DNA of 64,000 bases from Xylanimonas ulmi. GTDB taxonomy: Bacteria; Actinomycetota; Actinomycetes; Actinomycetales; Cellulomonadaceae. The position numbers and the translations under genes are program-made. The notes under the pieces were generated by a model. The model was given only the letters and a program-made list of their open reading frames with translations, did not search any database and was not told where the DNA came from. Below are positions 1 through 64,000 of this stretch, one piece after another (the stretch's first letter is position 1; the number at the start of each line of letters is the position of its first letter). Where the stretch lies: assembly GCF_004216535.1 (NCBI RefSeq), contig NZ_SGWX01000001.1:2852001-2916000 (forward strand). The letters run 5' to 3'.

Positions 1-1
1 G

Positions 2-745
<744 letters not shown>

Positions 746-750
746 GCCGT

Positions 751-784
751 CGTCGGCCCCGCTCCTCGCGGGGCGGGGCCGACG
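751..784 (+). terminator. Hairpin after icd
   Basis: A perfect 12-bp G+C-rich inverted repeat (751-762 with 773-784, 10-nt loop) begins 5 nt after the icd stop. It has no T-tract, as is usual in high-G+C actinobacteria. It probably terminates icd and may also stop read-through from the minus-strand gene ending at 843. Confidence 0.75.
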
Positions 785-842
785 GGGGTGGTCCGGGGCC
801 ATCGGGTCTCGGACCCTCGAGTCCGGGGCGCCAGGTCCGGCG

Positions 843-1232
843 CTACCAGGTCCAGCCGCGCGAGGCGAGCTCCAGCTCCTCGCGCAGGCGCTCGGCCTCC
901 GAGGTGCGCGCGGTCGCCTCGCCCGGCCCCTCGACCGGCAGCCCGGCCCGGCGGCACGCCTCGGCCAGCAGCGCGTCATAGGCGGCCTGGGCGGCGCGTG
1001 TGTGGTGGGCGGCCGCGAACGCGTTGCTCGCCGCGAGCGCCTGGATCTCGTGGGCGATCTCCCCGAGGCGGATCTGCAGTGTCAGGGTGTCGATCGGGTC
1101 GCCCTCGATCGAGCGCCGGGCGGCGGCCCGACGGCGGCGCCACTCGCGCACGGCGACATGCGTCAGCACGGCGGCGCCCGCCAGCGTCCACGCGGCGACC
1201 GTGCCGAGGATCATCGCGAGCTGCCACGTCAT
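843..1232 (-). CDS. Hypothetical single-pass membrane protein
   Basis: A 129-residue protein. An ATG at 1232 is preceded by a GGAGGG ribosome binding site. Residues 1-28 form one hydrophobic segment, probably a signal anchor. It is followed by a basic RRRR cluster and then about 95 mostly helical, Ala/Glu-rich cytoplasmic residues with coiled-coil character ([16 protein letters not shown] near the end). I do not recognise the family and no catalytic motif is visible. It is convergent with icd and divergent from the esterase gene at 1332. A much longer reading frame continues upstream in phase, but it overlaps the esterase gene antisense and is not credible. Function unknown. Confidence 0.6.
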
Positions 1233-1331
1233 CGCGCCCTCCACGTCCACTGTAGGAGCGCCGCCGCGCTCGCGCGCGCACGCGGGCCAAAGGCGTGGTG
1301 TGATCGGCCCACCGGGGGTCATGATGTGCCC

Positions 1332-2255
1332 ATGCCGACCTTCCGGAGGCCGGTGGGCGCCCTGCTCGCCGCGACCCTCCTGCTCGCGCTCGCCGCCTGC
1401 GGCGGGTCGCCGACGGCGGCACCCTCCGACGCGGCGATCGCGCCCGGCGCCTCGGGCACGGTCGCGCTCGACGACCGCCCGTTCCACCTCACCGTCCCGG
1501 CCGACTACGACCCCGACACCCCCGCGCCGCTGGTCGTCGGGCTGCACGGCTACACGTCCTCCGGGAGCGAGCTCGGCTCCTACTTCGGGCTCGACGCGCT
1601 CGCCGACCAGCGGGGGTACCTGCTCGCGCTCCCCGACGGCGCCGTCGACGGCTCGGGCAACCCGTTCTGGAACGCGACCACCGCGTGCTGCGACTTCGCC
1701 GACACCGGGGTCGACGACTCGGGCTACCTCGCGGACCTCATCACCACGGTGGAGAGCCAGTACGCGGTCGACCCGGCGCGCGTGTACGTCGTCGGGCACT
1801 CCAACGGCGGGTTCATGGCGTTGCGCATGGCGTGCGAGCACGCCGACCTGGTCACCGCCGTCGTCTCGGTCGCCGGCGAGATGACCGACGATCCGTCGTC
1901 GTGCGCGCCGAGCGCGCCCGTGAGCGTGCTGCAGGTGCAGGGCGACGCCGACGAGACCATCGCCTACGGCGGGGGCGACAACGGGCCCGGGCGCACCTAC
2001 CCCGGAGCCGAGAGGACCGTGGGCGACTGGCGGGACCTCGACGGGTGCGCCGCCACCCCGCAGGCCGGGGACCCGCTGGACCTAGAGGCCACGATCGACG
2101 GCGCCGAGACGACCACGCAGACGTGGTCCTCGTGCCAGGACGGCGCCGAGGTCGCACTGTGGACCATCGTCGGCGGCCGCCACGTCCCGACGTGGTCGCC
2201 CGACTTCGCCCCCACGGTGCTCGACTGGCTGCTGGCCCACCCCCGCGCGGCGTAG
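1332..2255 (+). CDS. Secreted PHB-depolymerase/feruloyl-esterase-family lipoprotein
   Basis: A 307-residue alpha/beta hydrolase of the esterase PHB / LpqC-like family. It starts with a lipoprotein signal: basic MPTFRR, a hydrophobic stretch, and lipobox LAAC with the lipidated Cys at residue 23. It should therefore sit on the outer face of the membrane. The oxyanion region LVVGLHGYTSSG and the nucleophile elbow GHSNGG (Ser157) are present. GDADETI probably carries the acid and GGRHVPTW the catalytic His. Likely substrates are polyester or feruloyl/acetyl esters; the exact substrate is not readable from sequence. The ATG at 1332 was chosen because the signal peptide starts there. The frame is open further upstream but non-conserved. 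The last codons and the stop are duplicated in tandem (2241-2286). Confidence 0.82.
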   Translation: MPTFRRPVGALLAATLLLALAACGGSPTAAPSDAAIAPGASGTVALDDRPFHLTVPADYDPDTPAPLVVGLHGYTSSGSELGSYFGLDALADQRGYLLALPDGAVDGSGNPFWNATTACCDFADTGVDDSGYLADLITTVESQYAVDPARVYVVGHSNGGFMALRMACEHADLVTAVVSVAGEMTDDPSSCAPSAPVSVLQVQGDADETIAYGGGDNGPGRTYPGAERTVGDWRDLDGCAATPQAGDPLDLEATIDGAETTTQTWSSCQDGAEVALWTIVGGRHVPTWSPDFAPTVLDWLLAHPRAA

Positions 2256-2286
2256 CCCCGCGCGGCGTAGCCCCCGCGCGACCTAG
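2241..2286 (+). repeat. Tandem 15-bp repeat carrying the esterase stop codon
   Basis: The 15-bp unit ccccgcgcggcgtag occurs twice exactly (2241-2255, 2256-2270). A third, diverged copy runs to about 2286. The first copy contains the TAG stop of the esterase gene. Because the period is a multiple of three, the second copy places another in-frame TAG 15 nt downstream. Confidence 0.85.
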
Positions 2287-2294
2287 CCCCAACG
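2283..2294 (+). repeat. Left copy of a 12-bp direct repeat flanking the ATPase gene
   Basis: The 12-mer ctagccccaacg occurs here and again, in the same orientation, at 3807-3818. The two copies flank the DUF4143-type ATPase gene on both sides. The right copy forms the left arm of a hairpin. This could be a trace of insertion or a shared end signal. Confidence 0.55.
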
Positions 2295-2428
2295 TGACTG
2301 GCGACCTGGGGAAACACGCGAGATTGTGGGGATTGCCGTCGGTGACTGTCCGTGCTGTCGGGGCCTGGGGGATGCCGTAGACACCCACTGAGGCGCCCAG
2401 GCTTTGTGCAGCGGTCAGCCCCAAGGTA

Positions 2429-3700
2429 TTACGGGCCGAGGAGGGCGAGCGGGACGACGGCGATGCCGTCTCGGCGGCGGTATGCGTAGGGTCCCGTGTT
2501 GATGACGACGGCGTCCTGCACGAGTTCGCCCATCTGCTCCTTGAGCCAGAGCAGGTGCTTGACGTCCGAGTCGTTGATCGTGTCGGACAGCTTGACTTCC
2601 AGGGCGACGACCCGTCGGTCGTTCGTCTCCACGATGATGTCGACTTCACGGTCTCCGTTCTTGGTACGCAGGTGGCCGACTCGTGCGTCCATCGCCTCGG
2701 CGTAGGTGCGCACAGATTGAACGGCGAGCGACTCGAACAGTGCACCGAGCCAGGTGCCCGCGCTCGGAGACGGCACGGCACCTTCGCCGAGCAGCAGTCC
2801 CTGGGCGCCGATGCCGACCATGCGCGCCGCCAACGCCGGGTCGACGAGGTGGTGCTTGGGAGAGACGGTCAGTCGCTTGAGCGGCGCGAGTGCCGGAGTC
2901 CATGCCTCGACCGGGTCGAGGATGAACAGTCGCTTGAGATGCTCCCGGTAGCCGTCGACCGTGGCGCGCGCGGGCTTGTCAGGGTCCCCGGCGGTCGCGG
3001 CATTGAGGATCTTCGTGTACTCGGTCGTCGATGCGGACGCGGCGCCATAGGCCTTGAGCCAGGACATCAATGCCGAGGGCCGGCGCACAGTGACCCCGTT
3101 CTCCTGGAGGTCCCTGTCAACGATGCGGTCCAGGTATCCGTCGAGCTGACGGTCGCGGAACCGATCTGGGGCATCGCGGATCCCGGGGAACCCCGACCGG
3201 AGGATCTCGCCGACGTAGTCGTGGACGGCGCGCTTGGTGGAGCCTTCTATCGCCGCGCCCCCGGCATGCAACTGCTTCAAGGACACTGTCGGGATCTCGA
3301 AGTTGCGCTCGGCCAGTGACATCGGGCGCATCAATAGCCGGACGATCCGACCTGCCCCGCTGTGGATGCGCGTGCCCGGGGCGACATCGGCGGAGCCCGC
3401 CAGCAAGAACCTGCCGTACTCGCGCGGGGCGTCATCGACGGCCGTGCGCACCCTGTCCCAGACCTGCGGCTCCAGCTGCCACTCATCGATGAGGACCGGC
3501 GGCGTGGCCTGGGCCACGAGGTCGTAGTTCCCCCGGACGGCCTCGCGCGTCCGGGGATCAGAGATCGTGAGGACCGTCTTTGCCCGCCGACTGGCGGTGG
3601 CGGTTTTCCCGACCCCCTTCGCGCCTTCGAGGGCGATGGCCACGAGTCCAGCTCGTGCCTCGTCCAGGAAGTCGTCAACCACACGTCTTTGGTAGGTCAC
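2429..3700 (-). CDS. P-loop ATPase with C-terminal DUF4143 / nuclease-like domain
   Basis: A 423-residue AAA-type ATPase. Walker A GAKGVGKT is at residues 26-33 and Walker B VLIDEWQ near 69-75. A LLAGSADV sensor-like motif and the R-M--LAERN region typical of the archaeal-type AAA_14 domain follow. The C-terminal third is a DUF4143 domain with a REVDIIVE ... VALEVK pattern, the D...E-x-K arrangement of PD-(D/E)xK folds. The family is widespread as solitary, strain-variable genes; its role is unknown. The GTG at 3700 lies just before the conserved RRVVDD-LDE opening. The gene has visibly lower third-position G+C than its neighbours and is flanked by a 12-bp repeat, which suggests acquisition by transfer. 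Confidence 0.85.
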   Translation of the reverse strand: MTYQRRVVDDFLDEARAGLVAIALEGAKGVGKTATASRRAKTVLTISDPRTREAVRGNYDLVAQATPPVLIDEWQLEPQVWDRVRTAVDDAPREYGRFLLAGSADVAPGTRIHSGAGRIVRLLMRPMSLAERNFEIPTVSLKQLHAGGAAIEGSTKRAVHDYVGEILRSGFPGIRDAPDRFRDRQLDGYLDRIVDRDLQENGVTVRRPSALMSWLKAYGAASASTTEYTKILNAATAGDPDKPARATVDGYREHLKRLFILDPVEAWTPALAPLKRLTVSPKHHLVDPALAARMVGIGAQGLLLGEGAVPSPSAGTWLGALFESLAVQSVRTYAEAMDARVGHLRTKNGDREVDIIVETNDRRVVALEVKLSDTINDSDVKHLLWLKEQMGELVQDAVVINTGPYAYRRRDGIAVVPLALLGP

Positions 3701-3806
3701 CTGGCGAACTTAGCATCTTGACGGCCTTGAGCTAGGCAGATCGTCAGCATCCTACTAGGCGTTTGGTCGTCGCTTGGCTAGGCGTCTTGTCACGCCTCGG
3801 CAAGGT

Positions 3807-3839
3807 CTAGCCCCAACGCCAGCCCGGCGTTGGGGCTAG
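3807..3839. terminator. 14-bp perfect inverted repeat between ATPase gene and purL
   Basis: ctagccccaacgcc (3807-3820) pairs perfectly with its complement at 3826-3839 across a 5-nt loop. It lies downstream of purL (minus strand, stop at 3882) and upstream of the ATPase gene, so it most likely terminates purL. Its left arm contains the 12-mer also found at 2283. Confidence 0.65.
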
Positions 3840-3881
3840 CCCGGCGCGACGCCTGGGAGGCCCGGGCGGGCTCAGGCGGGC

Positions 3882-6188
3882 TCAGGCGAACAGGCGCGGA
3901 AGGGTGGTCTCGTGGGCCTCGCGGGCCTCGGCGAGCGGGATGGAGACCTCGTCGACGGTGACCGACTCGCCGCCGGTCGTGCCGATCGCCAGGACAGGGA
4001 CGCCCGCGGCCTCGGCGGCGGCGACGAGCTCGGCCTCGCGGGCCGGGTCGAGCGCGACCAGCGCGCGCGCCGTTGTCTCGCTGAACAGCGCGGCGAACGG
4101 ACTGACGCCGTCACGCTCGACGACGCCCGCGACCGAGGCGGTCACGCCCACGCCGTAGCGCAGCGACGACTCCGCCAGCGCCTGCATCAGGCCGCCCTCG
4201 GACAGGTCGTGCGCCGCGGCCGCCAGTCCCGCGCGGCGGGCGCCGATGAGCACCGAGGCCAGCGCGCGCTCGGCGGCCAGGTCGACACGCGGCGGCACAC
4301 CGCCCAGGTGGCCGTGCTCGACGTCGGCCCAGGCCGACCCGTCGAGCTCGTCGGCCGTCGCGCCCAGCAGCAGCACGCGCAGGCCCGGCGCGCGCCAGCC
4401 CGACGGCACCGCGGTGCGCACGTCGTCGAGCACCCCCAGCACGCCCACGACGGGCGTGGGGTGGATGGCCGAGTCGACCAGGCCGGGGGCGCCCGTCTCG
4501 TTGTAGAGCGAGACGTTGCCGCCCGTCACGGGCACCTCGAGCGCCTGGCACGCGTCGGCCAGGCCCTCGATCGCCTCGACGAGCTGCCACATCGAGTCCG
4601 GGTTCTCGGGCGAGCCGAAGTTGAGGCAGTCGGTCACCGCCAGGGGCGTGGCCCCCGCCACGGCCACGTTGCGGTACGCCTCGGCGAGCGCGAGCTGGGC
4701 GCCGGTGCGCGGGTCGAGCTTGGCGTAGCGCCCGTTGGCGTCGGTCGCGAGCGCGACACCCAGGTTCGTCGTCTCGTCGACGCGGACCACCCCGCCGTCG
4801 TCGGGCTGGGCGAGCGCGGTGTTGCCCTGCACGAACCGGTCGTACTGGTCGGTGACCCACGCCTTGGAGGCCAGGTTGGGCGAGGCCAGCAGGCGCAGCG
4901 CCGTCGCGCGCAGCTCGGCGGGCGACGTCGGACGGGCCAGGGCGGCGCTCGTGTCGGCGACCAGCGCGTCCTGCCAGGCCGGGCGCGCGTACGGGCGGTC
5001 GTAGACCGGGCCCTCGTGCGCGACGGTCTTGGGGTCGACGTCGACGATGCGCTGGCCGTGGTGGTCGATGGTCAGGCGGCCGGAGTCGTTGACCTCGCCG
5101 ACCACGGAGGTCTCGACGTCCCACTTGGAGGTGATCGCGAGGAACTCCTCCAGCTTCTCGGGCCGGACGACCGCCATCATGCGCTCCTGCGACTCCGACA
5201 TGAGGATCTCGCCGGCGTTGAGCGTGGGGTCGCGCAGCAGCACGTCGTCGAGGAAGACGTGCATGCCACCCTCACCGTTGGACGCGAGCTCGGAGGTGGC
5301 GCACGAGATGCCCGCGGCGCCCAGGTCCTGGATGCCCTCGACGACCTTGGCCGCGAAGAGCTCCAGGCAGCACTCGATGAGCACCTTCTCCATGAAGGGG
5401 TCGCCCACCTGCACCGACGGGCGCTTGGCGGGCACGCCGTCCTCGAACGTCTCGGACGCGAGGATCGAGGCGCCGCCGATGCCGTCGCCGCCCGTGCGGG
5501 CGCCGAACAGGATGACCTTGTTGCCGACGCCGCTCGCGTTGGCCAGGTGGATGTCGTCGTGGCGCAGCACACCCACGCACAGCGCGTTGACCAGCGGGTT
5601 GCCCTGGTAGGAGGCGTCGAACACGAGTTCGCCGCCGATGTTGGGCAGGCCCAGGCTGTTGCCGTAGCCGCCGACGCCGGAGACCACGCCGTGCACCACA
5701 CGGGCCGTGTCGGGGTGCTCGACGTCGCCGAAGCGCAGCTGGTCCATGACCGCGACGGGCCGGGCGCCCATCGAGATGATGTCGCGCACGATGCCGCCCA
5801 CACCGGTCGCGGCTCCCTGGTACGGCTCGACGAACGAGGGATGGTTGTGCGACTCGACCTTAAAGGTCACCGCCCAGCCGTCGCCGATGTCGACCACACC
5901 GGCGTTCTCGCCGATGCCGACGAGCAGGTGCTCACGCATGGCGTCGGTGACGCGCTCACCGAACCGGCGCAGGTGGACCTTGGAGGACTTGTAGGAGCAG
6001 TGCTCGCTCCACATGACCGAGTACATCGCGAGCTCGGCGGCCGTGGGGCGCCGGCCCAGGATGTCGCGGATGCGCTGGTACTCGTCGGGCTTGAGGCCGA
6101 GCTCCGCGAACGGCTGCGCCTCGTCGGGCGTGGCCGCGGCGTTCTCCACGGTGTCGAGAGTCGGGCGGGCGGTGGAGGCGGCGGTCAT
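3882..6188 (-). CDS. purL: Phosphoribosylformylglycinamidine synthase subunit PurL
   Basis: A 768-residue small-type PurL, the ATP-dependent synthetase subunit that works with PurS and PurQ (encoded at 28.1-29.1 kb). It converts FGAR and glutamine-derived ammonia to FGAM, step 4 of purine synthesis. Signatures seen: [12 protein letters not shown] near residues 60-72, [18 protein letters not shown], the [10 protein letters not shown] glycine loop and a second repeat with TDCLNFG and [11 protein letters not shown]. The length matches the three-subunit Gram-positive PurLQS type, not the 1,300-residue fused form. The ATG at 6188 has a GAGGAG site; upstream in-phase codons are non-conserved. A TAGACT hexamer about 110 nt upstream is a likely -10 box. 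The 3' end shows a 10-bp duplication around the stop (3866-3887). Confidence 0.97.
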
Positions 6189-6298
6189 CAAGCTCCTCGA
6201 GGTCGCACGTTGCCAGGGCCGGGTGAGCTCCGCGGCGCGTGTGTGCGGCGGTTCCGGCGTCGGCCATGGCGGGTGTGGTGCGCGAGACGCGCGCGCAC

Positions 6299-6304
6299 AG
6301 TCTA
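6299..6304 (-). promoter_or_regulatory. Candidate purL -10 box (TAGACT)
   Basis: On the minus strand TAGACT lies about 110 nt before the purL start. The same hexamer occurs about 100 nt before purS (29184-29189) and directly before purD (35762-35767). No convincing TTGACA-like -35 accompanies any of them. Confidence 0.4.
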
Positions 6305-6440
6305 TCCGCGCGGTGCGCGCGCACGGCCCCACAGTCGCCACCGGTCTCCCAGCGCCAAGCCCCGCGCCGGCCCGCGCGAGAGCCGATCCTGTGGCTGTGG
6401 CGGGCGTTGGGGCGCTCGGCCACCGGGAGGTGTGTGCGTG

Positions 6441-6827
6441 ATGGCGATACCGGACGGGGTGTGCTGGGGGCTCAGCGATGAGGGCTCGCCGGGCTGGCTC
6501 GTGACCCACACGCGGTTGCCCGGCGTGCCGTGGCGCGTGCGCCTGCCCGCGCCGATGCCCGCGGCCTGGGTGCCGCACCTGCTGCTGACGGCGTTCGGGC
6601 TCGCGCTCGTGACCTGGATCGGCATGACGTCCTGCGGCCACGGCCTGCTGGTCGCACTGGCCGCGGCGGGCGTGGCCGCGTGGGCGCCCGGGTGCCTGCT
6701 ACGCCCGTTCGCGCGGGTGCGGCTGCGCCGCGAGGCCTTCTCGGTGCTCTCGGCGCTCTACGAGCGGCCCGACTCCGACGGCGCCGACGGCGCGGGACCC
6801 GACGCCCAAGCGCCCCACCACCCATGA
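6441..6827 (+). CDS. Hypothetical small membrane protein
   Basis: A 128-residue protein. The ATG at 6441 follows gggaggtgtgtgcgtg, which carries a GGAGG site; a GTG 9 nt upstream is an alternative start. The N-terminal 45 residues are hydrophilic ([15 protein letters not shown]). Two closely spaced hydrophobic segments follow at about residues 50-68 and 72-92, then a basic loop and an Asp/Gly/Pro-rich tail. I do not recognise the family. It is divergent from purL and precedes another small membrane protein on the same strand by 61 nt, so the two could be co-transcribed. Confidence 0.5.
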
Positions 6828-6888
6828 CACCCGCTGCGGATGCGCGCGTGGCCCGACCGTCGTCCTATGGGGGAAGGGGGAAGGAGTC

Positions 6889-7290
6889 ATGCGCATGAGG
6901 TCTGTGTTGCTGACAGGGGTCGGGATCGCACTCGTGGACGGGACGCTCCTGGGCGTCGCCCTCGGCTACGGGCAGTGGGGCGCCGCGGCGGCCGCGCTCG
7001 CCGTGGGGCTCGTCGCCGCCGTCGTCCTGGCCTGGCTGACGCCCGTCGGCGCCGCGGCGCCGACGACGGTCACGGTCACGCTCGCCGGGGCCCCGGCGTC
7101 CGCGCCGGTGGACGACGACGCCGAAGTGAGACCCGACGCCGAGGTGAGGCCCGACGCCAGGGCGGGCGCCGCGGCCGGCGGGTCCGCTGCGCCGGCGCCG
7201 CGTCAGACACCGGCGCAGCCGACACCGGGGCAGGTGGCACCGGGGCAGGCGGCGCCCGAGCCGGCCTACCCGGCCCCCGCCGCGGCCTGA
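6889..7290 (+). CDS. Hypothetical membrane protein with low-complexity tail
   Basis: A 133-residue protein. The ATG at 6889 has a clear GGGAAGGAG site. Two hydrophobic helices occupy about residues 5-25 and 31-52. A disordered C-terminal half rich in Ala, Pro, Asp and Gln follows, with short repeats (DAEVRPDAEVRPDA; TPAQPTPGQVAPGQAAPEP). No family recognised. The membrane hairpin with a long Pro/Ala tail could be anchored with the tail on either face. The stop lies in a 19-bp tandem repeat shared with the 3' end of the convergent acyl-CoA dehydrogenase gene. Confidence 0.55.
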   Translation: MRMRSVLLTGVGIALVDGTLLGVALGYGQWGAAAAALAVGLVAAVVLAWLTPVGAAAPTTVTVTLAGAPASAPVDDDAEVRPDAEVRPDARAGAAAGGSAAPAPRQTPAQPTPGQVAPGQAAPEPAYPAPAAA

Positions 7291-7340
7291 GCCGTCAGCG
7301 CGGGCCCGAGCCGTCAGCGCGGGCCCGAGCCGTCAGCGCG
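7289..7340 (+). repeat. 19-bp tandem repeat across two convergent gene ends
   Basis: About 2.7 copies of gagccgtcagcgcgggccc lie between the stops of the membrane-protein gene (TGA 7288-7290) and the acyl-CoA dehydrogenase gene (minus strand, stop at 7333). The third copy carries the dehydrogenase stop codon. Confidence 0.85.
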
Positions 7341-9444
7341 CGCGGGCCTTGAACGCCTTCTCGGGCGTGGGCGCCGCACCCGAGGCGCGCTGCGCCTCGT
7401 GGTAGGCGCGCGCCTCGTCCTGGCGCTCGCGCTCGGCGCCGGTCGCGATGGCGGCGCGCAGGTGGTCGTCGCCCAGTCCCCACGCGTCGACCAGGTCGAG
7501 CACGTGCGGGCGCAGCCGCCGCAGCAGCGTGTGCAGCTCGGACTCCACGGCGCGGGCGCGCGCGCCCGACAGGCGCCCGTGGGCCAGGAACCACCCGAGG
7601 TCGCGCTCGATGACGCTCAGCGCGTACACGTCTCGCAGCACGCCGAGCACGGCGCGCGTGCCGACGTCCTTGGTCGCCTCGACGGCCGCGGTGAACGCGT
7701 CCCAGCGCACCAGCTCGGCGTGCGAGCGGGCCGCGTCGATGAGCGCGACCTGGTGGCGGTCGAAGATCGCCTGCCCCGTGGCCGGGTCGGCCTTGCGCGC
7801 GGGCCGCAGCCCGAGGGTCACGGCCGCGACCTTGGCCTCCACGCGCTCGGTGAGCAGCGCGCGCTGGGCGTCGGCGTCAAAGTGCGCGCCCCGGGTGGGC
7901 GGGGCGACGACGTCGGCCACGGCCTGCGCGGCGCGGCGCAGCGGCGCCTTGTGCAGCGCGGCGTCGGCGACCTGGCCGAGCACGAACCGGGCCTTGCCCG
8001 GGGCCGTGGCGACCTGCGCGCCGAGCGACGCGGCGTAGTCGCCCACCAGCCGCTTGCCCACGAGCTGCAGCAGCACCGTGTTGTCGCCCTCGAAGGTCGC
8101 GTACACGTCGAGGTCGGCGCGCAGGCTCGTGATCCGGTTCTCGGTGAGGAAGCCCGCTCCCCCGCACGCCTCGCGGCACTCCTGCAGCGTCGTGAGCGCG
8201 AACTCGGTCGACGTCGCCTTGAGCGCCGCCGCCATGGTCTCCAGGTCCTGACGCTGCTCGGGGGTGTCGCCGCGCCCGCTGAACACGTCGTCGAACAGGT
8301 CGAGCAGTCGCTCGTGCGCGTAGTGCAGCGCGTAAGTCTCCGCGATGCGCGGGATCAGCCGACGCCGGTGCGTGGCGTAGTCGAGCAGCACGACCTCCTC
8401 GTCCGGGCTCGCGCTGGCGAACTGCCGGCGCTCGGCCGCGTAACGCGTGGCGATGGCCAGGCCGATGCGCGAAGCGACGCCCGCGGCGCCGTCGAGCGAG
8501 ACGCGGCCCTGCACCAGCGCGCCGAGCATCGTGAAGAAGCGGCGTCCGGGGCTGTCGATCGGTGAGGTGTACGTGCCGTCGGCGGCGACCTGGCCGTAGC
8601 GGGCCAGCAGGTCGGCGCGCGGGACGCGCACATGGTCGAACCAGAGGCGCCCGTTGTCGACGCCGCGCAGGCCGCCCTTGAGGCCGTCGTCGTCACCGCC
8701 GACGCCCGGCAGGAAGTGGCCCTCCGCGTCACGGATCGGCACGTAGAAGCAGTGCACGCCGTAGTCGACGCCGCCGGTGATGAGCCGCGCGAACACGGTC
8801 GCGGCCGTCGCGTGCAGCGCCGCGTTGCCGAGGTAGTCCTTCCACGCCGCGCGGAACGGCGTGTGGATCACGAACTCCTCGGTGTCCGGGTCGTAGGTCG
8901 CGGTGGTGCCGATGGCGGCGACGTCGGAGCCGTGGCCGGTCTCGGTCATGGCGAACGAGCCGGGCACCGACAGGTCCATGGCGCCGGGCAGCAGGCGGTC
9001 CTGCTGCTCGGGCGTGCCCAGGTGCAGGATCGCGGCGGCGAAAAGCCCCCACTGGACGCCCGCCTTGATCTGCAGCGACGGGTCGCCGCTGACGAACTCC
9101 TCGAACCCGGCCAGGTTGGCGCCGTGCGCGTCGCGTCCGCCCAGCCGCTCGGGGAACGCGAGCCACGACTGGTGCTGCGGGTCGGCGGCCATGAGGCGGC
9201 ACTGACCCAGCACGCGCTCGCGGTGCTCGGCCGTCGTGAGCGACTCGTCCTTCCAGAACTCGGGCTGGGCGGCGCGGGCTCGCGCGGCGGCGCGCCACTG
9301 CGGCCAGCGTCCCAGCAGCGCGTCGTGCAGCGCGGCGACGTCGACGTGCGGCCCGCGGGGGTGGCTCGCGGGCTCCTGCTCGGCCAGGTCGGTCGTGGGC
9401 TCGACGAGCTCGTCCACAGCGCTCGGCTCGGTCGTGGTGGTCAT
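7333..9444 (-). CDS. Acyl-CoA oxidase/dehydrogenase family flavoprotein
   Basis: A 703-residue FAD enzyme that introduces the first double bond in fatty acyl-CoA beta-oxidation. The N-terminal 50 residues are low complexity. Then follow the acyl-CoA dehydrogenase N-domain, the flavin-binding FAMTETGHGSDVAAIGTTATYD motif, the middle beta domain and the C-terminal helical domain with FEGDNTVLLQ, where the Glu is the expected catalytic base. The ATYDP...EFVIHTP segment and length (about 600-700) resemble acyl-CoA oxidases (ACOX type) more than 380-residue dehydrogenases. Whether O2 or ETF is the acceptor cannot be told. The ATG at 9444 overlaps the TetR stop by 4 nt (ATGA), so the two are translationally coupled and probably autoregulated. 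Confidence 0.9.
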   Translation of the reverse strand: MTTTTEPSAVDELVEPTTDLAEQEPASHPRGPHVDVAALHDALLGRWPQWRAAARARAAQPEFWKDESLTTAEHRERVLGQCRLMAADPQHQSWLAFPERLGGRDAHGANLAGFEEFVSGDPSLQIKAGVQWGLFAAAILHLGTPEQQDRLLPGAMDLSVPGSFAMTETGHGSDVAAIGTTATYDPDTEEFVIHTPFRAAWKDYLGNAALHATAATVFARLITGGVDYGVHCFYVPIRDAEGHFLPGVGGDDDGLKGGLRGVDNGRLWFDHVRVPRADLLARYGQVAADGTYTSPIDSPGRRFFTMLGALVQGRVSLDGAAGVASRIGLAIATRYAAERRQFASASPDEEVVLLDYATHRRRLIPRIAETYALHYAHERLLDLFDDVFSGRGDTPEQRQDLETMAAALKATSTEFALTTLQECREACGGAGFLTENRITSLRADLDVYATFEGDNTVLLQLVGKRLVGDYAASLGAQVATAPGKARFVLGQVADAALHKAPLRRAAQAVADVVAPPTRGAHFDADAQRALLTERVEAKVAAVTLGLRPARKADPATGQAIFDRHQVALIDAARSHAELVRWDAFTAAVEATKDVGTRAVLGVLRDVYALSVIERDLGWFLAHGRLSGARARAVESELHTLLRRLRPHVLDLVDAWGLGDDHLRAAIATGAERERQDEARAYHEAQRASGAAPTPEKAFKARAR

Positions 9445-10163
9445 TCTCGGTTCCCCTCAGTGTCGTGGTGGTGGGGGTGGGCGCCGACGGCGACGCCGGC
9501 GGGTTCGCGGTGCAGCACCCCGACGGGGCCCTGCCAGAGCCAGAGCGCGACGTGCTCGGTGAGCGCCTCGCGCGTCATCGCCGTCGCGCCCTGTTCGCGG
9601 TGGGCCAGCCACCACTCCCCGGCGCCTCGGACGAAGCCGACGGCTCCGGCGGCCCAGGCCGCGGCGACGTCGTCGGACACGCCGGCGAGCTCGGCGAACG
9701 GCCCCGCGACGATCTCGATGACCGAGTCCAGGTAGGCCGACAGGGGCGCGTCGAGCGTCCCGACGGCGCCGGGCGGTCGGTCGTCGGCGGGCTCGACGCC
9801 GGAGATCGAGGTGCGCGTGACGAACCAGTACACGTGCGGCGAGTGCTCGATCATCTCGAGGTAGACGCGCACCATGGCCCGCAGTCCGCCGATGGGCGTG
9901 GGGGCCTCCTGCGCGGCGCGGGCGAGCGCGTCGTGCATGTCGGCCACGACGGCCGACGAGACCGCCAGCCGCAGCCCCGCCTTGTCCTCGAAGTACCGGT
10001 AGACGATCGACTTCGAGGTCCCCGCCGCGGCGGCGATCTCCTCCATCGAGACGCCCGGCCCCGCGCGGTGCACGGCCTTGCGCGCGGCGGCGACGAGTTC
10101 GGCGCGCCGGGCCGCGCGGTGGTCCTCCCACCGGGTCGAACGCCCGTCGTGGTCACGCGTCAT
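9441..10163 (-). CDS. TetR/AcrR family transcriptional regulator
   Basis: A 240-residue repressor-type protein. The N-terminal helix-turn-helix reads AAGTSKSIVYRYFEDKAGL (residues about 46-64), the canonical TetR recognition helix. The C-terminal ligand-binding domain is helical, with an aromatic-rich stretch (HSPHVYWFVTRT). The ATG at 10163 has an AGGAGG site. It leads a two-gene operon with the acyl-CoA oxidase/dehydrogenase and is divergent from the thiolase-fabG-maoC operon. It probably controls both directions through the dyads at 10196-10229, with an acyl-CoA as the plausible effector (inference from context). Confidence 0.9.
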   Translation of the reverse strand: MTRDHDGRSTRWEDHRAARRAELVAAARKAVHRAGPGVSMEEIAAAAGTSKSIVYRYFEDKAGLRLAVSSAVVADMHDALARAAQEAPTPIGGLRAMVRVYLEMIEHSPHVYWFVTRTSISGVEPADDRPPGAVGTLDAPLSAYLDSVIEIVAGPFAELAGVSDDVAAAWAAGAVGFVRGAGEWWLAHREQGATAMTREALTEHVALWLWQGPVGVLHREPAGVAVGAHPHHHDTEGNRE

Positions 10164-10195
10164 CGCGGCCTCCTGTGATCCGGCTCACGCGACGA

Positions 10196-10229
10196 ACAGT
10201 ATCAGGTACTGTGAGTCCTACGTCACAGT
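10196..10229. promoter_or_regulatory. Overlapping palindromes, candidate TetR operator
   Basis: Two overlapping dyads lie in the divergent intergenic region: acagta-5-tactgt (10196-10212) and actgtga-8-tcacagt (10208-10229). They share the tactgtga half. The position between the TetR operon and the thiolase operon, 33 nt from the TetR start, fits an operator controlling both promoters. Confidence 0.6.
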
Positions 10230-10321
10230 CGCCCGGTCACGAGGGGCGGCGAGACGATCGACGAGGATCATCGTGGGTGGCGGCGTCCGCGCCGCACGCC
10301 CCAGACAGAAGGACGAGGGCA

Positions 10322-11659
10322 GTGGCCACACGACCCACCACCACCTCCACCCCGCCCGGCGTGCGCGACGCCGTCGTCGTGGGTGGCAACCGCATCCCGT
10401 TCTCGCGAGCCGGGCGCCGCTACGCCGACGCCTCCAACCAGGAGATGCTCACCGCGGCCATCGAGGGCCTCGTGGCCCGGTTCGGCCTGCAGGGCGAGCG
10501 GCTGGGCGAGGTCGCGGGCGGCGCCGTGCTCAAGCACTCACGCGACTTCAACCTGGTGCGCGAGTGCGTGCTGGGCTCCTCGCTCTCGCCGCAGACCCCG
10601 GCCTACGACGTCCAGCAGGCGTGCGCGACGGGCCTGGAGGCCGCGATCGCCGTGACCAACAAGATCCGGCTCGGGCAGATCGACTCGGCCATCGCGGGCG
10701 GCACGGACACGGTGTCCGACGCGCCCATCGCCGTCGGCGAAGGGCTGCGCCGCGCGCTGCTCGAGGCCTCGCACGCCAAGACCCTCCAGGGGCGCCTCAA
10801 GGCGCTCGCCAAGCTGCGCCCGGCCGACCTCAAGCCGCTGACGCCGTCGACCGACGAGCCGCGCACCGGCCTGTCGATGGGCGAGCACCAGGCCGTGACC
10901 ACCGCCCGCTGGGGCGTGACGCGCGAGGCGCAGGACGAGGTCGCGCTGGCCTCGCACCGCAACCTGGCGGCCGCGTGGGACGCGGGCTTCTTCGACGACC
11001 TGGTCACCCCGTTCCGCGGCCTGACGCGCGACGACAACCTGCGCGCCGACACCTCGCTCGAGAAGCTCGCCGCGCTGGCGCCGGTGTTCGGCAAGGCGCT
11101 GGCCGGGGCGGGCGAGGCCACCATGACGGCCGGCAACTCGACGCCGTTGACCGACGGCGCCTCGGCGGTCCTGTTCGCCTCGCGCGAGTGGGCGACCGAG
11201 CACGACCTGCCGGTCCTGGCCCGGTTCGTCGACGCCGAGACCGCCGCGGTCGACTTCGTGCACGGCCAGGAGGGCCTGCTCATGGCCCCCGCGCACGCCG
11301 CGCCGCGCCTGCTGGCCCGCAACGGGCTCACGCTCGACGACATCGACTTCTTCGAGATCCACGAGGCCTTCGCCTCGACCGTGCTGACCACGCTCGCCGC
11401 GTGGGAGGACGACGAGTACTGCCGCACCGAGCTCGGGCTGACGGGTCCGCTCGGCAAGGTCGACCGCGCGCGCATCAACGTCAACGGCTCCTCGCTGGCC
11501 GCGGGCCACCCGTTCGCCGCGACCGGCGGGCGCATCCTGGCCACCGCGGCCAAGGTCGTCGCCCAGCGCGCGGCCGAGACCGGCGCCCCGGCGCGGGCGC
11601 TCATCTCGATCTGCGCGGCGGGCGGGCTCGGCGCGACGGCCATCCTCGAGTCGGCGTGA
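10322..11659 (+). CDS. Acetyl-CoA C-acyltransferase (thiolase, FadI/FadA2-like)
   Basis: A 445-residue thiolase performing the last, thiolytic step of beta-oxidation. The nucleophile Cys101 lies in VQQACATGLEAA. The C-terminal catalytic elements are EIHEAFAS, NVNGSSLAAGHPFAATGGR (active-site His) and SICAAGGLGA (second Cys). The GTG at 10322 follows AAGGACGAGG; the frame is open upstream but that part contains no thiolase sequence. It is followed after 33 nt by a FabG4-like reductase and then by a MaoC protein, the order seen near fadA2 in Mycobacterium tuberculosis. Probably induced by fatty acids through the divergent TetR. Confidence 0.93.
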   Translation: MATRPTTTSTPPGVRDAVVVGGNRIPFSRAGRRYADASNQEMLTAAIEGLVARFGLQGERLGEVAGGAVLKHSRDFNLVRECVLGSSLSPQTPAYDVQQACATGLEAAIAVTNKIRLGQIDSAIAGGTDTVSDAPIAVGEGLRRALLEASHAKTLQGRLKALAKLRPADLKPLTPSTDEPRTGLSMGEHQAVTTARWGVTREAQDEVALASHRNLAAAWDAGFFDDLVTPFRGLTRDDNLRADTSLEKLAALAPVFGKALAGAGEATMTAGNSTPLTDGASAVLFASREWATEHDLPVLARFVDAETAAVDFVHGQEGLLMAPAHAAPRLLARNGLTLDDIDFFEIHEAFASTVLTTLAAWEDDEYCRTELGLTGPLGKVDRARINVNGSSLAAGHPFAATGGRILATAAKVVAQRAAETGAPARALISICAAGGLGATAILESA

Positions 11660-11692
11660 CGTCGGCCTCGACGGGAATCAGGGGAGCCATCG

Positions 11693-13066
11693 ATGACTGA
11701 CGCATACACCCGGGCCGTCAACACCGGCCTGACCAAGACCATCGCCATGCGGCTCGGTCTGCCGCGCCCGGCCCTGCTTCGCCGGCACAAGCCGGGCGCC
11801 CCGCTCACGGTGGGACCCGTGCTGCTCGTCTCCGACGCCGCGAGCGCCGCCGACGCCGACGCCGTCGGCAAGGCTCTGACCGGCTGGAGCCTGCGCGTGG
11901 CGCGCACCCCCGAGGAGCTCGCCGACGGCGAGCGCTGGGGCGCGATCGTGCTCGTGCTGACCGAGACGGCCCGACCCGCGGACGCCTCGCCCGCGGTGCT
12001 CTCGCTGCCGGGGGCGCTCAAGCGCCTGGCCCCCAGCGGGCGGGTGGTGACCCTCTCGCGCGGCGCCGAGCCGGGCGACGCGCCCGCGCTCGCCGCGGTC
12101 CGCCAGGGCGTGGACGGGTTCGTCCGCTCGCTCGCCAAGGAGCTGCGCGCCGGGGCGACGGGCAACGGCGTGGTGCTGACCGGAGGCGTCGACGCCGCGC
12201 ACCCCTCGGTCGCGGCGACGCTGCGGTTCCTCCTGTCGGCCAAGAGCGCCTACGTGGACGGGCAGCTGCTCGCGGTGGGTCCGGCGGACGTCGCCGACGT
12301 CGCGTCCGAGCGCACCTGGGAGCGCCCGCTGGCCGACCAGGTCGCCGTCGTCACGGGCGCCGCGCGCGGCATCGGCTCGGCCATCGCCCGCACGCTCGCG
12401 CGCGACGGCGCCACCGTGGTGTGCGTCGACGTGCCCGCGGCGGGTGAGGGCCTGGCCCGCACCGCCAACGCAGTGCGCGGCACCGCGCTGCAGCTCGACG
12501 TCACCGCGCCCGACGCCGGGCAGCGCATCCTCGAACACGCGCTCGCGCGGCACGGGCGGCTCGACGTCGTCGTGCACAACGCCGGGATCACGCGCGACAA
12601 GCTGCTGGCCAACATGGACGCCGCCCGCTGGGACTCGGTGGTCGCGGTCAACGTCGAGTCGCAGCTGCGGATCAACGAGGCGCTGGTGGAGGCCGCGCGC
12701 GACGGGCGGATCGCGGGGCCGCGCATCGTGTCGCTCGCCTCGACCAGCGGCATCGCGGGCAACCGCGGGCAGACCAACTACGCGTTCACCAAGGCCGGCG
12801 TCATCGGGCACACCGCGGCGACCGCCGGGCTGCTGGCCGCGCACGGCGGCACGGCCAACGCCGTGGCGCCGGGGTTCATCGAGACCGAGATGACCCGGCA
12901 CATCCCGTTCGCGACCCGGCAGGTCGCCCGGCGGCTGTCCTCGCTGCTGCAGGGCGGCGAGCCGGTCGACGTCGCCGAGGCCATCGCGTTCCTCGCCTCG
13001 CCGCTCGCGGCGGGCGTGAGCGGGCAGACCCTGCGGGTGTGCGGGCAGAACCTGGTGGGCCGGTGA
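11693..13066 (+). CDS. 3-oxoacyl-ACP/CoA reductase, long FabG4 type
   Basis: A 457-residue SDR, nearly twice the usual FabG length of about 245. Residues 1-205 form a degenerate, flavodoxin-like N-terminal domain (TVGPVLLVSDAASAADA...). Residues 210-457 form the active Rossmann SDR domain: VVTGAARGIGSAIA cofactor loop, NAGIT, SLASTSG, and the catalytic Y363-x3-K367 in NYAFTKAG. The architecture matches mycobacterial FabG4 (Rv0242c), an NADH-dependent beta-ketoacyl-CoA reductase. It sits between a thiolase and a MaoC hydratase, overlapping the latter by 4 nt, so a reversible beta-oxidation or acyl-chain-remodelling role is likely. Confidence 0.92.
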   Translation: MTDAYTRAVNTGLTKTIAMRLGLPRPALLRRHKPGAPLTVGPVLLVSDAASAADADAVGKALTGWSLRVARTPEELADGERWGAIVLVLTETARPADASPAVLSLPGALKRLAPSGRVVTLSRGAEPGDAPALAAVRQGVDGFVRSLAKELRAGATGNGVVLTGGVDAAHPSVAATLRFLLSAKSAYVDGQLLAVGPADVADVASERTWERPLADQVAVVTGAARGIGSAIARTLARDGATVVCVDVPAAGEGLARTANAVRGTALQLDVTAPDAGQRILEHALARHGRLDVVVHNAGITRDKLLANMDAARWDSVVAVNVESQLRINEALVEAARDGRIAGPRIVSLASTSGIAGNRGQTNYAFTKAGVIGHTAATAGLLAAHGGTANAVAPGFIETEMTRHIPFATRQVARRLSSLLQGGEPVDVAEAIAFLASPLAAGVSGQTLRVCGQNLVGR

Positions 13067-14091
13067 GCGCGACGCAGGCCGGTGACGAGCCGGTCGCGCC
13101 GGCGCCGGGCGCCGAGCCCCCGGGGCTCGACGTCGAGACGCTCCCCGCGCTGCCGGGCCTCGTGGGCCTGTACGCGCGCGGCGCCGCGGCGTCGGGCCGC
13201 ATCGCGGCGGGGCGGGCGCTGCCCACCCTGCCCGGGCGGCCTGCGGCCCCGGCCGAGAGCGGGCCGCTGACGCTGCCGCGCACGGCCTACCGCGTGGCGC
13301 ACGTCGAGACCGACGCCCTGCGCACGCACCTGCGCGACTACCAGCGGCTGCTGCACGAGCCCGGCTCGGACGCGCTGCCGAGCGGGTACCTGCACGTGCT
13401 GGCCTTCCCGCTCGCGACCGCGGTCATGGTGCGCGGCGACTTCCCGCTGCCGCTGCTGGGCATGGTGCACCTGGCCAACGACGCGTCGCTGCTGCGCCGC
13501 GTCGTGCTGGGCGACGTGCTGGAGGTCCGGGCGTGGGCGCAGGGGCTGCGGCCGCACCGCCGCGGGGTGCAGGTCGACCTCGTCGCACAGGTGTGGGTCG
13601 AGGACCCGGGCGGCGCGAGCGCGCTCGCGTGGCAGGGGGTCTCGACCTATCTGGCCAAGGGCTTCGACCCGGGCTCGGCGGGAGAGCCCGCCCCGAGCGC
13701 CGTCGAGGCCGACGGCGAGGCCGAGGTGCCGCGGGGCGCGTGGGCGCCCCCGTTGCCCACGGGCCGCTGGGCGCTGCCCGGCGGGACCGGCCGGGCGTAC
13801 GCGGCCATCTCCGGCGACCGCAACCCCATCCACCTGTCGGCGCTGTCGGCCAAGGCGTTCGGTTTCCGTCAGGCGATCGCGCACGGCATGTACACGGCCG
13901 CCCGGGCGCTGGCCGAGGTCGGCCCCTCTCGCGGGGACACCTACCGCTGGACGGTCGAGTTCGCGGCTCCGGTGCTGCTGCCGGGCACGGTCGACGTGTC
14001 GATCACCCCGGCGGATGCGGGGCACGACTACGTGGGGTGGAGCTCGACGCGACGCACCCGGCACTTCGCCGGTCAGGTCACGCCACTGTGA
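13063..14091 (+). CDS. MaoC-like hot-dog (3-hydroxyacyl) dehydratase, HtdX-like
   Basis: A 342-residue protein starting at GTG 13063, which overlaps the fabG4-like stop (GTGA). The C-terminal hydratase-2 signature GDRNPIHLSALSAKAFG-x-AIAHGMY (residues about 245-275) gives the Asp and His of the active dyad. The N-terminal half is a second, degenerate hot-dog fold (PLPLLGMVHLAN). This double-hot-dog layout is that of Mycobacterium HtdX/HtdZ (Rv0241c). The expected reaction is reversible hydration of 2-enoyl-CoA to (R)-3-hydroxyacyl-CoA, working with the upstream reductase. Last gene of the thiolase operon. Confidence 0.88.
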   Translation: MSATQAGDEPVAPAPGAEPPGLDVETLPALPGLVGLYARGAAASGRIAAGRALPTLPGRPAAPAESGPLTLPRTAYRVAHVETDALRTHLRDYQRLLHEPGSDALPSGYLHVLAFPLATAVMVRGDFPLPLLGMVHLANDASLLRRVVLGDVLEVRAWAQGLRPHRRGVQVDLVAQVWVEDPGGASALAWQGVSTYLAKGFDPGSAGEPAPSAVEADGEAEVPRGAWAPPLPTGRWALPGGTGRAYAAISGDRNPIHLSALSAKAFGFRQAIAHGMYTAARALAEVGPSRGDTYRWTVEFAAPVLLPGTVDVSITPADAGHDYVGWSSTRRTRHFAGQVTPL

Positions 14092-14173
14092 CGCAGGGCG
14101 CGCGGGGGTTCGGCCCAGGACGCCGCAGACGGCAGACTGGACCTGCCCCCGCCGCACTGCCACCGGAGTCGTG

Positions 14174-15724
14174 ATGACCGCCCTGCACGAGCGCACCGCC
14201 GTCGAGCTGCGGGAGTTGCTGCTCGCCGAGTCGGTGTCCCCCGCCGAGCTCGTCGAGCACTACCTGGGCCGCGTCGCCGAGCGCGACGCCACGCTCGGCG
14301 CGTTCGCGACGCTCACGCCCGACCTGGCTCGCGCCCGCGCCGCCGACCTGCGCCGCGAGCGCGAGCGGGGCGACGCCGTCGGTGAGCCGGGCGACTCCAG
14401 CGACGTCGTCGACGACGAGGTGCTGTGGGGCCTGCCGTGCGCCGACAAGGACCTGTGGGATCGGGCGGGCGTGCCCACCGGCTTCGGCTCACGCGCGTTC
14501 GCCGGCGCGCACCAGTACGTGCCGCAGGTCAGCGGCGACGTCGTCGCGCAGCTCGACGCGGTCGGCGCGGTGAGCCTGGGCAAGACGGCGACGCCCGAGT
14601 TCGGGCTGCCCGCCACGACCGAGCCCCTGGCCGGCCGGCCCACGCGCAACCCGTGGGACCCGACGCGCACCGCGGGCGGGTCGAGCGGCGGCGCGGCCGC
14701 CGCCGTCGCGGCCGGGCTGCTGCCGTTCGCACCCGGGTCCGACGGCGGCGGGTCGATCCGCATCCCGGCCGCGGCGTGCGGCGTCGTCGGGCTCAAGCCG
14801 AGCCGCGGCCTGCTGGCCGCGGGCGGCGGCCTCGACTCACCGGGCGGTCTCGTGGTCAACGGGCCGATCGCACGCACCACCGCCGACGCCGCGCTGCTGC
14901 TCGAAGGCCTCATCACGCGCACGCCCGACGGCGCCGCGGCCCACCCCTACGCGCTGCGCCAGCCCGTCGGCCCGCGCTGGTCCTACCTCGCGGCGGCGCT
15001 CGACGGGCAGGTGCCGCGGTTCGGCGCCGCGGAGGCGGCCGGATGCGCCGGACAGGGCAGGTTCCGCCTCGCCGTCAGCGCGTTCAGCGCGTGGGACGGC
15101 TTCTACGACATCACCCCGGCGCCCGAGGCCGTCGCCGCGCACGAGGCCGGCGTCGCCGCGCTCGCGGGCCTCGGCCACGACATCGAGTCCGTCGCCTGGG
15201 AGCCCGACGCCGCCTACGCCCCAGCGTTCCGCACACTGTGGATGGCGGGCGCGGCGGCCGTGCCGATCGAGGACCCGGCGCGCCTGGCACTGCTCGAGCC
15301 CCTGACACAGTGGCTCGTGGGAGTCGGGCGCAAGGTCACCGCCCGCGAATTGGTCGAGGCGCTGCGCGCGCTGAGCGCGTTCGAGCGCGCGACCGTCACG
15401 CGGCTGGCGCCGTACGACGCCGTGGTGCTGCCGGCCCTCGGCATGGCGCCGCCCGAGCTGGGCTGGCTCGACGCCCAGGACCCCGAGCGCAACTTCGAGC
15501 AGCAGTGCCAGCTCACGCCCTACACGTCGATGGTCAACGTGGCGGGGCTGCCCGCGATCACCGTGCCCACGGTGTGGACCGAGCCGACCGCCACGGCGCC
15601 CGCCGGCCTGCCGATGGGGGTCCAGCTCGTCGGGCGCCCCGGCGGCGAGCACACACTGCTCGCGCTCGCAGCCCAGCTCGAGTCGCAGCTGCGCTGGCCC
15701 GAGCGCCGCCCGCCGGTCTGGTAG
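14174..15724 (+). CDS. Amidase signature family hydrolase
   Basis: A 516-residue amidase with the Ser-cisSer-Lys triad. The Lys lies in GLPCADKDLWD, and the two serines in TAGGSSGGAAAAVAAG and GSDGGGSIRIPAAACG. The family hydrolyses amides (acylamides, 6-aminohexanoate dimers, tRNA-bound Glu in GatA). No GatB or GatC is nearby and the GatA-specific context is absent, so a general or catabolic amidase is more likely. The ATG at 14174 follows ccggag; GTG 14171 directly before it is an alternative. It ends only 3 nt from the stop of the convergent histidine kinase gene, with no terminator between. Confidence 0.9.
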   Translation: MTALHERTAVELRELLLAESVSPAELVEHYLGRVAERDATLGAFATLTPDLARARAADLRRERERGDAVGEPGDSSDVVDDEVLWGLPCADKDLWDRAGVPTGFGSRAFAGAHQYVPQVSGDVVAQLDAVGAVSLGKTATPEFGLPATTEPLAGRPTRNPWDPTRTAGGSSGGAAAAVAAGLLPFAPGSDGGGSIRIPAAACGVVGLKPSRGLLAAGGGLDSPGGLVVNGPIARTTADAALLLEGLITRTPDGAAAHPYALRQPVGPRWSYLAAALDGQVPRFGAAEAAGCAGQGRFRLAVSAFSAWDGFYDITPAPEAVAAHEAGVAALAGLGHDIESVAWEPDAAYAPAFRTLWMAGAAAVPIEDPARLALLEPLTQWLVGVGRKVTARELVEALRALSAFERATVTRLAPYDAVVLPALGMAPPELGWLDAQDPERNFEQQCQLTPYTSMVNVAGLPAITVPTVWTEPTATAPAGLPMGVQLVGRPGGEHTLLALAAQLESQLRWPERRPPVW

Positions 15725-15727
15725 CGC

Positions 15728-16882
15728 TCAGCTCGGCAGCATCGCCGTCATCCGGGCGCCGCCGCCCTCGTCCGGACCCAGCTCGAGCCAGCCGCCGCGC
15801 AGCGCGAGGCGTTCGTGGATGCGGGCGAGGCCGTGCAGCTCGGGCGGGCTCGCGCCCAGCCCCACGCCGTCGTCGACCACCTCGACGACCAGGGCGCGCG
15901 CGCCCGAGCGCGTGGCTCCCAGCCGCAGCCGCACGTCGATGCGCCGCGCGCCCCCGTGCCGCAGCGCATTGGTCAACGCCTCCTCGATCGCGCCCACGAT
16001 GAGCAGGCGGTCGGCGGTGCTCAGTGTGGTGCTCGGCCCCGACAGCAGCACCACCGCCTCGTCGTCGACCTCGAGCGTGGGCAGGACCGAGACCGGGATG
16101 CGCTCCAGGAGCAGCAACACCGCCATGTCGATCCCGATGTCGGCGCCCGCCGGAAACAGGGCGTGGCTCAAGCGGCGCACGTCGGTCTCGCGCACCTCGT
16201 CCAGGTCGTGCAGGACGCGCGCGATCCGCTCGGCGCGCTCGGACTGACCGCAGCGGTCGAGCTCCTCCGCGATGGCCCGCAACTCGGCCTCCAGCACCAC
16301 CAGCCGGTGCTGGAGCGAGCCGTGCAACTCGCGCGAGACCTCGCGCCGCACCCGCACCTCCTCCTCCTCCAGCGCCGTCAGGACGGCCGCGAAACGCCGT
16401 TCGAGCTGCCCGGTGGTCCGCGCCAGGTCGCGCACGCGGCGCGCCAGGTCGGCGACGGCGAGCCCGGCGGCGGCCGCACACGCCACCAGCGCAGCGAACC
16501 AGGCGACCTCGACCACGAGCCACGCGTCCAGGACCAGCGGCGCCTGGTACAGGGCCGCCAGGATCGCGACCCGCCCGACGGCCGCCCCCACCGCGACCAG
16601 CAGCACCGGGGAGACGCGCTCACGCGGTGGACGGTCGACCAGCCGCAGGCCCACCACGGCGCCCGCGGCCAGCAGCGCCGGGGCGCCGTGCGCGGCGGTC
16701 GCCTGAACGGCGCCCAGGCCCGGCTCGAACGCGTTCGCCGGCACGCCGAGGAGCTCCGCCGCTGGATAGAGCAGCAGGCGCCCCCCGGCCAGCACGGCCA
16801 GTCCGACCAGGGACCACGCGACCCACGGGACGCCGGCCGGCGGCGGCCACGCGCCACGCCGCACGCGCACCGCCGCCCTCAC
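15728..16882 (-). CDS. Sensor histidine kinase (NarL-type system)
   Basis: A 384-residue membrane kinase. The N-terminal 145 residues contain four or so hydrophobic helices. A coiled linker and a HisKA_3-like helix RREVSRELHGSLQHRL with phospho-acceptor His187 follow. The ATPase domain has N-box EEALTNALRHGGAR and G-box DDGVGLG. Unusually, the residue after His187 is Gly rather than the Asp/Glu of the ELHD motif of NarX/DesK-type kinases, so phosphatase or transfer behaviour may differ. GTG 16882 overlaps the response-regulator stop by 4 nt (GTGA), so kinase and regulator are co-translated. Signal unknown. Confidence 0.88.
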   Translation of the reverse strand: MRAAVRVRRGAWPPPAGVPWVAWSLVGLAVLAGGRLLLYPAAELLGVPANAFEPGLGAVQATAAHGAPALLAAGAVVGLRLVDRPPRERVSPVLLVAVGAAVGRVAILAALYQAPLVLDAWLVVEVAWFAALVACAAAAGLAVADLARRVRDLARTTGQLERRFAAVLTALEEEEVRVRREVSRELHGSLQHRLVVLEAELRAIAEELDRCGQSERAERIARVLHDLDEVRETDVRRLSHALFPAGADIGIDMAVLLLLERIPVSVLPTLEVDDEAVVLLSGPSTTLSTADRLLIVGAIEEALTNALRHGGARRIDVRLRLGATRSGARALVVEVVDDGVGLGASPPELHGLARIHERLALRGGWLELGPDEGGGARMTAMLPS

Positions 16883-17592
16883 ACGCTCGTCCCCGAGTCG
16901 CGCAAGAACGCCAGGACGGCCGCGACGCGCGGGTTGGCGCGATGGTCGTTGACCCCGAGGATCCGGTAGATCGACCCCAGGTGGTACTCGACGCCCTTGC
17001 GCGTGAGTCCGAGCCGTTCGGCCACCGCCTGGTTGGACAGACCCTCCACGACCAGGCGCAGCACGTCGAGCTGGCTCTCGGACAGCGTCGACAGCACCGT
17101 GCCGTCACGCGGCTGCGAGGCGTGGGCGACCGCCGGGTCGATCACGACGCGGCCCTGCGCCGTGGCGCGGATCGCGCGTGCGAGCCCGTCCGCGGTCAAC
17201 GACGACCGCTTCGACAGATAGCTCCACGGTTGGGCCGTGGGATGGTGCGCCTGACGGGCCAGCGCCAGCATGGCGAACGAGGACAGCAGCAGGACACGCA
17301 ACTCGGGGTCGCGGCGTTGGAGCACCGACGACAGCGCGATGCCGTTGCCGTCCGGAAGGTTGATGTCCGAGACGAGGATGTCGGCCGCCCCGGGGTGATA
17401 GCCCCGCCGCGCCTCGAGCGCCGAGGCCCACGACTCGACGACCCGCACCCCGGGGGCCCGCTCGATCTCGCGCTCCAGGAGCGCCCGCATGAGGTCTTCG
17501 TCCTCGACGAGGCACACGCGCACGTCGCTGCCGCCCGTCGGCGCGCGGGTGGCCGCGGGGCCCGTGTCGTCGGGGCTGAGGTCGGAGCGCAT
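16879..17592 (-). CDS. LuxR/NarL-family response regulator
   Basis: A 237-residue regulator. Receiver domain: acidic pair ED at residues 30-31, phospho-acceptor Asp76 in DILVSDINLP, and the conserved Lys in YLSKRSSLTADG. C-terminal LuxR helix-turn-helix: LSESQLDVLRLVVEGLSNQAVAERLG, followed by the KGVEYHLGSIYRILGV recognition region. The ATG at 17592 has an AAGGAA site and sits at the natural domain boundary; a longer in-phase frame upstream is not conserved-looking. First gene of the two-gene operon with the kinase. Targets are unknown. Confidence 0.92.
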   Translation of the reverse strand: MRSDLSPDDTGPAATRAPTGGSDVRVCLVEDEDLMRALLEREIERAPGVRVVESWASALEARRGYHPGAADILVSDINLPDGNGIALSSVLQRRDPELRVLLLSSFAMLALARQAHHPTAQPWSYLSKRSSLTADGLARAIRATAQGRVVIDPAVAHASQPRDGTVLSTLSESQLDVLRLVVEGLSNQAVAERLGLTRKGVEYHLGSIYRILGVNDHRANPRVAAVLAFLRDSGTSV

Positions 17593-17837
17593 CTGCGGAT
17601 TCCTTGCGGGTCCAGAAGTCGTGTCGGTCGCGTGCCGCGGACGCCGACGCCCTCCCGCCGAGACGTGCCTCTCTGCACATAGGGAGTCCAACACCAGCGC
17701 CGCACGGTCGCCGACGACTGGCCGACACAGCCACCGCGCCAGGCGCGTTCTGCCTGGACGTGTCCATGACGCTGCGCTCGCGACACGGTGGCGCCCAGAC
17801 CGCCGGGTGTGGCGTCGCGGGGCGGCCGTGCGGGGTG

Positions 17838-19274
17838 TCAGTACGTCGCGCAGCCGAACGCGTCGGTGGTCGGCGCCGCGGTCGCCAGCAGGCCGTCCAG
17901 GCCCAGGCCCGCCGGGACCGGGCGCGGGTCGTCCACCACGGCCCACAGGCCGTCGACGACGTCGTACTGCGCCTGGGGTCCGTCGGCCACGAGCGCGCGC
18001 ACCGCGGCGATCAGGCGCTCGACGTCGGAGCCCGGCGTGCCCACCCCCACCGAGGCGCGCACGGCGCCCGCGTCGAAGCCCAGGCGGCCCAGCAGCGGGT
18101 GCGCGCAGAACCGTCCGTCGCGCACGCCGATCCCGTGCTCGGCCGACAGGTACGCGGCCACCAGTCCCGGGTCGTAGCCCGCGACCGTGAAGGTCACGAC
18201 CCCGACCGGGTCGACGGCGTCGTCCCAGACGCGCACCACCCGCACGCGGTCGATCGCCTCAAGCCCCGCGACGAGCCGCGCGCGCAGGGCCGACTCGTGC
18301 GTGCGCAGGGCCTCGGGGTCGACGCCGCGCAACGCCCGCGCGGCGGCCGCGAGCGCCACCGCGCCGATCACGTTGGGCGACCCTGCCTCGTGGCGGGCCG
18401 GGCCATCGAGCCAGGTGGTCTCGTAGACACGCACGCGCCGCACGGCGCCGCCGCCCGCGAGGTAGGCCGGCGCCGCGTCGAGCCAGTCGCGGCGGCCCAC
18501 GAGCGCGCCCGCGCCGTAGGGCGCGTACGCCTTGTGCCCTGAGAGCGCGACGTAGTCGACGCCGCTGTGCGCAAGCGAGAACGCGCGGTGCGGCACGAGT
18601 TGGGCGCCGTCGAGCGCGACGCGGGCCCCCGCGGCGTGCGCGGCCGCGACGACGTCGGCGACGGGCAGCGCCTCGCCCGTGACGTTGGAGGCGCCCGTGA
18701 GCGCGACCAGCGCGTACGGCGCCTGCGCGGCGGCGGCGTCGGTGAGCTCGGCGCGCAACGCGTCGAGCGTCGCCGCGATCGAACCGCGGCCGGCGAGCAC
18801 TGTCGCGTCGGCGCTGCGCTGCCACGGCAGCAGGTTGGCGTGGTGCTCGATGTCGAGCACCAGCACGCGGCCGGGCCGCCCGGTGAGCGGGTCGGCGGGC
18901 ACGGCGCCCGCGAGCAGGTTGAGCGCGTCGGTGGTGTTGCGGGTCACGACGACGACGTCGTCGGCGCGCGCCCCGACGAAGGCGCCGATGGTGGCGCGGG
19001 ACTGCTCGTACAGCGCCGTGGACACCTGCGACAGGTATCCGGCGCCGCGGTGCACCGAGGCGTACAGCGGCAGCACACGCGCCACGTGCGCGGCGACGGC
19101 CTCGAGCGCGGGCGCCGAGGCCGCGACGTCGAGGTTGGCGTAGGGCGCCTCGCGCCCGTCGACCAGGGGGACGAGCGTGTCGGCGCCGACGACGGGCAGC
19201 ACCGGGGCGAGGTCGTCGACCCGGGCCGGCGGAACGGCGCCGGCCGCCGGTCGGTGGTCGGTCACGGTGGTCAT
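17838..19274 (-). CDS. Class V aminotransferase, cysteine-desulfurase-like
   Basis: A 478-residue PLP enzyme of the SufS/Csd-like group. The PLP Lys248 lies in ALSGHKAYAPYGAGALVG, preceded by Asp222 (VALDGAQ), which contacts the pyridine nitrogen. HHANLLPW and SNVTG are also family marks. Cys390 (DGRFCAHPLLG) lies in the mobile-loop position of the desulfurase cysteine. It is longer than SufS (about 410), with extra residues at both ends. No suf/isc genes are adjacent. Its mRNA leader holds a SAM-IV riboswitch ending at the ribosome binding site, so it is expected to be repressed when SAM is plentiful. That ties it to sulfur/methionine supply rather than general Fe-S assembly (inference). Confidence 0.88.
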   Translation of the reverse strand: MTTVTDHRPAAGAVPPARVDDLAPVLPVVGADTLVPLVDGREAPYANLDVAASAPALEAVAAHVARVLPLYASVHRGAGYLSQVSTALYEQSRATIGAFVGARADDVVVVTRNTTDALNLLAGAVPADPLTGRPGRVLVLDIEHHANLLPWQRSADATVLAGRGSIAATLDALRAELTDAAAAQAPYALVALTGASNVTGEALPVADVVAAAHAAGARVALDGAQLVPHRAFSLAHSGVDYVALSGHKAYAPYGAGALVGRRDWLDAAPAYLAGGGAVRRVRVYETTWLDGPARHEAGSPNVIGAVALAAAARALRGVDPEALRTHESALRARLVAGLEAIDRVRVVRVWDDAVDPVGVVTFTVAGYDPGLVAAYLSAEHGIGVRDGRFCAHPLLGRLGFDAGAVRASVGVGTPGSDVERLIAAVRALVADGPQAQYDVVDGLWAVVDDPRPVPAGLGLDGLLATAAPTTDAFGCATY

Positions 19275-19287
19275 GGGAGGTCTCCTC

Positions 19288-19398
19288 TCGCGCTTGCCGC
19301 GCGGTCAGCGCGCGGCCGGGTCGTCACCCGGGGCACCCCGCCGTGAGGGGAGGGTTGCCGGCCAGCGAGCCGGGGCTTGGCGCTGGCGCTCTTGACCT
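19288..19398 (-). ncRNA. SAM-IV riboswitch
   Basis: Read on the minus strand, this leader follows the actinobacterial SAM-IV consensus almost base for base. P1 is GGTC (19397-19394) with GACC (19322-19319). Then come AGAGCGCCAGC, AAGCCCCGGCT, GCTGGCCGGCAACC, a P3 arm, GGGGTGCCCCGGGTGA and, after P1, a hairpin and the pseudoknot strand GCGGCAAGCGCG (19300-19289). The Mycobacterium tuberculosis SAM-IV RNA has the same blocks in the same order. The end abuts the AGGAG site of the cysteine-desulfurase-like gene (start 19274), which suggests translational control by S-adenosylmethionine. Confidence 0.92.
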
Positions 19399-19498
19399 GG
19401 TCGACAGCCTCGGGGCGCCACGGCACGCGCGTCAATCGCTGACGCCGCGCATCTCGCGATACGGGACGGCGTGTTCCGCGGCGATACGATCAGCCCGA

Positions 19499-19579
19499 CC
19501 ATCCCGAGCGGCCGAGTGACGTGGCACGTCGACGCCGCAGCAACCCTCGAACGCAGGGTGCTCCCGCCACGAACGATGG
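19499..19579 (+). ncRNA. S-box-family SAM riboswitch (SAM-I / SAM-I-IV-variant type)
   Basis: Plus-strand leader of the rhodanese-metZ operon. P1 pairs ccatc (19499-19503) with gatgg (19575-19579). P2 pairs gcggc (19508-19512) with gccgc (19534-19538) around a GAGTGA kink-turn element and a gacgt/acgtc hairpin. GCAACC follows. P3 pairs ccct with aggg, and then GGTGC. These are the S-box core elements in order. No P4 hairpin is visible between GGTGC and the 3' strand of P1, so the SAM-I-IV-variant group fits best. The 3' P1 strand overlaps the GGAGGAGG ribosome binding site, implying translational repression when SAM binds. Confidence 0.8.
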
Positions 19580-19589
19580 AGGAGGACCC

Positions 19590-20069
19590 ATGAGCGACAT
19601 CACCGTGGCGCCGGCCGAGGGCTACGCCGGCGACATCACTCCCGCCGACGCCTGGACGCTGCTGACCACCGACCCCGACGCCGTCCTGGTCGACGTGCGC
19701 ACCCGCCGCGAGTGGGAGCAGATCGGCGTGCCCGACGTCGCCGCCACGGGTCGGCGCGCGGTCTTCACGCAGTGGGTGCTCGACGACGGGACGCCCAACC
19801 CGGCGTTCCTGACCGACCTGCAGGCGGCGCTCGCCGACGCCGCCTCGACCGACCCCAAGCTCGTGTTCCTGTGCCGCTCGGGCCAGCGGTCGGTCGCGGC
19901 GGCGCGCGTCGCCACGGCCGCGGGCGTCGCGCCGTCGTACAACGTGCTGCAGGGCTTCGAGGGCGCGCCCGGGCCCGACGGCGTCCGCAACGTCGAGGGG
20001 TGGAAGGCCGCCGCGCTGCCGTGGCGCGAGACCCTCTCCGACGGCGCCCCCGCAGGCGCCGCCCGGTGA
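19590..20069 (+). CDS. Rhodanese-domain sulfurtransferase
   Basis: A 159-residue single rhodanese domain. DVRTRREWEQIGVPD precedes the active-site loop LCRSGQRS with the persulfide-forming Cys95. The ATG at 19590 follows GGAGGAGG, which is part of the riboswitch expression platform. The stop overlaps the metZ start (GTGA), so the two proteins are co-translated. The same pair is adjacent in Mycobacterium tuberculosis (Rv0390-Rv0391). That context suggests the rhodanese delivers or handles sulfide/persulfide for direct sulfhydrylation by MetZ; this is inference. Confidence 0.92.
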   Translation: MSDITVAPAEGYAGDITPADAWTLLTTDPDAVLVDVRTRREWEQIGVPDVAATGRRAVFTQWVLDDGTPNPAFLTDLQAALADAASTDPKLVFLCRSGQRSVAAARVATAAGVAPSYNVLQGFEGAPGPDGVRNVEGWKAAALPWRETLSDGAPAGAAR

Positions 20070-21346
20070 GCGCCCACCCGGTCTTCACCGGCCCGGGCGC
20101 GGACGGCGTCGCGCTGGGCGGATCGGGCCGCGGCCCGCTGCCGGCCTCGGCCCGCCTGCGCACGCTCGCGGTGCGCGGCGCCCACCACCGCACCGAGTTC
20201 CACGAGACGGCCGAGCCCGTCTTCCTCACCCAGGGCTACGTCTACGACAGCGCCGCCGACGCCGAGGCCGCGTTCGCGGGCGAGCAGCAGCGCTTCGTCT
20301 ACTCGCGCTACGGCAACCCCACCGTGCACACCTTCGAGGAGCGCCTGCGGCTGATCGAGGGCCCCGAGGCCGAGGCGTGCTACGCGACGGCGTCGGGCAT
20401 GAGCGCCGTGTTCACCACGCTCGCGGCGCTCGTGCGCAGCGGGTCGCGCATCGTCTCGGCGCGCGCGCTGTTCGGCTCGACCACCGTCATCTACGAGGAG
20501 ATCCTCGCGAAATGGGGCGTGCGCGTCGACTACGTCGACGGGCACGTGCTGTCGCAGTGGCAGGAGGCGCTCTCGCGGCCGGCCGACGTCGTGTTCTTCG
20601 AGACGCCGTCCAACCCCATGCAGGACCTGGTCGACGTGCGCCGCGTGGCCGAGCTGGCGCACGCGGCGGGAGCCGTCGTCGTCGTCGACAACGTGTTCGC
20701 GACGCCTGTGCTGCAAAAGCCGCTGCGGCTGGGCGCCGACGTCGTCGTCTACTCGGCGACCAAGCACATCGACGGGCAGGGGCGCGTGCTGGGCGGGGCC
20801 ATCCTCGGCTCGCGCGAGTTCCTCGAGGGGCCCGTGCAGACGCTCATCCGCAACACCGGCCCGTCGCTGTCCGCGTTCAACGCGTGGGTGCTGCTCAAGG
20901 GCCTGGAGACCCTCGACCTGCGCGTGCGCGCGCAGAACGACGCCGCGCTGCACGTCGCGCTGGCGCTCGACGGGCTCGACGGCCTGAGCGCGGTGCGCTA
21001 CCCGTTCCTCGCCTCACACCCGCAGCACGACCTCGCCGTCGCGCAGCAGGCGGGTGGCGGGACCGTGGTGACGTTCGACCTGGCCGTGCCCGCGGGCCTC
21101 GACCCGGTCGAGGCCAAGCGGCGCACGTTCCGGTTCCTCGACGCCCTGCGGATCGTCGACATCTCGAACAACCTGGGCGACGCCAAGTCGATGGTCACGC
21201 ACCCGGCGACGACGACGCACCGCAAGCTCGGCCCGCAGGGCCGCGCGGCGGTCGGCATCGCGGAGACGACGGTGCGGCTGTCGGTGGGGTTGGAGGACCC
21301 GGCCGACATCGTCGACGACGTCGAGCAGGCGCTCGCGGCGGTCTGA
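20066..21346 (+). CDS. metZ: O-succinylhomoserine sulfhydrylase
   Basis: A 426-residue Cys/Met-metabolism PLP enzyme. The PLP Lys233 lies in VVYSATKHIDGQGR. YSRYGNPTVHTFE and the FETPSNP and VDNVFATP blocks are present. MetZ converts O-succinyl-(or O-acetyl-)homoserine plus sulfide to homocysteine, the direct sulfhydrylation route to methionine. The GTG at 20066 overlaps the rhodanese TGA by 4 nt; the frame remains open upstream, but that part overlaps the rhodanese gene. The upstream SAM riboswitch controls the whole operon. It ends 2 nt before the stop of a convergent gene. The choice of MetZ over MetY/cystathionine synthase rests on motif order and the rhodanese neighbour. Confidence 0.92.
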   Translation: MSAHPVFTGPGADGVALGGSGRGPLPASARLRTLAVRGAHHRTEFHETAEPVFLTQGYVYDSAADAEAAFAGEQQRFVYSRYGNPTVHTFEERLRLIEGPEAEACYATASGMSAVFTTLAALVRSGSRIVSARALFGSTTVIYEEILAKWGVRVDYVDGHVLSQWQEALSRPADVVFFETPSNPMQDLVDVRRVAELAHAAGAVVVVDNVFATPVLQKPLRLGADVVVYSATKHIDGQGRVLGGAILGSREFLEGPVQTLIRNTGPSLSAFNAWVLLKGLETLDLRVRAQNDAALHVALALDGLDGLSAVRYPFLASHPQHDLAVAQQAGGGTVVTFDLAVPAGLDPVEAKRRTFRFLDALRIVDISNNLGDAKSMVTHPATTTHRKLGPQGRAAVGIAETTVRLSVGLEDPADIVDDVEQALAAV

Positions 21347-21348
21347 GG

Positions 21349-22020
21349 TCAGGCCAGGCGGAACGGGCGGCCCACGGCCAGACGGGTCAGGCTCGCGCAC
21401 ACCTTGTCGGTCAGCAGCGCGCGCACGCGGTAAGCCCCGGCGGTCACGCCCGCCAGCGGCAGACGGGCGCGCCACTCACCGTGGTGCCAGCCCGACTCGA
21501 CGAGGCCGGTCGCCACGACCACGCCCTCGGCGTCGTCACGCACGAGCATGACGACCAGCTCACGGCCCTGGTCGTGCGTGCCGAGCCCGAGCTCGCCCGA
21601 GGCCACGAGGTGGCCGTCCGAGCCGAGGTCACCGCGCACCTCGTGGCGGCCGTCGACGTGGACGAAGCCGTCGACGAACTCCTCGACGGTGACCCACTCG
21701 GTGGCCTGGGCGGTGTTGAACCAGGCGTCGGTGATCCGACCGGTGACGGGGCGGACGCCCGCGTGGCGCATCGACAGCGCCCCGTCCTCGAACTCGACGG
21801 ACCACAGGCCGTTCTCGACCTTGCCCGTGCGCGCGACTCCGGCCACACAGACCTCGACGTCTGCGTCCTGAACCTGCGAGCCGTAGGCGCGTCCCGTCAC
21901 GGCAAAGCCGTCGAACGTCGTCAGCCGACGCGGGCATGTGATCAACTCGAGCCGGGGGGCGCGGTACCGACCGGCGTCGGCCGTCGTCGCCGCTGCCTGG
22001 GGTCGGTCGATGAGCGTCAT
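21349..22020 (-). CDS. Conserved hypothetical protein
   Basis: A 223-residue soluble protein with no signal peptide or membrane segment. It is rich in short beta strands (LVASGELGLG, ELVVMLVRDDAEGVVVATGLVES, GAYRVRALLTDKVCASL), suggesting a beta-sandwich. I do not recognise the family. The ATG at 22020 has an AGGAAGG site; an in-phase GTG at 22038 is an alternative. The last segment (GEWRARLPLAGVTAGAYRVRALL) resembles an Ig-like or carbohydrate-handling beta domain only loosely. The gene is convergent with metZ with a 2-nt gap. Function unknown. Confidence 0.6.
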   Translation of the reverse strand: MTLIDRPQAAATTADAGRYRAPRLELITCPRRLTTFDGFAVTGRAYGSQVQDADVEVCVAGVARTGKVENGLWSVEFEDGALSMRHAGVRPVTGRITDAWFNTAQATEWVTVEEFVDGFVHVDGRHEVRGDLGSDGHLVASGELGLGTHDQGRELVVMLVRDDAEGVVVATGLVESGWHHGEWRARLPLAGVTAGAYRVRALLTDKVCASLTRLAVGRPFRLA

Positions 22021-22278
22021 TGGTGCACCTTCCTGCACGATTCCCTAAGGGGGGCGACCTATCGTGCGACCGAACCTCGGGCGTGTGCGGTTCGTGCGAG
22101 CAAACTGAGTATCGGCGCGCACCCGGTAGAGTGGTGGCGCGGCGAGAGGGAGCGCTCCGCCGCACGCGCGGACATCGCCCATCGATGCACGCGCCAGATC
22201 ATGCGGCTCGCCCCGGCTCGGTGAGTAGCGTGGTTCCCGGCGCCGGGAGCCTCCGGCCCGTTCGACCTGGGAGATCGA

Positions 22279-23040
22279 GTGACCGACGGCTTCATCGCCC
22301 GTCCCCCGCGGCCCTCGGCGCCCGCGCAGGCGCACGGCTACGCCGAACGCATGGAGCGGATGGTGGCCATGGCCGCCGCCGAGGCCGCCGAAGCCGTGAG
22401 CGACGCCCGCGCAAAGGCCGCCCAGCTCCTGGCCGACGCCCGCCGCGACGCCGACGTCACCATCTCCGAGGCCCAGGTTCAGGCGACGACGATGATCGCC
22501 TCGGCCCGCGCGGAGGCCGAGCGCGTGCTCGCCGAGGGCCGCGACGACGCCGAGGCGACGCGCCGTGAGGCCGTCTCCGCAGCCGAGGCCCTGACGCGTG
22601 AGACCTCCCAGTCCGCGGGCGACGAGCGCCGTCGGGCCGAGCACGACGCCCGCACCACCATCGCCGAGGCGCAGGAGAAGGCGCACCGCCTCGTGGAGGA
22701 GGCCCGCACGCAGGCCGCGCGCGTCGAGGCGCGCGCGCAGGCGCTGCGTGACGAGGCCGACGCCGTGCGCGCCAAGGCGCTCGCCGAGGCCGAGGAGACT
22801 CGCCGCGAGGCGCACGCCGACGCCGAGGAGAAGACGACGGCGGCCTCCGCGCACGCCGCGAGCCTTGTCGCCGAGGCCCAGGCCGAGGTCGCGCGCGTGC
22901 GCGCCGAGGCGGAGCGCAGCACACGCGAGCTCGTCCAGCGCCGCGACCAGATCGCGGTCCAGCTCGAAGCCCTGCGCCGCTCGCTCGGACTCGGCGCAGC
23001 GCGTCCCTCCACCGGCGCGACGGACGGAGGCGACCAGTGA
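22279..23040 (+). CDS. Alanine-rich coiled-coil protein (DivIVA/Scy-like)
   Basis: A 253-residue protein that is almost wholly one long coiled coil. Residues 20-240 are Ala/Glu/Arg heptads (AEAEETRREAHADAEEKT and similar) without breaks. It has no membrane segment, and its short ends are disordered. The heptads resemble ATP synthase b-subunit stalks and the actinobacterial DivIVA/FilP/Scy cytoskeletal group, but a DivIVA N-terminal motif is absent. The GTG at 22279 was chosen because the opening is hydrophilic and a GGGAG site precedes it. The stop overlaps the next gene (GTGA); the two probably form a complex. A structural or polar-organising role is a guess. Confidence 0.7.
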   Translation: MTDGFIARPPRPSAPAQAHGYAERMERMVAMAAAEAAEAVSDARAKAAQLLADARRDADVTISEAQVQATTMIASARAEAERVLAEGRDDAEATRREAVSAAEALTRETSQSAGDERRRAEHDARTTIAEAQEKAHRLVEEARTQAARVEARAQALRDEADAVRAKALAEAEETRREAHADAEEKTTAASAHAASLVAEAQAEVARVRAEAERSTRELVQRRDQIAVQLEALRRSLGLGAARPSTGATDGGDQ

Positions 23041-24671
23041 GACCCTGGCGACGTTCGCAGCCCGACGAGACGCCCGCCGGCGCCTCGCGCCCCTGGTGGG
23101 AGAAGACCCCCGAGGCCGAGCAGGCGGCCACGGAGCAAGCGGCCATGCAGCAGGCGGCCATGGAGCCCGAGTTCGACACGGTCGCCCAGACGGACCAGCC
23201 CGCGGCGCCCCCCGTGGGCCCGGCCGCGACGGCGCCGCAGCGCCGCACCGTGCTGGGCGCGCTGCCGCCCTCGTACCAGCCCACCGCCTACTGGCCCGCC
23301 GCGCCCGACGCGGCGGCGCCCGTCGTCGCCGGTGTGCCGACGTCGTTCGAGCCCGTCGCCGGGCCACCTGTCACCAAGTCCACCGATCCCGAGGAGTCGC
23401 CCGTGTCGCAGGGCACCGACGGGGGCGCCCCCGTCGAGGACGTCGTGCCCGAGCCGCAGGGCCTTGCGGAGCCTGCCGACGCCGGGGAGGTCGGAGCCGA
23501 GTCCGCCCCCGCGGTGGACGGACCCGTGCGGGACGAAGCCGCGGATGTGGTCGACGACGCGGTCGATGACATCACGGCCGATGACATCACGGCCGAGGGG
23601 GGCGTCGACGACGGGGTCGTTGACGACGGGGTCGTTAACGCTGCGGACGACGGTGGGGTCGCGGGCACGGTGGACGACGCGCATGACGGGGTGGACGAAA
23701 CAGTGGACGACGCGGCGCGCCCCGTGGCGCACGACGCGCTGACCGGACCGATCCCGGACGACGTCGAGCCCGTCGAGGGCTTCGCCGCCTTCGACGCCGA
23801 CGCTCTCGCGACCCTGCCGCAGCCCACGCCGGAACTGCCCGACGAGCAGGCCGCAGACCAGACCTCCGGATCCCCCGAGGATGAGCCAGCCCCGATGGCG
23901 CCGATCGGCGTCGGGTTCGGCGAGCGCATCGAGCGTCTCATCGCGGCCGCGGTCACCGAAGCCGAGAACACGCGGGCCGACGCCGACCAGGAGGCGGCCC
24001 AACTGCTCCAGACCGCACGCCTCGACGCCGAGCACACCCTCGCCGCCGCACAGCGGCAGGCCTCCGAGCTGGTCGCGGCCGCGCAGCGCCGGTGCGAGGA
24101 CGAGCTCGCGGCCTCGCGCCAGACGCGAGAGGAGGCCGACAAGGTCCTGGCCGACGCCCGTCAGGAGGCTGACGAGGTGCGCCGCCGCGTCCGCGCCGAG
24201 GTCTCCGAGCTGCGCTCGGAGATCGACCAGCACGCCCAGGCGATGCTGGCGCGCACGCACGAGGAGACGGGGCGCACCCTCGCCGCGGCGCGCGCCGAGC
24301 TCGACGAGCTCGCGGCCCGCAAGACCGAGTTGGAGGGGCAGCTCTCCGCGATCCGCTCGCTGCTCTCCGACGCCGTCGTGGCGCCGTTGCCGAACGAGGT
24401 CAGCGGGTTCCTCAGCGAGGCGTCGCTGGACGCGCCGGACGATGACGCTCCGGTCGAGGACGCCCTGGTGCAGGAGGCGCCACCGGAGGACCAGGCGCCG
24501 CAGGACGGCAACGACGGCGACGTTCCCGACGACCACGAGTCCGACGGCGAGTCCGACGGCGGCGCGACCGAGCCCGCGGACGGGTCCGCAGAGGCCGCTG
24601 GCGCCGCTGAGGCCTCCGAGGCCGCTGGCGCTGAGGCCGCCGAGGGAGAGCCTGCGCGCACGGCCCCGTAG
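23037..24671 (+). CDS. Acidic, disordered coiled-coil protein
   Basis: A 544-residue partner of the preceding gene, coupled by a 4-nt overlap (GTGA at 23037). Residues 1-290 are disordered and strongly acidic, with DD/VDD repeats (DDAVDDITADDITAEGG; DDGVVDDGVV). Residues 295-450 form a coiled coil closely similar in style to the upstream protein (GERIERLIAAAVTEAENTRADA opens it; compare YAERMERMVAMAAAEAAEA there). The last 90 residues are acidic Ala/Glu/Asp-rich. No enzyme motif. The shared RIERLI/RMERMV opening suggests the two arose by duplication. Probably a scaffolding or cell-pole protein; unproven. Confidence 0.7.
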   Translation: MRPWRRSQPDETPAGASRPWWEKTPEAEQAATEQAAMQQAAMEPEFDTVAQTDQPAAPPVGPAATAPQRRTVLGALPPSYQPTAYWPAAPDAAAPVVAGVPTSFEPVAGPPVTKSTDPEESPVSQGTDGGAPVEDVVPEPQGLAEPADAGEVGAESAPAVDGPVRDEAADVVDDAVDDITADDITAEGGVDDGVVDDGVVNAADDGGVAGTVDDAHDGVDETVDDAARPVAHDALTGPIPDDVEPVEGFAAFDADALATLPQPTPELPDEQAADQTSGSPEDEPAPMAPIGVGFGERIERLIAAAVTEAENTRADADQEAAQLLQTARLDAEHTLAAAQRQASELVAAAQRRCEDELAASRQTREEADKVLADARQEADEVRRRVRAEVSELRSEIDQHAQAMLARTHEETGRTLAAARAELDELAARKTELEGQLSAIRSLLSDAVVAPLPNEVSGFLSEASLDAPDDDAPVEDALVQEAPPEDQAPQDGNDGDVPDDHESDGESDGGATEPADGSAEAAGAAEASEAAGAEAAEGEPARTAP

Positions 24672-24823
24672 CCCGCGGTTGTCGGCGTCGCGGTCGTTGG
24701 CGTCCCGGTCGGGCGGGTGTCGCGTCGGCCCGTCCTCACGCGGGGACCGTGACCACCTGGTGACACCTTGCGCCGCGCCAGACGCCACCCGGGCAGGGCG
24801 GCCAAGGGCGTGCGCCGAGACTC

Positions 24824-25345
24824 GTGCGCATGTTCGCGATCCCCCTCGGATCCCCTGAGCGTCGCCGGGCTCGTGCACGCCGCTCGAGGCGCCCACCGCG
24901 CGCTGTGCGGCGCTCGCGGGCGGTGGTCTACATCGCCGACCACGCCGCCGACCCCACGCTGACCCCCGAAGGGGTGGCCGCCGGGCTCGGCATCTCGCCA
25001 CGTGCGCTGCGGCGCGTCCTGGGCCACACGGCGCTCGACGCCGCGGGCTACATCGCGCACGCGCGCCTCGACCTGGCCCTGGAGACGCTGCGCGACCCGC
25101 GGCTGGCGCACCTGAGCCTGAGCGTTGTCGCCGCGCGGGCCGGGTACGCCTGCGCGGCAGACCTGTTGCGCGCCGTCCGTGCGGCGACCGGCCTGACGCC
25201 CGAGGCCTACCGCGCCCAGGTGCTCGACGGACCGCGGCGGGGCGACGATCCCACGCGTGGTGAGAGCCCGCGGCGCGGCGAGAGCCAGCGCGGCGAGAGC
25301 CAGCGCGGCGACGGGCCACGCCGCGCGGCGCGCCCGCCGGCATGA
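24824..25345 (+). CDS. AraC-type DNA-binding domain protein, small
   Basis: A 173-residue protein that is essentially an AraC/XylS DNA-binding domain alone. Two helix-turn-helix units span residues 45-125 (LTPEGVAAGLGISPRALRRVLG, then LSLSVVAARAGYACAADLLRAVRAATGLTPEAYR). The sensor domain that AraC proteins normally carry is missing. The N-terminal 35 residues are basic. The C-terminal tail has GES-RRGES-RGES repeats. The start is uncertain (GTG 24824 or ATG 24830). The stop overlaps an ATG in the nrdI frame (ATGA at 25342), so it may be coupled to nrdI. Confidence 0.7.
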   Translation: MRMFAIPLGSPERRRARARRSRRPPRAVRRSRAVVYIADHAADPTLTPEGVAAGLGISPRALRRVLGHTALDAAGYIAHARLDLALETLRDPRLAHLSLSVVAARAGYACAADLLRAVRAATGLTPEAYRAQVLDGPRRGDDPTRGESPRRGESQRGESQRGDGPRRAARPPA

Positions 25346-25539
25346 GCGACGGCGTGACCGAAGCTGTGACCGAAGCTGTGGCCGACGCGGTGACCGCCGC
25401 CGTGACCACCCCGCCCGGCTCGGGACCGGCGACCGGTCCCGCCAGCGGCCGGGACTGTGGTCACCGACCCGCAGGACCTTGTGCCCCGTCCCACGCCATC
25501 GGGCCACGAGCGGGTGACGCCGGGGAGCAGGATGGGGCG

Positions 25540-26097
25540 GTGAGCACGCGCCAGGTCCCGCTGTACTACTACTCGTCGGCCTCCGGGATGGTGCGTCTGT
25601 TCGCCGAGCGCGTCTGCGCCGACTCGGGGCGCCAGGCGCTCGACCTGGGCGAGCGCGCCGTGCGCCGCTCGGTCCCCGACGGGCCGTGGGTGCTGATCAC
25701 GCCGTCGTACAAGACGGGCAACCCTGACAACGACACGATCCCTGAGGCCGTGCGCCGCTTCCTGGCCGACCCGGTCACCCGCCGCCGCCTCGCGGGAGTG
25801 ATCGGCTCAGGCAACCGCAACTTCGGGCGCCACTACCAGGCCGCGGCCCGCCAGATCGCCGCGGCCTCGGGCCGGCCCATGCTGCTGGAGGTCGAGTTGC
25901 AGGGCACGCGCTGGGACGTCGAGGACGCCCGGCGCCTGCTCGGCGAGCTCGACGCGACGCTCGCCCAGCGAGTCGTCGCCGACCCGGACCCAGCCGGCCA
26001 GCGGCGCGCGGGACACCAAGACCACGAGGGCCACGAGCCAAGCCCTGACCGATCGTCGGGCGCACACCCTCCCGCTGGCGCGGCTCACCCCGGCTAG
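25540..26097 (+). CDS. nrdI: NrdI-like flavodoxin
   Basis: A 185-residue NrdI homolog. YYYSSASGMVRLFAERV is the FMN phosphate loop, and ITPSYKTGNPDNDTIPEAVRRFL and GVIGSGNRNFGRHYQAAARQIA are the NrdI hallmarks. NrdI supplies the oxidant that builds the dimanganese-tyrosyl cofactor of class Ib ribonucleotide reductase (NrdF). nrdH, nrdE and nrdF, its usual neighbours, are absent from the window. The last 50 residues are a non-conserved His/Pro-rich tail. The GTG at 25540 has a good GGGGAGCAGGA site and matches the domain start. An in-phase ATG at 25342 would add 66 low-complexity residues coupled to the AraC gene. Confidence 0.8.
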   Translation: MSTRQVPLYYYSSASGMVRLFAERVCADSGRQALDLGERAVRRSVPDGPWVLITPSYKTGNPDNDTIPEAVRRFLADPVTRRRLAGVIGSGNRNFGRHYQAAARQIAAASGRPMLLEVELQGTRWDVEDARRLLGELDATLAQRVVADPDPAGQRRAGHQDHEGHEPSPDRSSGAHPPAGAAHPG

Positions 26098-26130
26098 CCT
26101 CGACAACGATTCGACCCGAGGAGCGATCCC

Positions 26131-27264
26131 TTGCCCGCAGCCCCGCACCCGGCGCCGACGATCGGCGCCGTCCGGCATGAGAACTTCGCCTATCAGCGCG
26201 CCCCGATGATCGTGTACTGGGAGCTGACGACGGCGTGCGGTCTGGCGTGCCGCCACTGCCGCGCCGAGGCGGTGCTCACGGCCCCGCCCGGGGAGCTGAC
26301 GACCGAGCAGGCGCTCACGGTGCTCGACCAGATCACCGAGTTCGGCGACCCGCTGCCGCACGTGGTCATGACGGGCGGTGACCCGCTGCGTCGCGCGGAC
26401 CTCGACGAGCTCATCACCGCCGCGACCGCGCGCGGCATCGGCGTCTCGCTGGCGCCCGCGGTGACCCCGCTGCTGACCCGCGAGCGGATGGAGGCGCTGA
26501 AGGCGTTGGGCGTCCAGGCCATCTCGTTGAGCCTCGACGGGTCGACGTCGGCACTGCACGACGGCGTCCGGCAGGTGCCCGGCACCTACGAGGCGACGCT
26601 CGCGGCGCTCGACGACGCCGCCGAGGTGGGTCTGCCCGTGCAGGTCAACACGCTGGTCACGGCCGACACGCTGACCGACATGCCTGCGGTCTACGAGTTG
26701 CTCAGCTCCCGCACGCTCATGACGTGGAGCCTGTTCTTCCTCATCTCGACCGGTCGCGGCACGGCGCTGCGCGAGCCGTCGCCGGGTGACGCCGAGCGGC
26801 TCATGCGCTGGCTGGGCGGCATCGCGAAGGACGCGCCGTTCGTGGTGCGCACCACCGAGGCGACGCACTACCGCCGCATCGCCGCCGCGCGCCTGGAGAA
26901 GGCCGGGCGCACCGCGCAGGAGATCGAGGCGATGCCGATGGCCCGCGGGTTCGGCATCCGCGACGGCAACGGCATCGTGTTCGTCTCGCACACGGGCGAC
27001 GTGACGCCGTCGGGCTTCCTGCCGCTCGCCGTCGGCAACGTCAAGGAGTCCTCGCTCGCCGACCTGTACCGCGACGAGCCGACCCTGCGCGCGCTGCGCG
27101 ACCCCGAGGGCTTCAAGGGCCGCTGCGGCGAGTGCGAGTACCACCTGTGGTGCGGCGGCTCGCGCGCCCGCGCCTACGCCCACACGGGCGACCCGCTGGA
27201 GTCGGACCCGCTGTGCCCCTACCAGCCGGGAACCCGCACGACGGCGTTGACCGCGACGCTGTAG
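26131..27264 (+). CDS. Radical SAM/SPASM domain protein
   Basis: A 377-residue radical SAM enzyme. The cluster motif C36-x3-C40-x2-C43 lies in TTACGLACRHCRAE. The MTGGDPLRR SAM-binding GGE-like motif follows, then the SISLDGST region. The C-terminal SPASM-type cysteines are in GRCGECEYHLWCGGSRARAYA and DPLCPY, which would hold a second 4Fe-4S cluster. It resembles the family related to heme-d1/AhbC-D and peptide-modifying enzymes (the TIGR04053-like group). The substrate is not evident, and no precursor peptide or heme gene is adjacent. TTG 26131 is the likely start, following GAGGAG. An MBL hydrolase follows 16 nt later. Confidence 0.85.
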   Translation: MPAAPHPAPTIGAVRHENFAYQRAPMIVYWELTTACGLACRHCRAEAVLTAPPGELTTEQALTVLDQITEFGDPLPHVVMTGGDPLRRADLDELITAATARGIGVSLAPAVTPLLTRERMEALKALGVQAISLSLDGSTSALHDGVRQVPGTYEATLAALDDAAEVGLPVQVNTLVTADTLTDMPAVYELLSSRTLMTWSLFFLISTGRGTALREPSPGDAERLMRWLGGIAKDAPFVVRTTEATHYRRIAAARLEKAGRTAQEIEAMPMARGFGIRDGNGIVFVSHTGDVTPSGFLPLAVGNVKESSLADLYRDEPTLRALRDPEGFKGRCGECEYHLWCGGSRARAYAHTGDPLESDPLCPYQPGTRTTALTATL

Positions 27265-27280
27265 CCGCTAGCGTGGGGGC

Positions 27281-28087
27281 GTGCCGACGTCCCTGACCTC
27301 GTTCGCCCAGGTGCTGCGCGCCGAGAACCCGGGGCCGATGACGCTCGACGGCACGCGCTCGTACCTCCTGCGCGCCAGGAACGACGGCGTGGGGCACGAC
27401 GGCGCGGGCCTGGGCGTCGTCGTCGACCCGGGGCCGCTCGATGACGCCCACCTGCGGGCGCTCGCGGGCGCGGGCCCGGTCGGGCTCATCCTGGTCACGC
27501 ACCGGCACCCCGACCACACAGCGGGCAGCGAGCGGCTGCGCGAGCTGACGGGGGCGCCCGTGCGCGGAGCCGACCCGGCCCACTGCCATGGCGGCGAGCC
27601 GCTGCGCGACGGCGAGACGATCGCCGTCGGCGCGCTGCGCGTCGAGGTGATCGCGACGCCGGGCCACACCGCCGACTCGGTGTGCCTGCGGGCCGCAGCG
27701 GACGGGGCCGATCCGGTGGTCCTCACGGGTGACACCGTGCTGGGCAGCGGCACCACGGTCATCGCCAACCCCGACGGCTCGCTGGCCGCCTACCTCGCGA
27801 GCCTCGACCGCCTCGAACGGGTCGCGACGGCGTCGGATGGTGGCACGCTGCGCGGCCTGCCCGGGCACGGCCCGGTGGTCGAGGACCTCACGGCCACGGT
27901 GCGCGCGTACCGCGCTCACCGACTCCAGCGCCTGGGCCAGGTGCGCGAGGCGCTGGTGGAACTGGGCGAGGACGCGACGGCCGACGACGTCGTCGCGCGC
28001 GTCTACGCGCACGTGCCGCCGCCCGTGCGGGCGGCGGCACGCCAGTCGGTCGAGGCCCAGCTCGCCTATCTGCGCGCGGACGGCTGA
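27281..28087 (+). CDS. MBL-fold metallo-hydrolase (LACTB2-like)
   Basis: A 268-residue metallo-beta-lactamase-fold protein. The metal motif HxHxDH is in LVTHRHPDHTAG. Further ligands are expected from TPGHTADSV and LTGDTVLG (Asp), with the last His in GLPGHGPVV. The C-terminal helical extension (AYRAHRLQRLGQVREAL) matches the LACTB2/RNase-Z-like group, which includes RNases and hydrolases. The GTG at 27281 follows a TAGCGT -10-like box by 6 nt and lacks a Shine-Dalgarno site, so it may be translated from a leaderless mRNA. Substrate unknown. Confidence 0.88.
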   Translation: MPTSLTSFAQVLRAENPGPMTLDGTRSYLLRARNDGVGHDGAGLGVVVDPGPLDDAHLRALAGAGPVGLILVTHRHPDHTAGSERLRELTGAPVRGADPAHCHGGEPLRDGETIAVGALRVEVIATPGHTADSVCLRAAADGADPVVLTGDTVLGSGTTVIANPDGSLAAYLASLDRLERVATASDGGTLRGLPGHGPVVEDLTATVRAYRAHRLQRLGQVREALVELGEDATADDVVARVYAHVPPPVRAAARQSVEAQLAYLRADG

Positions 28088-28094
28088 TCCGCTG

Positions 28095-28123
28095 TCAGGC
28101 GGCGACGCGCCTCAGGCGGCGAC
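28095..28123 (-). repeat. 17-bp-period duplication of the purQ stop region
   Basis: tcaggcggcgac occurs at 28095-28106 and 28112-28123. The second copy holds the purQ stop (minus-strand TGA). The first therefore lies just after the gene end. Confidence 0.8.
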
Positions 28124-28825
28124 GAGCGCGCTGAGCACCGACGTGAAGAAGCCGAGGCCGTCGACTCCCTGACGCGCGCCCGCGGCCGCGTCCGGCCCGA
28201 AGCCGGGCTCGACCGCGTGCTCGGGGTGCGGCATGAGGCCCACGACGTTGCCGCGCTCGTTGGTGATGCCGGCGATGTTGCGGCGCGAGCCGTTCGGGTT
28301 CCAGCCGTCGTAGCGGAACACCACACGGCCGGTGTCCTCCAACTCGTCGAGCGTGCGCTCGTCGGCGACGAACTGGCCGTCCTGGTTCTTGAGCGGCACC
28401 GTGATGCGCTGGCCCGCCGCGTACTGGTTGGTCCAGGCGGTCGAGGCGTTCTCGACCACGAGCGTCTGCTCGCGGCAGATGAAGTGCAGGTGGTCGTTCT
28501 TGACCATCGAGCCGGGCAGCAGGTGCGCCTCGGTGAGGATCTGGAAGCCGTTGCAGATGCCGAGCACGGGCATGCCGCCGCGCGCGGCGTCCGCGACCGA
28601 CGTCATGGCCGCGGCGAAGCGGCTGATGGCGCCCGCGCGCAGGTAGTCGCCGTAGGAGAAGCCGCCGGGGATGACGACGGCGTCGACGCCGTGCAGGTCG
28701 GCGTCGGCGTGCCACAGGGCGACCGGGGTCGCCCCCGCCAGGCGCACGGCGCGCTGCGCGTCGCGGTCGTCGAGCGTGCCGGGGAACGTGATGACGCCGA
28801 TGCGGGCGCCGGCCGCGCCGACCAT
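28112..28825 (-). CDS. purQ: Phosphoribosylformylglycinamidine synthase subunit PurQ
   Basis: A 237-residue class I glutamine amidotransferase subunit that feeds ammonia to PurL. The nucleophile Cys91 is in [12 protein letters not shown]; His and Glu of the triad are in [11 protein letters not shown]. The N-terminal [16 protein letters not shown] is characteristic of PurQ. The ATG at 28825 overlaps the purS stop by 1 nt (TGATG), so the two subunits are co-translated. The partner purL lies 22 kb away in this window. Confidence 0.97.
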
Positions 28826-29082
28826 CAGGCCGAGACCTCGGCCTCGAAGACGTTGACGACGTCCTCGATGATCGGGTTGCTGAGCATGGTCTCGGCCGCC
28901 TGCCGCGCGGCGGCGAGGATCTCCGGCGTCACATCGCCCTCGACCTCGAGCTCGAACCGCTTGCCCTGGCGCACGCCGACGAACTGGGTGAATCCCAGGC
29001 GGGGCAGCGCCCCGACGACGGCCTTGCCCTGGGGGTCCAGGATCTCGGGCTTGGGCATGACCTCGACGACGACGCGTCCCAC
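28825..29082 (-). CDS. purS: Phosphoribosylformylglycinamidine synthase subunit PurS
   Basis: An 85-residue PurS, the small bridging subunit that assembles PurL and Pur[17 protein letters not shown] and [20 protein letters not shown] are the family signature, and the length is typical (80-85). The GTG at 29082 has a GGAG site 5 nt upstream. Upstream in-phase residues are not part of the family. A TAGACT hexamer about 100 nt upstream may be the promoter of the purSQ operon. Confidence 0.95.
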
Positions 29083-29183
29083 GGGGGCTCCTTCACGTTG
29101 GGTCACCGTCGCTCCGGGATCCCTCCCCGGCCTGCGGCAGGATCCGGGGTGAGCGGGAGCACGACGGCGGGGTTCCGCGCGCC

Positions 29184-29189
29184 AGTCTA
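29184..29189 (-). promoter_or_regulatory. Candidate purSQ -10 box (TAGACT)
   Basis: TAGACT on the minus strand, about 100 nt before the purS GTG, identical to the hexamers before purL and purD. The leader between contains GGATCC-centred inverted repeats, but I recognise no riboswitch in it. Confidence 0.4.
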
Positions 29190-29262
29190 GCGGCCGACGG
29201 CCCGGGCCCGGCACGCGGCAGCGCCTGACCGGTAGGCCATCAGCGGGCGCCGCCGCGCGCGC

Positions 29263-30267
29263 TCACGCCGGGAGCATGGTCGCGACGTCGAACGCCTGGG
29301 ACGTGATCCCGTAGGAGTGCATGAGGTCGGCGATGACCTGCAGGCCCGCGGCGTCGAGCTGCGACTCCCAGAGCGGCAACTCCACGGCCTCGACGACCGC
29401 GGCGTCCACCTCGGTGTAACTCGGCACGAGCTCGACGAGCCGCGCGCGGTTGTCGCTCAGGTCCTCGACCGAGTGGGCGAGCGCCGTGCGGAACGCCTCG
29501 ATCGTCTCCGGGTTCTTGGTGGCGAACTCTCGGGTCGAGACCCACCCGGCGACGGGCATCGACGCGCTCGCGCCCGCGAAGAGGTCCCCGATCTTGCGCA
29601 GGCCGGACGCCTGCGCGCTGGCCTGGAACGGCTCGACCTGCCAGATGGCGTCGACGTCGCCCCGGATCAGGGCGGCCTGCATGGCCGGGAACGGCATCTC
29701 CAGCAGCGTGACGTCCGAGGGGTCCACGCCCACCTCCTCGACCTGCCGCGTGATCGCGATGGTGCCGATGTTCTGCAGGTTGTTGACCGCGAACGACGCG
29801 CCCGCGAGGTCGGCGACCGACTGGATCGGGGACTCGTCCGCGACGAAGACGCCGTGGTCGGACCCGCCGAGGTCGTTGCCGGCGACGAACACGATGGGCA
29901 GGCCGCGCTCGGCCGCGAGGAGGGCGGAGGTGTAGTTCGTGTACACGACGTCGTACTCGCCCGCGACGAGCGCCGGGATGGCCTCGGCTCCCCCGCCGGT
30001 GACCACGAGCTCGACGTCGAGGCCCTCGCGCGCGAAGAGCCCGGACTCGGCGGCGTTGACGGCCGTGGCGGTATGGACGAGCGGGAAGTAGCCGACGGTG
30101 AGGGCGGCGGCCTCGTCGGGGGGCGTGGTGGACGGGTCGGCGTCCGGGGTGGCCTCGCCGCCCGAGCACGCGGCGAGGGGCACGGCGAGGCAGACGGCGA
30201 GCGACGCGGTGAGCGCCGCCGCGGGGCGACGGCGCCACGGGCGGGTGCGGCGGGAGATCTCGGCCAT
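29263..30267 (-). CDS. ABC-transporter substrate-binding lipoprotein (NMT1/SsuA-like)
   Basis: A 334-residue periplasmic-type binding lipoprotein. It has a basic N-terminus, a hydrophobic core and lipobox PLAAC (Cys34). The mature part has the NMT1/THI5-like fold: VGYFPLVHTATAVNAAESGLF, GGGAEAIPALVAGEYDVVYTN, and FAVNNLQNIGTIAITRQVEEVG. Such proteins bind sulfonates, nitrate, pyrimidine or aromatic compounds. No permease or ATPase gene is near, so it must borrow one or act as a sensor. The ATG at 30267 has an AAGGAG site. It is last in a run with a P450 and its reductase, suggesting that it captures the P450 substrate (inference). Confidence 0.88.
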   Translation of the reverse strand: MAEISRRTRPWRRRPAAALTASLAVCLAVPLAACSGGEATPDADPSTTPPDEAAALTVGYFPLVHTATAVNAAESGLFAREGLDVELVVTGGGAEAIPALVAGEYDVVYTNYTSALLAAERGLPIVFVAGNDLGGSDHGVFVADESPIQSVADLAGASFAVNNLQNIGTIAITRQVEEVGVDPSDVTLLEMPFPAMQAALIRGDVDAIWQVEPFQASAQASGLRKIGDLFAGASASMPVAGWVSTREFATKNPETIEAFRTALAHSVEDLSDNRARLVELVPSYTEVDAAVVEAVELPLWESQLDAAGLQVIADLMHSYGITSQAFDVATMLPA

Positions 30268-30323
30268 GGTGGGCTCCTTCGGGTCGACGTGCTCCGGGCT
30301 CGGGGACGTGCGGGGCGCCGCGG

Positions 30324-31526
30324 TCAGGCGGGGGTCACGGCGACCGGCATGGACGCGTAGGCGCGCAGCGTGTTGTTGAGGTGACGGACCGGCTCTCCGA
30401 TGGGCTCGATCCGCCGCACCCGGCGGGCGAGCGCCGACAGGACGCAGGCGGCCTCCAGGCGGGCGACGTGCTGGCCGACACAGTGGTGGACGCCCATCCC
30501 GAACCCGACATGGCCCGACGGGTCCCGGTCGAGGTCGAACGCGTCGGGGCGCTCCCACCGTCGCGGGTCGCGGTTGGCGGCGCCGAGGAACATCAGGATC
30601 TTGTGGCCCGCGGGGATCGTGACGTCCGCGACCGCGACGTCGGTGGTCGCCGTGCGGAAGAAGGTCTGGACCGGGCTGGCCCAGCGGACCGCTTCGTCGA
30701 ACGCGACGCGCACACGGCCCGGCTCGCGGCGCAGCGCGTCCCACTGGTCGGGGGCAGAGAGGAAGGCGTGCGTCACCGCGGCGATGCCGAGCACCGTCGT
30801 GTCGACGCCGGCCGACAGGAGCGATCGAACGATCAGCGGAGCCTGCTCGTGGGTGATATCACCCCGGTCCGCCGCCTGCCAGATCTGCGCGCCGAACCCG
30901 CCGGGCCGCAGCGCCTCGCGCGCGCACTGGGCGTTGACCCAGGCGCTGACCTCCGCAATGCGGGCCTTACCGCGCTCGACGAGGTGGTTGGGGGGCCCGA
31001 AGGCGTTGAAGAGGTGGTCGCCGTACGGCAGGAGGTTCTCCCGCCCCTCGCGGCGCACGCCGACAGCGTCGGGGAATACCCGCAGCGGGAACGCCTCGGC
31101 CAGGTCCGTGACGGCGTCGAAGGTCCCCCGCGCCACCAGGCTCTCGACCAGGTCCTCCGCCTCCGCCTCCCACCGGTCGCGCAGTCGGCGCAGTGCCCGC
31201 GGCGTCAGGATCGGCTCGAGCACGTGACGCGGGGCGTCGTGGTGCGGCGGGTCCGTCTCGAGCAGGAGGCTCGGCGGGCGCCAGGGCGCCTGAGTGCGGA
31301 AGTTGCTCAGGCCCACGCCCGCCGACGACTCGAAGCGCTGCCAGTCGACGAGCGCGGCGTGGACCTGCTCGTACCGGCCCATGGCGTACACGTCGTAGCG
31401 GTCGAGGTGGACGACGGGTCCGGCCTCCCGCAGGGCGTGGTGGAACGGCGCAGGCTCGGCCAGGATCTCGTCGCCGAACGGGTCCTCGTGGCTGGTCGGG
31501 AGCGTGTGGGCGCTGGTCGTGGACAT
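30324..31526 (-). CDS. Cytochrome P450 (CYP199-like)
   Basis: A 400-residue soluble P450. The heme-binding loop FGMGVHHCVGQHVARLEA carries the thiolate ligand Cys349. The I-helix is LLSAGVDTTV with the acid-Thr pair. The K-helix ExxR is in DEAVRWASP. The sequence style (LLLETDPPHHDAPRHVLEPILTPRAL; SSAGVGLSNF) resembles CYP199-type enzymes that demethylate or hydroxylate para-substituted benzoates; that substrate class is inference. The ATG at 31526 has a GAGGAGG site and sits 10 nt after the stop of a PDR-type reductase, which probably supplies its electrons without a separate ferredoxin. Confidence 0.9.
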   Translation of the reverse strand: MSTTSAHTLPTSHEDPFGDEILAEPAPFHHALREAGPVVHLDRYDVYAMGRYEQVHAALVDWQRFESSAGVGLSNFRTQAPWRPPSLLLETDPPHHDAPRHVLEPILTPRALRRLRDRWEAEAEDLVESLVARGTFDAVTDLAEAFPLRVFPDAVGVRREGRENLLPYGDHLFNAFGPPNHLVERGKARIAEVSAWVNAQCAREALRPGGFGAQIWQAADRGDITHEQAPLIVRSLLSAGVDTTVLGIAAVTHAFLSAPDQWDALRREPGRVRVAFDEAVRWASPVQTFFRTATTDVAVADVTIPAGHKILMFLGAANRDPRRWERPDAFDLDRDPSGHVGFGMGVHHCVGQHVARLEAACVLSALARRVRRIEPIGEPVRHLNNTLRAYASMPVAVTPA

Positions 31527-31536
31527 CGCGGCCTCC

Positions 31537-32514
31537 TCAGGCGTCGATGACGAGCCGGTCGCTCGCCGATCGCGAGACACAGGGGTAGAAGCAGTCCCCA
31601 CGCTCGCGCTCGGCGTCGTCGAGGAGCGAGTCACGGTGGTCGGGCGTCCCGGAGATGACACCGGTCTCGCAGGTGCCGCAGATCCCCTGCCGGCACGAGG
31701 ACAGGATGGGCACGCCAGCCGCCGCAACGGCGTCGAGCACACTGGTGTCCGGATCGACCCGCACCGTGCGGCCGGACCGCGCGAGTTCGAGCGTGAACGG
31801 CGTGCCGCGCAGCGGCGGGGGCAGCGTGCCAGCGGCGAAGCGCTCCAGGCGCAGGCGCCCGGCGGGCAGGTCGGCGCACGCCGCGCGCACCGCGTCCAGG
31901 AGCGGCGCCGGGCCGCAGCAGTAGACCTTGGCCCCCGGCGGCTGCCGCGCGATGACGCTCAGGTCCAGCAGGCCGCGCTCGTCCTGCGGGCACAGCTCGA
32001 CGCGGTCGCCCCAGCGGGCCAAGCGGTCGGCGAAGGCCATCGACGCGCGGGTGCGCCCGCCGTACAGCAGCCGCCAGGGCGTGCCGAGCCGCTCGGCCTG
32101 CTCGAGCATGGGCAGGATGGGCGTGACGCCGATGCCACCGGCGATGAAGAGGTAGTGGTCGGCGGGCACGAGCGCGAAGTTGTTGCGCGGACCGCCGAGG
32201 TCCACGAGGTCGCCCTCGCGCAGCCGCTCGTGGACGTACGCCGAGCCGCCGCGACTGAGCGGCTCGCGCAGGACGGCGACCTCATAGGTCGAGGAGTCCC
32301 AGCGGTCTCCGCACAGCGAGTACTGGCGCGTGAGCCCGGCGAAGGTCAGGTCGATGTGCGAGCCCGGCGTCCAGTCCGGCAGCCGGGTCCCGCCCGGCGC
32401 GCTGAGCGCCAGGCGGCAGACGCCGTCGGCGAGCGCCTCCTTGCGCACGACCTCGAGCCGGACCTTTCCCGACTGCGGCACGGGGGCGGTCAGCGGAGCG
32501 GCGACGATCGGCAT
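31537..32514 (-). CDS. PDR/VanB-type oxidoreductase with C-terminal 2Fe-2S ferredoxin domain
   Basis: A 325-residue three-domain reductase. The FMN/FAD-binding barrel has RQYSLCGD, the NAD-binding domain has GGIGVTPILPMLEQAE, and the C-terminal plant-type ferredoxin has C274-x4-C279-x2-C282-x29-C312. It shuttles electrons from NADH to a partner oxygenase, here most likely the adjacent P450. Dioxygenase-reductase partners (VanB, phthalate) share the layout, but no Rieske oxygenase is present. I chose ATG 32514 over GTG 32574. The earlier start would place coding sequence over a 13-bp palindrome that looks like an operator, and the extra 20 residues are not part of the family. Neither start has a strong ribosome binding site. 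Confidence 0.88.
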   Translation of the reverse strand: MPIVAAPLTAPVPQSGKVRLEVVRKEALADGVCRLALSAPGGTRLPDWTPGSHIDLTFAGLTRQYSLCGDRWDSSTYEVAVLREPLSRGGSAYVHERLREGDLVDLGGPRNNFALVPADHYLFIAGGIGVTPILPMLEQAERLGTPWRLLYGGRTRASMAFADRLARWGDRVELCPQDERGLLDLSVIARQPPGAKVYCCGPAPLLDAVRAACADLPAGRLRLERFAAGTLPPPLRGTPFTLELARSGRTVRVDPDTSVLDAVAAAGVPILSSCRQGICGTCETGVISGTPDHRDSLLDDAERERGDCFYPCVSRSASDRLVIDA

Positions 32515-32555
32515 GCGTTGGAGGATGGGGCGTGATCGCTGCCCGCGACTACCGC

Positions 32556-32574
32556 GTTCCCATTGAATGGGCAC
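32556..32574. promoter_or_regulatory. Palindrome, candidate IclR operator
   Basis: cccatt-g-aatggg (32559-32571) is a perfect 13-bp dyad. It extends to a 19-bp near-palindrome at 32556-32574 with one mismatched pair. It lies between the IclR stop (32596) and the reductase start (32514) and is more A+T-rich than its surroundings. That is the size and symmetry of IclR-family sites. Confidence 0.55.
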
Positions 32575-32595
32575 AGAGAAGTGATCTGCGCCACA

Positions 32596-33357
32596 TCAGT
32601 CGATGGTGACGCGCCCGCCGAGGGCGCGTCCGAGGCCGCGTGCCGCCGTGCGCAGCACGCCGACGCTCGCGCGCGCCTCGTCGTCGTTCGGCACGACCAC
32701 CGCCAAGGCCGCCACAACGCGCCCGCGGGGGTCGCGCACGGGGACGGCGACCCCCGTGGCGGCCGGGTCGATGAACCCCGCGGTCAGCGCGTAGTCCTGG
32801 TGCCGGACCTGGGCCAGCATCCGGCGCAGCGCGGCCGGGTCGGTCACCGTGGCGTCAGTGTAGGCGCGCAGGGGCGCCGCCAGGACGGCCTCCTGCACCG
32901 CCGTGGGCCCATTGGCCAGCAGCACGAGCCCGGCGGACGAGGCGTGCAGCGGCAGGCGCCCCGCGACCCGGGTGATGTTGATGACGGCCCCGCGCGCGGA
33001 GAGCCGCTCGACGAACAGGACCTCACGGCCGTCGCGGACGCCGAGCTGCGTGTGCTGGCCGATGACCGTCTGGAGATCCTCCATGAACGGCATGGCCACC
33101 TCGCGCAGCGCGAGCGCGGGCGACGCGCGCGCGGCCAGCTCCCACATGCGCACCCCCACGCGGATCCGGCGCGAGCCGTCGCGGTGCAGCAGGCCGAAGG
33201 TCACGAGCTGCCCGACGAGGCGCGACGCCGTCGAGCGCGGCAGCCGCGCGCGCTCGGCCAGCTCCTGCGTCGTCAACGAGACGGCTCCGGCGTCGAAGGC
33301 CTCCAGAACTCGCACGATCCGCGCCACCATCGAGTCCCCGGACGGTGACCGCGCCAT
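32596..33357 (-). CDS. IclR-family transcriptional regulator
   Basis: A 253-residue regulator. An N-terminal winged helix (LTTQELAERARLPRSTASRLVGQLVTFGLL) is followed by the IclR effector domain (GRLPLHASSAGLVLLANGP; AVPVRDPRGRVVAALAVVVP). The ATG at 33357 has a GGGAGG site. It precedes the reductase-P450-binding-protein genes in the same direction and very likely controls them. IclR proteins next to aromatic degradation genes (PcaR, PobR) act as activators or repressors responding to the pathway substrate. Confidence 0.92.
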   Translation of the reverse strand: MARSPSGDSMVARIVRVLEAFDAGAVSLTTQELAERARLPRSTASRLVGQLVTFGLLHRDGSRRIRVGVRMWELAARASPALALREVAMPFMEDLQTVIGQHTQLGVRDGREVLFVERLSARGAVINITRVAGRLPLHASSAGLVLLANGPTAVQEAVLAAPLRAYTDATVTDPAALRRMLAQVRHQDYALTAGFIDPAATGVAVPVRDPRGRVVAALAVVVPNDDEARASVGVLRTAARGLGRALGGRVTID

Positions 33358-33456
33358 TGCGATCCTCCCTTCCCCGTGGGCGACGAGCCTGTCACCGATG
33401 GGGTCCGGAAGGGAAGGAGCCCTCGCGCAAGCGCCTCCGAGGCGGTTCGGTCCGGG

Positions 33457-34425
33457 TCAGCGCAGCGCGGTTCCCGTCAGCCGCTCGTAGGCCTCCAGGT
33501 AGCGCTCGCGCGTGCGGGCCACGACGTCGGCGGGCAGCGCAGGCGGCGGGGTGTCGGCGGCGCGGTCCCAGCCCGAGACCGGGGACGTGAGCCAGTCGCG
33601 CACGAACTGCTTGTCGAAGCTCGGCTGGGCGTGGCCCGGCTCCCACTCGTCGGCGGGCCAGAAGCGCGACGAGTCGGGCGTCAGGACCTCGTCGCCCAGC
33701 ACGACGCCGAGCGCGCCCGGGTCGGCCGGGTCCGCGCCCGCCGCGACGCCGAACTCGAACTTGGTGTCGGCCAGGATGACGCCGCGCTCGCGCGCGATGC
33801 TCTCGGCGCGCGCGTACACGGCGAGCGTCAGGTCGCGCAGCGTGGCCGCGGCCCGCTCCCCCACCGTCTCGACGACGGCCGAGAACGGCACGTTCTCGTC
33901 GTGCTCGCCCAGCTCGGCCTTGGTGGCCGGGGTGAAGATCGGCTCGGGCAGCCGCGAGCCGTCGACCAGCCCCGCGGGCAGCGCGATGCCCGTGACCGAG
34001 CCCGAGGCCTGGTACTCGGCGAGCCCCGAGCCCGTGAGGTAGCCGCGGGCCACGCACTCGACCGGGTACATCTCCAGGCGTCGGCAGATCATCGCGCGCC
34101 CGGCGACGACGTCGGGCACCAGGCCGTCGAACGGCTCCGCGCTCGCCTCGACCGAGACGACGTGATGCGGCACGAGGTCGGCGAGCTGCTCGAACCACCA
34201 CAGGCTCAACTGCGTGAGCACCACGCCCTTGTCGGGGATGCCAGGGCGCAGCACATGGTCGTAGGCGCTGACCCGGTCGGATGCGACGACGAGCACGACG
34301 TCGCCGAGCGGGTGCGCGCCGCCCAGGGCAGGCAGGTCGGGCTCGTACAGGTCACGGACCTTGCCCGAGTAGACGTGGCGCCACCCGGGCAGGTCGAGGG
34401 CGCCGCCCTCGAAAGCGTCGTTCAC
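33457..34425 (-). CDS. purC: Phosphoribosylaminoimidazole-succinocarboxamide (SAICAR) synthase
   Basis: A 322-residue SAICAR synthetase joining CAIR and aspartate with ATP. Signatures: YSGKVRDLYE at the N-terminus, VVASDRVSAYDHVLRPGIPDKG, PVECVARGYLTGSG, FTPATKAELGEHDENV, and LADTKFEFG. The length is that of the longer actinobacterial/yeast-like form. The GTG at 34425 has a GAGAGG site that overlaps the purD stop region; it is 10 nt after purD, so purD-purC form an operon. The expected purF/purM genes are not in the window. Confidence 0.97.
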   Translation of the reverse strand: MNDAFEGGALDLPGWRHVYSGKVRDLYEPDLPALGGAHPLGDVVLVVASDRVSAYDHVLRPGIPDKGVVLTQLSLWWFEQLADLVPHHVVSVEASAEPFDGLVPDVVAGRAMICRRLEMYPVECVARGYLTGSGLAEYQASGSVTGIALPAGLVDGSRLPEPIFTPATKAELGEHDENVPFSAVVETVGERAAATLRDLTLAVYARAESIARERGVILADTKFEFGVAAGADPADPGALGVVLGDEVLTPDSSRFWPADEWEPGHAQPSFDKQFVRDWLTSPVSGWDRAADTPPPALPADVVARTRERYLEAYERLTGTALR

Positions 34426-34435
34426 CAGGTTCCTC

Positions 34436-35755
34436 TCAGAGCGTCGGGACGGTGATCTCGTCGCGGGCCGCCCGCAGGGCGATGTCCGTGCGGTGCTGCG
34501 AGCCGTCGAGCCCCACGAGCGCGACACCGGCGTACGCCCGCTCCCGCGCGGCGTCGAGCGAGTCACCCTCGGCGATCACCGAGAGCACGCGTCCGCCCGA
34601 GGCCACCAGCGTCCCGTCCTCGGTCAGGCTGGTGCCCGCGTGCAGCACGTGGACGCCGTCGAGCGCCTCGGCGTCGCCGATGCCCGTGATCGGGTCGCCG
34701 CCGCGCACCGCGCCCGGGTAGCCGTGCGCCGCGACGACGACGTTGACCACGGGCGCAGGCGACCAGCGCAGCGGGGGCAGCTCGTCCAGCGTGCCGGTCG
34801 CCGAGGCGAGCAGCAGCGCCGACAGCGGCGTGCGCAGCCGGGCGAGCACGACCTGCGTCTCGGGGTCGCCGAAGCGCGCGTTGAACTCGACGACGCGCGT
34901 GCCGCGCGAGGTGAGCGCCAAGCCCACGTAGAGCACCCCCGAGAAGGGCGTGCCGCGCTGGGCCATCTCGTCGACCGTGGGCTGCGCGACGCGGGCGACG
35001 ACCTCGTCCACGAGGCCCGCCGGCGCCCAGTCCAGTGGCGAGTAGGCGCCCATGCCGCCGGTGTTGGGGCCCTGGTCGCGGTCGAAGATCCGCTTGAAGT
35101 CCTGGGCCGGCGCCAGGGGCACGACGTGCGTGCCGTCGCAGATGACGAAGAGTGAGACCTCGGGCCCGTCGAGGTACTCCTCGATCACGACCCGGCCGTC
35201 CGCGCCGCGCGCTGCCAGCGCCTCGCGCGCATGCTCCAGCGCGGCGTCGCGGTCGTCGGTCACGATGACGCCCTTGCCCGCGGCGAGCCCGTCGTCCTTG
35301 ACGACGTAGGGGGCGCCGAACGCGTCGAGCGCCGCGGCGACCTCCTCGACCGTGACGCACACATGCGCCATCGCCGTCGGCACGCCCGCGACGGCCATGA
35401 CCTCCTTGGCGAACGACTTCGAGCCCTCCAGCCGCGCGGCCGCCGCCGTCGGACCGAACACGGGGATGCCCGCGGCGGCGACGGCGTCGGCGACCCCCGC
35501 GACCAGCGGAGCCTCGGGCCCGACGACGACGAGCTCGGCGCCGAGCGAGCGCGCCAGCGCCACCACGGCGGCGCCGTCGTTCGGGTCGACGTCGTGGAGC
35601 CTCGCCTCGCGTGCGATGCCCGGGTTGCCGGGGGCGGCGTGCAACTCGTGCGCTCCGTCGTCGGCCATCGAGCCAGGGGCGGCGCCCCGCTCGGTGGCGA
35701 GGGCGTGGACGATGGCGTGCTCGCGGGCGCCGGACCCGACGACGAGGATCTTCAC
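34436..35755 (-). CDS. purD: Phosphoribosylamine-glycine ligase (GAR synthetase)
   Basis: A 439-residue ATP-grasp ligase forming GAR from phosphoribosylamine, glycine and ATP. Signatures: KILVVGSGAREHAI, VVGPEAPLVAGVADA, SKSFAKEVM, YVVKDDGLAAGKGV, QDFKRIFDRDQGPNTGGMGAYSP, and FNARFGDPETQVVL. A GTG start at 35755 follows a TAGACT -10-like box by exactly 6 nt with no Shine-Dalgarno site, so the mRNA may be leaderless. Operon leader with purC. Confidence 0.97.
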   Translation of the reverse strand: MKILVVGSGAREHAIVHALATERGAAPGSMADDGAHELHAAPGNPGIAREARLHDVDPNDGAAVVALARSLGAELVVVGPEAPLVAGVADAVAAAGIPVFGPTAAAARLEGSKSFAKEVMAVAGVPTAMAHVCVTVEEVAAALDAFGAPYVVKDDGLAAGKGVIVTDDRDAALEHAREALAARGADGRVVIEEYLDGPEVSLFVICDGTHVVPLAPAQDFKRIFDRDQGPNTGGMGAYSPLDWAPAGLVDEVVARVAQPTVDEMAQRGTPFSGVLYVGLALTSRGTRVVEFNARFGDPETQVVLARLRTPLSALLLASATGTLDELPPLRWSPAPVVNVVVAAHGYPGAVRGGDPITGIGDAEALDGVHVLHAGTSLTEDGTLVASGGRVLSVIAEGDSLDAARERAYAGVALVGLDGSQHRTDIALRAARDEITVPTL

Positions 35756-35761
35756 GTCGGC

Positions 35762-35767
35762 AGTCTA
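35762..35767 (-). promoter_or_regulatory. Candidate purD -10 box (TAGACT), leaderless arrangement
   Basis: TAGACT on the minus strand, then 6 nt, then the purD GTG. The spacing would start transcription at or next to the start codon. Confidence 0.5.
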
Positions 35768-35795
35768 CGGAGCCGGGCGGTCGGCCCGGAGCGCG

Positions 35796-35840
35796 ACGAC
35801 GGCGGGTGACCGGGGACGAACCCCGGCCACCCGCCGTCGT
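35796..35840 (-). terminator. Strong hairpin downstream of the alcohol dehydrogenase gene
   Basis: A 13-bp stem (35796-35808 with 35828-35840), one mismatch, a further 6-bp stem (35810-35815 with 35821-35826) and a 5-nt loop. It stands 65 nt after the adh stop and before the purD promoter, so it separates the two units. Confidence 0.8.
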
Positions 35841-35904
35841 GCGAGGCGCCCAACCCCCGATGGGCGAGCCCCTCAAGGCATCGCGGTCGCTTCGTGGACC
35901 GAGG

Positions 35905-36942
35905 TCAGTGACCCATGTCCATGACGATGCGGCCGTCGATCTTGGCGGCCTCCATGTCGTCGAAGATGTCGTTGACCTCGTCGAGCGGCTGCACCTTGTA
36001 GGTCGGCTTGATGAGGCCGCGAGCGAAGAAGTCGATCGCCTCCTCCATGTCCTTGCGGGTGCCGACGAGCGAGCCGCGGACCGTCAGGCCGAACAGCACC
36101 GTCGAGAAGATGTCGAGCGGGAACGCCTCCGGGGGCAGACCCACGAGCGAGACGGTGCCACCCGAGCGCAGCGCGCCGACCGCAGCCGGGAACGCCTTGC
36201 CGTTGACGGCGGTGACCAGGCCGCCGTGCGTGCCGCCGCCGGTGACCTCCTTGATCTTGGCGACGAGGTCGTCGCCCTCGGTGATCGCGTTGAACGCGTA
36301 CTCGGCGCCGTGCTTCTTGGCGAGCTCGGACTTGGCGTCGTCGACGTCGACGGTCACCACACGCATGCCCATCGCGACCGCGTACTGCACGGCGATGTGG
36401 CCCAGGCCGCCGACACCCGAGATCAGGACCCACTGGCCCGGCTTGACCTCGGCCTCCTTGAGGCCCTTGTAGACGGTGACGCCGGCGCACAGGATGGGCG
36501 CGACAGCGGCGAGGTCGACAGTCTTGGGGATGTGCGGGGCGAACTTCGCGTCGACCAGCATGTACTGGCCGAACGAGCCGTTCTTGGTGTAGCCGCCGTA
36601 CTGCGCGCTCGGGCACAGCGTCTCGCGACCCGTCTGGCACCACTCACAGTGGCCACAGGCGCTCCACAGCCACGCGTTGCCGGCCCAGTCGCCGACCTCG
36701 AGCTCGGTGACGCCCTCGCCGATCGCGACGACCTCGCCCGCACCCTCGTGACCCGGGATGAACGGCGGCGTCGGCTTGACCGGCCAGTCGCCGTGCGCGG
36801 CGTGCAGGTCCGTGTGGCAGACGCCCGAGTACAAGGTCTTGATGAGAACCTCGCCCGGCCCCGGCGTGGGGATCGGCAAGTCCTGGATCTCCAGGGGCGC
36901 CTTGAACTCAGTGACGACTGCTGCCTTCATGGTTTCCGTCAT
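35905..36942 (-). CDS. adhP: Zinc-dependent alcohol dehydrogenase, AdhP type
   Basis: A 345-residue medium-chain alcohol dehydrogenase. Catalytic zinc ligands: Cys in SGVCHTDLHAAHGDWP and His/Glu in PGHEGAGEV. Structural zinc: four Cys in CGHCEWCQTGRETLC. Rossmann loop: GVGGLGHIAVQYA. It interconverts primary alcohols such as ethanol and aldehydes with NAD(H). The ATG at 36942 has an AAGGAGAG site 8 nt upstream; the frame is open further up but non-homologous. Flanked by terminators on both sides (35796 and 37113), so it is monocistronic between purine genes. Confidence 0.95.
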   Translation of the reverse strand: MTETMKAAVVTEFKAPLEIQDLPIPTPGPGEVLIKTLYSGVCHTDLHAAHGDWPVKPTPPFIPGHEGAGEVVAIGEGVTELEVGDWAGNAWLWSACGHCEWCQTGRETLCPSAQYGGYTKNGSFGQYMLVDAKFAPHIPKTVDLAAVAPILCAGVTVYKGLKEAEVKPGQWVLISGVGGLGHIAVQYAVAMGMRVVTVDVDDAKSELAKKHGAEYAFNAITEGDDLVAKIKEVTGGGTHGGLVTAVNGKAFPAAVGALRSGGTVSLVGLPPEAFPLDIFSTVLFGLTVRGSLVGTRKDMEEAIDFFARGLIKPTYKVQPLDEVNDIFDDMEAAKIDGRIVMDMGH

Positions 36943-37112
36943 GGATTCGCTCTCCTTCGAACCGGAGGCCGGCACCGGGGGTGTGGTGCCGCCGGACCTC
37001 TCTGCGGCAAGAGTCGCATCGTGGGACGCAACGTTCATTGAGGTCGGCGCGTTGCGCGCAAGCCCTTGGCGCGTTGCCTCAAACCTTGCCGTGATCAGCC
37101 TCTCCGTTGGGA

Positions 37113-37150
37113 CGGACATTCGCACGTCGGAGCGAATCGACGTGCGTCCG
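37113..37150 (-). terminator. Hairpin directly after purA
   Basis: gcacgtc (37122-37128) pairs with gacgtgc (37139-37145), and cggac (37113-37117) with gtccg (37146-37150), with a 4-nt bulge on one side. It begins 7 nt after the purA stop at 37157. Probable purA terminator, though without a T-tract. Confidence 0.6.
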
Positions 37151-37156
37151 ACCAGG

Positions 37157-38449
37157 TCAGCGCGAGTGGATCAGGTCGTGAACGCCGATGATCTCATCGC
37201 GGCGGGGCCCCACTCCGACGGCCGAGATGCGCGTGCCGGACACTTCTTCGAGATAGCGCAGATAAGCCTGAGCGTTTGCTGGCAGATCCTCGATAGCGCG
37301 CGCCCCTGAGATGTCCTCCCACCACCCTGGAAGCTCCTCGTAGATCGGCTTGGCGTGGTGGAACGCGCTCTGGTCGTCGGGCATCTCGTCGAAGCGCTCG
37401 CCGTCGACGTCGTAGGCGACGCACACGGGCACCTTGTCCAGTCCCGTGAGCACGTCGAGCTTGGTGACCACCAGGTCCGTCAGGCCGTTGACGCGCGAGG
37501 CGTAGCGCGCGATGACGGCGTCGTACCAGCCGGTGCGGCGCGCGCGGCCGGTCGTCACGCCGTACTCGCCACCCGTCTTGCGCAGGTACTCACCCGAGTC
37601 GTCGAACAGCTCGGTGGGGAACGGGCCCTCGCCCACGCGCGTGGTGTAGGCCTTGATGACGCCGATGACGGAGTCGATGCGGGTGGGGCCGACGCCCGAG
37701 CCGGTCACGGCGCCGCCGGCGGTCGCCGACGACGACGTCACGAACGGGTAGGTGCCGTGGTCGATGTCGAGCATCGTGGCCTGGCCGGCCTCGAACAGCA
37801 GCGTCTTGCCCGCGTCGAGCGCCTGGTTGAGCACCAGCGGGGTGTTGGCGACCATCGGCTTGAGCCGGTCGGCGTACGCCAGCAGCTCCTCGGTGACGGC
37901 GTCGACGTCGACCGCGCGGCGGTTGTACATCTTGACCAGCAGGTGGTTCTTCTGGTTGACCGAGCCCTCGATCTTGTCGTGCAGGATCTTGGGGTCGAAC
38001 AGGTCGGCGATGCGGATGCCCAGGCGGTTGATCTTGTCCGCGTACGCGGGGCCGATGCCGCGCCCGGTCGTGCCGATCCGGCGGCTGCCGAGGAACCGCT
38101 CGGTCACCTTGTCGAGGGTGCGGTGGAAGGAGGTGATGACGTGCGCCTGGCTGCTGACCAGCAGGCGTGAGACGTCGACGCCGCGCGAGATGAGCGCGTC
38201 GAGCTCCTCGAACAGCACCTCGATGTCGACGACGACGCCGTTGCCGATCACCGGGACGACGCCCGGCGACAGGATGCCCGAGGGCAACAGGTGCAGGGCG
38301 TACTTCTCGTCACCGATCACCACCGTGTGACCGGCGTTGTTGCCGCCGTTGAACTTGACGACATAGTCGACCCTGGACCCGAGCAGGTCCGTCGCCTTGC
38401 CCTTGCCCTCATCGCCCCACTGGGCACCGACAAGCACGACCGCTGGCAT
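37157..38449 (-). CDS. purA: Adenylosuccinate synthetase
   Basis: A 430-residue enzyme that joins IMP and aspartate using GTP, the first step from IMP to AMP. Signatures: [17 protein letters not shown]-loop (the first Asp is the catalytic base), [11 protein letters not shown] (catalytic His), [12 protein letters not shown] and [22 protein letters not shown]. The full length is normal. The ATG at 38449 has a GAGAGG site; the preceding in-phase residues do not belong to the family. It stands alone between the STAS gene and adh. Confidence 0.97.
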
Positions 38450-38578
38450 GGGGATCCTCTCCCTTGGATGAACGACGCCACGGGCAGTACGGTCAACGAA
38501 CACCGTTGCGCCGGGCCGCAGGGCAGTTTACCCGTGGTTGACCATCAGGCCCGGGCGAAGTGACGTACTCTCGGCTGC

Positions 38579-38998
38579 ATGATCGAGATCGCGACGTCGT
38601 CGACGACGACGACCCTCGTGATCACCGGTGACCTGGACCTCGCCGAGCGTGACCAGTTCCCCGAGATCGCCTCGCGCGTCGTGGGCCTGCGACGCCAACT
38701 GCTCGTCATCGATATGTGCCATGTGACGTTCATGGACTCCACCGGCGCGGCGTTCCTCATCTCGCTCGCCGACTCGGGCCGCAAGCGCGGCGGCGCCACC
38801 GTGCTGCGCGGCGCCGACGAGCGCGACCTGTTCGTCCTTGAGGTGTGCGGCGCGCTCGAGATGTTCCGCATCGACCGCGATCACACCTGCGAGGGGGCGA
38901 CGCCCGGCCCCGAGGGCTTCATCCGCCCCCAGGCCCAGACGCCCCCGACCGACGGCGCCGCCACGCTCCCGCAGCGGCGCCGCTCGGCCTCGTCCTGA
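38579..38998 (+). CDS. STAS-domain anti-anti-sigma factor
   Basis: A 139-residue RsbV/SpoIIAA-type protein. The STAS domain spans residues 1-100 with the phosphorylatable Ser in FMDSTGAAFLISLADSG. A 35-residue disordered tail follows. In partner switching, the unphosphorylated form binds an anti-sigma kinase and frees the sigma factor. The ATG at 38579 has no Shine-Dalgarno site; a TACTCT -10-like box lies 7 nt before it, suggesting leaderless translation. A second STAS protein and a PP2C phosphatase are encoded 4-6 kb downstream. No anti-sigma kinase or sigma gene is in the window. Confidence 0.9.
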   Translation: MIEIATSSTTTTLVITGDLDLAERDQFPEIASRVVGLRRQLLVIDMCHVTFMDSTGAAFLISLADSGRKRGGATVLRGADERDLFVLEVCGALEMFRIDRDHTCEGATPGPEGFIRPQAQTPPTDGAATLPQRRRSASS

Positions 38999-39011
38999 CT
39001 GACGCGAGCCG

Positions 39012-39070
39012 TCACTGACCCGCGGGGTCACTGCTCTTCGGGGTCACTGCCCTTCGGGGTCACTGCGGCG
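39012..39070. repeat. 16-bp-period repeats carrying multiple stop codons
   Basis: Degenerate copies of tcactgcccttcgggg start at 39012, 39028, 39044 and 39060. The copy at 39044 supplies the minus-strand TGA of the surface-protein gene. Further copies place TGA trinucleotides every 16 nt, in rotating frames, after the gene end. They lie between two convergent genes. Confidence 0.85.
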
Positions 39071-42000
39071 ACGGCGCGCGGCGAGCCAGAGGCCGGCCCC
39101 CGTGAGCGTCAGCAGCGCTGCGGCGACCGCGCCCAGGAGCAGCGCGTCCGAGCCGGTGGCGGCGAGCCTGTCGCGCGGCCCGACGGACGCCCGGCTCGAA
39201 GCGGCGCTCGGGCTCGGGCTGGGGCTCGGGCTGGCGCTCGGGCGGGTGGGGCGCGCGCCGGCTGGGACGCCAGGGCGCGCCCGGCTCGGCGTGGGCTGCG
39301 CGGCCGCGCTGGCCGAGGGAGCGGGCGTGGGCGTGGGCGCGACGGTGGGCGCGGCCGTGGCTGACGGGGTGGGCGTCGGCGCGACGGCGTTCGGCGTCGG
39401 CGTCGGCGTCGGCGCGACGGCGTTCGGCGTCGGCGTCGGCGTCGGCGCGACGGCGTTCGGCGTCGGCGTCGGCGTGACGGCGGTGGCCGACGGCGTCGGC
39501 GTCGGCGTGACGGCGTCGGGATCGGCGCCGCTCGTGGGTGCGTCGTTCGTGGGTGCGTCGTTCAGGGCGAGCGCGAACAGCGTGACGCCCTCGCCCACGA
39601 CGGGCGATCCTTCGGGCAGCGTGAGGCTCGCCAGGGCGCGGCCCGTGAGCGGGATGCGCTGCGCGAACACCGCGGCGTCGCCGTCGACCAGCCGTGAGTC
39701 GTCCACCGGGCCATGGTCGCTCGGCAGGAACGCCGTGGACCTGATCAGGTGCTGGCGCGCCACGGCGAGCGTGGCGACGTCGTCGCGCGACACGCGCCCG
39801 GCGTCCCACAGCGGCAGGTCGATGGTGACCTCCTGGCTCGTGCCGTCCTGGTAGGTGACGGTCGCGGTGCGGGGCTTGGCCTCGCCGGTCGAGAAGCCCA
39901 CGACGAGGAGCGAGCGCCCCTCGCCGCTCAGGGCGATGGTCTGCCCCGCGGCCTTGACCGAGTCGGGCGTGCCGACCGGGCGCGGGTGCCAGTCGACCTG
40001 CGCGCCGAACGCGGTGGCCTTGGCGCCGGTGTCGAGTCCCGCGGCCGCGAGCGCCTCACGTGAGAACGCGCGGAAGTCGGTCGTGATGGCCGCGTTGCGG
40101 CGGTTGCCGGCGCCGGCGACCGACGTCACGTTGACGGCCTGCTCGAACGTGGGCGCCTCGGGCGCGACGCCCGGGCCCTGGTCGGCGCCGATATTCGGCG
40201 TCGCGGGGATCGGCGCGCCAAAGAAGTCGCGCTCCGCTGGGCCGACGACCTCGGCGCCTGCGACCTGGGCGCCCGCGCCGAGCAGCGGCGAGCCGGCGCG
40301 CAGCCGGTAGCCGGGCAGGTCACGGGACGTCTGGCCGCTGCCGAGCGCGACGAGCCCGGGGTCGCCGAGCACCGCGCCGGTCTCACCGGCCGGGGGTGTG
40401 ATGCCGCCCCAGTAGGCGTTGTGGGAGTACACGGCGCCGCTCGTGCGCAGGCTCCCGCCTGGGGAGACGACGATGTTGTTGGTGAACTCGCGCGGGCCCT
40501 TCATGTCGTCCTCGAAGGGTCGCGTCGTGCACACGAAGGTGTTGTTGTACACCAGGTGCTTGCCCGTGCCGCTGCTCGCGCCGGCGAGCCGGCAGTCGTC
40601 CTGTGCGATGTTGTAGCGCAGCACGACGTCGGTCTTGGTCGCCCCACCCGAGCACCCGCCGACGCAGTTGAGGTAGAAGCCGCCGGAGTTGCCGAACGAG
40701 TAGTTGTACTGGAACAGGCACGTGCCGGTGTTCTTGATGTCGCAGTCCCAGGCGGTCGAGTCGTACTTCGACCACGAGCTGTTGCCCACCACGTTGAACT
40801 GGAAGGTGGGGTCATCGGAGTTGAAGGGCCACATGCCGGCGAAGTTGCCGCCCCTGAAGGGGTACTTGCCCTGCCCGAGGCCGATGGCCACGTTGTGCTC
40901 GATGAGCGGAGCGGCCGAGTTGTGCACCACGACGGCGTCGCCGCCGATGTCGCGCAGGTCGTTGTGGGCGATGTGGACGGCGGTGTTGCGGTCCGTGGAC
41001 GTGTCGGGGGCCGAGATCTTGATCGCGCCGCCGCCCGCGTCCTTGACGCGGTTGCCGGTGATGGTCACGCCGTGGAACGGCCCCTTGCCGTCACCGCGGA
41101 CCACGATGGCGCCCGACTGCACGTAGGGCTGCATGTCGGGCGCGTCCTTCTTGGTCGCCCCGCCGACGTCCTCGACGAGGTTGTCGGTGATGACGACGCC
41201 GGAGCGCGCCACGCCGTCGGTCGTCTCGTACAGGATGCCGGTGCGGCGCACCGTGGGCTCACCTGGGTTGACCACGCGCATGCCCCGCACGGTCCAGTGG
41301 CTGACATTGGTGAAGCGCAGCGCCGCGAGCGCGCCGTCGCCGTTGACCGTCGCGGGCTCGTTCCCGGGACCGTAAGGGCTCACCACGATGGGCGCGACGT
41401 CCGCTCCCGAGCCTTTCGGCGCGAACGTCCCGTGGCACTCGACGCCGCGGCGGAACCGCACCGAGTCCCCCGGCCCGAAGGACGCGACGGCGTTGAGCTG
41501 GTCGATCGAGCTCAGCGGCGAGGCCTCCCCTCCGTCTCCCGGCGTCGGCGCCGAGCAGTCCACGAAGTGCGCGCGCCCCGAGACGGCGACGACCCTCGCC
41601 TCCAGCGAGCCGCGCGCGGTGGCGCCGAACTTCGCCGGGGCCGAGGCGGTGACCGCGAGCGCCCCGGCGGGCGCGTCGCTCGGCACGACCCAGCTCACGA
41701 TCGCCCGGCCCGCGTGGTCGGCCGTGGCGTGCGCCTCGGCGTCGCCGAACCGCACGGTGACCTGCGCGAGCGGCGTCGCGCCGTCGACGACGATCGAGAC
41801 GGCGCTGCCCGGCGCGAGGTGGGCGAGGTCGACGCCCTTGGGCGTGAGGCGCAGCGGCGGCGCCTCGAACGTGTCGGAGCAGACGAACCGCAGGTCGGCC
41901 CAGTCCGCGTGGTCGTTGCCGGGGCCCTCGGGTCCGGCCTCGACGCGCAGTTCGACCTTGCCGACGCCGCGCAGGTCCACGTTGAGGGGGGCCGCGCTGT

Positions 42001-42454
42001 CGGTGCCCTTGCGCGCGACGCGGAAGGCCTCCGCATCATCGAGCACGACGACGAAGTCGACGCGGCCCTTGGGGCTCTGGCTGTCGTCGATGCCCACCTC
42101 GCCGAGCAGTTGCGTGCACCGATGCCCCACGTCATAGACGATCGACGAGGGGGCGTGCACGCCGAGCCCCTTCGCGTACTTCGTGCCCCGGATCGAGATC
42201 GGCCCGCGGTCGGGGTCAGGCACGGCTCTGGCTCCGTTGTTGTGGTCGAGCTCGACCGGACCCCACCCGTTGTCGTCCTCCACCCAGGCGACGTCGCTGG
42301 CGTAGTGCGTCCCAGCCGTCAGGGCGCCAGTGGGGCCGTCCGCGGCGGCCGCGGGGCCTGCGAACGCCACGAGCGACGCGCTGGCCACGAGGCTCAGGGT
42401 GCTGACAACACCCGGGAGGGCAAGGGACGTGGCTTTACGCCATCGGATGCTCAC
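39044..42454 (-). CDS. Sortase-anchored surface protein with NPCBM and beta-helix domains
   Basis: A 1136-residue secreted protein. Residues 1-37 are a signal peptide ending AGPAAAA. Residues about 42-185 are an NPCBM carbohydrate-binding module (NGWGPVELDHNNG, YAKGLGVHAPSSIVYDVG, DHADWADLRFVC). An Ig-like stretch follows, then a right-handed parallel beta-helix (about 330-750; GVTITGNRVKDAGGGAIKI and similar turns). A second beta region leads into a Pro/Thr stalk of 11-residue repeats (NAVAPTPTPTP). The end is a sorting signal: LAATG, hydrophobic segment, RRRR. LAATG fits class E sortase. The beta-helix suggests polysaccharide lyase/hydrolase or adhesin activity; no catalytic residues were identified. 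The GTG at 42454 has an AAGGAGAG site. Confidence 0.85.
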   Translation of the reverse strand: MSIRWRKATSLALPGVVSTLSLVASASLVAFAGPAAAADGPTGALTAGTHYASDVAWVEDDNGWGPVELDHNNGARAVPDPDRGPISIRGTKYAKGLGVHAPSSIVYDVGHRCTQLLGEVGIDDSQSPKGRVDFVVVLDDAEAFRVARKGTDSAAPLNVDLRGVGKVELRVEAGPEGPGNDHADWADLRFVCSDTFEAPPLRLTPKGVDLAHLAPGSAVSIVVDGATPLAQVTVRFGDAEAHATADHAGRAIVSWVVPSDAPAGALAVTASAPAKFGATARGSLEARVVAVSGRAHFVDCSAPTPGDGGEASPLSSIDQLNAVASFGPGDSVRFRRGVECHGTFAPKGSGADVAPIVVSPYGPGNEPATVNGDGALAALRFTNVSHWTVRGMRVVNPGEPTVRRTGILYETTDGVARSGVVITDNLVEDVGGATKKDAPDMQPYVQSGAIVVRGDGKGPFHGVTITGNRVKDAGGGAIKISAPDTSTDRNTAVHIAHNDLRDIGGDAVVVHNSAAPLIEHNVAIGLGQGKYPFRGGNFAGMWPFNSDDPTFQFNVVGNSSWSKYDSTAWDCDIKNTGTCLFQYNYSFGNSGGFYLNCVGGCSGGATKTDVVLRYNIAQDDCRLAGASSGTGKHLVYNNTFVCTTRPFEDDMKGPREFTNNIVVSPGGSLRTSGAVYSHNAYWGGITPPAGETGAVLGDPGLVALGSGQTSRDLPGYRLRAGSPLLGAGAQVAGAEVVGPAERDFFGAPIPATPNIGADQGPGVAPEAPTFEQAVNVTSVAGAGNRRNAAITTDFRAFSREALAAAGLDTGAKATAFGAQVDWHPRPVGTPDSVKAAGQTIALSGEGRSLLVVGFSTGEAKPRTATVTYQDGTSQEVTIDLPLWDAGRVSRDDVATLAVARQHLIRSTAFLPSDHGPVDDSRLVDGDAAVFAQRIPLTGRALASLTLPEGSPVVGEGVTLFALALNDAPTNDAPTSGADPDAVTPTPTPSATAVTPTPTPNAVAPTPTPTPNAVAPTPTPTPNAVAPTPTPSATAAPTVAPTPTPAPSASAAAQPTPSRARPGVPAGARPTRPSASPSPSPSPSAASSRASVGPRDRLAATGSDALLLGAVAAALLTLTGAGLWLAARRRRSDPEGQ
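39381..39479 (-). repeat. 33-bp tandem repeats encoding the cell-wall stalk
   Basis: Three adjoining 33-bp units start at 39381, 39414 and 39447, each encoding one 11-residue NAVAPTPTPTP-type repeat of the surface protein. Shortened variants flank them to about 39510. The number is likely to vary between strains by slippage. Confidence 0.85.
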
Positions 42455-42617
42455 GCGCGTCTCTCCTTGGGTCACCGGTGACTGGTTGGTCACTCCACTG
42501 GTGACCGGCGCCGGACCCCCAGGGTGGCGAATCGGCGGCGCACGGACACGCAAACGAGCACACTCGCACCGCAAACGAACACCAGGGACACGCAGGCCGC
42601 GCTGCGCGGCCGCCGCG

Positions 42618-44822
42618 CTACTTGATCTTGGCCCAGACGAGCTTGCCCGACCCCGCCGGGCGCCAACCCCAGTCGGCGAGCCGCTCGACGATCTGCATAC
42701 CGAACCCGCCCACCCGGTTGGGGTGGCCGTCGGTGGTCACCGGCGGCGCCGGGTTGGCGTCCTCGACCTCGATGCGCAGGCCGTCGCCCGTGTCGAACAG
42801 GCGCAGCGAGATGTGCCCCCAGCCGTGCAGCACGCCGTTGGCGACCAGCTCGGACACCACCAGCTCGGCCGAGGCCGACTCGGGCAGCCCCCACGCCTGA
42901 CACGAGCGCAGCACCGCGTGGCGTGCGCGCCCGATCGACGCGGGCTCGCTGGGCAGCAGCCACCGCCGCGAGCGCGGGCTCAGGCTCGGCGTCGTCGCGT
43001 CGGCCACCGGGTCGGGCAGCCGCACGACGACGATCGCGACGTCGTCCTCGGGCGCGTCGGCCAGGCGCGACAGCAGCTCCTCGCCCACCCCCGCGGCGTC
43101 GCGCGCGGTGATGCGCGCCGAGGTCTCGACCAGCGCCTCCAGGCCCACCTTGAGCGAGCGGTCGCGCCGCTCGATGAGGCCGTCGGTGTAGAACAGCAGC
43201 ACGTCGCCCGGGTAGAGCACCTCGGTGGTGGTGCGCCGCTCGACGAACCCGAAGCCCACGAGCGACCCCCCGCCGCCGTCGAGCTGGCGCACCGTGCCGC
43301 CCCGCAGCAGCAGCGGCGGCAGGTGCCCGGCGCGCGTGTACTCCATGTCCCACGACTCGTCCGCGCTCACCTCCCCCGGCACGTCGCTCTCCTCGGGCGC
43401 CCGGCGGCGCAGCGTCGCGTACACCAGGCTCGCCGAGCGCGGGATGCGCATGCCCTGCACGAGCATGTCGACCCGGTCGAGCACCACCGACGGCGTCGTG
43501 AGCTCGTAGGCGTAGGAGCGCACCACCGAACGCAGCTGGCCCATCGCGGCCGCGGCCTCGACGTCGTGCCCCACGACGTCGCCGATCACCAGACCGACCG
43601 TCGAGCCGTCGATGTCGAGCACGTCGTACCAGTCGCCGCCCACCTGGGCGTGCTCGGCGTTGGGGGCGTAATAGGTCCACACGTCGAGCCCGGTCACGTC
43701 GGCCTGCTCGGGCAGCATCGCCCGCTGCAGCGCCTCGGCGAGGTGGTGCTCGCGCGCGTACAGGCGCGCGTTGTCGATCGCGGTGCCCGCGCGGCGCGCG
43801 ACGACCTCGACGACGGTGCGCACGTCGTCGGGCTCACTCAGCACGCTCGCCGTCGTCGCCCCGGCGCCCGCTTCGTCACCGTTCCAGGTGACCAACAGGC
43901 CCAGCACCTGACGGCGACCGCCCACGGCGTGCACGACGACGGAGCCGGGCCGCACGCCCGTCTCGTCGAGCACGCGGCGCACCAGGTCGCGGCGCAGCCA
44001 GCCCGAGGCGGAGTACGGCGCGTACTCGACGTCGAGGCGCAGCAACACGGGGCCGTCAACCAGACCGTCGAGCAGATCCTGCACGGCGTCGACGGTCTCG
44101 CGCGCGCCGTGCGCGCTCGGGGCCGGGTCGAGCGGGTCGGCGTCGCTGCCGCCGACATAACGCGCGTGACGTCGCCCGCGGCCCCCGGGCGGGGCGGCCA
44201 TGTCGATGCCGTCGGCGTGCAGCAGGCCGTCGTCGTTGAGGTAGAACGCCGCCCACGGCACCACCGAGCGCAGCAGTTCGGCGATGTCACGCAGCGCGTA
44301 GGGGTACTCCAGGTCGCCCAGCAGCTCGGTGGTCTGCGCGATGAGGTCGAGGTCGGCGCGCTGGCGACGCTCGACCGCGAGCGTCTGCAACTGGGCCGAG
44401 CGCTCGTCGACGTACGCCGACACATCGACGCTGGTGCCCAGGAAGTGCGTGACCGTGCCGAGCACATCACGCCGTGGGGTGAACGTCACATGCGACCAAT
44501 ACGTGGCCCCATCAGCGCGGAGACACTGCATCGTGAAGGTGCCGCCCTCGCCCGAGGCGAGCGCCGGGGCGGCCAGCGCGGCATCCGACGGCTCGACCAG
44601 GACATGCTCGAGCGGACCCAGCGACGCGCGTCCCGGGACGGGCGGCGGCGCGGCGACCCCGGCCGTCAGACCGGTCTTCGCCGTGAACGCGTCGTTGACC
44701 CACACCAGCGGCAGGCCGTCCTCGTACGCGCCCGTGACGAACATGCACAATGACGTCCCCGCGACCATCTCGGCGAACAGGTCTGGGGACGGTGCGACGT
44801 GCTGTCCGGCCAATCCCGCCAT
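42618..44822 (-). CDS. PAS-GAF-PP2C (SpoIIE) phosphatase with C-terminal HATPase domain
   Basis: A 734-residue partner-switching regulator. Residues about 15-140 form a PAS domain (TSLCMFVTGAYEDGLPLVWVNDAF; TYWSHVTFTP). A GAF-like domain spans about 170-370. The SpoIIE/RsbU PP2C phosphatase (about 390-600) has metal-binding Asp residues in GGDWYDVLDIDGSTVGLVIGDVVGHD and YTDGLIERR. The C-terminus (about 620-734) is an RsbW-type ATPase with VVSELVANGVLHG and GGFGMQIVE. It should dephosphorylate an RsbV-like protein; the divergent STAS gene at 44933 is the obvious target. The ATG at 44822 has a GGAGGAGG site; GTG 44849 is the longer alternative. Signal unknown; PAS/GAF suggest redox, light or small ligand. 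Confidence 0.9.
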   Translation of the reverse strand: MAGLAGQHVAPSPDLFAEMVAGTSLCMFVTGAYEDGLPLVWVNDAFTAKTGLTAGVAAPPPVPGRASLGPLEHVLVEPSDAALAAPALASGEGGTFTMQCLRADGATYWSHVTFTPRRDVLGTVTHFLGTSVDVSAYVDERSAQLQTLAVERRQRADLDLIAQTTELLGDLEYPYALRDIAELLRSVVPWAAFYLNDDGLLHADGIDMAAPPGGRGRRHARYVGGSDADPLDPAPSAHGARETVDAVQDLLDGLVDGPVLLRLDVEYAPYSASGWLRRDLVRRVLDETGVRPGSVVVHAVGGRRQVLGLLVTWNGDEAGAGATTASVLSEPDDVRTVVEVVARRAGTAIDNARLYAREHHLAEALQRAMLPEQADVTGLDVWTYYAPNAEHAQVGGDWYDVLDIDGSTVGLVIGDVVGHDVEAAAAMGQLRSVVRSYAYELTTPSVVLDRVDMLVQGMRIPRSASLVYATLRRRAPEESDVPGEVSADESWDMEYTRAGHLPPLLLRGGTVRQLDGGGGSLVGFGFVERRTTTEVLYPGDVLLFYTDGLIERRDRSLKVGLEALVETSARITARDAAGVGEELLSRLADAPEDDVAIVVVRLPDPVADATTPSLSPRSRRWLLPSEPASIGRARHAVLRSCQAWGLPESASAELVVSELVANGVLHGWGHISLRLFDTGDGLRIEVEDANPAPPVTTDGHPNRVGGFGMQIVERLADWGWRPAGSGKLVWAKIK

Positions 44823-44932
44823 ATCCTCCTCCGCCTGCCGGTGCGACACGGGACAGATGGTGTCCCTGCTGGTCGCTTAACCGTAATGTGGTCCCCGACA
44901 GCACGCGAGGCCGGGCAGTCGAAAGGAGCACC

Positions 44933-45325
44933 GTGCGGGACACATCGAACCCGAAGCCAACGACGCTCGGCGAAGAGGGTGGGCACGACGGCGTGCCCGA
45001 GTTCGGAGACCCCGCGAGCGTCCACCTCATCGTCGGCACATCTCGCGCGCGAATCGTGCTGTCCGGAGAGATCGACGCCGACATCGGGCCCGAGCTCGGC
45101 GAGGCCACGGCAGAGGCCGAGGCCACGGGCCTGCCCGTCGAGATCGACGCCCACCACATCACGTTCATGGACTCCTCGGGCGTCGCGTTCCTCGCGCGGC
45201 TCGGCTCGCGCATGCCCCACAAGGTGCGCATCCTGCGCGCCCCGCCCACGGTGAAGTTCCTGCTGGAGGTCACCCGGATCGGCGAGCTCCTGGAGATCGT
45301 CGACGAGGACGAAGGCCTGGACTGA
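44933..45325 (+). CDS. STAS-domain anti-anti-sigma factor
   Basis: A 130-residue RsbV-like protein. A 25-residue disordered N-terminus precedes the STAS domain with HHITFMDSSGVAFLARLG, the Ser-Ser phosphorylation loop. It is divergent from the PP2C phosphatase, its probable activator. The GTG at 44933 has a GAAAGGAG site; longer in-phase frames upstream overlap the phosphatase gene. The similarity to the STAS protein at 38579 (FMDSxGxAFL) suggests paralogs feeding the same or parallel switches. Confidence 0.9.
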   Translation: MRDTSNPKPTTLGEEGGHDGVPEFGDPASVHLIVGTSRARIVLSGEIDADIGPELGEATAEAEATGLPVEIDAHHITFMDSSGVAFLARLGSRMPHKVRILRAPPTVKFLLEVTRIGELLEIVDEDEGLD

Positions 45326-45367
45326 GATTCACCCGCTGCGCGCCCCACGCGCCGCCGGACCACAACG

Positions 45368-45416
45368 CAGAACCCTCCGCCCACCGGGGTTGTCCCACGG
45401 TGGGCGGAGGGTTCTG
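45368..45416. terminator. Bidirectional terminator between STAS gene and fba
   Basis: A perfect 19-bp inverted repeat (45368-45386 with 45398-45416, 11-nt loop) lies between two convergent genes, 43 nt after the STAS stop and 48 nt after the fba stop. It can serve both. Confidence 0.9.
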
Positions 45417-45463
45417 AGCGTCGTCGGCGCGTTCGCGCCGGCGGCTGTGCCCTGCGAGTGGGC

Positions 45464-46486
<1,023 letters not shown>

Positions 46487-46758
46487 CGTTGATACTCCAA
46501 GCAGATGTGGGGGATGTTCCTTGGGCATCCTCCCACGCCTGTGGCCTGACCGTCATGCGGGCGGTCGCGCGCACGCGGTGCGACGGCGCGGACGGCACCA
46601 GTCGGCGGGCCATGACAACGCGCGCGACAGGAGTCACCACGGCTTTGCTGGTCTGGCTCACGAATCCAGCCCGCGCCTGCCTTCAAGACCTGCGAACGCC
46701 CGCGGACTCACGCTCTCGCGCGACACCCCCGGACCGAGGCGCGCCAAACAAGGGACAA

Positions 46759-46787
46759 TATCCGGTTCTCTGGATACTCTCGTCTTG
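46759..46787 (+). promoter_or_regulatory. Candidate yhfZ promoter and operator, leaderless start
   Basis: GATACT (46773-46778), a -10-like hexamer, ends 8 nt before the GTG at 46787, and no Shine-Dalgarno site precedes that codon. An inverted repeat tatcc-8-ggata (46759-46776) overlaps the hexamer and could be the YhfZ operator for autoregulation. In the rest of the 300-nt fba-yhfZ interval (46487-46786) I see nothing else convincing. It must also hold the fba promoter. Confidence 0.5.
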
Positions 46788-47701
46788 TGCCGTTGACGGG
46801 GATGTTGATGTCTCGAGCGGGCCTCGCGGCCGCCCGGCTCGCTGACGCGCTCAGTGGACTTAACACGGGAGACCGCGTCCCGCGGGTCCAGGACCTGGCA
46901 GGGCAGTTCGGCTGCGGCAGGGGCACTGTGCAAGCGGCGTTCGGACTGCTCGAAAACGCGGGCGCACTGCGACTCGTCGCACGCGGCCACCTAGGCACGT
47001 TCGTTGACGCGATCGACCACCGAGTGCTGTGGCAACTGTCGGGCGATCGCTCCGTCTCGCTCGCCATGCCCTTGCCCTACACCCCTCGGTACGAGGGGCT
47101 TGCGACCGGGCTGGCCGCAGGGTTCGAGGCCACGGGCGTCCCGCTCACGCTGGCGTTTATGCGCGGCTCGGCAGCCCGCCTCCGGTCTCTGCGCGAGGGG
47201 CGGTCGGACTACGTGCTGCTCTCGTCACTCGCCATGTCGACAGAGGAGGACCTGGAGGTCGTGCGCGACTTCGGGGACGGCAGCTACGTCGCGTCCCACG
47301 TCACGGTGCTCGCCGAGGGCAAGCAGGTCACCGACCCTGACTTGCGGATCGCCGTCGACCGTTCGTCGGCCGACGTGGTTACCCTCGTGCGCCGCGTGTT
47401 CGGCGACGTGCCGGCCGATCGTCTCGTGGACGTCTCCTACAACCACCTCGACCACGGGTTCCGCGCGAAGACCATCGACGCAACGGTGTGGAACGCCGAT
47501 GAGATCCGCCGCCACATCTCGGCCCCGATCACCACCCTGCCGCTCCCCGCGGCACTCGACTCGTCAGACACACGCGCTGTCATAGTCCGGGTCCGATCCG
47601 ACGTCTCGGTGCCCGTCGCCGTGCTCGACGCGTTCACGAACCCAGTTGTCGTCCAACTCGCTCACGACGTCGTCGCGGGCAACGCCATCCCGTCCTACTG
47701 A
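46787..47701 (+). CDS. yhfZ: YhfZ-like HTH transcriptional regulator
   Basis: A 304-residue regulator; E. coli YhfZ has 301. The N-terminal GntR-like winged helix is RVPRVQDLAGQFGCGRGTVQAAFGLLENAGAL. The rest resembles a periplasmic-binding-protein-like effector domain (SLAMPLPYTPRYEGLATGLAAGF; SDYVLLSSLAM), which binds a small molecule in related proteins. It leads an eight-gene operon and most likely controls it in response to the pathway substrate. The start (GTG 46787) rests on the -10 box position; ATG 46802 and ATG 46808 are alternatives. Confidence 0.88.
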   Translation: MPLTGMLMSRAGLAAARLADALSGLNTGDRVPRVQDLAGQFGCGRGTVQAAFGLLENAGALRLVARGHLGTFVDAIDHRVLWQLSGDRSVSLAMPLPYTPRYEGLATGLAAGFEATGVPLTLAFMRGSAARLRSLREGRSDYVLLSSLAMSTEEDLEVVRDFGDGSYVASHVTVLAEGKQVTDPDLRIAVDRSSADVVTLVRRVFGDVPADRLVDVSYNHLDHGFRAKTIDATVWNADEIRRHISAPITTLPLPAALDSSDTRAVIVRVRSDVSVPVAVLDAFTNPVVVQLAHDVVAGNAIPSY

Positions 47702-47713
47702 AGGAGCACCGCT

Positions 47714-48094
47714 ATGAACCACGAGCTTCGTCAGCGCCTCGACGCCTTCCGGGCGACAGACTCCATCCCCTCGCGGGCTGTCGACTTCGTCGAACGCGAA
47801 CTCGCCATGATCGACCCGCAGGCGACGCTCGACGACGAGCAAGCCGGCCTGTTCGTCTCACACGCGGTGATGGCGGTGACACGCCTAGCCCAGGGCGACG
47901 ACACCGTGACCGCGCCCGACGAGAACGTCTACGCCGAGGTGGTCTCAAAAGACCCTTCGACGCCGATCACGGCCCAACGCATGGCCGATCGCGTGGCCGA
48001 GGAGTTCCGACGACCTCTGCCGGACGCGGAGGTCAAGTTCCTGACCATTCACATCGCCCTGCTGAACCACCACCTGACAAGGGAGTCGTCATGA
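47714..48094 (+). CDS. yhfY: YhfY-like PRD-domain protein
   Basis: A 126-residue protein; E. coli YhfY has 120. It is a single PTS-regulation-domain (PRD) helical bundle with conserved His in LFVSHAVMAVTRLAQGD and FLTIHIALLNHHL. PRDs in antiterminators and activators are phosphorylated on His by HPr or EIIB. Here no PTS gene or DNA/RNA-binding domain is attached, so it may tune another yhf protein. The ATG at 47714 has an AAGGAG site 12 nt after yhfZ. The stop overlaps yhfU (ATGA). Confidence 0.85.
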   Translation: MNHELRQRLDAFRATDSIPSRAVDFVERELAMIDPQATLDDEQAGLFVSHAVMAVTRLAQGDDTVTAPDENVYAEVVSKDPSTPITAQRMADRVAEEFRRPLPDAEVKFLTIHIALLNHHLTRESS

Positions 48095-48450
48095 GAATCA
48101 TCGCCGGAGGCGTGGGCAAGGCGCAGGTCGCTGACGCCCTCAGGTCAATGCTCCGCCCACACGACACCATCACCGTCAGCAGCGACATGGACGCGGCGCT
48201 TAAGCTGCGCACCGGCGACGCCGACTACTACCTCGGCACGTGTCACACCGGCGCGGGCGCCAGCCTCGGCGTCCTCGTTGGACTCCTCGGCGCCGACAAA
48301 TGCCACACCTTCGGCCGCGCCGCACTCACCGCAGAGGACATCGAGGCCCAACTCTCCGCAGGCAAGGTCGCCTTCGGGTTCTCGGTGGACCAGATCGACG
48401 ACGCCGTCCCGGCCCTGTGGGCGGCCCTCCTCAAGGAAGAGAAGGTCTGA
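48091..48450 (+). CDS. yhfU: YhfU-like DUF2620 protein
   Basis: A 119-residue protein; E. coli YhfU has 117. It has a glycine-rich opening MRIIAGGVGKAQVADAL and a central DADYYLGTCHTGAGASLGVLVGLLG segment, both typical of DUF2620. The fold resembles a PTS EIIB-like or nucleotide-loop alpha/beta domain, with a Cys and His close together, but function is unknown. ATG 48091 overlaps yhfY by 4 nt. The stop overlaps yhfT by 1 nt (TGATG), implying equal synthesis with the transporter, possibly as its cytoplasmic partner. Confidence 0.88.
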   Translation: MRIIAGGVGKAQVADALRSMLRPHDTITVSSDMDAALKLRTGDADYYLGTCHTGAGASLGVLVGLLGADKCHTFGRAALTAEDIEAQLSAGKVAFGFSVDQIDDAVPALWAALLKEEKV

Positions 48451-49847
48451 TGTTCGCACTACTCGCTGCCGCCAACGAAGCCAGCGGCGTGCACTTCGCC
48501 ACCTGGCAGTCCATCACCGTCATGATCGTCACTGCCGTCGCAGCCGTCATGGCCCACAAGGCCCTGGCCGTGTTCAACGACGGCGCGCGCCCCTTCATGC
48601 TCGACTTCATCGGCGGCAAGACCACCCGCCCCGCAACCGCGACCGTCGTGTTCGGCCTATCGGCCGGGTTCATTTTCGGCTTCGGCGCCCCTCTCGCGCT
48701 GTCGACCGGAGTGCTCAACCCGTGGCTGCTCTTCCTGCCCGCCGAGATCCTCGGTCTCGTCGCTCCGACGTGGTGGCTCGCCGCCGCCGCGGGTCTGGGC
48801 TGGGGAGCGATCTCCGCGTGGGGTCTGTCATCGATCAACAACCTCTCCGCAAACCTTCCGGTCGACTTCATCTCGGCCCTCGGCGAGCTCGGGACTCCGA
48901 TCCTGTGGCTGTTCGCGATCTTCCCGGCGCTAGCGGTGGCGCGTCAGTTCGGCCGCACCAAGGGCCTGATCACGTTCGGCGTCCAGATCGCCGCGACGGT
49001 CGCCACCATGAAGCTCTGGCCGAACATCTTCGCCGCCTCCATTGCCATGGCCGCGGGCGTGGTCATGCTCGTCGCATTCGCTGTCACGAAGGACCGCAGC
49101 GAACGCAGCGCCGAGGCCGTCGCCCTCGCGAGCATGAGCGACGCAGAGCGAGCCGCCCATGCTGGGAATAAGGCCGTTGCCGCTGCGGCCGTCGACCAAC
49201 TCTTCGGCCCGAACGCCGCCCGCCTACGCAAGTACCTGCCGTGGTTTGCCGTGCTCGGCGCAGCGGTGGCCGTCCTTTCCGCCACCGGGATCTTCGCCGG
49301 CGGCGAGGCGACCTCGTTCCTTGTCGCAGATCGCCAGTTCGTCGAGGCCGCGCAAGTCGACTTCTGGCGTGCGTTCGGGTTCATCCCGTTGATCGCAACG
49401 ACGGCGTTGGCCTCCGGCGCGTACGCCATGGCCGGTCTGACGTTCGTCTACCCGGTCGGATACTTGATCGGTCACTTCATCGGCAACCCCGCGTTGGCCC
49501 TAGTCGTGGCAGCGATCGCAGGTGCGCTGGTGTTCAGCGTCGAGGTCTTCGCCCTCTCCGGCCTTGGCAAGTGGATGCAGCGCTGGCCGTCGATTCGAGA
49601 GTCGGCGGACCACATACGAAACGCCATCAACGAGGCCCTCCAAGCGGCGATCCTCGTCGGCTCGCTCATGGTTGCCCTGTCGATGGGTGGCGGCCTAGGG
49701 GCGCTGCTCGTCGGTGGACTGTACCTACTCAACGAGGCGCTCGGCCGCCCAGTCATCCGTATGGCCGCCGGCCCCGCCGCAATCCTTGTCTCCGGCGTGT
49801 TGCTCAACCTCCTGCACTGGGTGGGTCTGTTCACCCCGGTCGCGTAA
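48450..49847 (+). CDS. yhfT: YhfT-like membrane transporter
   Basis: A 465-residue integral membrane protein with about eleven hydrophobic helices; E. coli YhfT has 434. Conserved-looking loops include AVFNDGARPFMLDFIGGKTTR after the first helix and LSSINNLSANLPVDFISALGELGTPILW in the middle. It is the only membrane protein of the operon and so the presumed importer of its substrate. The family is not assigned a substrate that I know. The ATG at 48450 overlaps the yhfU stop by 1 nt; longer upstream frames lie over yhfU. A charged cytoplasmic loop (KDRSERSAEAVALASMSDAERAAHAG) divides the two halves. Confidence 0.9.
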   Translation: MFALLAAANEASGVHFATWQSITVMIVTAVAAVMAHKALAVFNDGARPFMLDFIGGKTTRPATATVVFGLSAGFIFGFGAPLALSTGVLNPWLLFLPAEILGLVAPTWWLAAAAGLGWGAISAWGLSSINNLSANLPVDFISALGELGTPILWLFAIFPALAVARQFGRTKGLITFGVQIAATVATMKLWPNIFAASIAMAAGVVMLVAFAVTKDRSERSAEAVALASMSDAERAAHAGNKAVAAAAVDQLFGPNAARLRKYLPWFAVLGAAVAVLSATGIFAGGEATSFLVADRQFVEAAQVDFWRAFGFIPLIATTALASGAYAMAGLTFVYPVGYLIGHFIGNPALALVVAAIAGALVFSVEVFALSGLGKWMQRWPSIRESADHIRNAINEALQAAILVGSLMVALSMGGGLGALLVGGLYLLNEALGRPVIRMAAGPAAILVSGVLLNLLHWVGLFTPVA

Positions 49848-49867
49848 GCGGCAGGAGGCTCACGACC

Positions 49868-50836
49868 ATGATCCAGTCCGTCCTTGGCCCGATCGACCCC
49901 CACAGCGTGCGCGGGGCCGTACTGCCGCACGAGCACCTCGCGATCGACCTGAGAGTCGAGTTCGACAGCGAGGCTGTACTCAGCGACGACGACACCCCCG
50001 CCGTCGCCACTGAACTCGCCGACGCCTCGGCCCGGTTCGGCCTCGCACTCGTCATCGACCAGACCGCGCGAGGCATGGGTCGCGACATCGCCGCGTTGCG
50101 GCGGATTGCGACGACGTCGGGAGTACCCGTGGTCGCCAGCACCGGGTGGTACTACGAGCGGTTCCACCCGGCCGCCGAGCCGGGCGATGACGTCGGACGC
50201 GCGACGGCACTGCTGATCAGCGACCTGACCGAGGGAGTCGACGGAACGGATGTCCTCGCCGGTGTCATCGGCGAGATCGGCACGCACGGGCAGACCCCGA
50301 GCGCGCCCGAGAGGGTGAGCCTCCTGGCAGCCGGTCGCGCGGCGGCGGCCACGGCGCGACCGGTCTCGACCCATGCCCACCTGGGCACGGGTGCCCGAGC
50401 CCAGCTTGACTTGCTCGCATCGACGGGTGTCGACCTGAGCCGGGTCAGCATCGGCCACCAAGACCTGACGACAGACGCCGCCCAACATGCCGCGATCGCC
50501 GACGCGGGGGCGTACATCGCATTCGACACAATCGGAAAAGAGTCCTACCAGCCCGACGACGTCCGCCTGCGCCTGGTGCTCGACCTCCTCGAGCAGGGCC
50601 GAGAGCGAAACCTGCTGCTCAGCAACGACATCTCTCGACGCAGTTACCTCCGCGTCGCAGGCGGCAAGGGATACTCCCACACCCTGGGCAGGTTCGCCGC
50701 ACGGCTGCGCGCCGCTGGCATCGATAAGCACACCCTTGATCAACTCTTCCGACGCAACGCGTTGCGCTGGCTCACCGGAGTAGACGTCGACGGCGCCGCG
50801 GCGCCAATCCCCTCCCCCTGCGAGGAGGCCCTGTGA
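49868..50836 (+). CDS. php: Php/YhfV-like phosphotriesterase-family hydrolase
   Basis: A 322-residue amidohydrolase-superfamily protein (PTE family; E. coli Php has 292). Metal ligands visible: HEH in AVLPHEHLAID, the bridging Glu in GEIGTHGQ, His in STHAHLGT and IGHQDL, and Asp in LLSNDISRRSYL. Characterised relatives are lactonases and phosphotriesterases. In this operon it could open a lactone or cleave an ester/phosphoramidate of the imported compound (inference). The ATG at 49868 has a GGAGG site; the longer in-phase frame overlaps yhfT. The stop overlaps yhfS. Confidence 0.9.
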   Translation: MIQSVLGPIDPHSVRGAVLPHEHLAIDLRVEFDSEAVLSDDDTPAVATELADASARFGLALVIDQTARGMGRDIAALRRIATTSGVPVVASTGWYYERFHPAAEPGDDVGRATALLISDLTEGVDGTDVLAGVIGEIGTHGQTPSAPERVSLLAAGRAAAATARPVSTHAHLGTGARAQLDLLASTGVDLSRVSIGHQDLTTDAAQHAAIADAGAYIAFDTIGKESYQPDDVRLRLVLDLLEQGRERNLLLSNDISRRSYLRVAGGKGYSHTLGRFAARLRAAGIDKHTLDQLFRRNALRWLTGVDVDGAAAPIPSPCEEAL

Positions 50837-51948
50837 TGACCTTAGTCCGCCCCACTCTCCCGGTGACAACCCCCCTGCCGCACCTCGACGCCGAGGGCGC
50901 GTTTGCCCTCCAACAGCGCATTGTCGCCGCCATTTGCGACGAACTGCCTGGCGACGAACTGTTCCGCGCAGACGTCGGCGTCAAGCTCGGCTTAGGACGC
51001 CCCCACACGACGGCGCGCGTCGAGCGGGTCCTCGCGCGCACGTTCGACGCCGAGGACGCCTGTCTGGTGCAGGGAGCCGGGACCGGCGCGATCCGCGCCG
51101 CGTTGTCCGCTGGTCCCTGGCGCGACGGCCAGCGCCGTTTGCTCGCGCACGACGCCCCGGACTACTCGACAACAGCGACGACCTTCCGCGATGGCCTCGT
51201 TGAGGCGGTGCGGGTCGACCTCAACGACCCCGAGGCGGTGGACGCAGCCTTGAAGGCCCCTGACTCGCCCGCCTGGGTATACATCCAGCACACCCGGCAG
51301 CGTCTTGCGGACAGCTTCGACCCGATCGCCGTCGTCGAACGAGCCCATGCGCTCGGCAAGCGCGTGATCGTCGACGAGAACTACGCGGCTGTCCGCACAC
51401 CACGGCTCGGGGTGCAGGTAGGCGCAGCAGCGTCGACCTTTTCCTTGTTCAAGTTGCACGGTCCCGAGGGAGTGGGCGTCGTCGTCGGGGACGCCGACCT
51501 ATGCGACGCCGCTCACGCCGCCAATTACTCTGGCGGCGGGCAGGTCCAAGGCCCGCAGGCCGTCGCCGCGCTCCAGTCCCTCGTCTCGGCACCCCTGAAT
51601 TGGGCGCGGCAGTCGAAGGAGGTCCACCGGCTCGCCAGACTGCTCCGCGACGGCGCCGTGCACGGGATCGCCGACGCCGTCGTCGCGAACGTCCAGGACC
51701 TGTGTGTCGTGGCGCTGCTCGACACGCCAGTCGCGGACGACGTGCGCGCGCGGGCCTCCCGGTACGGCGCTGCGCCCTACCCTGTGGGGTCCAACTCGCG
51801 GTATGAGATCGCACCCATGATCTATCGCCTCTCGTCGTCGACCCTCGACGCACAGCCCGAACTGCGCGAATGGACCCTGCGGATCAACCCGATGCGCGCT
51901 GGTGCCGACCTCACGGCTGACATCTTGAGCCGCGCACTGCGAGGCTGA
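50836..51948 (+). CDS. yhfS: YhfS-like PLP-dependent aminotransferase-fold enzyme
   Basis: A 370-residue fold-type I PLP enzyme; E. coli YhfS has 361. The PLP Lys is in TFSLFKLHGPEGVGVVVG (about residue 203), preceded by VIVDENYAAVR (pyridine-contacting Asp). Related enzymes act on C-S or C-C bonds of amino acids (Met gamma-lyase/threonine aldolase groups) or transaminate. Two TTA leucine codons (50842 and 50992), very rare in such genomes, suggest transfer and possible bldA-type translational control. ATG 50836 overlaps the php stop by 1 nt; GTG 50833 is equally possible. Confidence 0.88.
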   Translation: MTLVRPTLPVTTPLPHLDAEGAFALQQRIVAAICDELPGDELFRADVGVKLGLGRPHTTARVERVLARTFDAEDACLVQGAGTGAIRAALSAGPWRDGQRRLLAHDAPDYSTTATTFRDGLVEAVRVDLNDPEAVDAALKAPDSPAWVYIQHTRQRLADSFDPIAVVERAHALGKRVIVDENYAAVRTPRLGVQVGAAASTFSLFKLHGPEGVGVVVGDADLCDAAHAANYSGGGQVQGPQAVAALQSLVSAPLNWARQSKEVHRLARLLRDGAVHGIADAVVANVQDLCVVALLDTPVADDVRARASRYGAAPYPVGSNSRYEIAPMIYRLSSSTLDAQPELREWTLRINPMRAGADLTADILSRALRG

Positions 51949-51953
51949 GCGTC

Positions 51954-53120
51954 GTGTTCCTCGACACCACACTGCGCCGCAATCCCCACCTCATCGAGGC
52001 CGCGCAGGCACTGCACGCCGACGGCCTGATTGAACCCGACACATACGTGATCGACGTCGACACCGTGTCCGCCAATGCCCGCGCACTTGCGGCGACCGCC
52101 ACTGCACACGGACTCGTTCCCTGGGCTGTCATCAAGCAGATTGGCCGCAACCCACTCGTCACCCGGGCGATCACCCAGCATCTCCCGCTTGGCACGGCTA
52201 TCGACGTGCGCGAGGCACGGGCGCTGCTCGCCGGCGGCGCGCACCTTGGAAACGTCGGGCACCTCGTCCAGATCCCACGCAAGGCGCTGCCTGAGATCCT
52301 CGCCGCAGGCGCAGACCATGTCACGGTGTACGACGTCTCAAACCTCCGAGCGGTCGACGCCGCAGCCCGCAGCCTGGGCATCGTCCAGCCGATCATCGCT
52401 CGCATCGCCGGACATGCCTCCGATTCCTACCCTGGGCAGGAGGGCGGGTTCGCGCCCTGCGACATGGCCCGTCTCCTTGAGACCACCGAGAGCCTCGCGC
52501 ACACCCGACTGGTTGGCGTCACAGGTTTCCCCTGCGTCGTGTTCGACCCCGCCCTCGGCAGGCCGCGCGTCACTGCCACGCTTGACGCAGTGCTGCGCGC
52601 CGCAGAGGTGATCCGCGGCGCCGGAGTCGAACCCGTCATCAGTCTGCCCAGCCATTCGAGTTGCTCGACCGTCCCGCTGGTCGCGGCGGCGGGCGGCACA
52701 CACATCGAACCCGGTCATGCGCTGACGGGGTCGACACCCGAGCACGCCGTGCGTGACGACCTCCTTGAGCGGCCCGCGATGGTCTATGTGTCGGAGGTCG
52801 GGCAGGAGTCGCCGCGACCCCAGGTCATCGGCGGTGGCTTCTACGCCCGCGGTGGCGCTCGCAACGCACTGCTCGGGAGCGCCGACTCCGCGCGGCGGAT
52901 CGCCCTGCTGCCCGATCCCCCGGAGAACATCGACTACTACCGTCGCCTGGACCCCTCTTCTGCTGACGTCTCTCCGCGTTTGGGCGAGACGGCCGTCATG
53001 GCGTTCCGGACGCAGATCTTCGTGACCAGGTCGCACGTCGCCGTCGTCTCTGGCATCGCCGCGGGCTCACCCCATGTCGACGGAGTCTTCACCGCCCTGG
53101 GCGAGGTGGTCGCGGCATGA
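51954..53120 (+). CDS. yhfX: YhfX-like PLP protein (alanine racemase N-terminal fold)
   Basis: A 388-residue fold-type III PLP enzyme; E. coli YhfX has 387. The TIM-barrel opens with DTYVIDVDTVSANARAL. The PLP Lys61 is in PWAVIKQIGRNP. The barrel ends with IEPGHALTGSTP and the C-terminal beta domain with VIGGGFYARGG. Such enzymes racemise, dehydrate or decarboxylate amino acids. With YhfS it gives the operon two PLP enzymes of unrelated folds, pointing to an amino-acid-like substrate. GTG 51954 follows yhfS after 5 nt; the stop overlaps yhfW (ATGA). Confidence 0.9.
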   Translation: MFLDTTLRRNPHLIEAAQALHADGLIEPDTYVIDVDTVSANARALAATATAHGLVPWAVIKQIGRNPLVTRAITQHLPLGTAIDVREARALLAGGAHLGNVGHLVQIPRKALPEILAAGADHVTVYDVSNLRAVDAAARSLGIVQPIIARIAGHASDSYPGQEGGFAPCDMARLLETTESLAHTRLVGVTGFPCVVFDPALGRPRVTATLDAVLRAAEVIRGAGVEPVISLPSHSSCSTVPLVAAAGGTHIEPGHALTGSTPEHAVRDDLLERPAMVYVSEVGQESPRPQVIGGGFYARGGARNALLGSADSARRIALLPDPPENIDYYRRLDPSSADVSPRLGETAVMAFRTQIFVTRSHVAVVSGIAAGSPHVDGVFTALGEVVAA

Positions 53121-54373
53121 CGGCCACGATCCTGGTGCTCGACGGCTTCGGGGTCGGTGCCATGCCCGACGCGGGCGAGATCCGGTCTGCCGACTCCCGC
53201 GCGGACACGTTTGGCTCGCTGTCCCTCTGGGCGGGCGCGCGCGACCGGTCCGCGCTGCGGGTACCCCACCTCGCTGCGCTTGGCCTCGCGACGCTGCGCC
53301 CCGACCTCGGGCTGGGGTCTGCGGCGCTGACACTCCCGCGTGTCGCGCGGCGCGCCGCGCTCGGCTACCCCGGAGCCGATACGTTCGCCGGACACCAGAC
53401 GATGATGGGGGCCGACATGTCCCACGTCGTACTGCGGCGTCTCGAGGAGAGCCTCGACGAGGTGCGCGCGGCGCTCCACGCCGCCGGGCATCGCACCGCG
53501 TTGCTCGACGGCGGACCCGTCATCGTCGTCGACGACGAACTGCTGGTCCATGACAACTTGGAGGCGGACCCAGGCCTGATCTGGAACGTCTCGGCTCGAC
53601 TCGACTACATGCCCTGGGAGTCGATCCTTCACGTCGCCTCCGCGGTGCGCTCGGTCGCTCCCGTGGCGCGCGTCATCGCCGTCGGCGGCTACTCGTCAGA
53701 GCCGCTGCCCGCGGCCGTCCGCCCCGGCGCCTTCGGCGTCGTCGGCCTGGACACACCTGCTTCTGGCTTCTATCGCAATGGCGGCCTGCGGGTGCAGCAC
53801 TTCGGCGCGGACATAGACCACCGCCATCAACTCCCTGAGGTCACCGCCCGCGCGGGTCTGCCGGTCACCCTCATCGGCAAAGCTGCGGACATCCTCGCGA
53901 CGGATGCAGACGTCGTGCGCCTCCCCGGGGTCTCGACCGAGAGAGTCCTCGCAGACGCGGTGCGCGCGGCTCACAGCGGCGGCCTCGTCGTCGCCAACGT
54001 CCAGCAGACCGACCTGGCAGGACACCAGCAGGACCCGGCCCGGTTCATCGAACTCCTTGAACAGGTTGACGCGACTATCCCCAACCTGCTCGACGCCCTG
54101 GGGCCAGGTGACCTTCTTGTCGTCGTCGCGGACCACGGCAACGACCCACTCATCGGGCACGCTCATCACACGCGCGAGTACGTCCCGGTGCTGGCCGCCA
54201 GCGGCGGCCGACATCGGGCCGACTGCGCGAACGGTGCGATGCGCGGGGTCGATCTGGAGTCGCTCGCCGACGTCGGCGCGTCGGTCGCTGCTCACCTCGG
54301 CCTCGACCCGAATGATCTCGCACACGGCTCCCCAACCGACCTTCTCGCGCTCGGCGGGGCGACTCATCGGTGA
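53117..54373 (+). CDS. yhfW: YhfW-like phosphopentomutase-family protein
   Basis: A 418-residue alkaline-phosphatase-superfamily mutase; E. coli YhfW has 408. Binuclear metal ligands: Asp9 in LVLDGFG, Asp/His in VVADHGNDP and TDLAGHQQD, and His in HHTREYVPVL. The nucleophilic Thr is expected in GADTFAGHQTMMG. True phosphopentomutase (DeoB) interconverts ribose-1- and 5-phosphates, so this enzyme probably moves a phosphate on a sugar or sugar-like intermediate. Final gene of the operon, coupled to yhfX by a 4-nt overlap and followed by a strong hairpin at 54459. Confidence 0.9.
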   Translation: MTATILVLDGFGVGAMPDAGEIRSADSRADTFGSLSLWAGARDRSALRVPHLAALGLATLRPDLGLGSAALTLPRVARRAALGYPGADTFAGHQTMMGADMSHVVLRRLEESLDEVRAALHAAGHRTALLDGGPVIVVDDELLVHDNLEADPGLIWNVSARLDYMPWESILHVASAVRSVAPVARVIAVGGYSSEPLPAAVRPGAFGVVGLDTPASGFYRNGGLRVQHFGADIDHRHQLPEVTARAGLPVTLIGKAADILATDADVVRLPGVSTERVLADAVRAAHSGGLVVANVQQTDLAGHQQDPARFIELLEQVDATIPNLLDALGPGDLLVVVADHGNDPLIGHAHHTREYVPVLAASGGRHRADCANGAMRGVDLESLADVGASVAAHLGLDPNDLAHGSPTDLLALGGATHR

Positions 54374-54458
54374 GAGCGCGCATTCGCTGGGACCGACGTC
54401 GCAGCGCCGGTGGCCGGTGTTGCACCTGACGGCGGTTGGCCGCGCTGCGCGGTCTGGA

Positions 54459-54514
54459 CGTCAGTCTGCGCTCTGATCGTCAATCCGATCTGACGACCAG
54501 AGCGCAGACTGACG
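54459..54514. terminator. Long hairpin ending the yhf-like operon
   Basis: A 17-bp perfect stem (54459-54475 with 54498-54514), one mismatch, a further 6-bp stem (54477-54482 with 54491-54496) and an 8-nt loop. It lies between yhfW and the convergent RNA methyltransferase gene and can act on both strands. Confidence 0.85.
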
Positions 54515-54555
54515 ACTAGACCGGGCCCGGAGCCGGTCCAGGCGGGCCGGAGCAG

Positions 54556-55308
54556 TTAGGGGTGGGGGTGGTGGCGTAGCGCCCAGGCGTACATGGCGAT
54601 GGCGCCCGCCGCGCCCGCGTTGAGCGAGCGCGTCGACCCGTGCTGCGTGATGTGCACGACGACGTCGCACGCGGCCTGCATCGCGGGCGTCAGGCCCGTG
54701 GACTCCTGGCCGAGCACCAGCACGCAGCGCGCGGGCAGCGCGTAGGCCTCGATGGGCTGCGAGCCCGGCACGTTGTCGACCCCGACCAGCGGCAGTCCCG
54801 CGGCGCCGGCCCACGCGGCGAGCGCGTCGGCGTCCGGATGGTGGTGGACGTGCAGATAGCGGTCGGTCACCATCGCGCCGCGACGGTTCCACCGCCGTCG
54901 GCCGACGATGTGGACACCCGCGACGTTGTAGGCGTTGGCGGTGCGCACGACCGACCCGATGTTGAGGTCGTGCGCCCAGTTCTCGATGGCGACGTGCAGC
55001 GCGAACTCGGGGTCGCGGCGCGCGTCGAGGTCGGCGACGATCGCCGCGACCGACCAGTAGCGGTACCGGTCGACGACGTTGCGCCGGTCGCCGAGCTCCA
55101 GCAGCTCGGGGTCCCACTGCGGGCCGTCGGGCAGCTCGCCCAGCCACGGGCCGACGCCCACGGCCCGCTCCCGCTCCCCGTCGTCGAGCGCCTCCCGGTG
55201 GTTGAGCCTGTCGAAACCACCCGACGGCCCATGCGGGGTGGTTTCGACAGGCTCAACCACCGGGGCCGGGTCAACCACCGGGGCCGGGTCAACGGCCGGG
55301 TCAGGCAA
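54556..55308 (-). CDS. TrmH/SpoU-family RNA 2'-O-methyltransferase
   Basis: A SPOUT-fold methyltransferase that transfers methyl from SAM to a ribose 2'-OH of tRNA or rRNA. Knot motifs: [13 protein letters not shown] (motif 1), [14 protein letters not shown] (motif 2) and [19 protein letters not shown] (motif 3). The conserved part starts near [13 protein letters not shown]. The frame opens at TTG 55308, giving 250 residues. Its first 45 residues are translated from an 18-bp tandem repeat and a 29-bp inverted repeat (VEPVETT...), so they may be spurious. GTG 55161 with a GGGAG site gives 201 residues and may be the true start. Which RNA position it modifies cannot be told. Confidence 0.85.
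55194..55264. repeat. 29-bp perfect inverted repeat (REP-like element)
   Basis: Arms 55194-55222 and 55236-55264 are perfect reverse complements with a 13-nt spacer. The core contains ggttgagcctgtcgaaacca. A single related half-copy lies at 59813-59836. It is adjoined at 55254-55305 by an 18-bp tandem repeat. It is typical of small non-coding palindromic elements dispersed in actinobacterial genomes (the dispersal beyond this window is from general knowledge). Confidence 0.85.
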
Positions 55309-56578
55309 GGTCGGTCCTCAGGGCTGCCGCCGCCGCGCGGGCGCGCTCACGGGCCTGGGCGACGTCGGCGCCGCGCGCGAGCGTGACCGCGACGCGGCGC
55401 CGGCCGTCGACGCGCGGCTTGCCGAACAGCCGCACCTGCGCCGTCGGGACCGCCAGCGCCTGGTCCACGCCCAAGAACACCGGCACGCCCGACCCCTCGG
55501 CGAGCACCGCGCACGAGGCCGCCGCCTCCTGCCCGGGCCCGCCCACAGGCGACGGCGCGGCGACCGGCAACCCGAGCACCGCGCGCGCGTGCAGCGCGAA
55601 CTCGCTGACGTCCTGGCCCACGAGCGTGACCAGGCCGGTGTCGTGCGGGCGCGGGCTGACCTCGGAGAACAGCACGTCGTCGCCCACCACGAACAGCTCG
55701 ACGCCGAACAGCCCCCAACCGCCGAGCGCCTCGGTCACGCGCGCCGCGACCTCCTGGGCGCGGGCCAGCACGTCCGGACGCATCGGCGCGGGCTGCCACG
55801 ACTCGCGGTAGTCGCCGTCGGCCTGCACGTGCCCCACGGGCGGGCAGAACACGGTCGCGTCCCGCCCGTCGGCGCCCCGGTGACGCACCGTGAGCAGGGT
55901 GATCTCGTCGTCGAACTCGACGAAGCCCTCGACGATGACGCGCACTGCGTCGTCGGGCCCGTGCGCTGCGGCGCGGCCCCCGGTCTGCGCGTACGCCCAC
56001 GCCGCCGCGACGTCGTCGGGCGTGCGCAGCACCGACTGGCCCTTGCCCGAGGAGGACATGACGGGCTTGACGACGCACGGCAGCCCGAGCGCGTCGACGG
56101 CGGCGCGCAGGTCGTCGAGCGTGTCGACGAACCGGTAGGGCGAGGTCGCCAGCCCGAGCTCCTCGGCGGCCAGGCGGCGGATGCCCTCGCGGTCCATGGT
56201 CAGGCGGGTGGCGCGCGCCGTCGGGACGACGCGCACTCCCGTCGCCTCGACGTCGGCGAGCACGTGCGTGGCGATCGCCTCGATCTCGGGCACGACGACG
56301 TGGGGGCGCTCGGCGTCGAGCACGGCGCGCAGCGCGTCGCCGTCGAGCATGTCGACGACGTGGGCGCGGTGCGCGACCTGCATGGCCGGGGCGTTGGCGT
56401 AGCGGTCGACGGCGATCACCTCGGCGCCCAGGCGCTGCAGCTCGATCGCCACCTCCTTGCCGAGCTCGCCGGCGCCCAGCAGCAGCACGCGCGTGGCGTG
56501 CTCGGACAACGGCGTTCCGATCGCGGCCGGTGTGGAACCTGTGGAGAACGGGGCGGGCGGGGTGGGACGAGCGCTCAT
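55301..56578 (-). CDS. purT: Formate-dependent GAR transformylase (PurT)
   Basis: A 425-residue ATP-grasp enzyme that formylates GAR with formate and ATP, step 3 of purine synthesis, independent of folate. Signatures: [69 protein letters not shown], and [14 protein letters not shown]. The ATG at 56578 has a GGGAGG site. It overlaps the downstream methyltransferase frame slightly and is divergent from a DedA gene 32 nt away. Confidence 0.96.
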
Positions 56579-56609
56579 GCACGCATCCTCCCGCACTACC
56601 CTCGCCCTC

Positions 56610-57464
56610 ATGCTCACCGCGTTCGCTGACGCCCTGCCCACGTTCGCGGCATCGCTTCCCGCCGGCCCGGCGCACACGCTCGCCCCGGGCTGGATGGACC
56701 CCTCGACACTCATCACCGGGTTCCTGACGGACTACGGCAGCTGGGCGATCCTCGCGATCGCGCTCGTGGTCTTCGTCGAGACGGGGCTGCTGTTCCCGAT
56801 CCTGCCGGGCGACTCGCTGCTGTTCATGGCGGGCGCGTTCACCGCGCAGCACGCCATGCGGCTGCCGCTGCCGGTCGTCATGCTGACGCTGTTCGTCGCC
56901 GCGGTGCTCGGCAACTCGACCGGGTACACGCTCGGACGGACGTTCGGCGCGCGCCTGTTCGACCGCCCGGACTCGCGGGTGTTCAAGCGCCGGTACATCG
57001 ACCAGACCCAGCGGTACTTCGACGCCTACGGCGGGCGCACCATCACGATCGCGCAGTTCGTGCCCATCGTGCGCACCTACGCGCCCGTGGCCTCGGGCAT
57101 CGGGCGGATGCCGTTCCGGCACTTCATCGCCTTCAACGCGCTCGGCGCGGCGCTGTGGGCCGCCGGGATCACGTTCGTGGGCTATCTGCTGGGCAACATC
57201 GCGTTCGTCAAGGACCACGTCGAGGCCCTGGTGCTGCTCATCGTCGCGGTGTCGGTCGTGCCCATGGCGGTCGAGGTGCTGCGCGAGCGGCGCAAGCTCG
57301 CGCGCGCCGCGTCCCCGGCGCTGGCCGCCGGCGGACCGGCGCCGTCGGGCGAGGGCGCGGCCAGCGACGCGATCGCGGTCCCCGTCGGCGCCACGGTCGC
57401 CGCGCAGGGCGCGGCGGCGGGTACCTTCGACGACGACGGCGCGCGGCCGCGGCACGCGCGCTGA
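56610..57464 (+). CDS. DedA/SNARE-associated family membrane protein
   Basis: A 284-residue DedA-family protein, implicated in undecaprenyl-phosphate/lipid flipping and membrane homeostasis. Hallmarks: [43 protein letters not shown], and the second amphipathic motif [30 protein letters not shown] Gly/Ala-rich disordered tail makes up the last 45 residues. ATG 56610 stands 7 nt after TACCCT, a -10-like box, without a Shine-Dalgarno site, so translation may be leaderless. ATG 56577 is an alternative that would overlap the purT start codon. Confidence 0.9.
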
Positions 57465-57487
57465 CCCTGCGACTTCTGGAGACACCG

Positions 57488-58261
57488 ATGACCCGCACGA
57501 TCGAGTCGTGGCTCACCGATATGGACGGCGTCCTGGTGCACGAGGGGCACGCCATCCCAGGCGCCCCCGAGTTCATCACCGCGCTGCGCGACGCCGGCCG
57601 GCCGTTCCTGGTGCTGACCAACAACTCCATCTTCACGCCGCGTGACCTGCGCGCCCGGCTGCACACCAGCGGCATCGACCTGCCGGAGGAGTGCATCTGG
57701 ACCTCCGCGCTGGCCACGGCCCAGTTCCTGCGCGACCAGGTGCCGAACGGCTCGGCGTACGCCATCGGTGAGGCGGGCCTGACGACGGCGCTGTACGAGG
57801 CGGGCTACACGCTCACCGAGGCCGACCCCGACTACGTCGTGCTGGGCGAGACCCGCACGTACTCGTTCGAGGCGATCACCAAGGCGATCCGGCTCATCCA
57901 GGGCGGGGCGCGCTTCATCGCGACCAACCCGGACACCACGGGGCCGTCGCTGGAGGGGCCGCTGCCCGCGACGGGCGCCGTGGCCGCGCTCATCACTGCG
58001 GCCACGGGGCGCAAGCCCTACTACGTGGGCAAACCCAACCCGATGATGTTCCGCTCGGCGCTCAACCGCATCGACGCGCACTCCGAGGTCACGGCCATGA
58101 TCGGCGACCGCATGGACACCGACGTCGTCGCGGGCATCGAGGCGGGGCTGGCCACGTTCCTGGTGCTGACGGGCTCGACCCGCACCGAGGACGTCAACAA
58201 GTACCCGTTCCGCCCGTCCCGGGTGGTCGACTCGATCGCGGACCTCATCGAGCTGGTGTAG
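57488..58261 (+). CDS. HAD-IIA family phosphatase (NagD-like)
   Basis: A 257-residue haloacid-dehalogenase hydrolase. Motif I WLTDMDGVLVHEG (Asp nucleophile and acid), motif II FLVLTNNS, the C2A-type cap, motif III Lys in YYVGKPNPMMF, and motif IV MIGDRMDTDVVAGIEAG. NagD-like enzymes dephosphorylate nucleotides, sugar phosphates or phosphoglycolate; the substrate here is not defined. The ATG at 57488 has a GGAG site 24 nt after the DedA gene. The stop region is duplicated (58253-58280). Confidence 0.92.
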   Translation: MTRTIESWLTDMDGVLVHEGHAIPGAPEFITALRDAGRPFLVLTNNSIFTPRDLRARLHTSGIDLPEECIWTSALATAQFLRDQVPNGSAYAIGEAGLTTALYEAGYTLTEADPDYVVLGETRTYSFEAITKAIRLIQGGARFIATNPDTTGPSLEGPLPATGAVAALITAATGRKPYYVGKPNPMMFRSALNRIDAHSEVTAMIGDRMDTDVVAGIEAGLATFLVLTGSTRTEDVNKYPFRPSRVVDSIADLIELV

Positions 58262-58280
58262 CCCCGCCTGGTGTAGCCCG
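58253..58280 (+). repeat. 15-bp tandem duplication of the HAD gene stop region
   Basis: ctggtgtagcccc-type units start at 58253 and 58268. Each contains an in-frame TAG; the first is the actual stop. Confidence 0.8.
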
Positions 58281-58281
58281 C

Positions 58282-59064
58282 TCAGGGCAGCGCGAGCGCA
58301 ATCGCGCCCAGCGCCACCGTCGCGGCGACCTCGCCCAGGCCGAGCGCCTTCGCCGAGGCCCGCCGCGTCGACAGGGCCCACGCGCGCGCCGTCATCGCGG
58401 CGAGGAACGCGACGGCCCACCACCACGCCGGGTCGCGCGCCAGCGCCACGGGCACGGCCGCGACGGTCACCGCGGCGTGGTACCCGATCGACGCGAGCGC
58501 ATACGCCCGCACGCCCCGCTCGCGGATCATCGACTTGACGTAGAGCACCGTGCCGAACAGGTAGGCGAACGCCAGCGCCGCGAGCAGCCCGATCGGGGCG
58601 TCGGCGCGTGCCAGCGCCCGCCAGACCGGGCCGCCGTCCCGGCCCGCCGTGTACGCCACGAGTGTCATGATCGACGCCGCGGCCACCAGGGCGCCGCCCG
58701 CCAGCACCGACCGCTCGGTGCGCCGCGCGGCCGCCCACAGCCCGAGCGCCAGGAACGGCGCGAACACCGGCGCCCAGGCGATCAGCCGCCAGTCGAGGGC
58801 GAGCACGGTCAGCCCGAGCGCGGCCGTGGCGCCGCCGTAGGTCCACATCGCCGGCAGGTACCGCGGCCGGCGGCGCGACTTGAGCCACAGCCCCAGCGCG
58901 AAGTAGGCGAAGTAGCCCACGAACCAGAGCGCGAGCAGCGGCACGAGCACCGGCCGGAGGGCGCCGTCCGCGGCGCCACGCGCGACGCCGACCAGGAACG
59001 GCAGCGCGAGCATCGCCCACGCCCCGTGCTGGTTGGGGACCCACCCTCCCGAGCGCACAGACAC
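58282..59064 (-). CDS. YwiC-like family membrane protein
   Basis: A 260-residue integral membrane protein with about eight hydrophobic helices. The opening WVPNQHGAWAMLALPFLVG and the loop LKSRRRPRYLPAMWTYGG are the signature of the YwiC-like family, whose role is unknown. The GTG at 59064 follows TATGCT by 6 nt with no ribosome binding site, another leaderless-type start. It is convergent with the HAD gene. In some genomes the family sits near respiratory or nitrate genes; no such genes are here. Confidence 0.85.
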   Translation of the reverse strand: MSVRSGGWVPNQHGAWAMLALPFLVGVARGAADGALRPVLVPLLALWFVGYFAYFALGLWLKSRRRPRYLPAMWTYGGATAALGLTVLALDWRLIAWAPVFAPFLALGLWAAARRTERSVLAGGALVAAASIMTLVAYTAGRDGGPVWRALARADAPIGLLAALAFAYLFGTVLYVKSMIRERGVRAYALASIGYHAAVTVAAVPVALARDPAWWWAVAFLAAMTARAWALSTRRASAKALGLGEVAATVALGAIALALP

Positions 59065-59157
59065 CTCAGGAGCATAGGGGGCGGGCGCTCGCCGGCCGGG
59101 GCGTCGGTCGCCTCAGGTGAGGCGCGGTGTCGGGTGCGGCGAGGCCCGGGTGCGCCG

Positions 59158-59745
59158 TCAGGCGAGGCCGACGTCCTGGAGGCCGAAGAGCGGGTGGTAG
59201 GGCACGCCCAGCGCCTCGATCTTCTCCCCCGCGCCCGTCGCGCGGTCGACGATCGTGGCCACCGCGACCACCTCGGCGCCCGCCGCGCGGCACGCCTCGA
59301 TCGCGGTGATGGGGCTGCCGCCCGTCGTCGTCGTGTCCTCGACGACCACGACGCGACGGCCCGCGACGTCGGGGCCCTCGATCTGGCGCTGCATCCCGTG
59401 CGCCTTGGCCTCCTTGCGCACCACGAACGCGTCGAGGTCCTGCCCGCGCGAGGCCGCGGCGTGCAGCAGCGCGTCAGCGATCGGGTCGGCGCCGAGCGTC
59501 AGACCGCCGACGGCGTCGATCTCCGCCGTGCCGAACCCGAGCTCCTCCAGGTGGTCGAGCATGACGTGCCCGACGAGCGGGGCCGCCCGGTGGTGCAGCG
59601 TGATGCGGCGCAGGTCCACGTAGTAGTCGGCCTCCTTGCCGGAGGACAGCGTCACCTTGCCGTGCACGATCGCGAGGTCCTTGATGAGCTCCAGGAGCTG
59701 CTCGCGGGGGGTCGGGGAGAACACGGGAGTCGCAGAGTCGGTCAC
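59158..59745 (-). CDS. pyrE: Orotate phosphoribosyltransferase
   Basis: A 195-residue enzyme joining orotate and PRPP to OMP in pyrimidine synthesis. Signatures: KVTLSSGKEADYYVDLRRITL, GGLTLGADPIADAL, VRKEAKAHGMQRQIEG, and the PRPP-binding loop VVVVEDTTTTGGSPITAIEACR. Normal length. The GTG at 59745 stands 7 nt after TACCCT with no ribosome binding site, again a leaderless arrangement. It is isolated from the other pyr genes. Confidence 0.96.
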   Translation of the reverse strand: MTDSATPVFSPTPREQLLELIKDLAIVHGKVTLSSGKEADYYVDLRRITLHHRAAPLVGHVMLDHLEELGFGTAEIDAVGGLTLGADPIADALLHAAASRGQDLDAFVVRKEAKAHGMQRQIEGPDVAGRRVVVVEDTTTTGGSPITAIEACRAAGAEVVAVATIVDRATGAGEKIEALGVPYHPLFGLQDVGLA

Positions 59746-59812
59746 GACCACCAGGGTACGGGCGCCCCACACCCCGCCCGGTGCTTGTGCCCGCCGGAAC
59801 CACCCCACCCCG

Positions 59813-59836
59813 ATGGTTGAGCCCGTCGAAACCACC
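59813..59836 (+). repeat. Half-copy of the REP-like element
   Basis: A single arm matching the left arm of the 55194 inverted repeat, with a few substitutions (ggttgagcccgtcgaaacca core). It is flanked on both sides by the same accaccccaccccg string. Confidence 0.7.
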
Positions 59837-59849
59837 CCACCCCGGCGGG

Positions 59850-60623
59850 TCAGCGGTACTTGCCGACCGCGCGCACCACCCCGCGCGGCGCGACGCGCAG
59901 CAGCGCCGAGGCGGCCTTGTAGCGCAGCGACGGCGTCGAGAGCACGACGCCGCGGCGCACGTCCGCGAGCGCGTCCGCGACCACCCGGGGCGCGTCGAGC
60001 CACGCGATCTCGGGCACGCCCGACATGTCCGCGTGCGCCCGCGCGTGGAACTCGGTGTGCGTGAACCCCGGAGACAGGAGCGTCGCGGTCACGCCCGTGC
60101 CGCGCAGCTCGGAGGCCAGACCCTCGGTGAAGGTGCGCACCCAGGCCTTGGCGGCCGCGTAGGTGCCGCTCGCGGTGAGCGCGGCGACCGACCCGACGTT
60201 GAGGATCGCGCCGCGCCCGCGGCGGGTCATCTGCCCCGCGGCGGCGCGCGAGAGGACCAGCACGGCCCGCACCATGACGTCGAGCGCGCGCACCTCGACG
60301 TCGAGGTCCCCGTCGACGAACCGCTGGCTCGTGCCGAACCCGGCGTTGTTGACCAGCAGGCCCACCGGACGGCGGGTCTCGCCGTCCTCGTCGCCCGTGA
60401 CGGCCAGCCGCTCGGCGACGCGGGTGACGTCCTCGGCCACGGCGAGGTCGGCGCGGATCACCTCGACGTCCACGCCGGCGGCCGCGCGGATCTGCGCGGC
60501 GACGTCGTCGAGACGCTGCCCGTCCCGCGCGACCAGCACGAGGTGGTGACGGGCCGTGGCGAGCTGCCAGGCGAACTCCAGTCCGAGTCCGGCGGTGGCG
60601 CCGGTGACGAGCGCGGTTCCCAT
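59850..60623 (-). CDS. Short-chain dehydrogenase/reductase
   Basis: A 257-residue classical SDR. Cofactor loop GTALVTGATAGLGLEFAWQLA, LVNNAGFG, catalytic Ser in ILNVGSVAAL and Y-x3-K in SGTYAAAKAW. LVARDGQRL after the second strand suggests NADP(H). The LSPGFTHTEFH tail resembles SDRs acting on lipids or ketones, but substrate is unknown. ATG 60623 follows TAGGGT by 6 nt. The gene is flanked by the half REP-like copy downstream. Confidence 0.88.
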   Translation of the reverse strand: MGTALVTGATAGLGLEFAWQLATARHHLVLVARDGQRLDDVAAQIRAAAGVDVEVIRADLAVAEDVTRVAERLAVTGDEDGETRRPVGLLVNNAGFGTSQRFVDGDLDVEVRALDVMVRAVLVLSRAAAGQMTRRGRGAILNVGSVAALTASGTYAAAKAWVRTFTEGLASELRGTGVTATLLSPGFTHTEFHARAHADMSGVPEIAWLDAPRVVADALADVRRGVVLSTPSLRYKAASALLRVAPRGVVRAVGKYR

Positions 60624-60708
60624 GGGCCCACCCTAGGTCGCAGGTGGGCGCCTGCGCGCGCGCCTGGCTGGGCGACGTCGCAGGTGACTGCGCGTCGCGC
60701 CCAGCGGC

Positions 60709-62253
60709 TCAGACCCGCTCGCGCTTCGGCTCGGCGTGCGCGCCGGCCACCTCGGCGCTGACGCGCCGCTCGCGGCGGCGCAGCCACAGTCCGGCCAGCA
60801 CGACGACGACGATGGCCCCGTAGGCGAGGGCCGCGAACGGCCGCGACACCAGGTAGGTCAGGTCGCCCTGGCTGATGGCGAGCGAGCGGCGCAGCCGGTC
60901 CTCGGCCATCGGCCCCAGGATCATGCCGACCACCATGGGCGCCACCGGATACCCGAAGCGGCGCATGAACAACCCGAGCACCCCGATGCCCAGCAGCAGC
61001 AGCACATCCACGGGCGCGAAGTTCACGGCGTAGGAGCCCAGGGCGCCGAACAGCAGGATGCCCGAGTACAGGTAGTGCCGCGGGATCTGCAGGATGCGCA
61101 CCCACATGCCCACCAGGGGCAGGTTGAGCACGACGAGCATGACGTTGCCGATATACAGCGAGGCGATGAGCGCCCACACCAGCGCCGACTGGTTGGTCAG
61201 CAGCAGCGGGCCCGGCTGGATCCCGTAGGACTGGAACGCGGCGATGATGATGGCGGCGGTCGCCGTCGTCGGCAGGCCGAGGGTCAGCAGCGGGACGAGC
61301 ACGCCCGCCGCGGCCGCGTTGTTCGCGGCCTCGGGCCCCGCCACGCCCTCGATCGCGCCCTTGCCGAACTGCTTCGCGCGGGGGCCGGCGACGCGCCGCT
61401 CGGCGGCGTACGACAGGAAGGTGGCCACGTCGGCGCCGCCCGCGGGGATGGTGCCCACGGGGAACCCGATGGCGGTTCCGCGCAGCCAGGGCCGCCACGA
61501 GCGCCGCCAGTCCTCGCGCCGCATCCAGGTGCGCCAGCCCTTCTCGATCGGGATGACGCGCACGGGTCCGTGCCGCAGCCGCGAGGCGATGTGTAGCGCC
61601 TCCCCCACCGCGAACAGGCCGACCGCCACGACGACGACGTCGACGCCGTCGGCGAGGTTGGGCACACCGAAGGTGAAGCGCTGCTGGCCGGTGAGCGTGT
61701 CTGTGCCGACCAGGCCCAGGAACAGCCCGAGCGCCAACGCCGCGATGCCGCGGGAGACCGACGAGCCCAGCAGCGCCCCCACGGTGATGAACGCGACGAC
61801 CATCAGAGCCAGGTAGTCGGGCTCGCCGAGCCGCACGGCCCAGCGCGCCACGACCGGGGCGAGGAACGTCAGCGCGACCGTGGCGATCGAGCCCGCCACG
61901 AACGACCCGATGGCGGCCGTGGCCAGCGCGGCGGCGCCGCGCCCGGCCAGCGCCATCTTGTGGCCCTCGAGCGCGGTGACGATCGAGGCGGACTCACCCG
62001 GCGTGTTGAGCAGGATCGACGTCGTCGACCCGCCGTACATGCCCCCGTAGTAGATGCCGGCGAACACGATGAGCGCCGCCGCCGGGTCGAGCGAGTACGT
62101 CAGCGGCAACAGCAGCGCGATGGTCATCGCGGGGCCGATGCCGGGCAGCACACCGACGGCGGTGCCCACGAACACGCCGAACAGCGCGTACAGCAGGTAC
62201 ATGGGGTGCAGCACGGTCGAGAAGCCCTCGATCAGCGCGGAGAGGTCACCCAT
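60709..62253 (-). CDS. tctA: Tripartite tricarboxylate transporter, large membrane subunit TctA
   Basis: A 514-residue permease subunit with about twelve helices. It contains the TctA signatures [56 protein letters not shown], and [18 protein letters not shown]. It forms the channel with TctB, using ion gradients to import the ligand delivered by TctC. The ATG at 62253 overlaps the tctB end by 8 nt. Confidence 0.96.
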
Positions 62254-62788
62254 GGAAGAGACCGACTCCCCTCAGCAACGGTCCGGGAGGCAGGCTCAGG
62301 CCGAGCATGCCGCCGAACACCAGTTGGATGGCCAGGGCCAGGGCGACGGCGATCAGCACGGCCTTCCACCACGGCCGGGCGCCGAGCGTCACCGCCGCCC
62401 CGGCGAACAGCAGCGACCCCGCCACGGGCCACCCGGCGACGTTGATGACCAGGATGTGCGCGACGAACACGCCCACGAGGATCACCACCGTGCGCCAGTC
62501 GGTCCGCACGGCCATGTCGACGTCCTCGCCGCCCTCCTCCTCGCCGAGCCGCCCCCGCAGCGCCTGCGCGGCCACCACGGCGCCGGCGACGAGCATGAGC
62601 GCGCCCACAAGGAACGGGAAGGCGCGCGGCCCGAGCGTGTTGGCCGACCCCGGCACCACGATCCGGCGCGCGTCCAGGAGCACGAACCCTCCCGCCAGGG
62701 CGATCACCCCCGAGAAGCCGAGCTCGCCCAGGCGCCGGCCGCGCGATCGGCGCCGTTGCGCCGTCGCGACGGACAGGTCCGAGCTCAC
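62246..62788 (-). CDS. tctB: Tripartite tricarboxylate transporter, small membrane subunit TctB
   Basis: A 180-residue, four-helix TctB. The typical pattern of two helix pairs is separated by a charged loop (RGRLGEEEGGEDVDMAVRTDWR). The GTG at 62788 overlaps the tctC stop by 4 nt. The order tctC-tctB-tctA is canonical. Confidence 0.92.
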   Translation of the reverse strand: MSSDLSVATAQRRRSRGRRLGELGFSGVIALAGGFVLLDARRIVVPGSANTLGPRAFPFLVGALMLVAGAVVAAQALRGRLGEEEGGEDVDMAVRTDWRTVVILVGVFVAHILVINVAGWPVAGSLLFAGAAVTLGARPWWKAVLIAVALALAIQLVFGGMLGLSLPPGPLLRGVGLFHG

Positions 62789-63816
62789 TTGACGAGCCCG
62801 ATGTCCTTGAGCACGCCCTGGATCTCGGTGATGTTGCCCGCGAGATAGGTGTCGAACTCGTCGCCCGCGAGGAACGCGTCGGCCCAGCCCTTCTCCTCCA
62901 GCGTGCCGCGCCACGACGGCGACTGCGCGAGGCCGGTCACCAGCTCGATGAGCCGGTCACGCTGCGCGTCGTCGACCGACCCGGGCGCCACGACGCCGCG
63001 CCAGTTGGTCAGCTCGACGTCGTACCCCGACTCGATCAGGGTCGGGACGTCGGGCAGCAGCGCGTCGCGCTCGGCGCCCGAGACGGCCAGCGCCCGCAGC
63101 GCGCCCGCGTTGACCTGCTCCGCGTACTCGCTGATGCCTGAGACGCCCGCGTCGACGTTGTTGCCCAGCAACGCCGCGAGCGACTCGCCGCCGCCCGAGT
63201 AGGCGACGTAGTTGAGTGTGTCGCCCACGGCCTCAGGCGTGACGCCGGCGGCCTTGAGGACCAGCGCGGCCAGGATGTGGTCGGTGCCGCCGGCTGAGCC
63301 GCCCGTGACCGTCACGGCCTTGCCGCGCGCCACGACGTCGTCGACCAGGTCCCCGATCGTCTCGTAGGGCGAGTCCGCCGGGACGACGATGACCTCTTGC
63401 TCCTCGGTGAGCCGGGCGATGGGTGTGGTGTCCTCGATCCGGGCCTGCGCCTGGTTGGTCTCGACGGCGCCGACCATGACCAGGCCCATGACCAGCAGCG
63501 TGTTCGGGTCGTTCGACGCGGCGATGTTCGCCAGGCCGACGGTGCCGCCGGCCCCGCCGACGTTGGAGACCGACACGCTCGCGGCGAGGTCCTCGGCCTC
63601 CAGCCCCGCCTGCATGGCCCGTCCGGTCTGGTCCCAGCCCCCGCCCGGGTCGGCGGGGACGACGATGCTGAGTTTCGTGATCGCTCCGGCGTCGTCCGAC
63701 TCCCCCGACGCCCCCTGGTCGCCCGACGACAACGCCGAGCAGCCCGCGAGCGCGACCCCGAGGCCGATGGCAAGCGGCGCGGATACGGCCGCGCGGACGG
63801 TCCTGACCTGGCGCAT
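62785..63816 (-). CDS. tctC: Tripartite tricarboxylate transporter, substrate-binding lipoprotein TctC
   Basis: A 343-residue binding protein. Lipobox LAGC (Cys26) follows a basic hydrophobic leader. The Bug/TctC signatures are IVVPADPGGGWDQTGRAMQAGLE, VSNVGGAGGTVGLANIA, and VTGGSAGGTDHILAALVLKAAG. It captures a carboxylate such as citrate or another tricarboxylate outside the cell; the ligand is not deducible. First gene of the operon. The upstream region holds several dyads and may be shared with a divergent gene. Confidence 0.95.
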   Translation of the reverse strand: MRQVRTVRAAVSAPLAIGLGVALAGCSALSSGDQGASGESDDAGAITKLSIVVPADPGGGWDQTGRAMQAGLEAEDLAASVSVSNVGGAGGTVGLANIAASNDPNTLLVMGLVMVGAVETNQAQARIEDTTPIARLTEEQEVIVVPADSPYETIGDLVDDVVARGKAVTVTGGSAGGTDHILAALVLKAAGVTPEAVGDTLNYVAYSGGGESLAALLGNNVDAGVSGISEYAEQVNAGALRALAVSGAERDALLPDVPTLIESGYDVELTNWRGVVAPGSVDDAQRDRLIELVTGLAQSPSWRGTLEEKGWADAFLAGDEFDTYLAGNITEIQGVLKDIGLVK

Positions 63817-63896
63817 GACTCCTCCTCGAGTCCCGGGCCGGGCGTCGTCGCCACGGCCGTACGGGCACGCTAGGCGGCCCCCGCACGCCGCTCGGG

Positions 63897-63949
63897 CTTA
63901 CGGTCGTAAGGGACGTTCTGGTCATTGTGGTGACGGCAAGACTCACCAC
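63897..63949. promoter_or_regulatory. Dyads upstream of tctC
   Basis: cttac-4-gtaag (63897-63910) and gtggtga-9-tcaccac (63927-63949) lie in the 160-nt region upstream of tctC. tct operons are often controlled by a divergent two-component system, so these are candidate regulator sites. Confidence 0.35.
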
Positions 63950-63977
63950 CCCGCTGTGGTGTGAGCCACACTGGGGC

Positions 63978-64000
63978 ATGGTCCGGGCGACGTCGCTGCG
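63978..64000 (+). CDS. Possible start of a divergent gene (partial)
   Basis: ATG 63978 opens a frame MVRATSLR that runs off the window. Position and direction fit a tctD/tctE-type sensor or regulator divergent from tctC, but only eight codons are visible and no ribosome binding site is clear. Confidence 0.2.

Follow-up and report, generated by a model that had tools for sequence, protein, structure and literature searches.

The yhf gene cluster of Xylanimonas ulmi

Close examination of a 64-kb stretch of Xylanimonas ulmi DNA (64,000 nt, here called the window) revealed eight adjacent, co-directional open reading frames on the forward strand between positions 46787 and 54373. They lie in the order yhfZ-Y-U-T-php-S-X-W, with gaps of 5 to 20 nt or overlaps of 1 to 4 nt between them. 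Each product exceeded the curated Pfam or NCBIfam cut-off of its family (YhfZ, YhfY, YhfU, YhfT, Php, YhfS, YhfX, and YhfW), which confirms an earlier assignment made from the bare sequence (here, the original prediction), and the operon with its eight family assignments can be considered virtually certain. Identity to the E. coli K-12 proteins ranges from 16% (YhfY) to 43.5% (YhfS). The originally proposed match in protein length holds only roughly, as for Php (322 versus 292 amino acids) and YhfT (465 versus 434 amino acids). No riboswitch was found by Rfam matching at the gathering score between positions 45400 and 55400.

The first gene, yhfZ (46787 to 47701, with ATG codons at 46802 and 46808 as alternatives to the GTG at 46787), encodes a GntR-like HTH combined with the C-terminal YhfZ (effector) domain (PF14503, PF14502, and NF041241, the last at 263.1 bits versus a cut-off of 260) and has a solved relative, 2ozz. 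It is followed by yhfY (47714 to 48094) for a single PRD domain (PF00874, 28.1 versus 23 bits), whose residues H50 (conserved in 76/76 sequences) and H113 (73/76) we take to be the regulatory histidines of the PRD; HPr is present in the genome. For all residue counts, fragments shorter than 75% of the window protein were left out.

The yhfU product (48091 to 48450, DUF2620 profile) was assigned to the RpiB fold, an assignment that we hold with high confidence. Like the RpiB/LacAB isomerases, it carries a C-x-T-G-x-G motif (starting at C51) that is kept in 84/84 sequences and aligns on the loop that is catalytic in RpiB. In contrast to these isomerases, YhfU is shorter, and the N-terminal Asp-His pair, which has a role in RpiB, was not found, its place falling in a gap of a weak profile alignment. 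Among three YhfU proteins scanned with Pfam LacAB_rpiB, solely that of E. coli matched, at 13.6 bits versus a cut-off of 24.7, and the best match in a sequence search of the PDB was the RpiB-like 2ppw (E = 0.62). The adjoining yhfT (48450 to 49847; PF10797, 444 bits) encodes a polytopic membrane protein, judging by its hydrophobic segments, and is presumed to be a transporter. Its halves form a weak internal repeat (hhalign E = 0.0015, probability 16.6%, without a control among unrelated membrane proteins). A profile search recognized no solved relative, its one match lying at E = 1.5, and no transporter relative was recognized by sequence. An assignment of YhfT and YhfU as PTS EIIC and EIIB was not supported, as no PTS family appeared among the Pfam matches, from which most matches above E = 0.1 had been filtered out. 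Operons with Gly_rich_SFCGS and DUF4311 proteins are a possible parallel to yhf. PF14272 exceeded its cut-off in 0/296 actinobacteria, with two sub-threshold matches, and Cetobacterium YhfU gave a sub-threshold match to it (E = 0.09); a literature search on this parallel returned nothing relevant among the matches listed.

Sequence comparison showed that catalytic-type residues are conserved across the enzymes of the operon. The phosphotriesterase-family metallohydrolase Php (49868 to 50836, PF02126), for which E. coli Php (4lef/1bf6) is the best solved relative, keeps H21, H23, E136, H169, H197, and D254 in 79/79 sequences, presumably the binuclear metal ligands of the PTE family; the narrower E. 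coli-type model NF007373 matched below its cut-off (197.9 versus 486 bits). Two PLP enzymes of different folds follow. YhfS (50833 to 51948, PF22475 [YhfS-like_C], solved relative 4j8l) is of fold-type I and retains K207 and D181 in 80/80 sequences, and YhfX (51954 to 53120, PF21279 [YhfX-like_C] and PF01168, solved relative 4kbx) has the alanine-racemase fold with K61 and Y297 in 79/79. The last product, YhfW (53117 to 54373), is a phosphopentomutase-like enzyme of the alkaline-phosphatase superfamily (NF009049, 368 versus 254 bits). Position 89, which we take to be the phospho-acceptor after DeoB, is Thr in 64 and Ser in 8 of 72 sequences, and D299, H303, D339, H340, and H351, assumed to be metal-ligand-type residues as in DeoB, are invariant in 72/72. 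Despite these shared residues, YhfW aligns only partially to solved phosphopentomutases and stays below the DeoB-model cut-offs. The protein classes originally proposed, from the GntR-like regulator with its effector domain and the PRD, DUF2620, and PTE-family proteins to the two PLP enzymes and the phosphopentomutase-like protein, were thus all recovered by the profiles.

Predicted promoter and candidate operator upstream of yhfZ

Column counts over 73 loci point to a promoter on the forward strand with a -35 element GGGACA (46752 to 46757) and, 17 bp away, a -10 element TACTCT (46775 to 46780); the transcript is probably leaderless. The first T, the A, and the last T of the -10 element are identical in 73/73 loci. 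Most relatives have the -35 consensus TTGnCA, the first T of which is found in 72/73 loci, the window being the sole exception. The 17-bp spacer is covered by a conserved probable YhfZ operator, CAATATCCGGTTCTCTGGATACTC (46756 to 46779, forward strand), an imperfect palindrome of the form TATCC-N8-GGATA with a PWM score of 20.3. It is the sole place scoring at least 10 in the window, and the pattern has a single match in the 3.97-Mb genome.

The operator precedes yhfZ in 74 of 82 loci. The PWM was trained on sites upstream of yhfZ, so that counting those sites proves nothing on its own; the evidence for the putative operator is the position of untrained second sites and the absence of sites elsewhere. 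In the 82 loci, sites scoring at least 18 are confined to two places, before yhfZ and before the next gene of the operon. The upstream site is the best-scoring one of its locus in 67/73 cases, and some second sites outscore the first site of the same locus. Taken together, these patterns suggest that YhfZ very probably is a local regulator acting at 46756 to 46779. The operator score of the window is the lowest of the 73 loci, and this, like its off-consensus -35 box, counts against the catabolic reading favored below.

Conservation of the operon and YhfX genes outside it

The operon of E. coli K-12 (yhfZYXW-php-yhfUTS) also holds all eight families compactly on one strand, but its gene order truly differs from that of the window, as originally noted. 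Z-Y-U-T-php-S-X-W is, however, the actinobacterial norm: of the 80 loci kept by the scan, 50 have exactly this order, and the other 30 deviate because a contig ends, genes went undetected, the locus is split into pieces (with part of it inverted next to a contig end in L031), or yhfT has an additional copy (L046), none having another order. The same arrangement exists on a Cetobacterium somerae plasmid (NZ_CP092520), except that a gene annotated as amidase, with a product below the Pfam cut-off (21.3 versus 27), is inserted between yhfT and php. The operator motif scores -0.9 there, without a matching site, and 8.2 before E. coli yhfZ. A Vibrio plasmid operon differs from the window in gene order. 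The original argument that all genes were retained despite reordering is weaker than it was put: the actinobacterial loci of the scan have one fixed order, which is also found on a fusobacterial plasmid, and the deviating cases are E. coli and the Vibrio plasmid.

Among 246 Streptomyces genomes, 31 carry any of the four tested families (YhfT, YhfU, YhfS, and YhfX, of the eight) above cut-off, and 29 of these 31 carry all four. Together with the family matches and gene order, this identifies the cluster as an already known, uncharacterized operon and lends good support to the original view of a single pathway. Its distribution is patchy. yhfS was not detectable in the Vibrio operon, and neither yhfW nor yhfZ was found in the examined stretches of one Streptomyces clade, so not all eight genes are required everywhere. 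Clustering of flanking genes gave no cluster that was shared by as many as three genus groups, and four pattern matches in viral contigs included no YhfT relative. In E. coli, the operon is near-ubiquitous, with at least 80% of its length present in 5014/5426 complete genomes, yet literature searches found no paper on its function. What is new here is the conserved operator before yhfZ and the occurrence of YhfX outside yhf.

The neighbors of YhfX genes outside yhf are ROK proteins together with either sugar-type ABC importers or amino-acid permeases; of ten such loci examined, four also have an SIS gene. Two of these operons (L128 and L129) combine an amino-acid-type permease, a kinase, and an SIS enzyme; the kinase at the Embleya YhfX locus belongs to the ROK family. 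An M20 deacylase of ArgE/DapE type adjoins YhfX in alphaproteobacteria, an APC permease does so in two actinobacteria, and an amidohydrolase-family open reading frame is located nearby at L131. Neither these recurrent SIS, ROK, and transporter partners nor the operator and the RpiB fold of YhfU were part of the original prediction. Within yhf loci, SIS genes were found in 5/80, L009 being one of these. In the four Aeromicrobium loci, the SIS gene follows yhfW. The L061 SIS gene, 33 to 38% identical to those of Aeromicrobium, may be a chance neighbor.

The permease-kinase-SIS logic of L128 and L129 is common to the E. coli frl (fructoselysine) operon, in which FrlA is an APC-type permease. frl adjoins yhf in E. 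coli, which may be a coincidence. PLP enzymes are missing from the frl genes, and the window operon in turn lacks both SIS and kinase genes: neither an SIS deglycase nor a sugar kinase was found among the eight genes and two flanking genes, and four SIS queries had no match in the 64-kb window.

Possible function of the operon

Our favored reading, held tentatively and at somewhat less than even confidence, is a catabolic operon under local control whose substrate would be a small molecule in which a sugar is linked to an amino acid (or amino group), either of the Amadori (fructosamine-like) or of the N-acyl-amino-sugar class. An Amadori compound in particular appears unlikely. The neighbors of YhfX fit the original proposal of an amino-acid-like or amino-sugar-like compound with phosphate transfer on a sugar-like intermediate. 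YhfZ would repress the promoter, and contact of its effector domain with the substrate or an intermediate would lift the block. YhfY, with its conserved PRD histidines and HPr in the genome, might couple expression or transport to the state of the PTS. YhfT would import the compound, Php open an ester, lactone, or amide, YhfX invert the alpha-carbon of the amino-acid part, and YhfS catalyze a PLP-dependent elimination or deamination, while the RpiB-like YhfU and the phosphopentomutase-like YhfW would act on the sugar-phosphate part. An SIS enzyme of NagB-II/GlmS/FrlB type might perform the cleavage in some relatives. Each of these steps, and the order in which they occur, is a guess, and since neither an SIS gene nor a kinase family is represented among the window's eight genes, the Amadori scheme would need another cleaving or phosphorylating step. 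The sparseness of SIS genes, the incomplete gene sets of the Vibrio operon and of one Streptomyces clade, the missing Asp-His pair of YhfU, and the sub-threshold Cetobacterium amidase-like protein count against this reading.

If the operon instead served to break down D-amino acids or N-acyl amino acids, such as those derived from peptidoglycan, import would fall to YhfT, deacylation to Php, racemization to YhfX, and elimination to YhfS, and the sugar-phosphate-like YhfU and YhfW would have drifted to non-sugar roles. The alanine-racemase fold of YhfX with its conserved K61 and Y297, the adjoining M20 deacylase and APC permeases, the amidohydrolase-family gene at L131, and the Cetobacterium amidase annotation agree with it. 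Nevertheless, we consider it unlikely in view of the recurrent sugar-type ABC importers, ROK proteins, and SIS genes beside YhfX and of the phosphotransfer residues and RpiB loop kept in YhfW and YhfU. As these two proteins both belong to pentose-phosphate families, the operon might instead degrade or detoxify a compound that resembles a nucleoside and bears an amino-acid side chain, YhfW shifting pentose-1-phosphate to the 5-position, YhfU isomerizing it, and the PLP enzymes taking the amino-acid part. This is quite unlikely: a nucleoside phosphorylase or hydrolase gene is absent from the window operon and from the annotated E. coli and Cetobacterium operon genes, and the gene context favors amino sugars. 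The direction of transport is not fixed by a recognized relative of YhfT, so the enzymes could also build an aminated sugar-like product for export by YhfT. Biosynthesis seems improbable, as a single local operator combined with a regulator that has an effector domain, the patchy distribution, and the PRD protein fit inducible catabolism better.

A bolder extension of the catabolic reading, which we regard as improbable, is that yhf represents an unrecognized route for glycated amino acids or amino-sugar conjugates. YhfT and YhfU would then form a new kind of transporter, in which a two-repeat membrane protein has a soluble RpiB-fold partner with a conserved cysteine handling sugar phosphate, under stand-alone PRD control. 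If true, this would be a third way of uptake for such compounds besides ABC/APC permeases and the classical PTS. The operator, the DUF2620 fold, and the independent YhfX contexts lead to specific assays, namely, for a ligand that releases YhfZ and for an amino sugar or glycated amino acid as the substrate of YhfX and the SIS enzyme.

Distribution and gene order of the yhf operon

A scan of 84,980 species with one genome each found 252 YhfT loci, and the best 80 of these, all actinobacterial, were taken for comparison. The order yhfZ-Y-U-T-php-S-X-W seen at 46787 to 54373 of the window (forward strand) was identical in 50 of the 80; in 12 further loci yhfY had no tblastn match, and a PRD-like open reading frame (ORF) was present in 11 of these. 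None of these best 80 actinobacterial loci showed another gene order. An additional, diverged yhfT copy with 50% identity to the window's YhfT lies between yhfZ and yhfY in one locus (L046:7741-9036).

The original prediction took the retention of all eight yhf genes as a sign of one pathway. A genome-wide search covering four of the eight families supports joint rather than independent occurrence for these four: among 246 Streptomyces genomes, YhfT, YhfU, YhfS and YhfX exceeded the cut-off in 30, 30, 29 and 30 genomes, respectively, and all four were present in 29. The exceptions are G658, which has YhfT and YhfU, adjoined by YhfY and Php, without YhfS or YhfX, and G515, which has YhfX alone among the four; a third genome, G555, has one YhfT match under the cut-off.

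Across the phylum, 2 of 396 genomes carry YhfT, the window's own included; among 59 relatives the window's own genome is the single carrier, and YhfT was absent from 10 other genomes of the genus, four of them less than 80% complete. A tree of five joined proteins, computed by a quick method with SH-aLRT support only for 35 of the 75 loci having all five, groups the window with Jiangella, Aeromicrobium and another member of the Nocardioidaceae (support 99), with Boudabousia adjoining this group (support 100); the window is on a long branch, as are several others. Taken together, tree placement and patchy presence suggest that the window operon may have been acquired by horizontal gain.

Outside the actinobacteria, a Cetobacterium plasmid shares the window order and carries an extra gene annotated as an amidase, whose product scores under Pfam's cut-off. 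In contrast, the order on a Vibrio plasmid is Z-Y-php-U-T-X-W, with yhfS undetectable. Immediately upstream of yhf on this Vibrio halioticoli plasmid (L006:5064-9139) are genes for a lactose/cellobiose-type PTS IIB-IIC-IIA, a DUF7916 protein and a porin. As marker genes of a Lactobacillus rhamnosus clade, PMC7513527 lists a PTE and, under near-consecutive accessions, a DUF2620 protein, a membrane protein, a YhfX protein and one with a PRD; a Firmicute version of yhf therefore probably exists.

A putative operator upstream of yhfZ

Immediately upstream of yhfZ we found a 24-bp imperfect palindrome, about CAATATCCaGaATtCTGgaTAcTG. Such a putative operator (score of at least 18) precedes yhfZ in 74 of 82 loci scanned. 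A second site of this score is present in 48 loci. In 47, it falls in the interval from yhfZ to the next operon gene detected, and in L046 it separates yhfY from the extra yhfT; sites at any other place were absent from the 82 loci. The eight loci without a site also lack a yhfZ match in the stretches examined. Since three of these start at yhfU and four (L073, L077, L083 and L086) belong to one clade, in which yhfW is absent too, the joint loss of yhfZ and site represents few events; L025 has neither a yhfZ nor a yhfY match. In the examined stretches, the clade of L073, L077, L083 and L086, a single one within Streptomyces, keeps U-T-php-S-X and shows no yhfW, yhfZ or operator.

The window site, at 46756 to 46779, is the sole place in the window scoring at least 10 and the single match in the whole genome to the operator pattern with up to two mismatches; as the pattern was derived from the motif itself, the informative part is the lack of other matches. 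Its score of 20.3 is the lowest of 73 yhfZ-upstream sites (median, 43.4). Around the site, the columns of 73 loci read TTGnCA and, after a 17-bp spacer, TAcTnT. Three positions of this -10 box (first T, A and last T) are invariant in 73/73; the window's -35 box, GGGACA, is the exception, departing from TTGnCA at the first base. According to these columns, the putative operator covers the spacer of the predicted promoter and overlaps the ends of its two boxes, and a leaderless transcript is probable. YhfZ would be the protein that binds the site. The regions upstream of yhfZ in E. coli, Vibrio and Cetobacterium lack a clear site, with scores of 8.2, 0.2 and -0.9, respectively.

Enzymes, gene partners and a possible substrate

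Among the matches listed, no paper in the open-access literature addresses the function of the yhf operon. PMC3423039 names yhfW, with an E of 0.47, as a weak candidate for gap filling, and PMC5293155 excludes a yhfW mutant for inconsistent replicates.

After removal of fragments shorter than 75% of the window protein's length, we counted conserved residues. Invariant were H21, H23, E136, H169, H197 and D254 of Php (79/79 sequences), D181 and K207 of YhfS (80/80), K61 and Y297 of YhfX (79/79) and D299, H303, D339, H340 and H351 of YhfW (72/72). Position 89 of YhfW is Thr in 64 and Ser in 8 of the 72 sequences; in an alignment to phosphopentomutase 3m8w, T89 is opposite the first Thr of DTMTGH, taken here as the phospho-acceptor residue; for the remaining counted residues, too, the roles are presumed. 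Judged by this conservation, Php, YhfS, YhfX and YhfW look like working enzymes.

YhfX also occurs outside yhf. Searching plasmid records with E. coli YhfX yielded 20 records, including the 5 bearing yhf; nine of the other 15, plus a Streptomyces genome with YhfX only (L129), formed a non-yhf set of 10 loci. In 7 of 8 alphaproteobacterial loci, we found the series ROK regulator, M20 deacylase, sugar-binding protein (one or two), permease, YhfX and ATPase. In one, from Rhizobium sp. RCAM05350 (L133), the ROK, deacylase, YhfX, ATPase and one binding-protein genes are broken up into several frame pieces. Of this arrangement, L131 (Sinorhizobium fredii NGR234) retains no more than YhfX, the ATPase and a partial permease; there, an ORF of the amidohydrolase family (Amidohydro_3, 225.6 bits) lies upstream of YhfX on the opposite strand (L131:5862-7502). 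A gene of the SIS family (NagB-II/GlmS/FrlB-type sugar enzymes) follows the YhfX set in L127 and L131. In L129 and in L128 from Embleya, YhfX shares its locus with an SIS gene, two ROK proteins (a regulator and a kinase) and an amino-acid permease of the APC type. Thus, an SIS gene occurs with non-yhf YhfX in 4 of 10 loci in the stretches examined.

A search of 85 loci (E of at most 1e-8) also placed SIS genes 21 to 24 bp downstream of yhfW in four Aeromicrobium yhf loci and, divergently, next to yhfZ in Streptomyces ardesiacus; no further ones were found in the 80 yhf loci or the window. In E. coli, the same search identified frlB 2.65 kb from the yhf operon.

Enzymes that cleave amides or remove acyl groups recur alongside importers of amino acids or sugars, SIS enzymes of the amino-sugar type and an enzyme with the alanine-racemase fold; to this set yhf adds RpiB-like and phosphopentomutase-like proteins. 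From these recurrent partners and the two yhf additions, we infer that the substrate may be a compound with an amino-acid part and a sugar or sugar-phosphate part, the simplest common theme of the gene context.

The best NCBIfam models for the SIS proteins of L012, L061 and L127 are NagB-II and GlmS, with scores under their cut-offs. In E. coli (L004:1269-2291), yhfS and the frl (fructoselysine) operon are in convergent orientation, and FrlB is a distant relative (19 to 22% identity) of the SIS proteins accompanying yhf or YhfX elsewhere.
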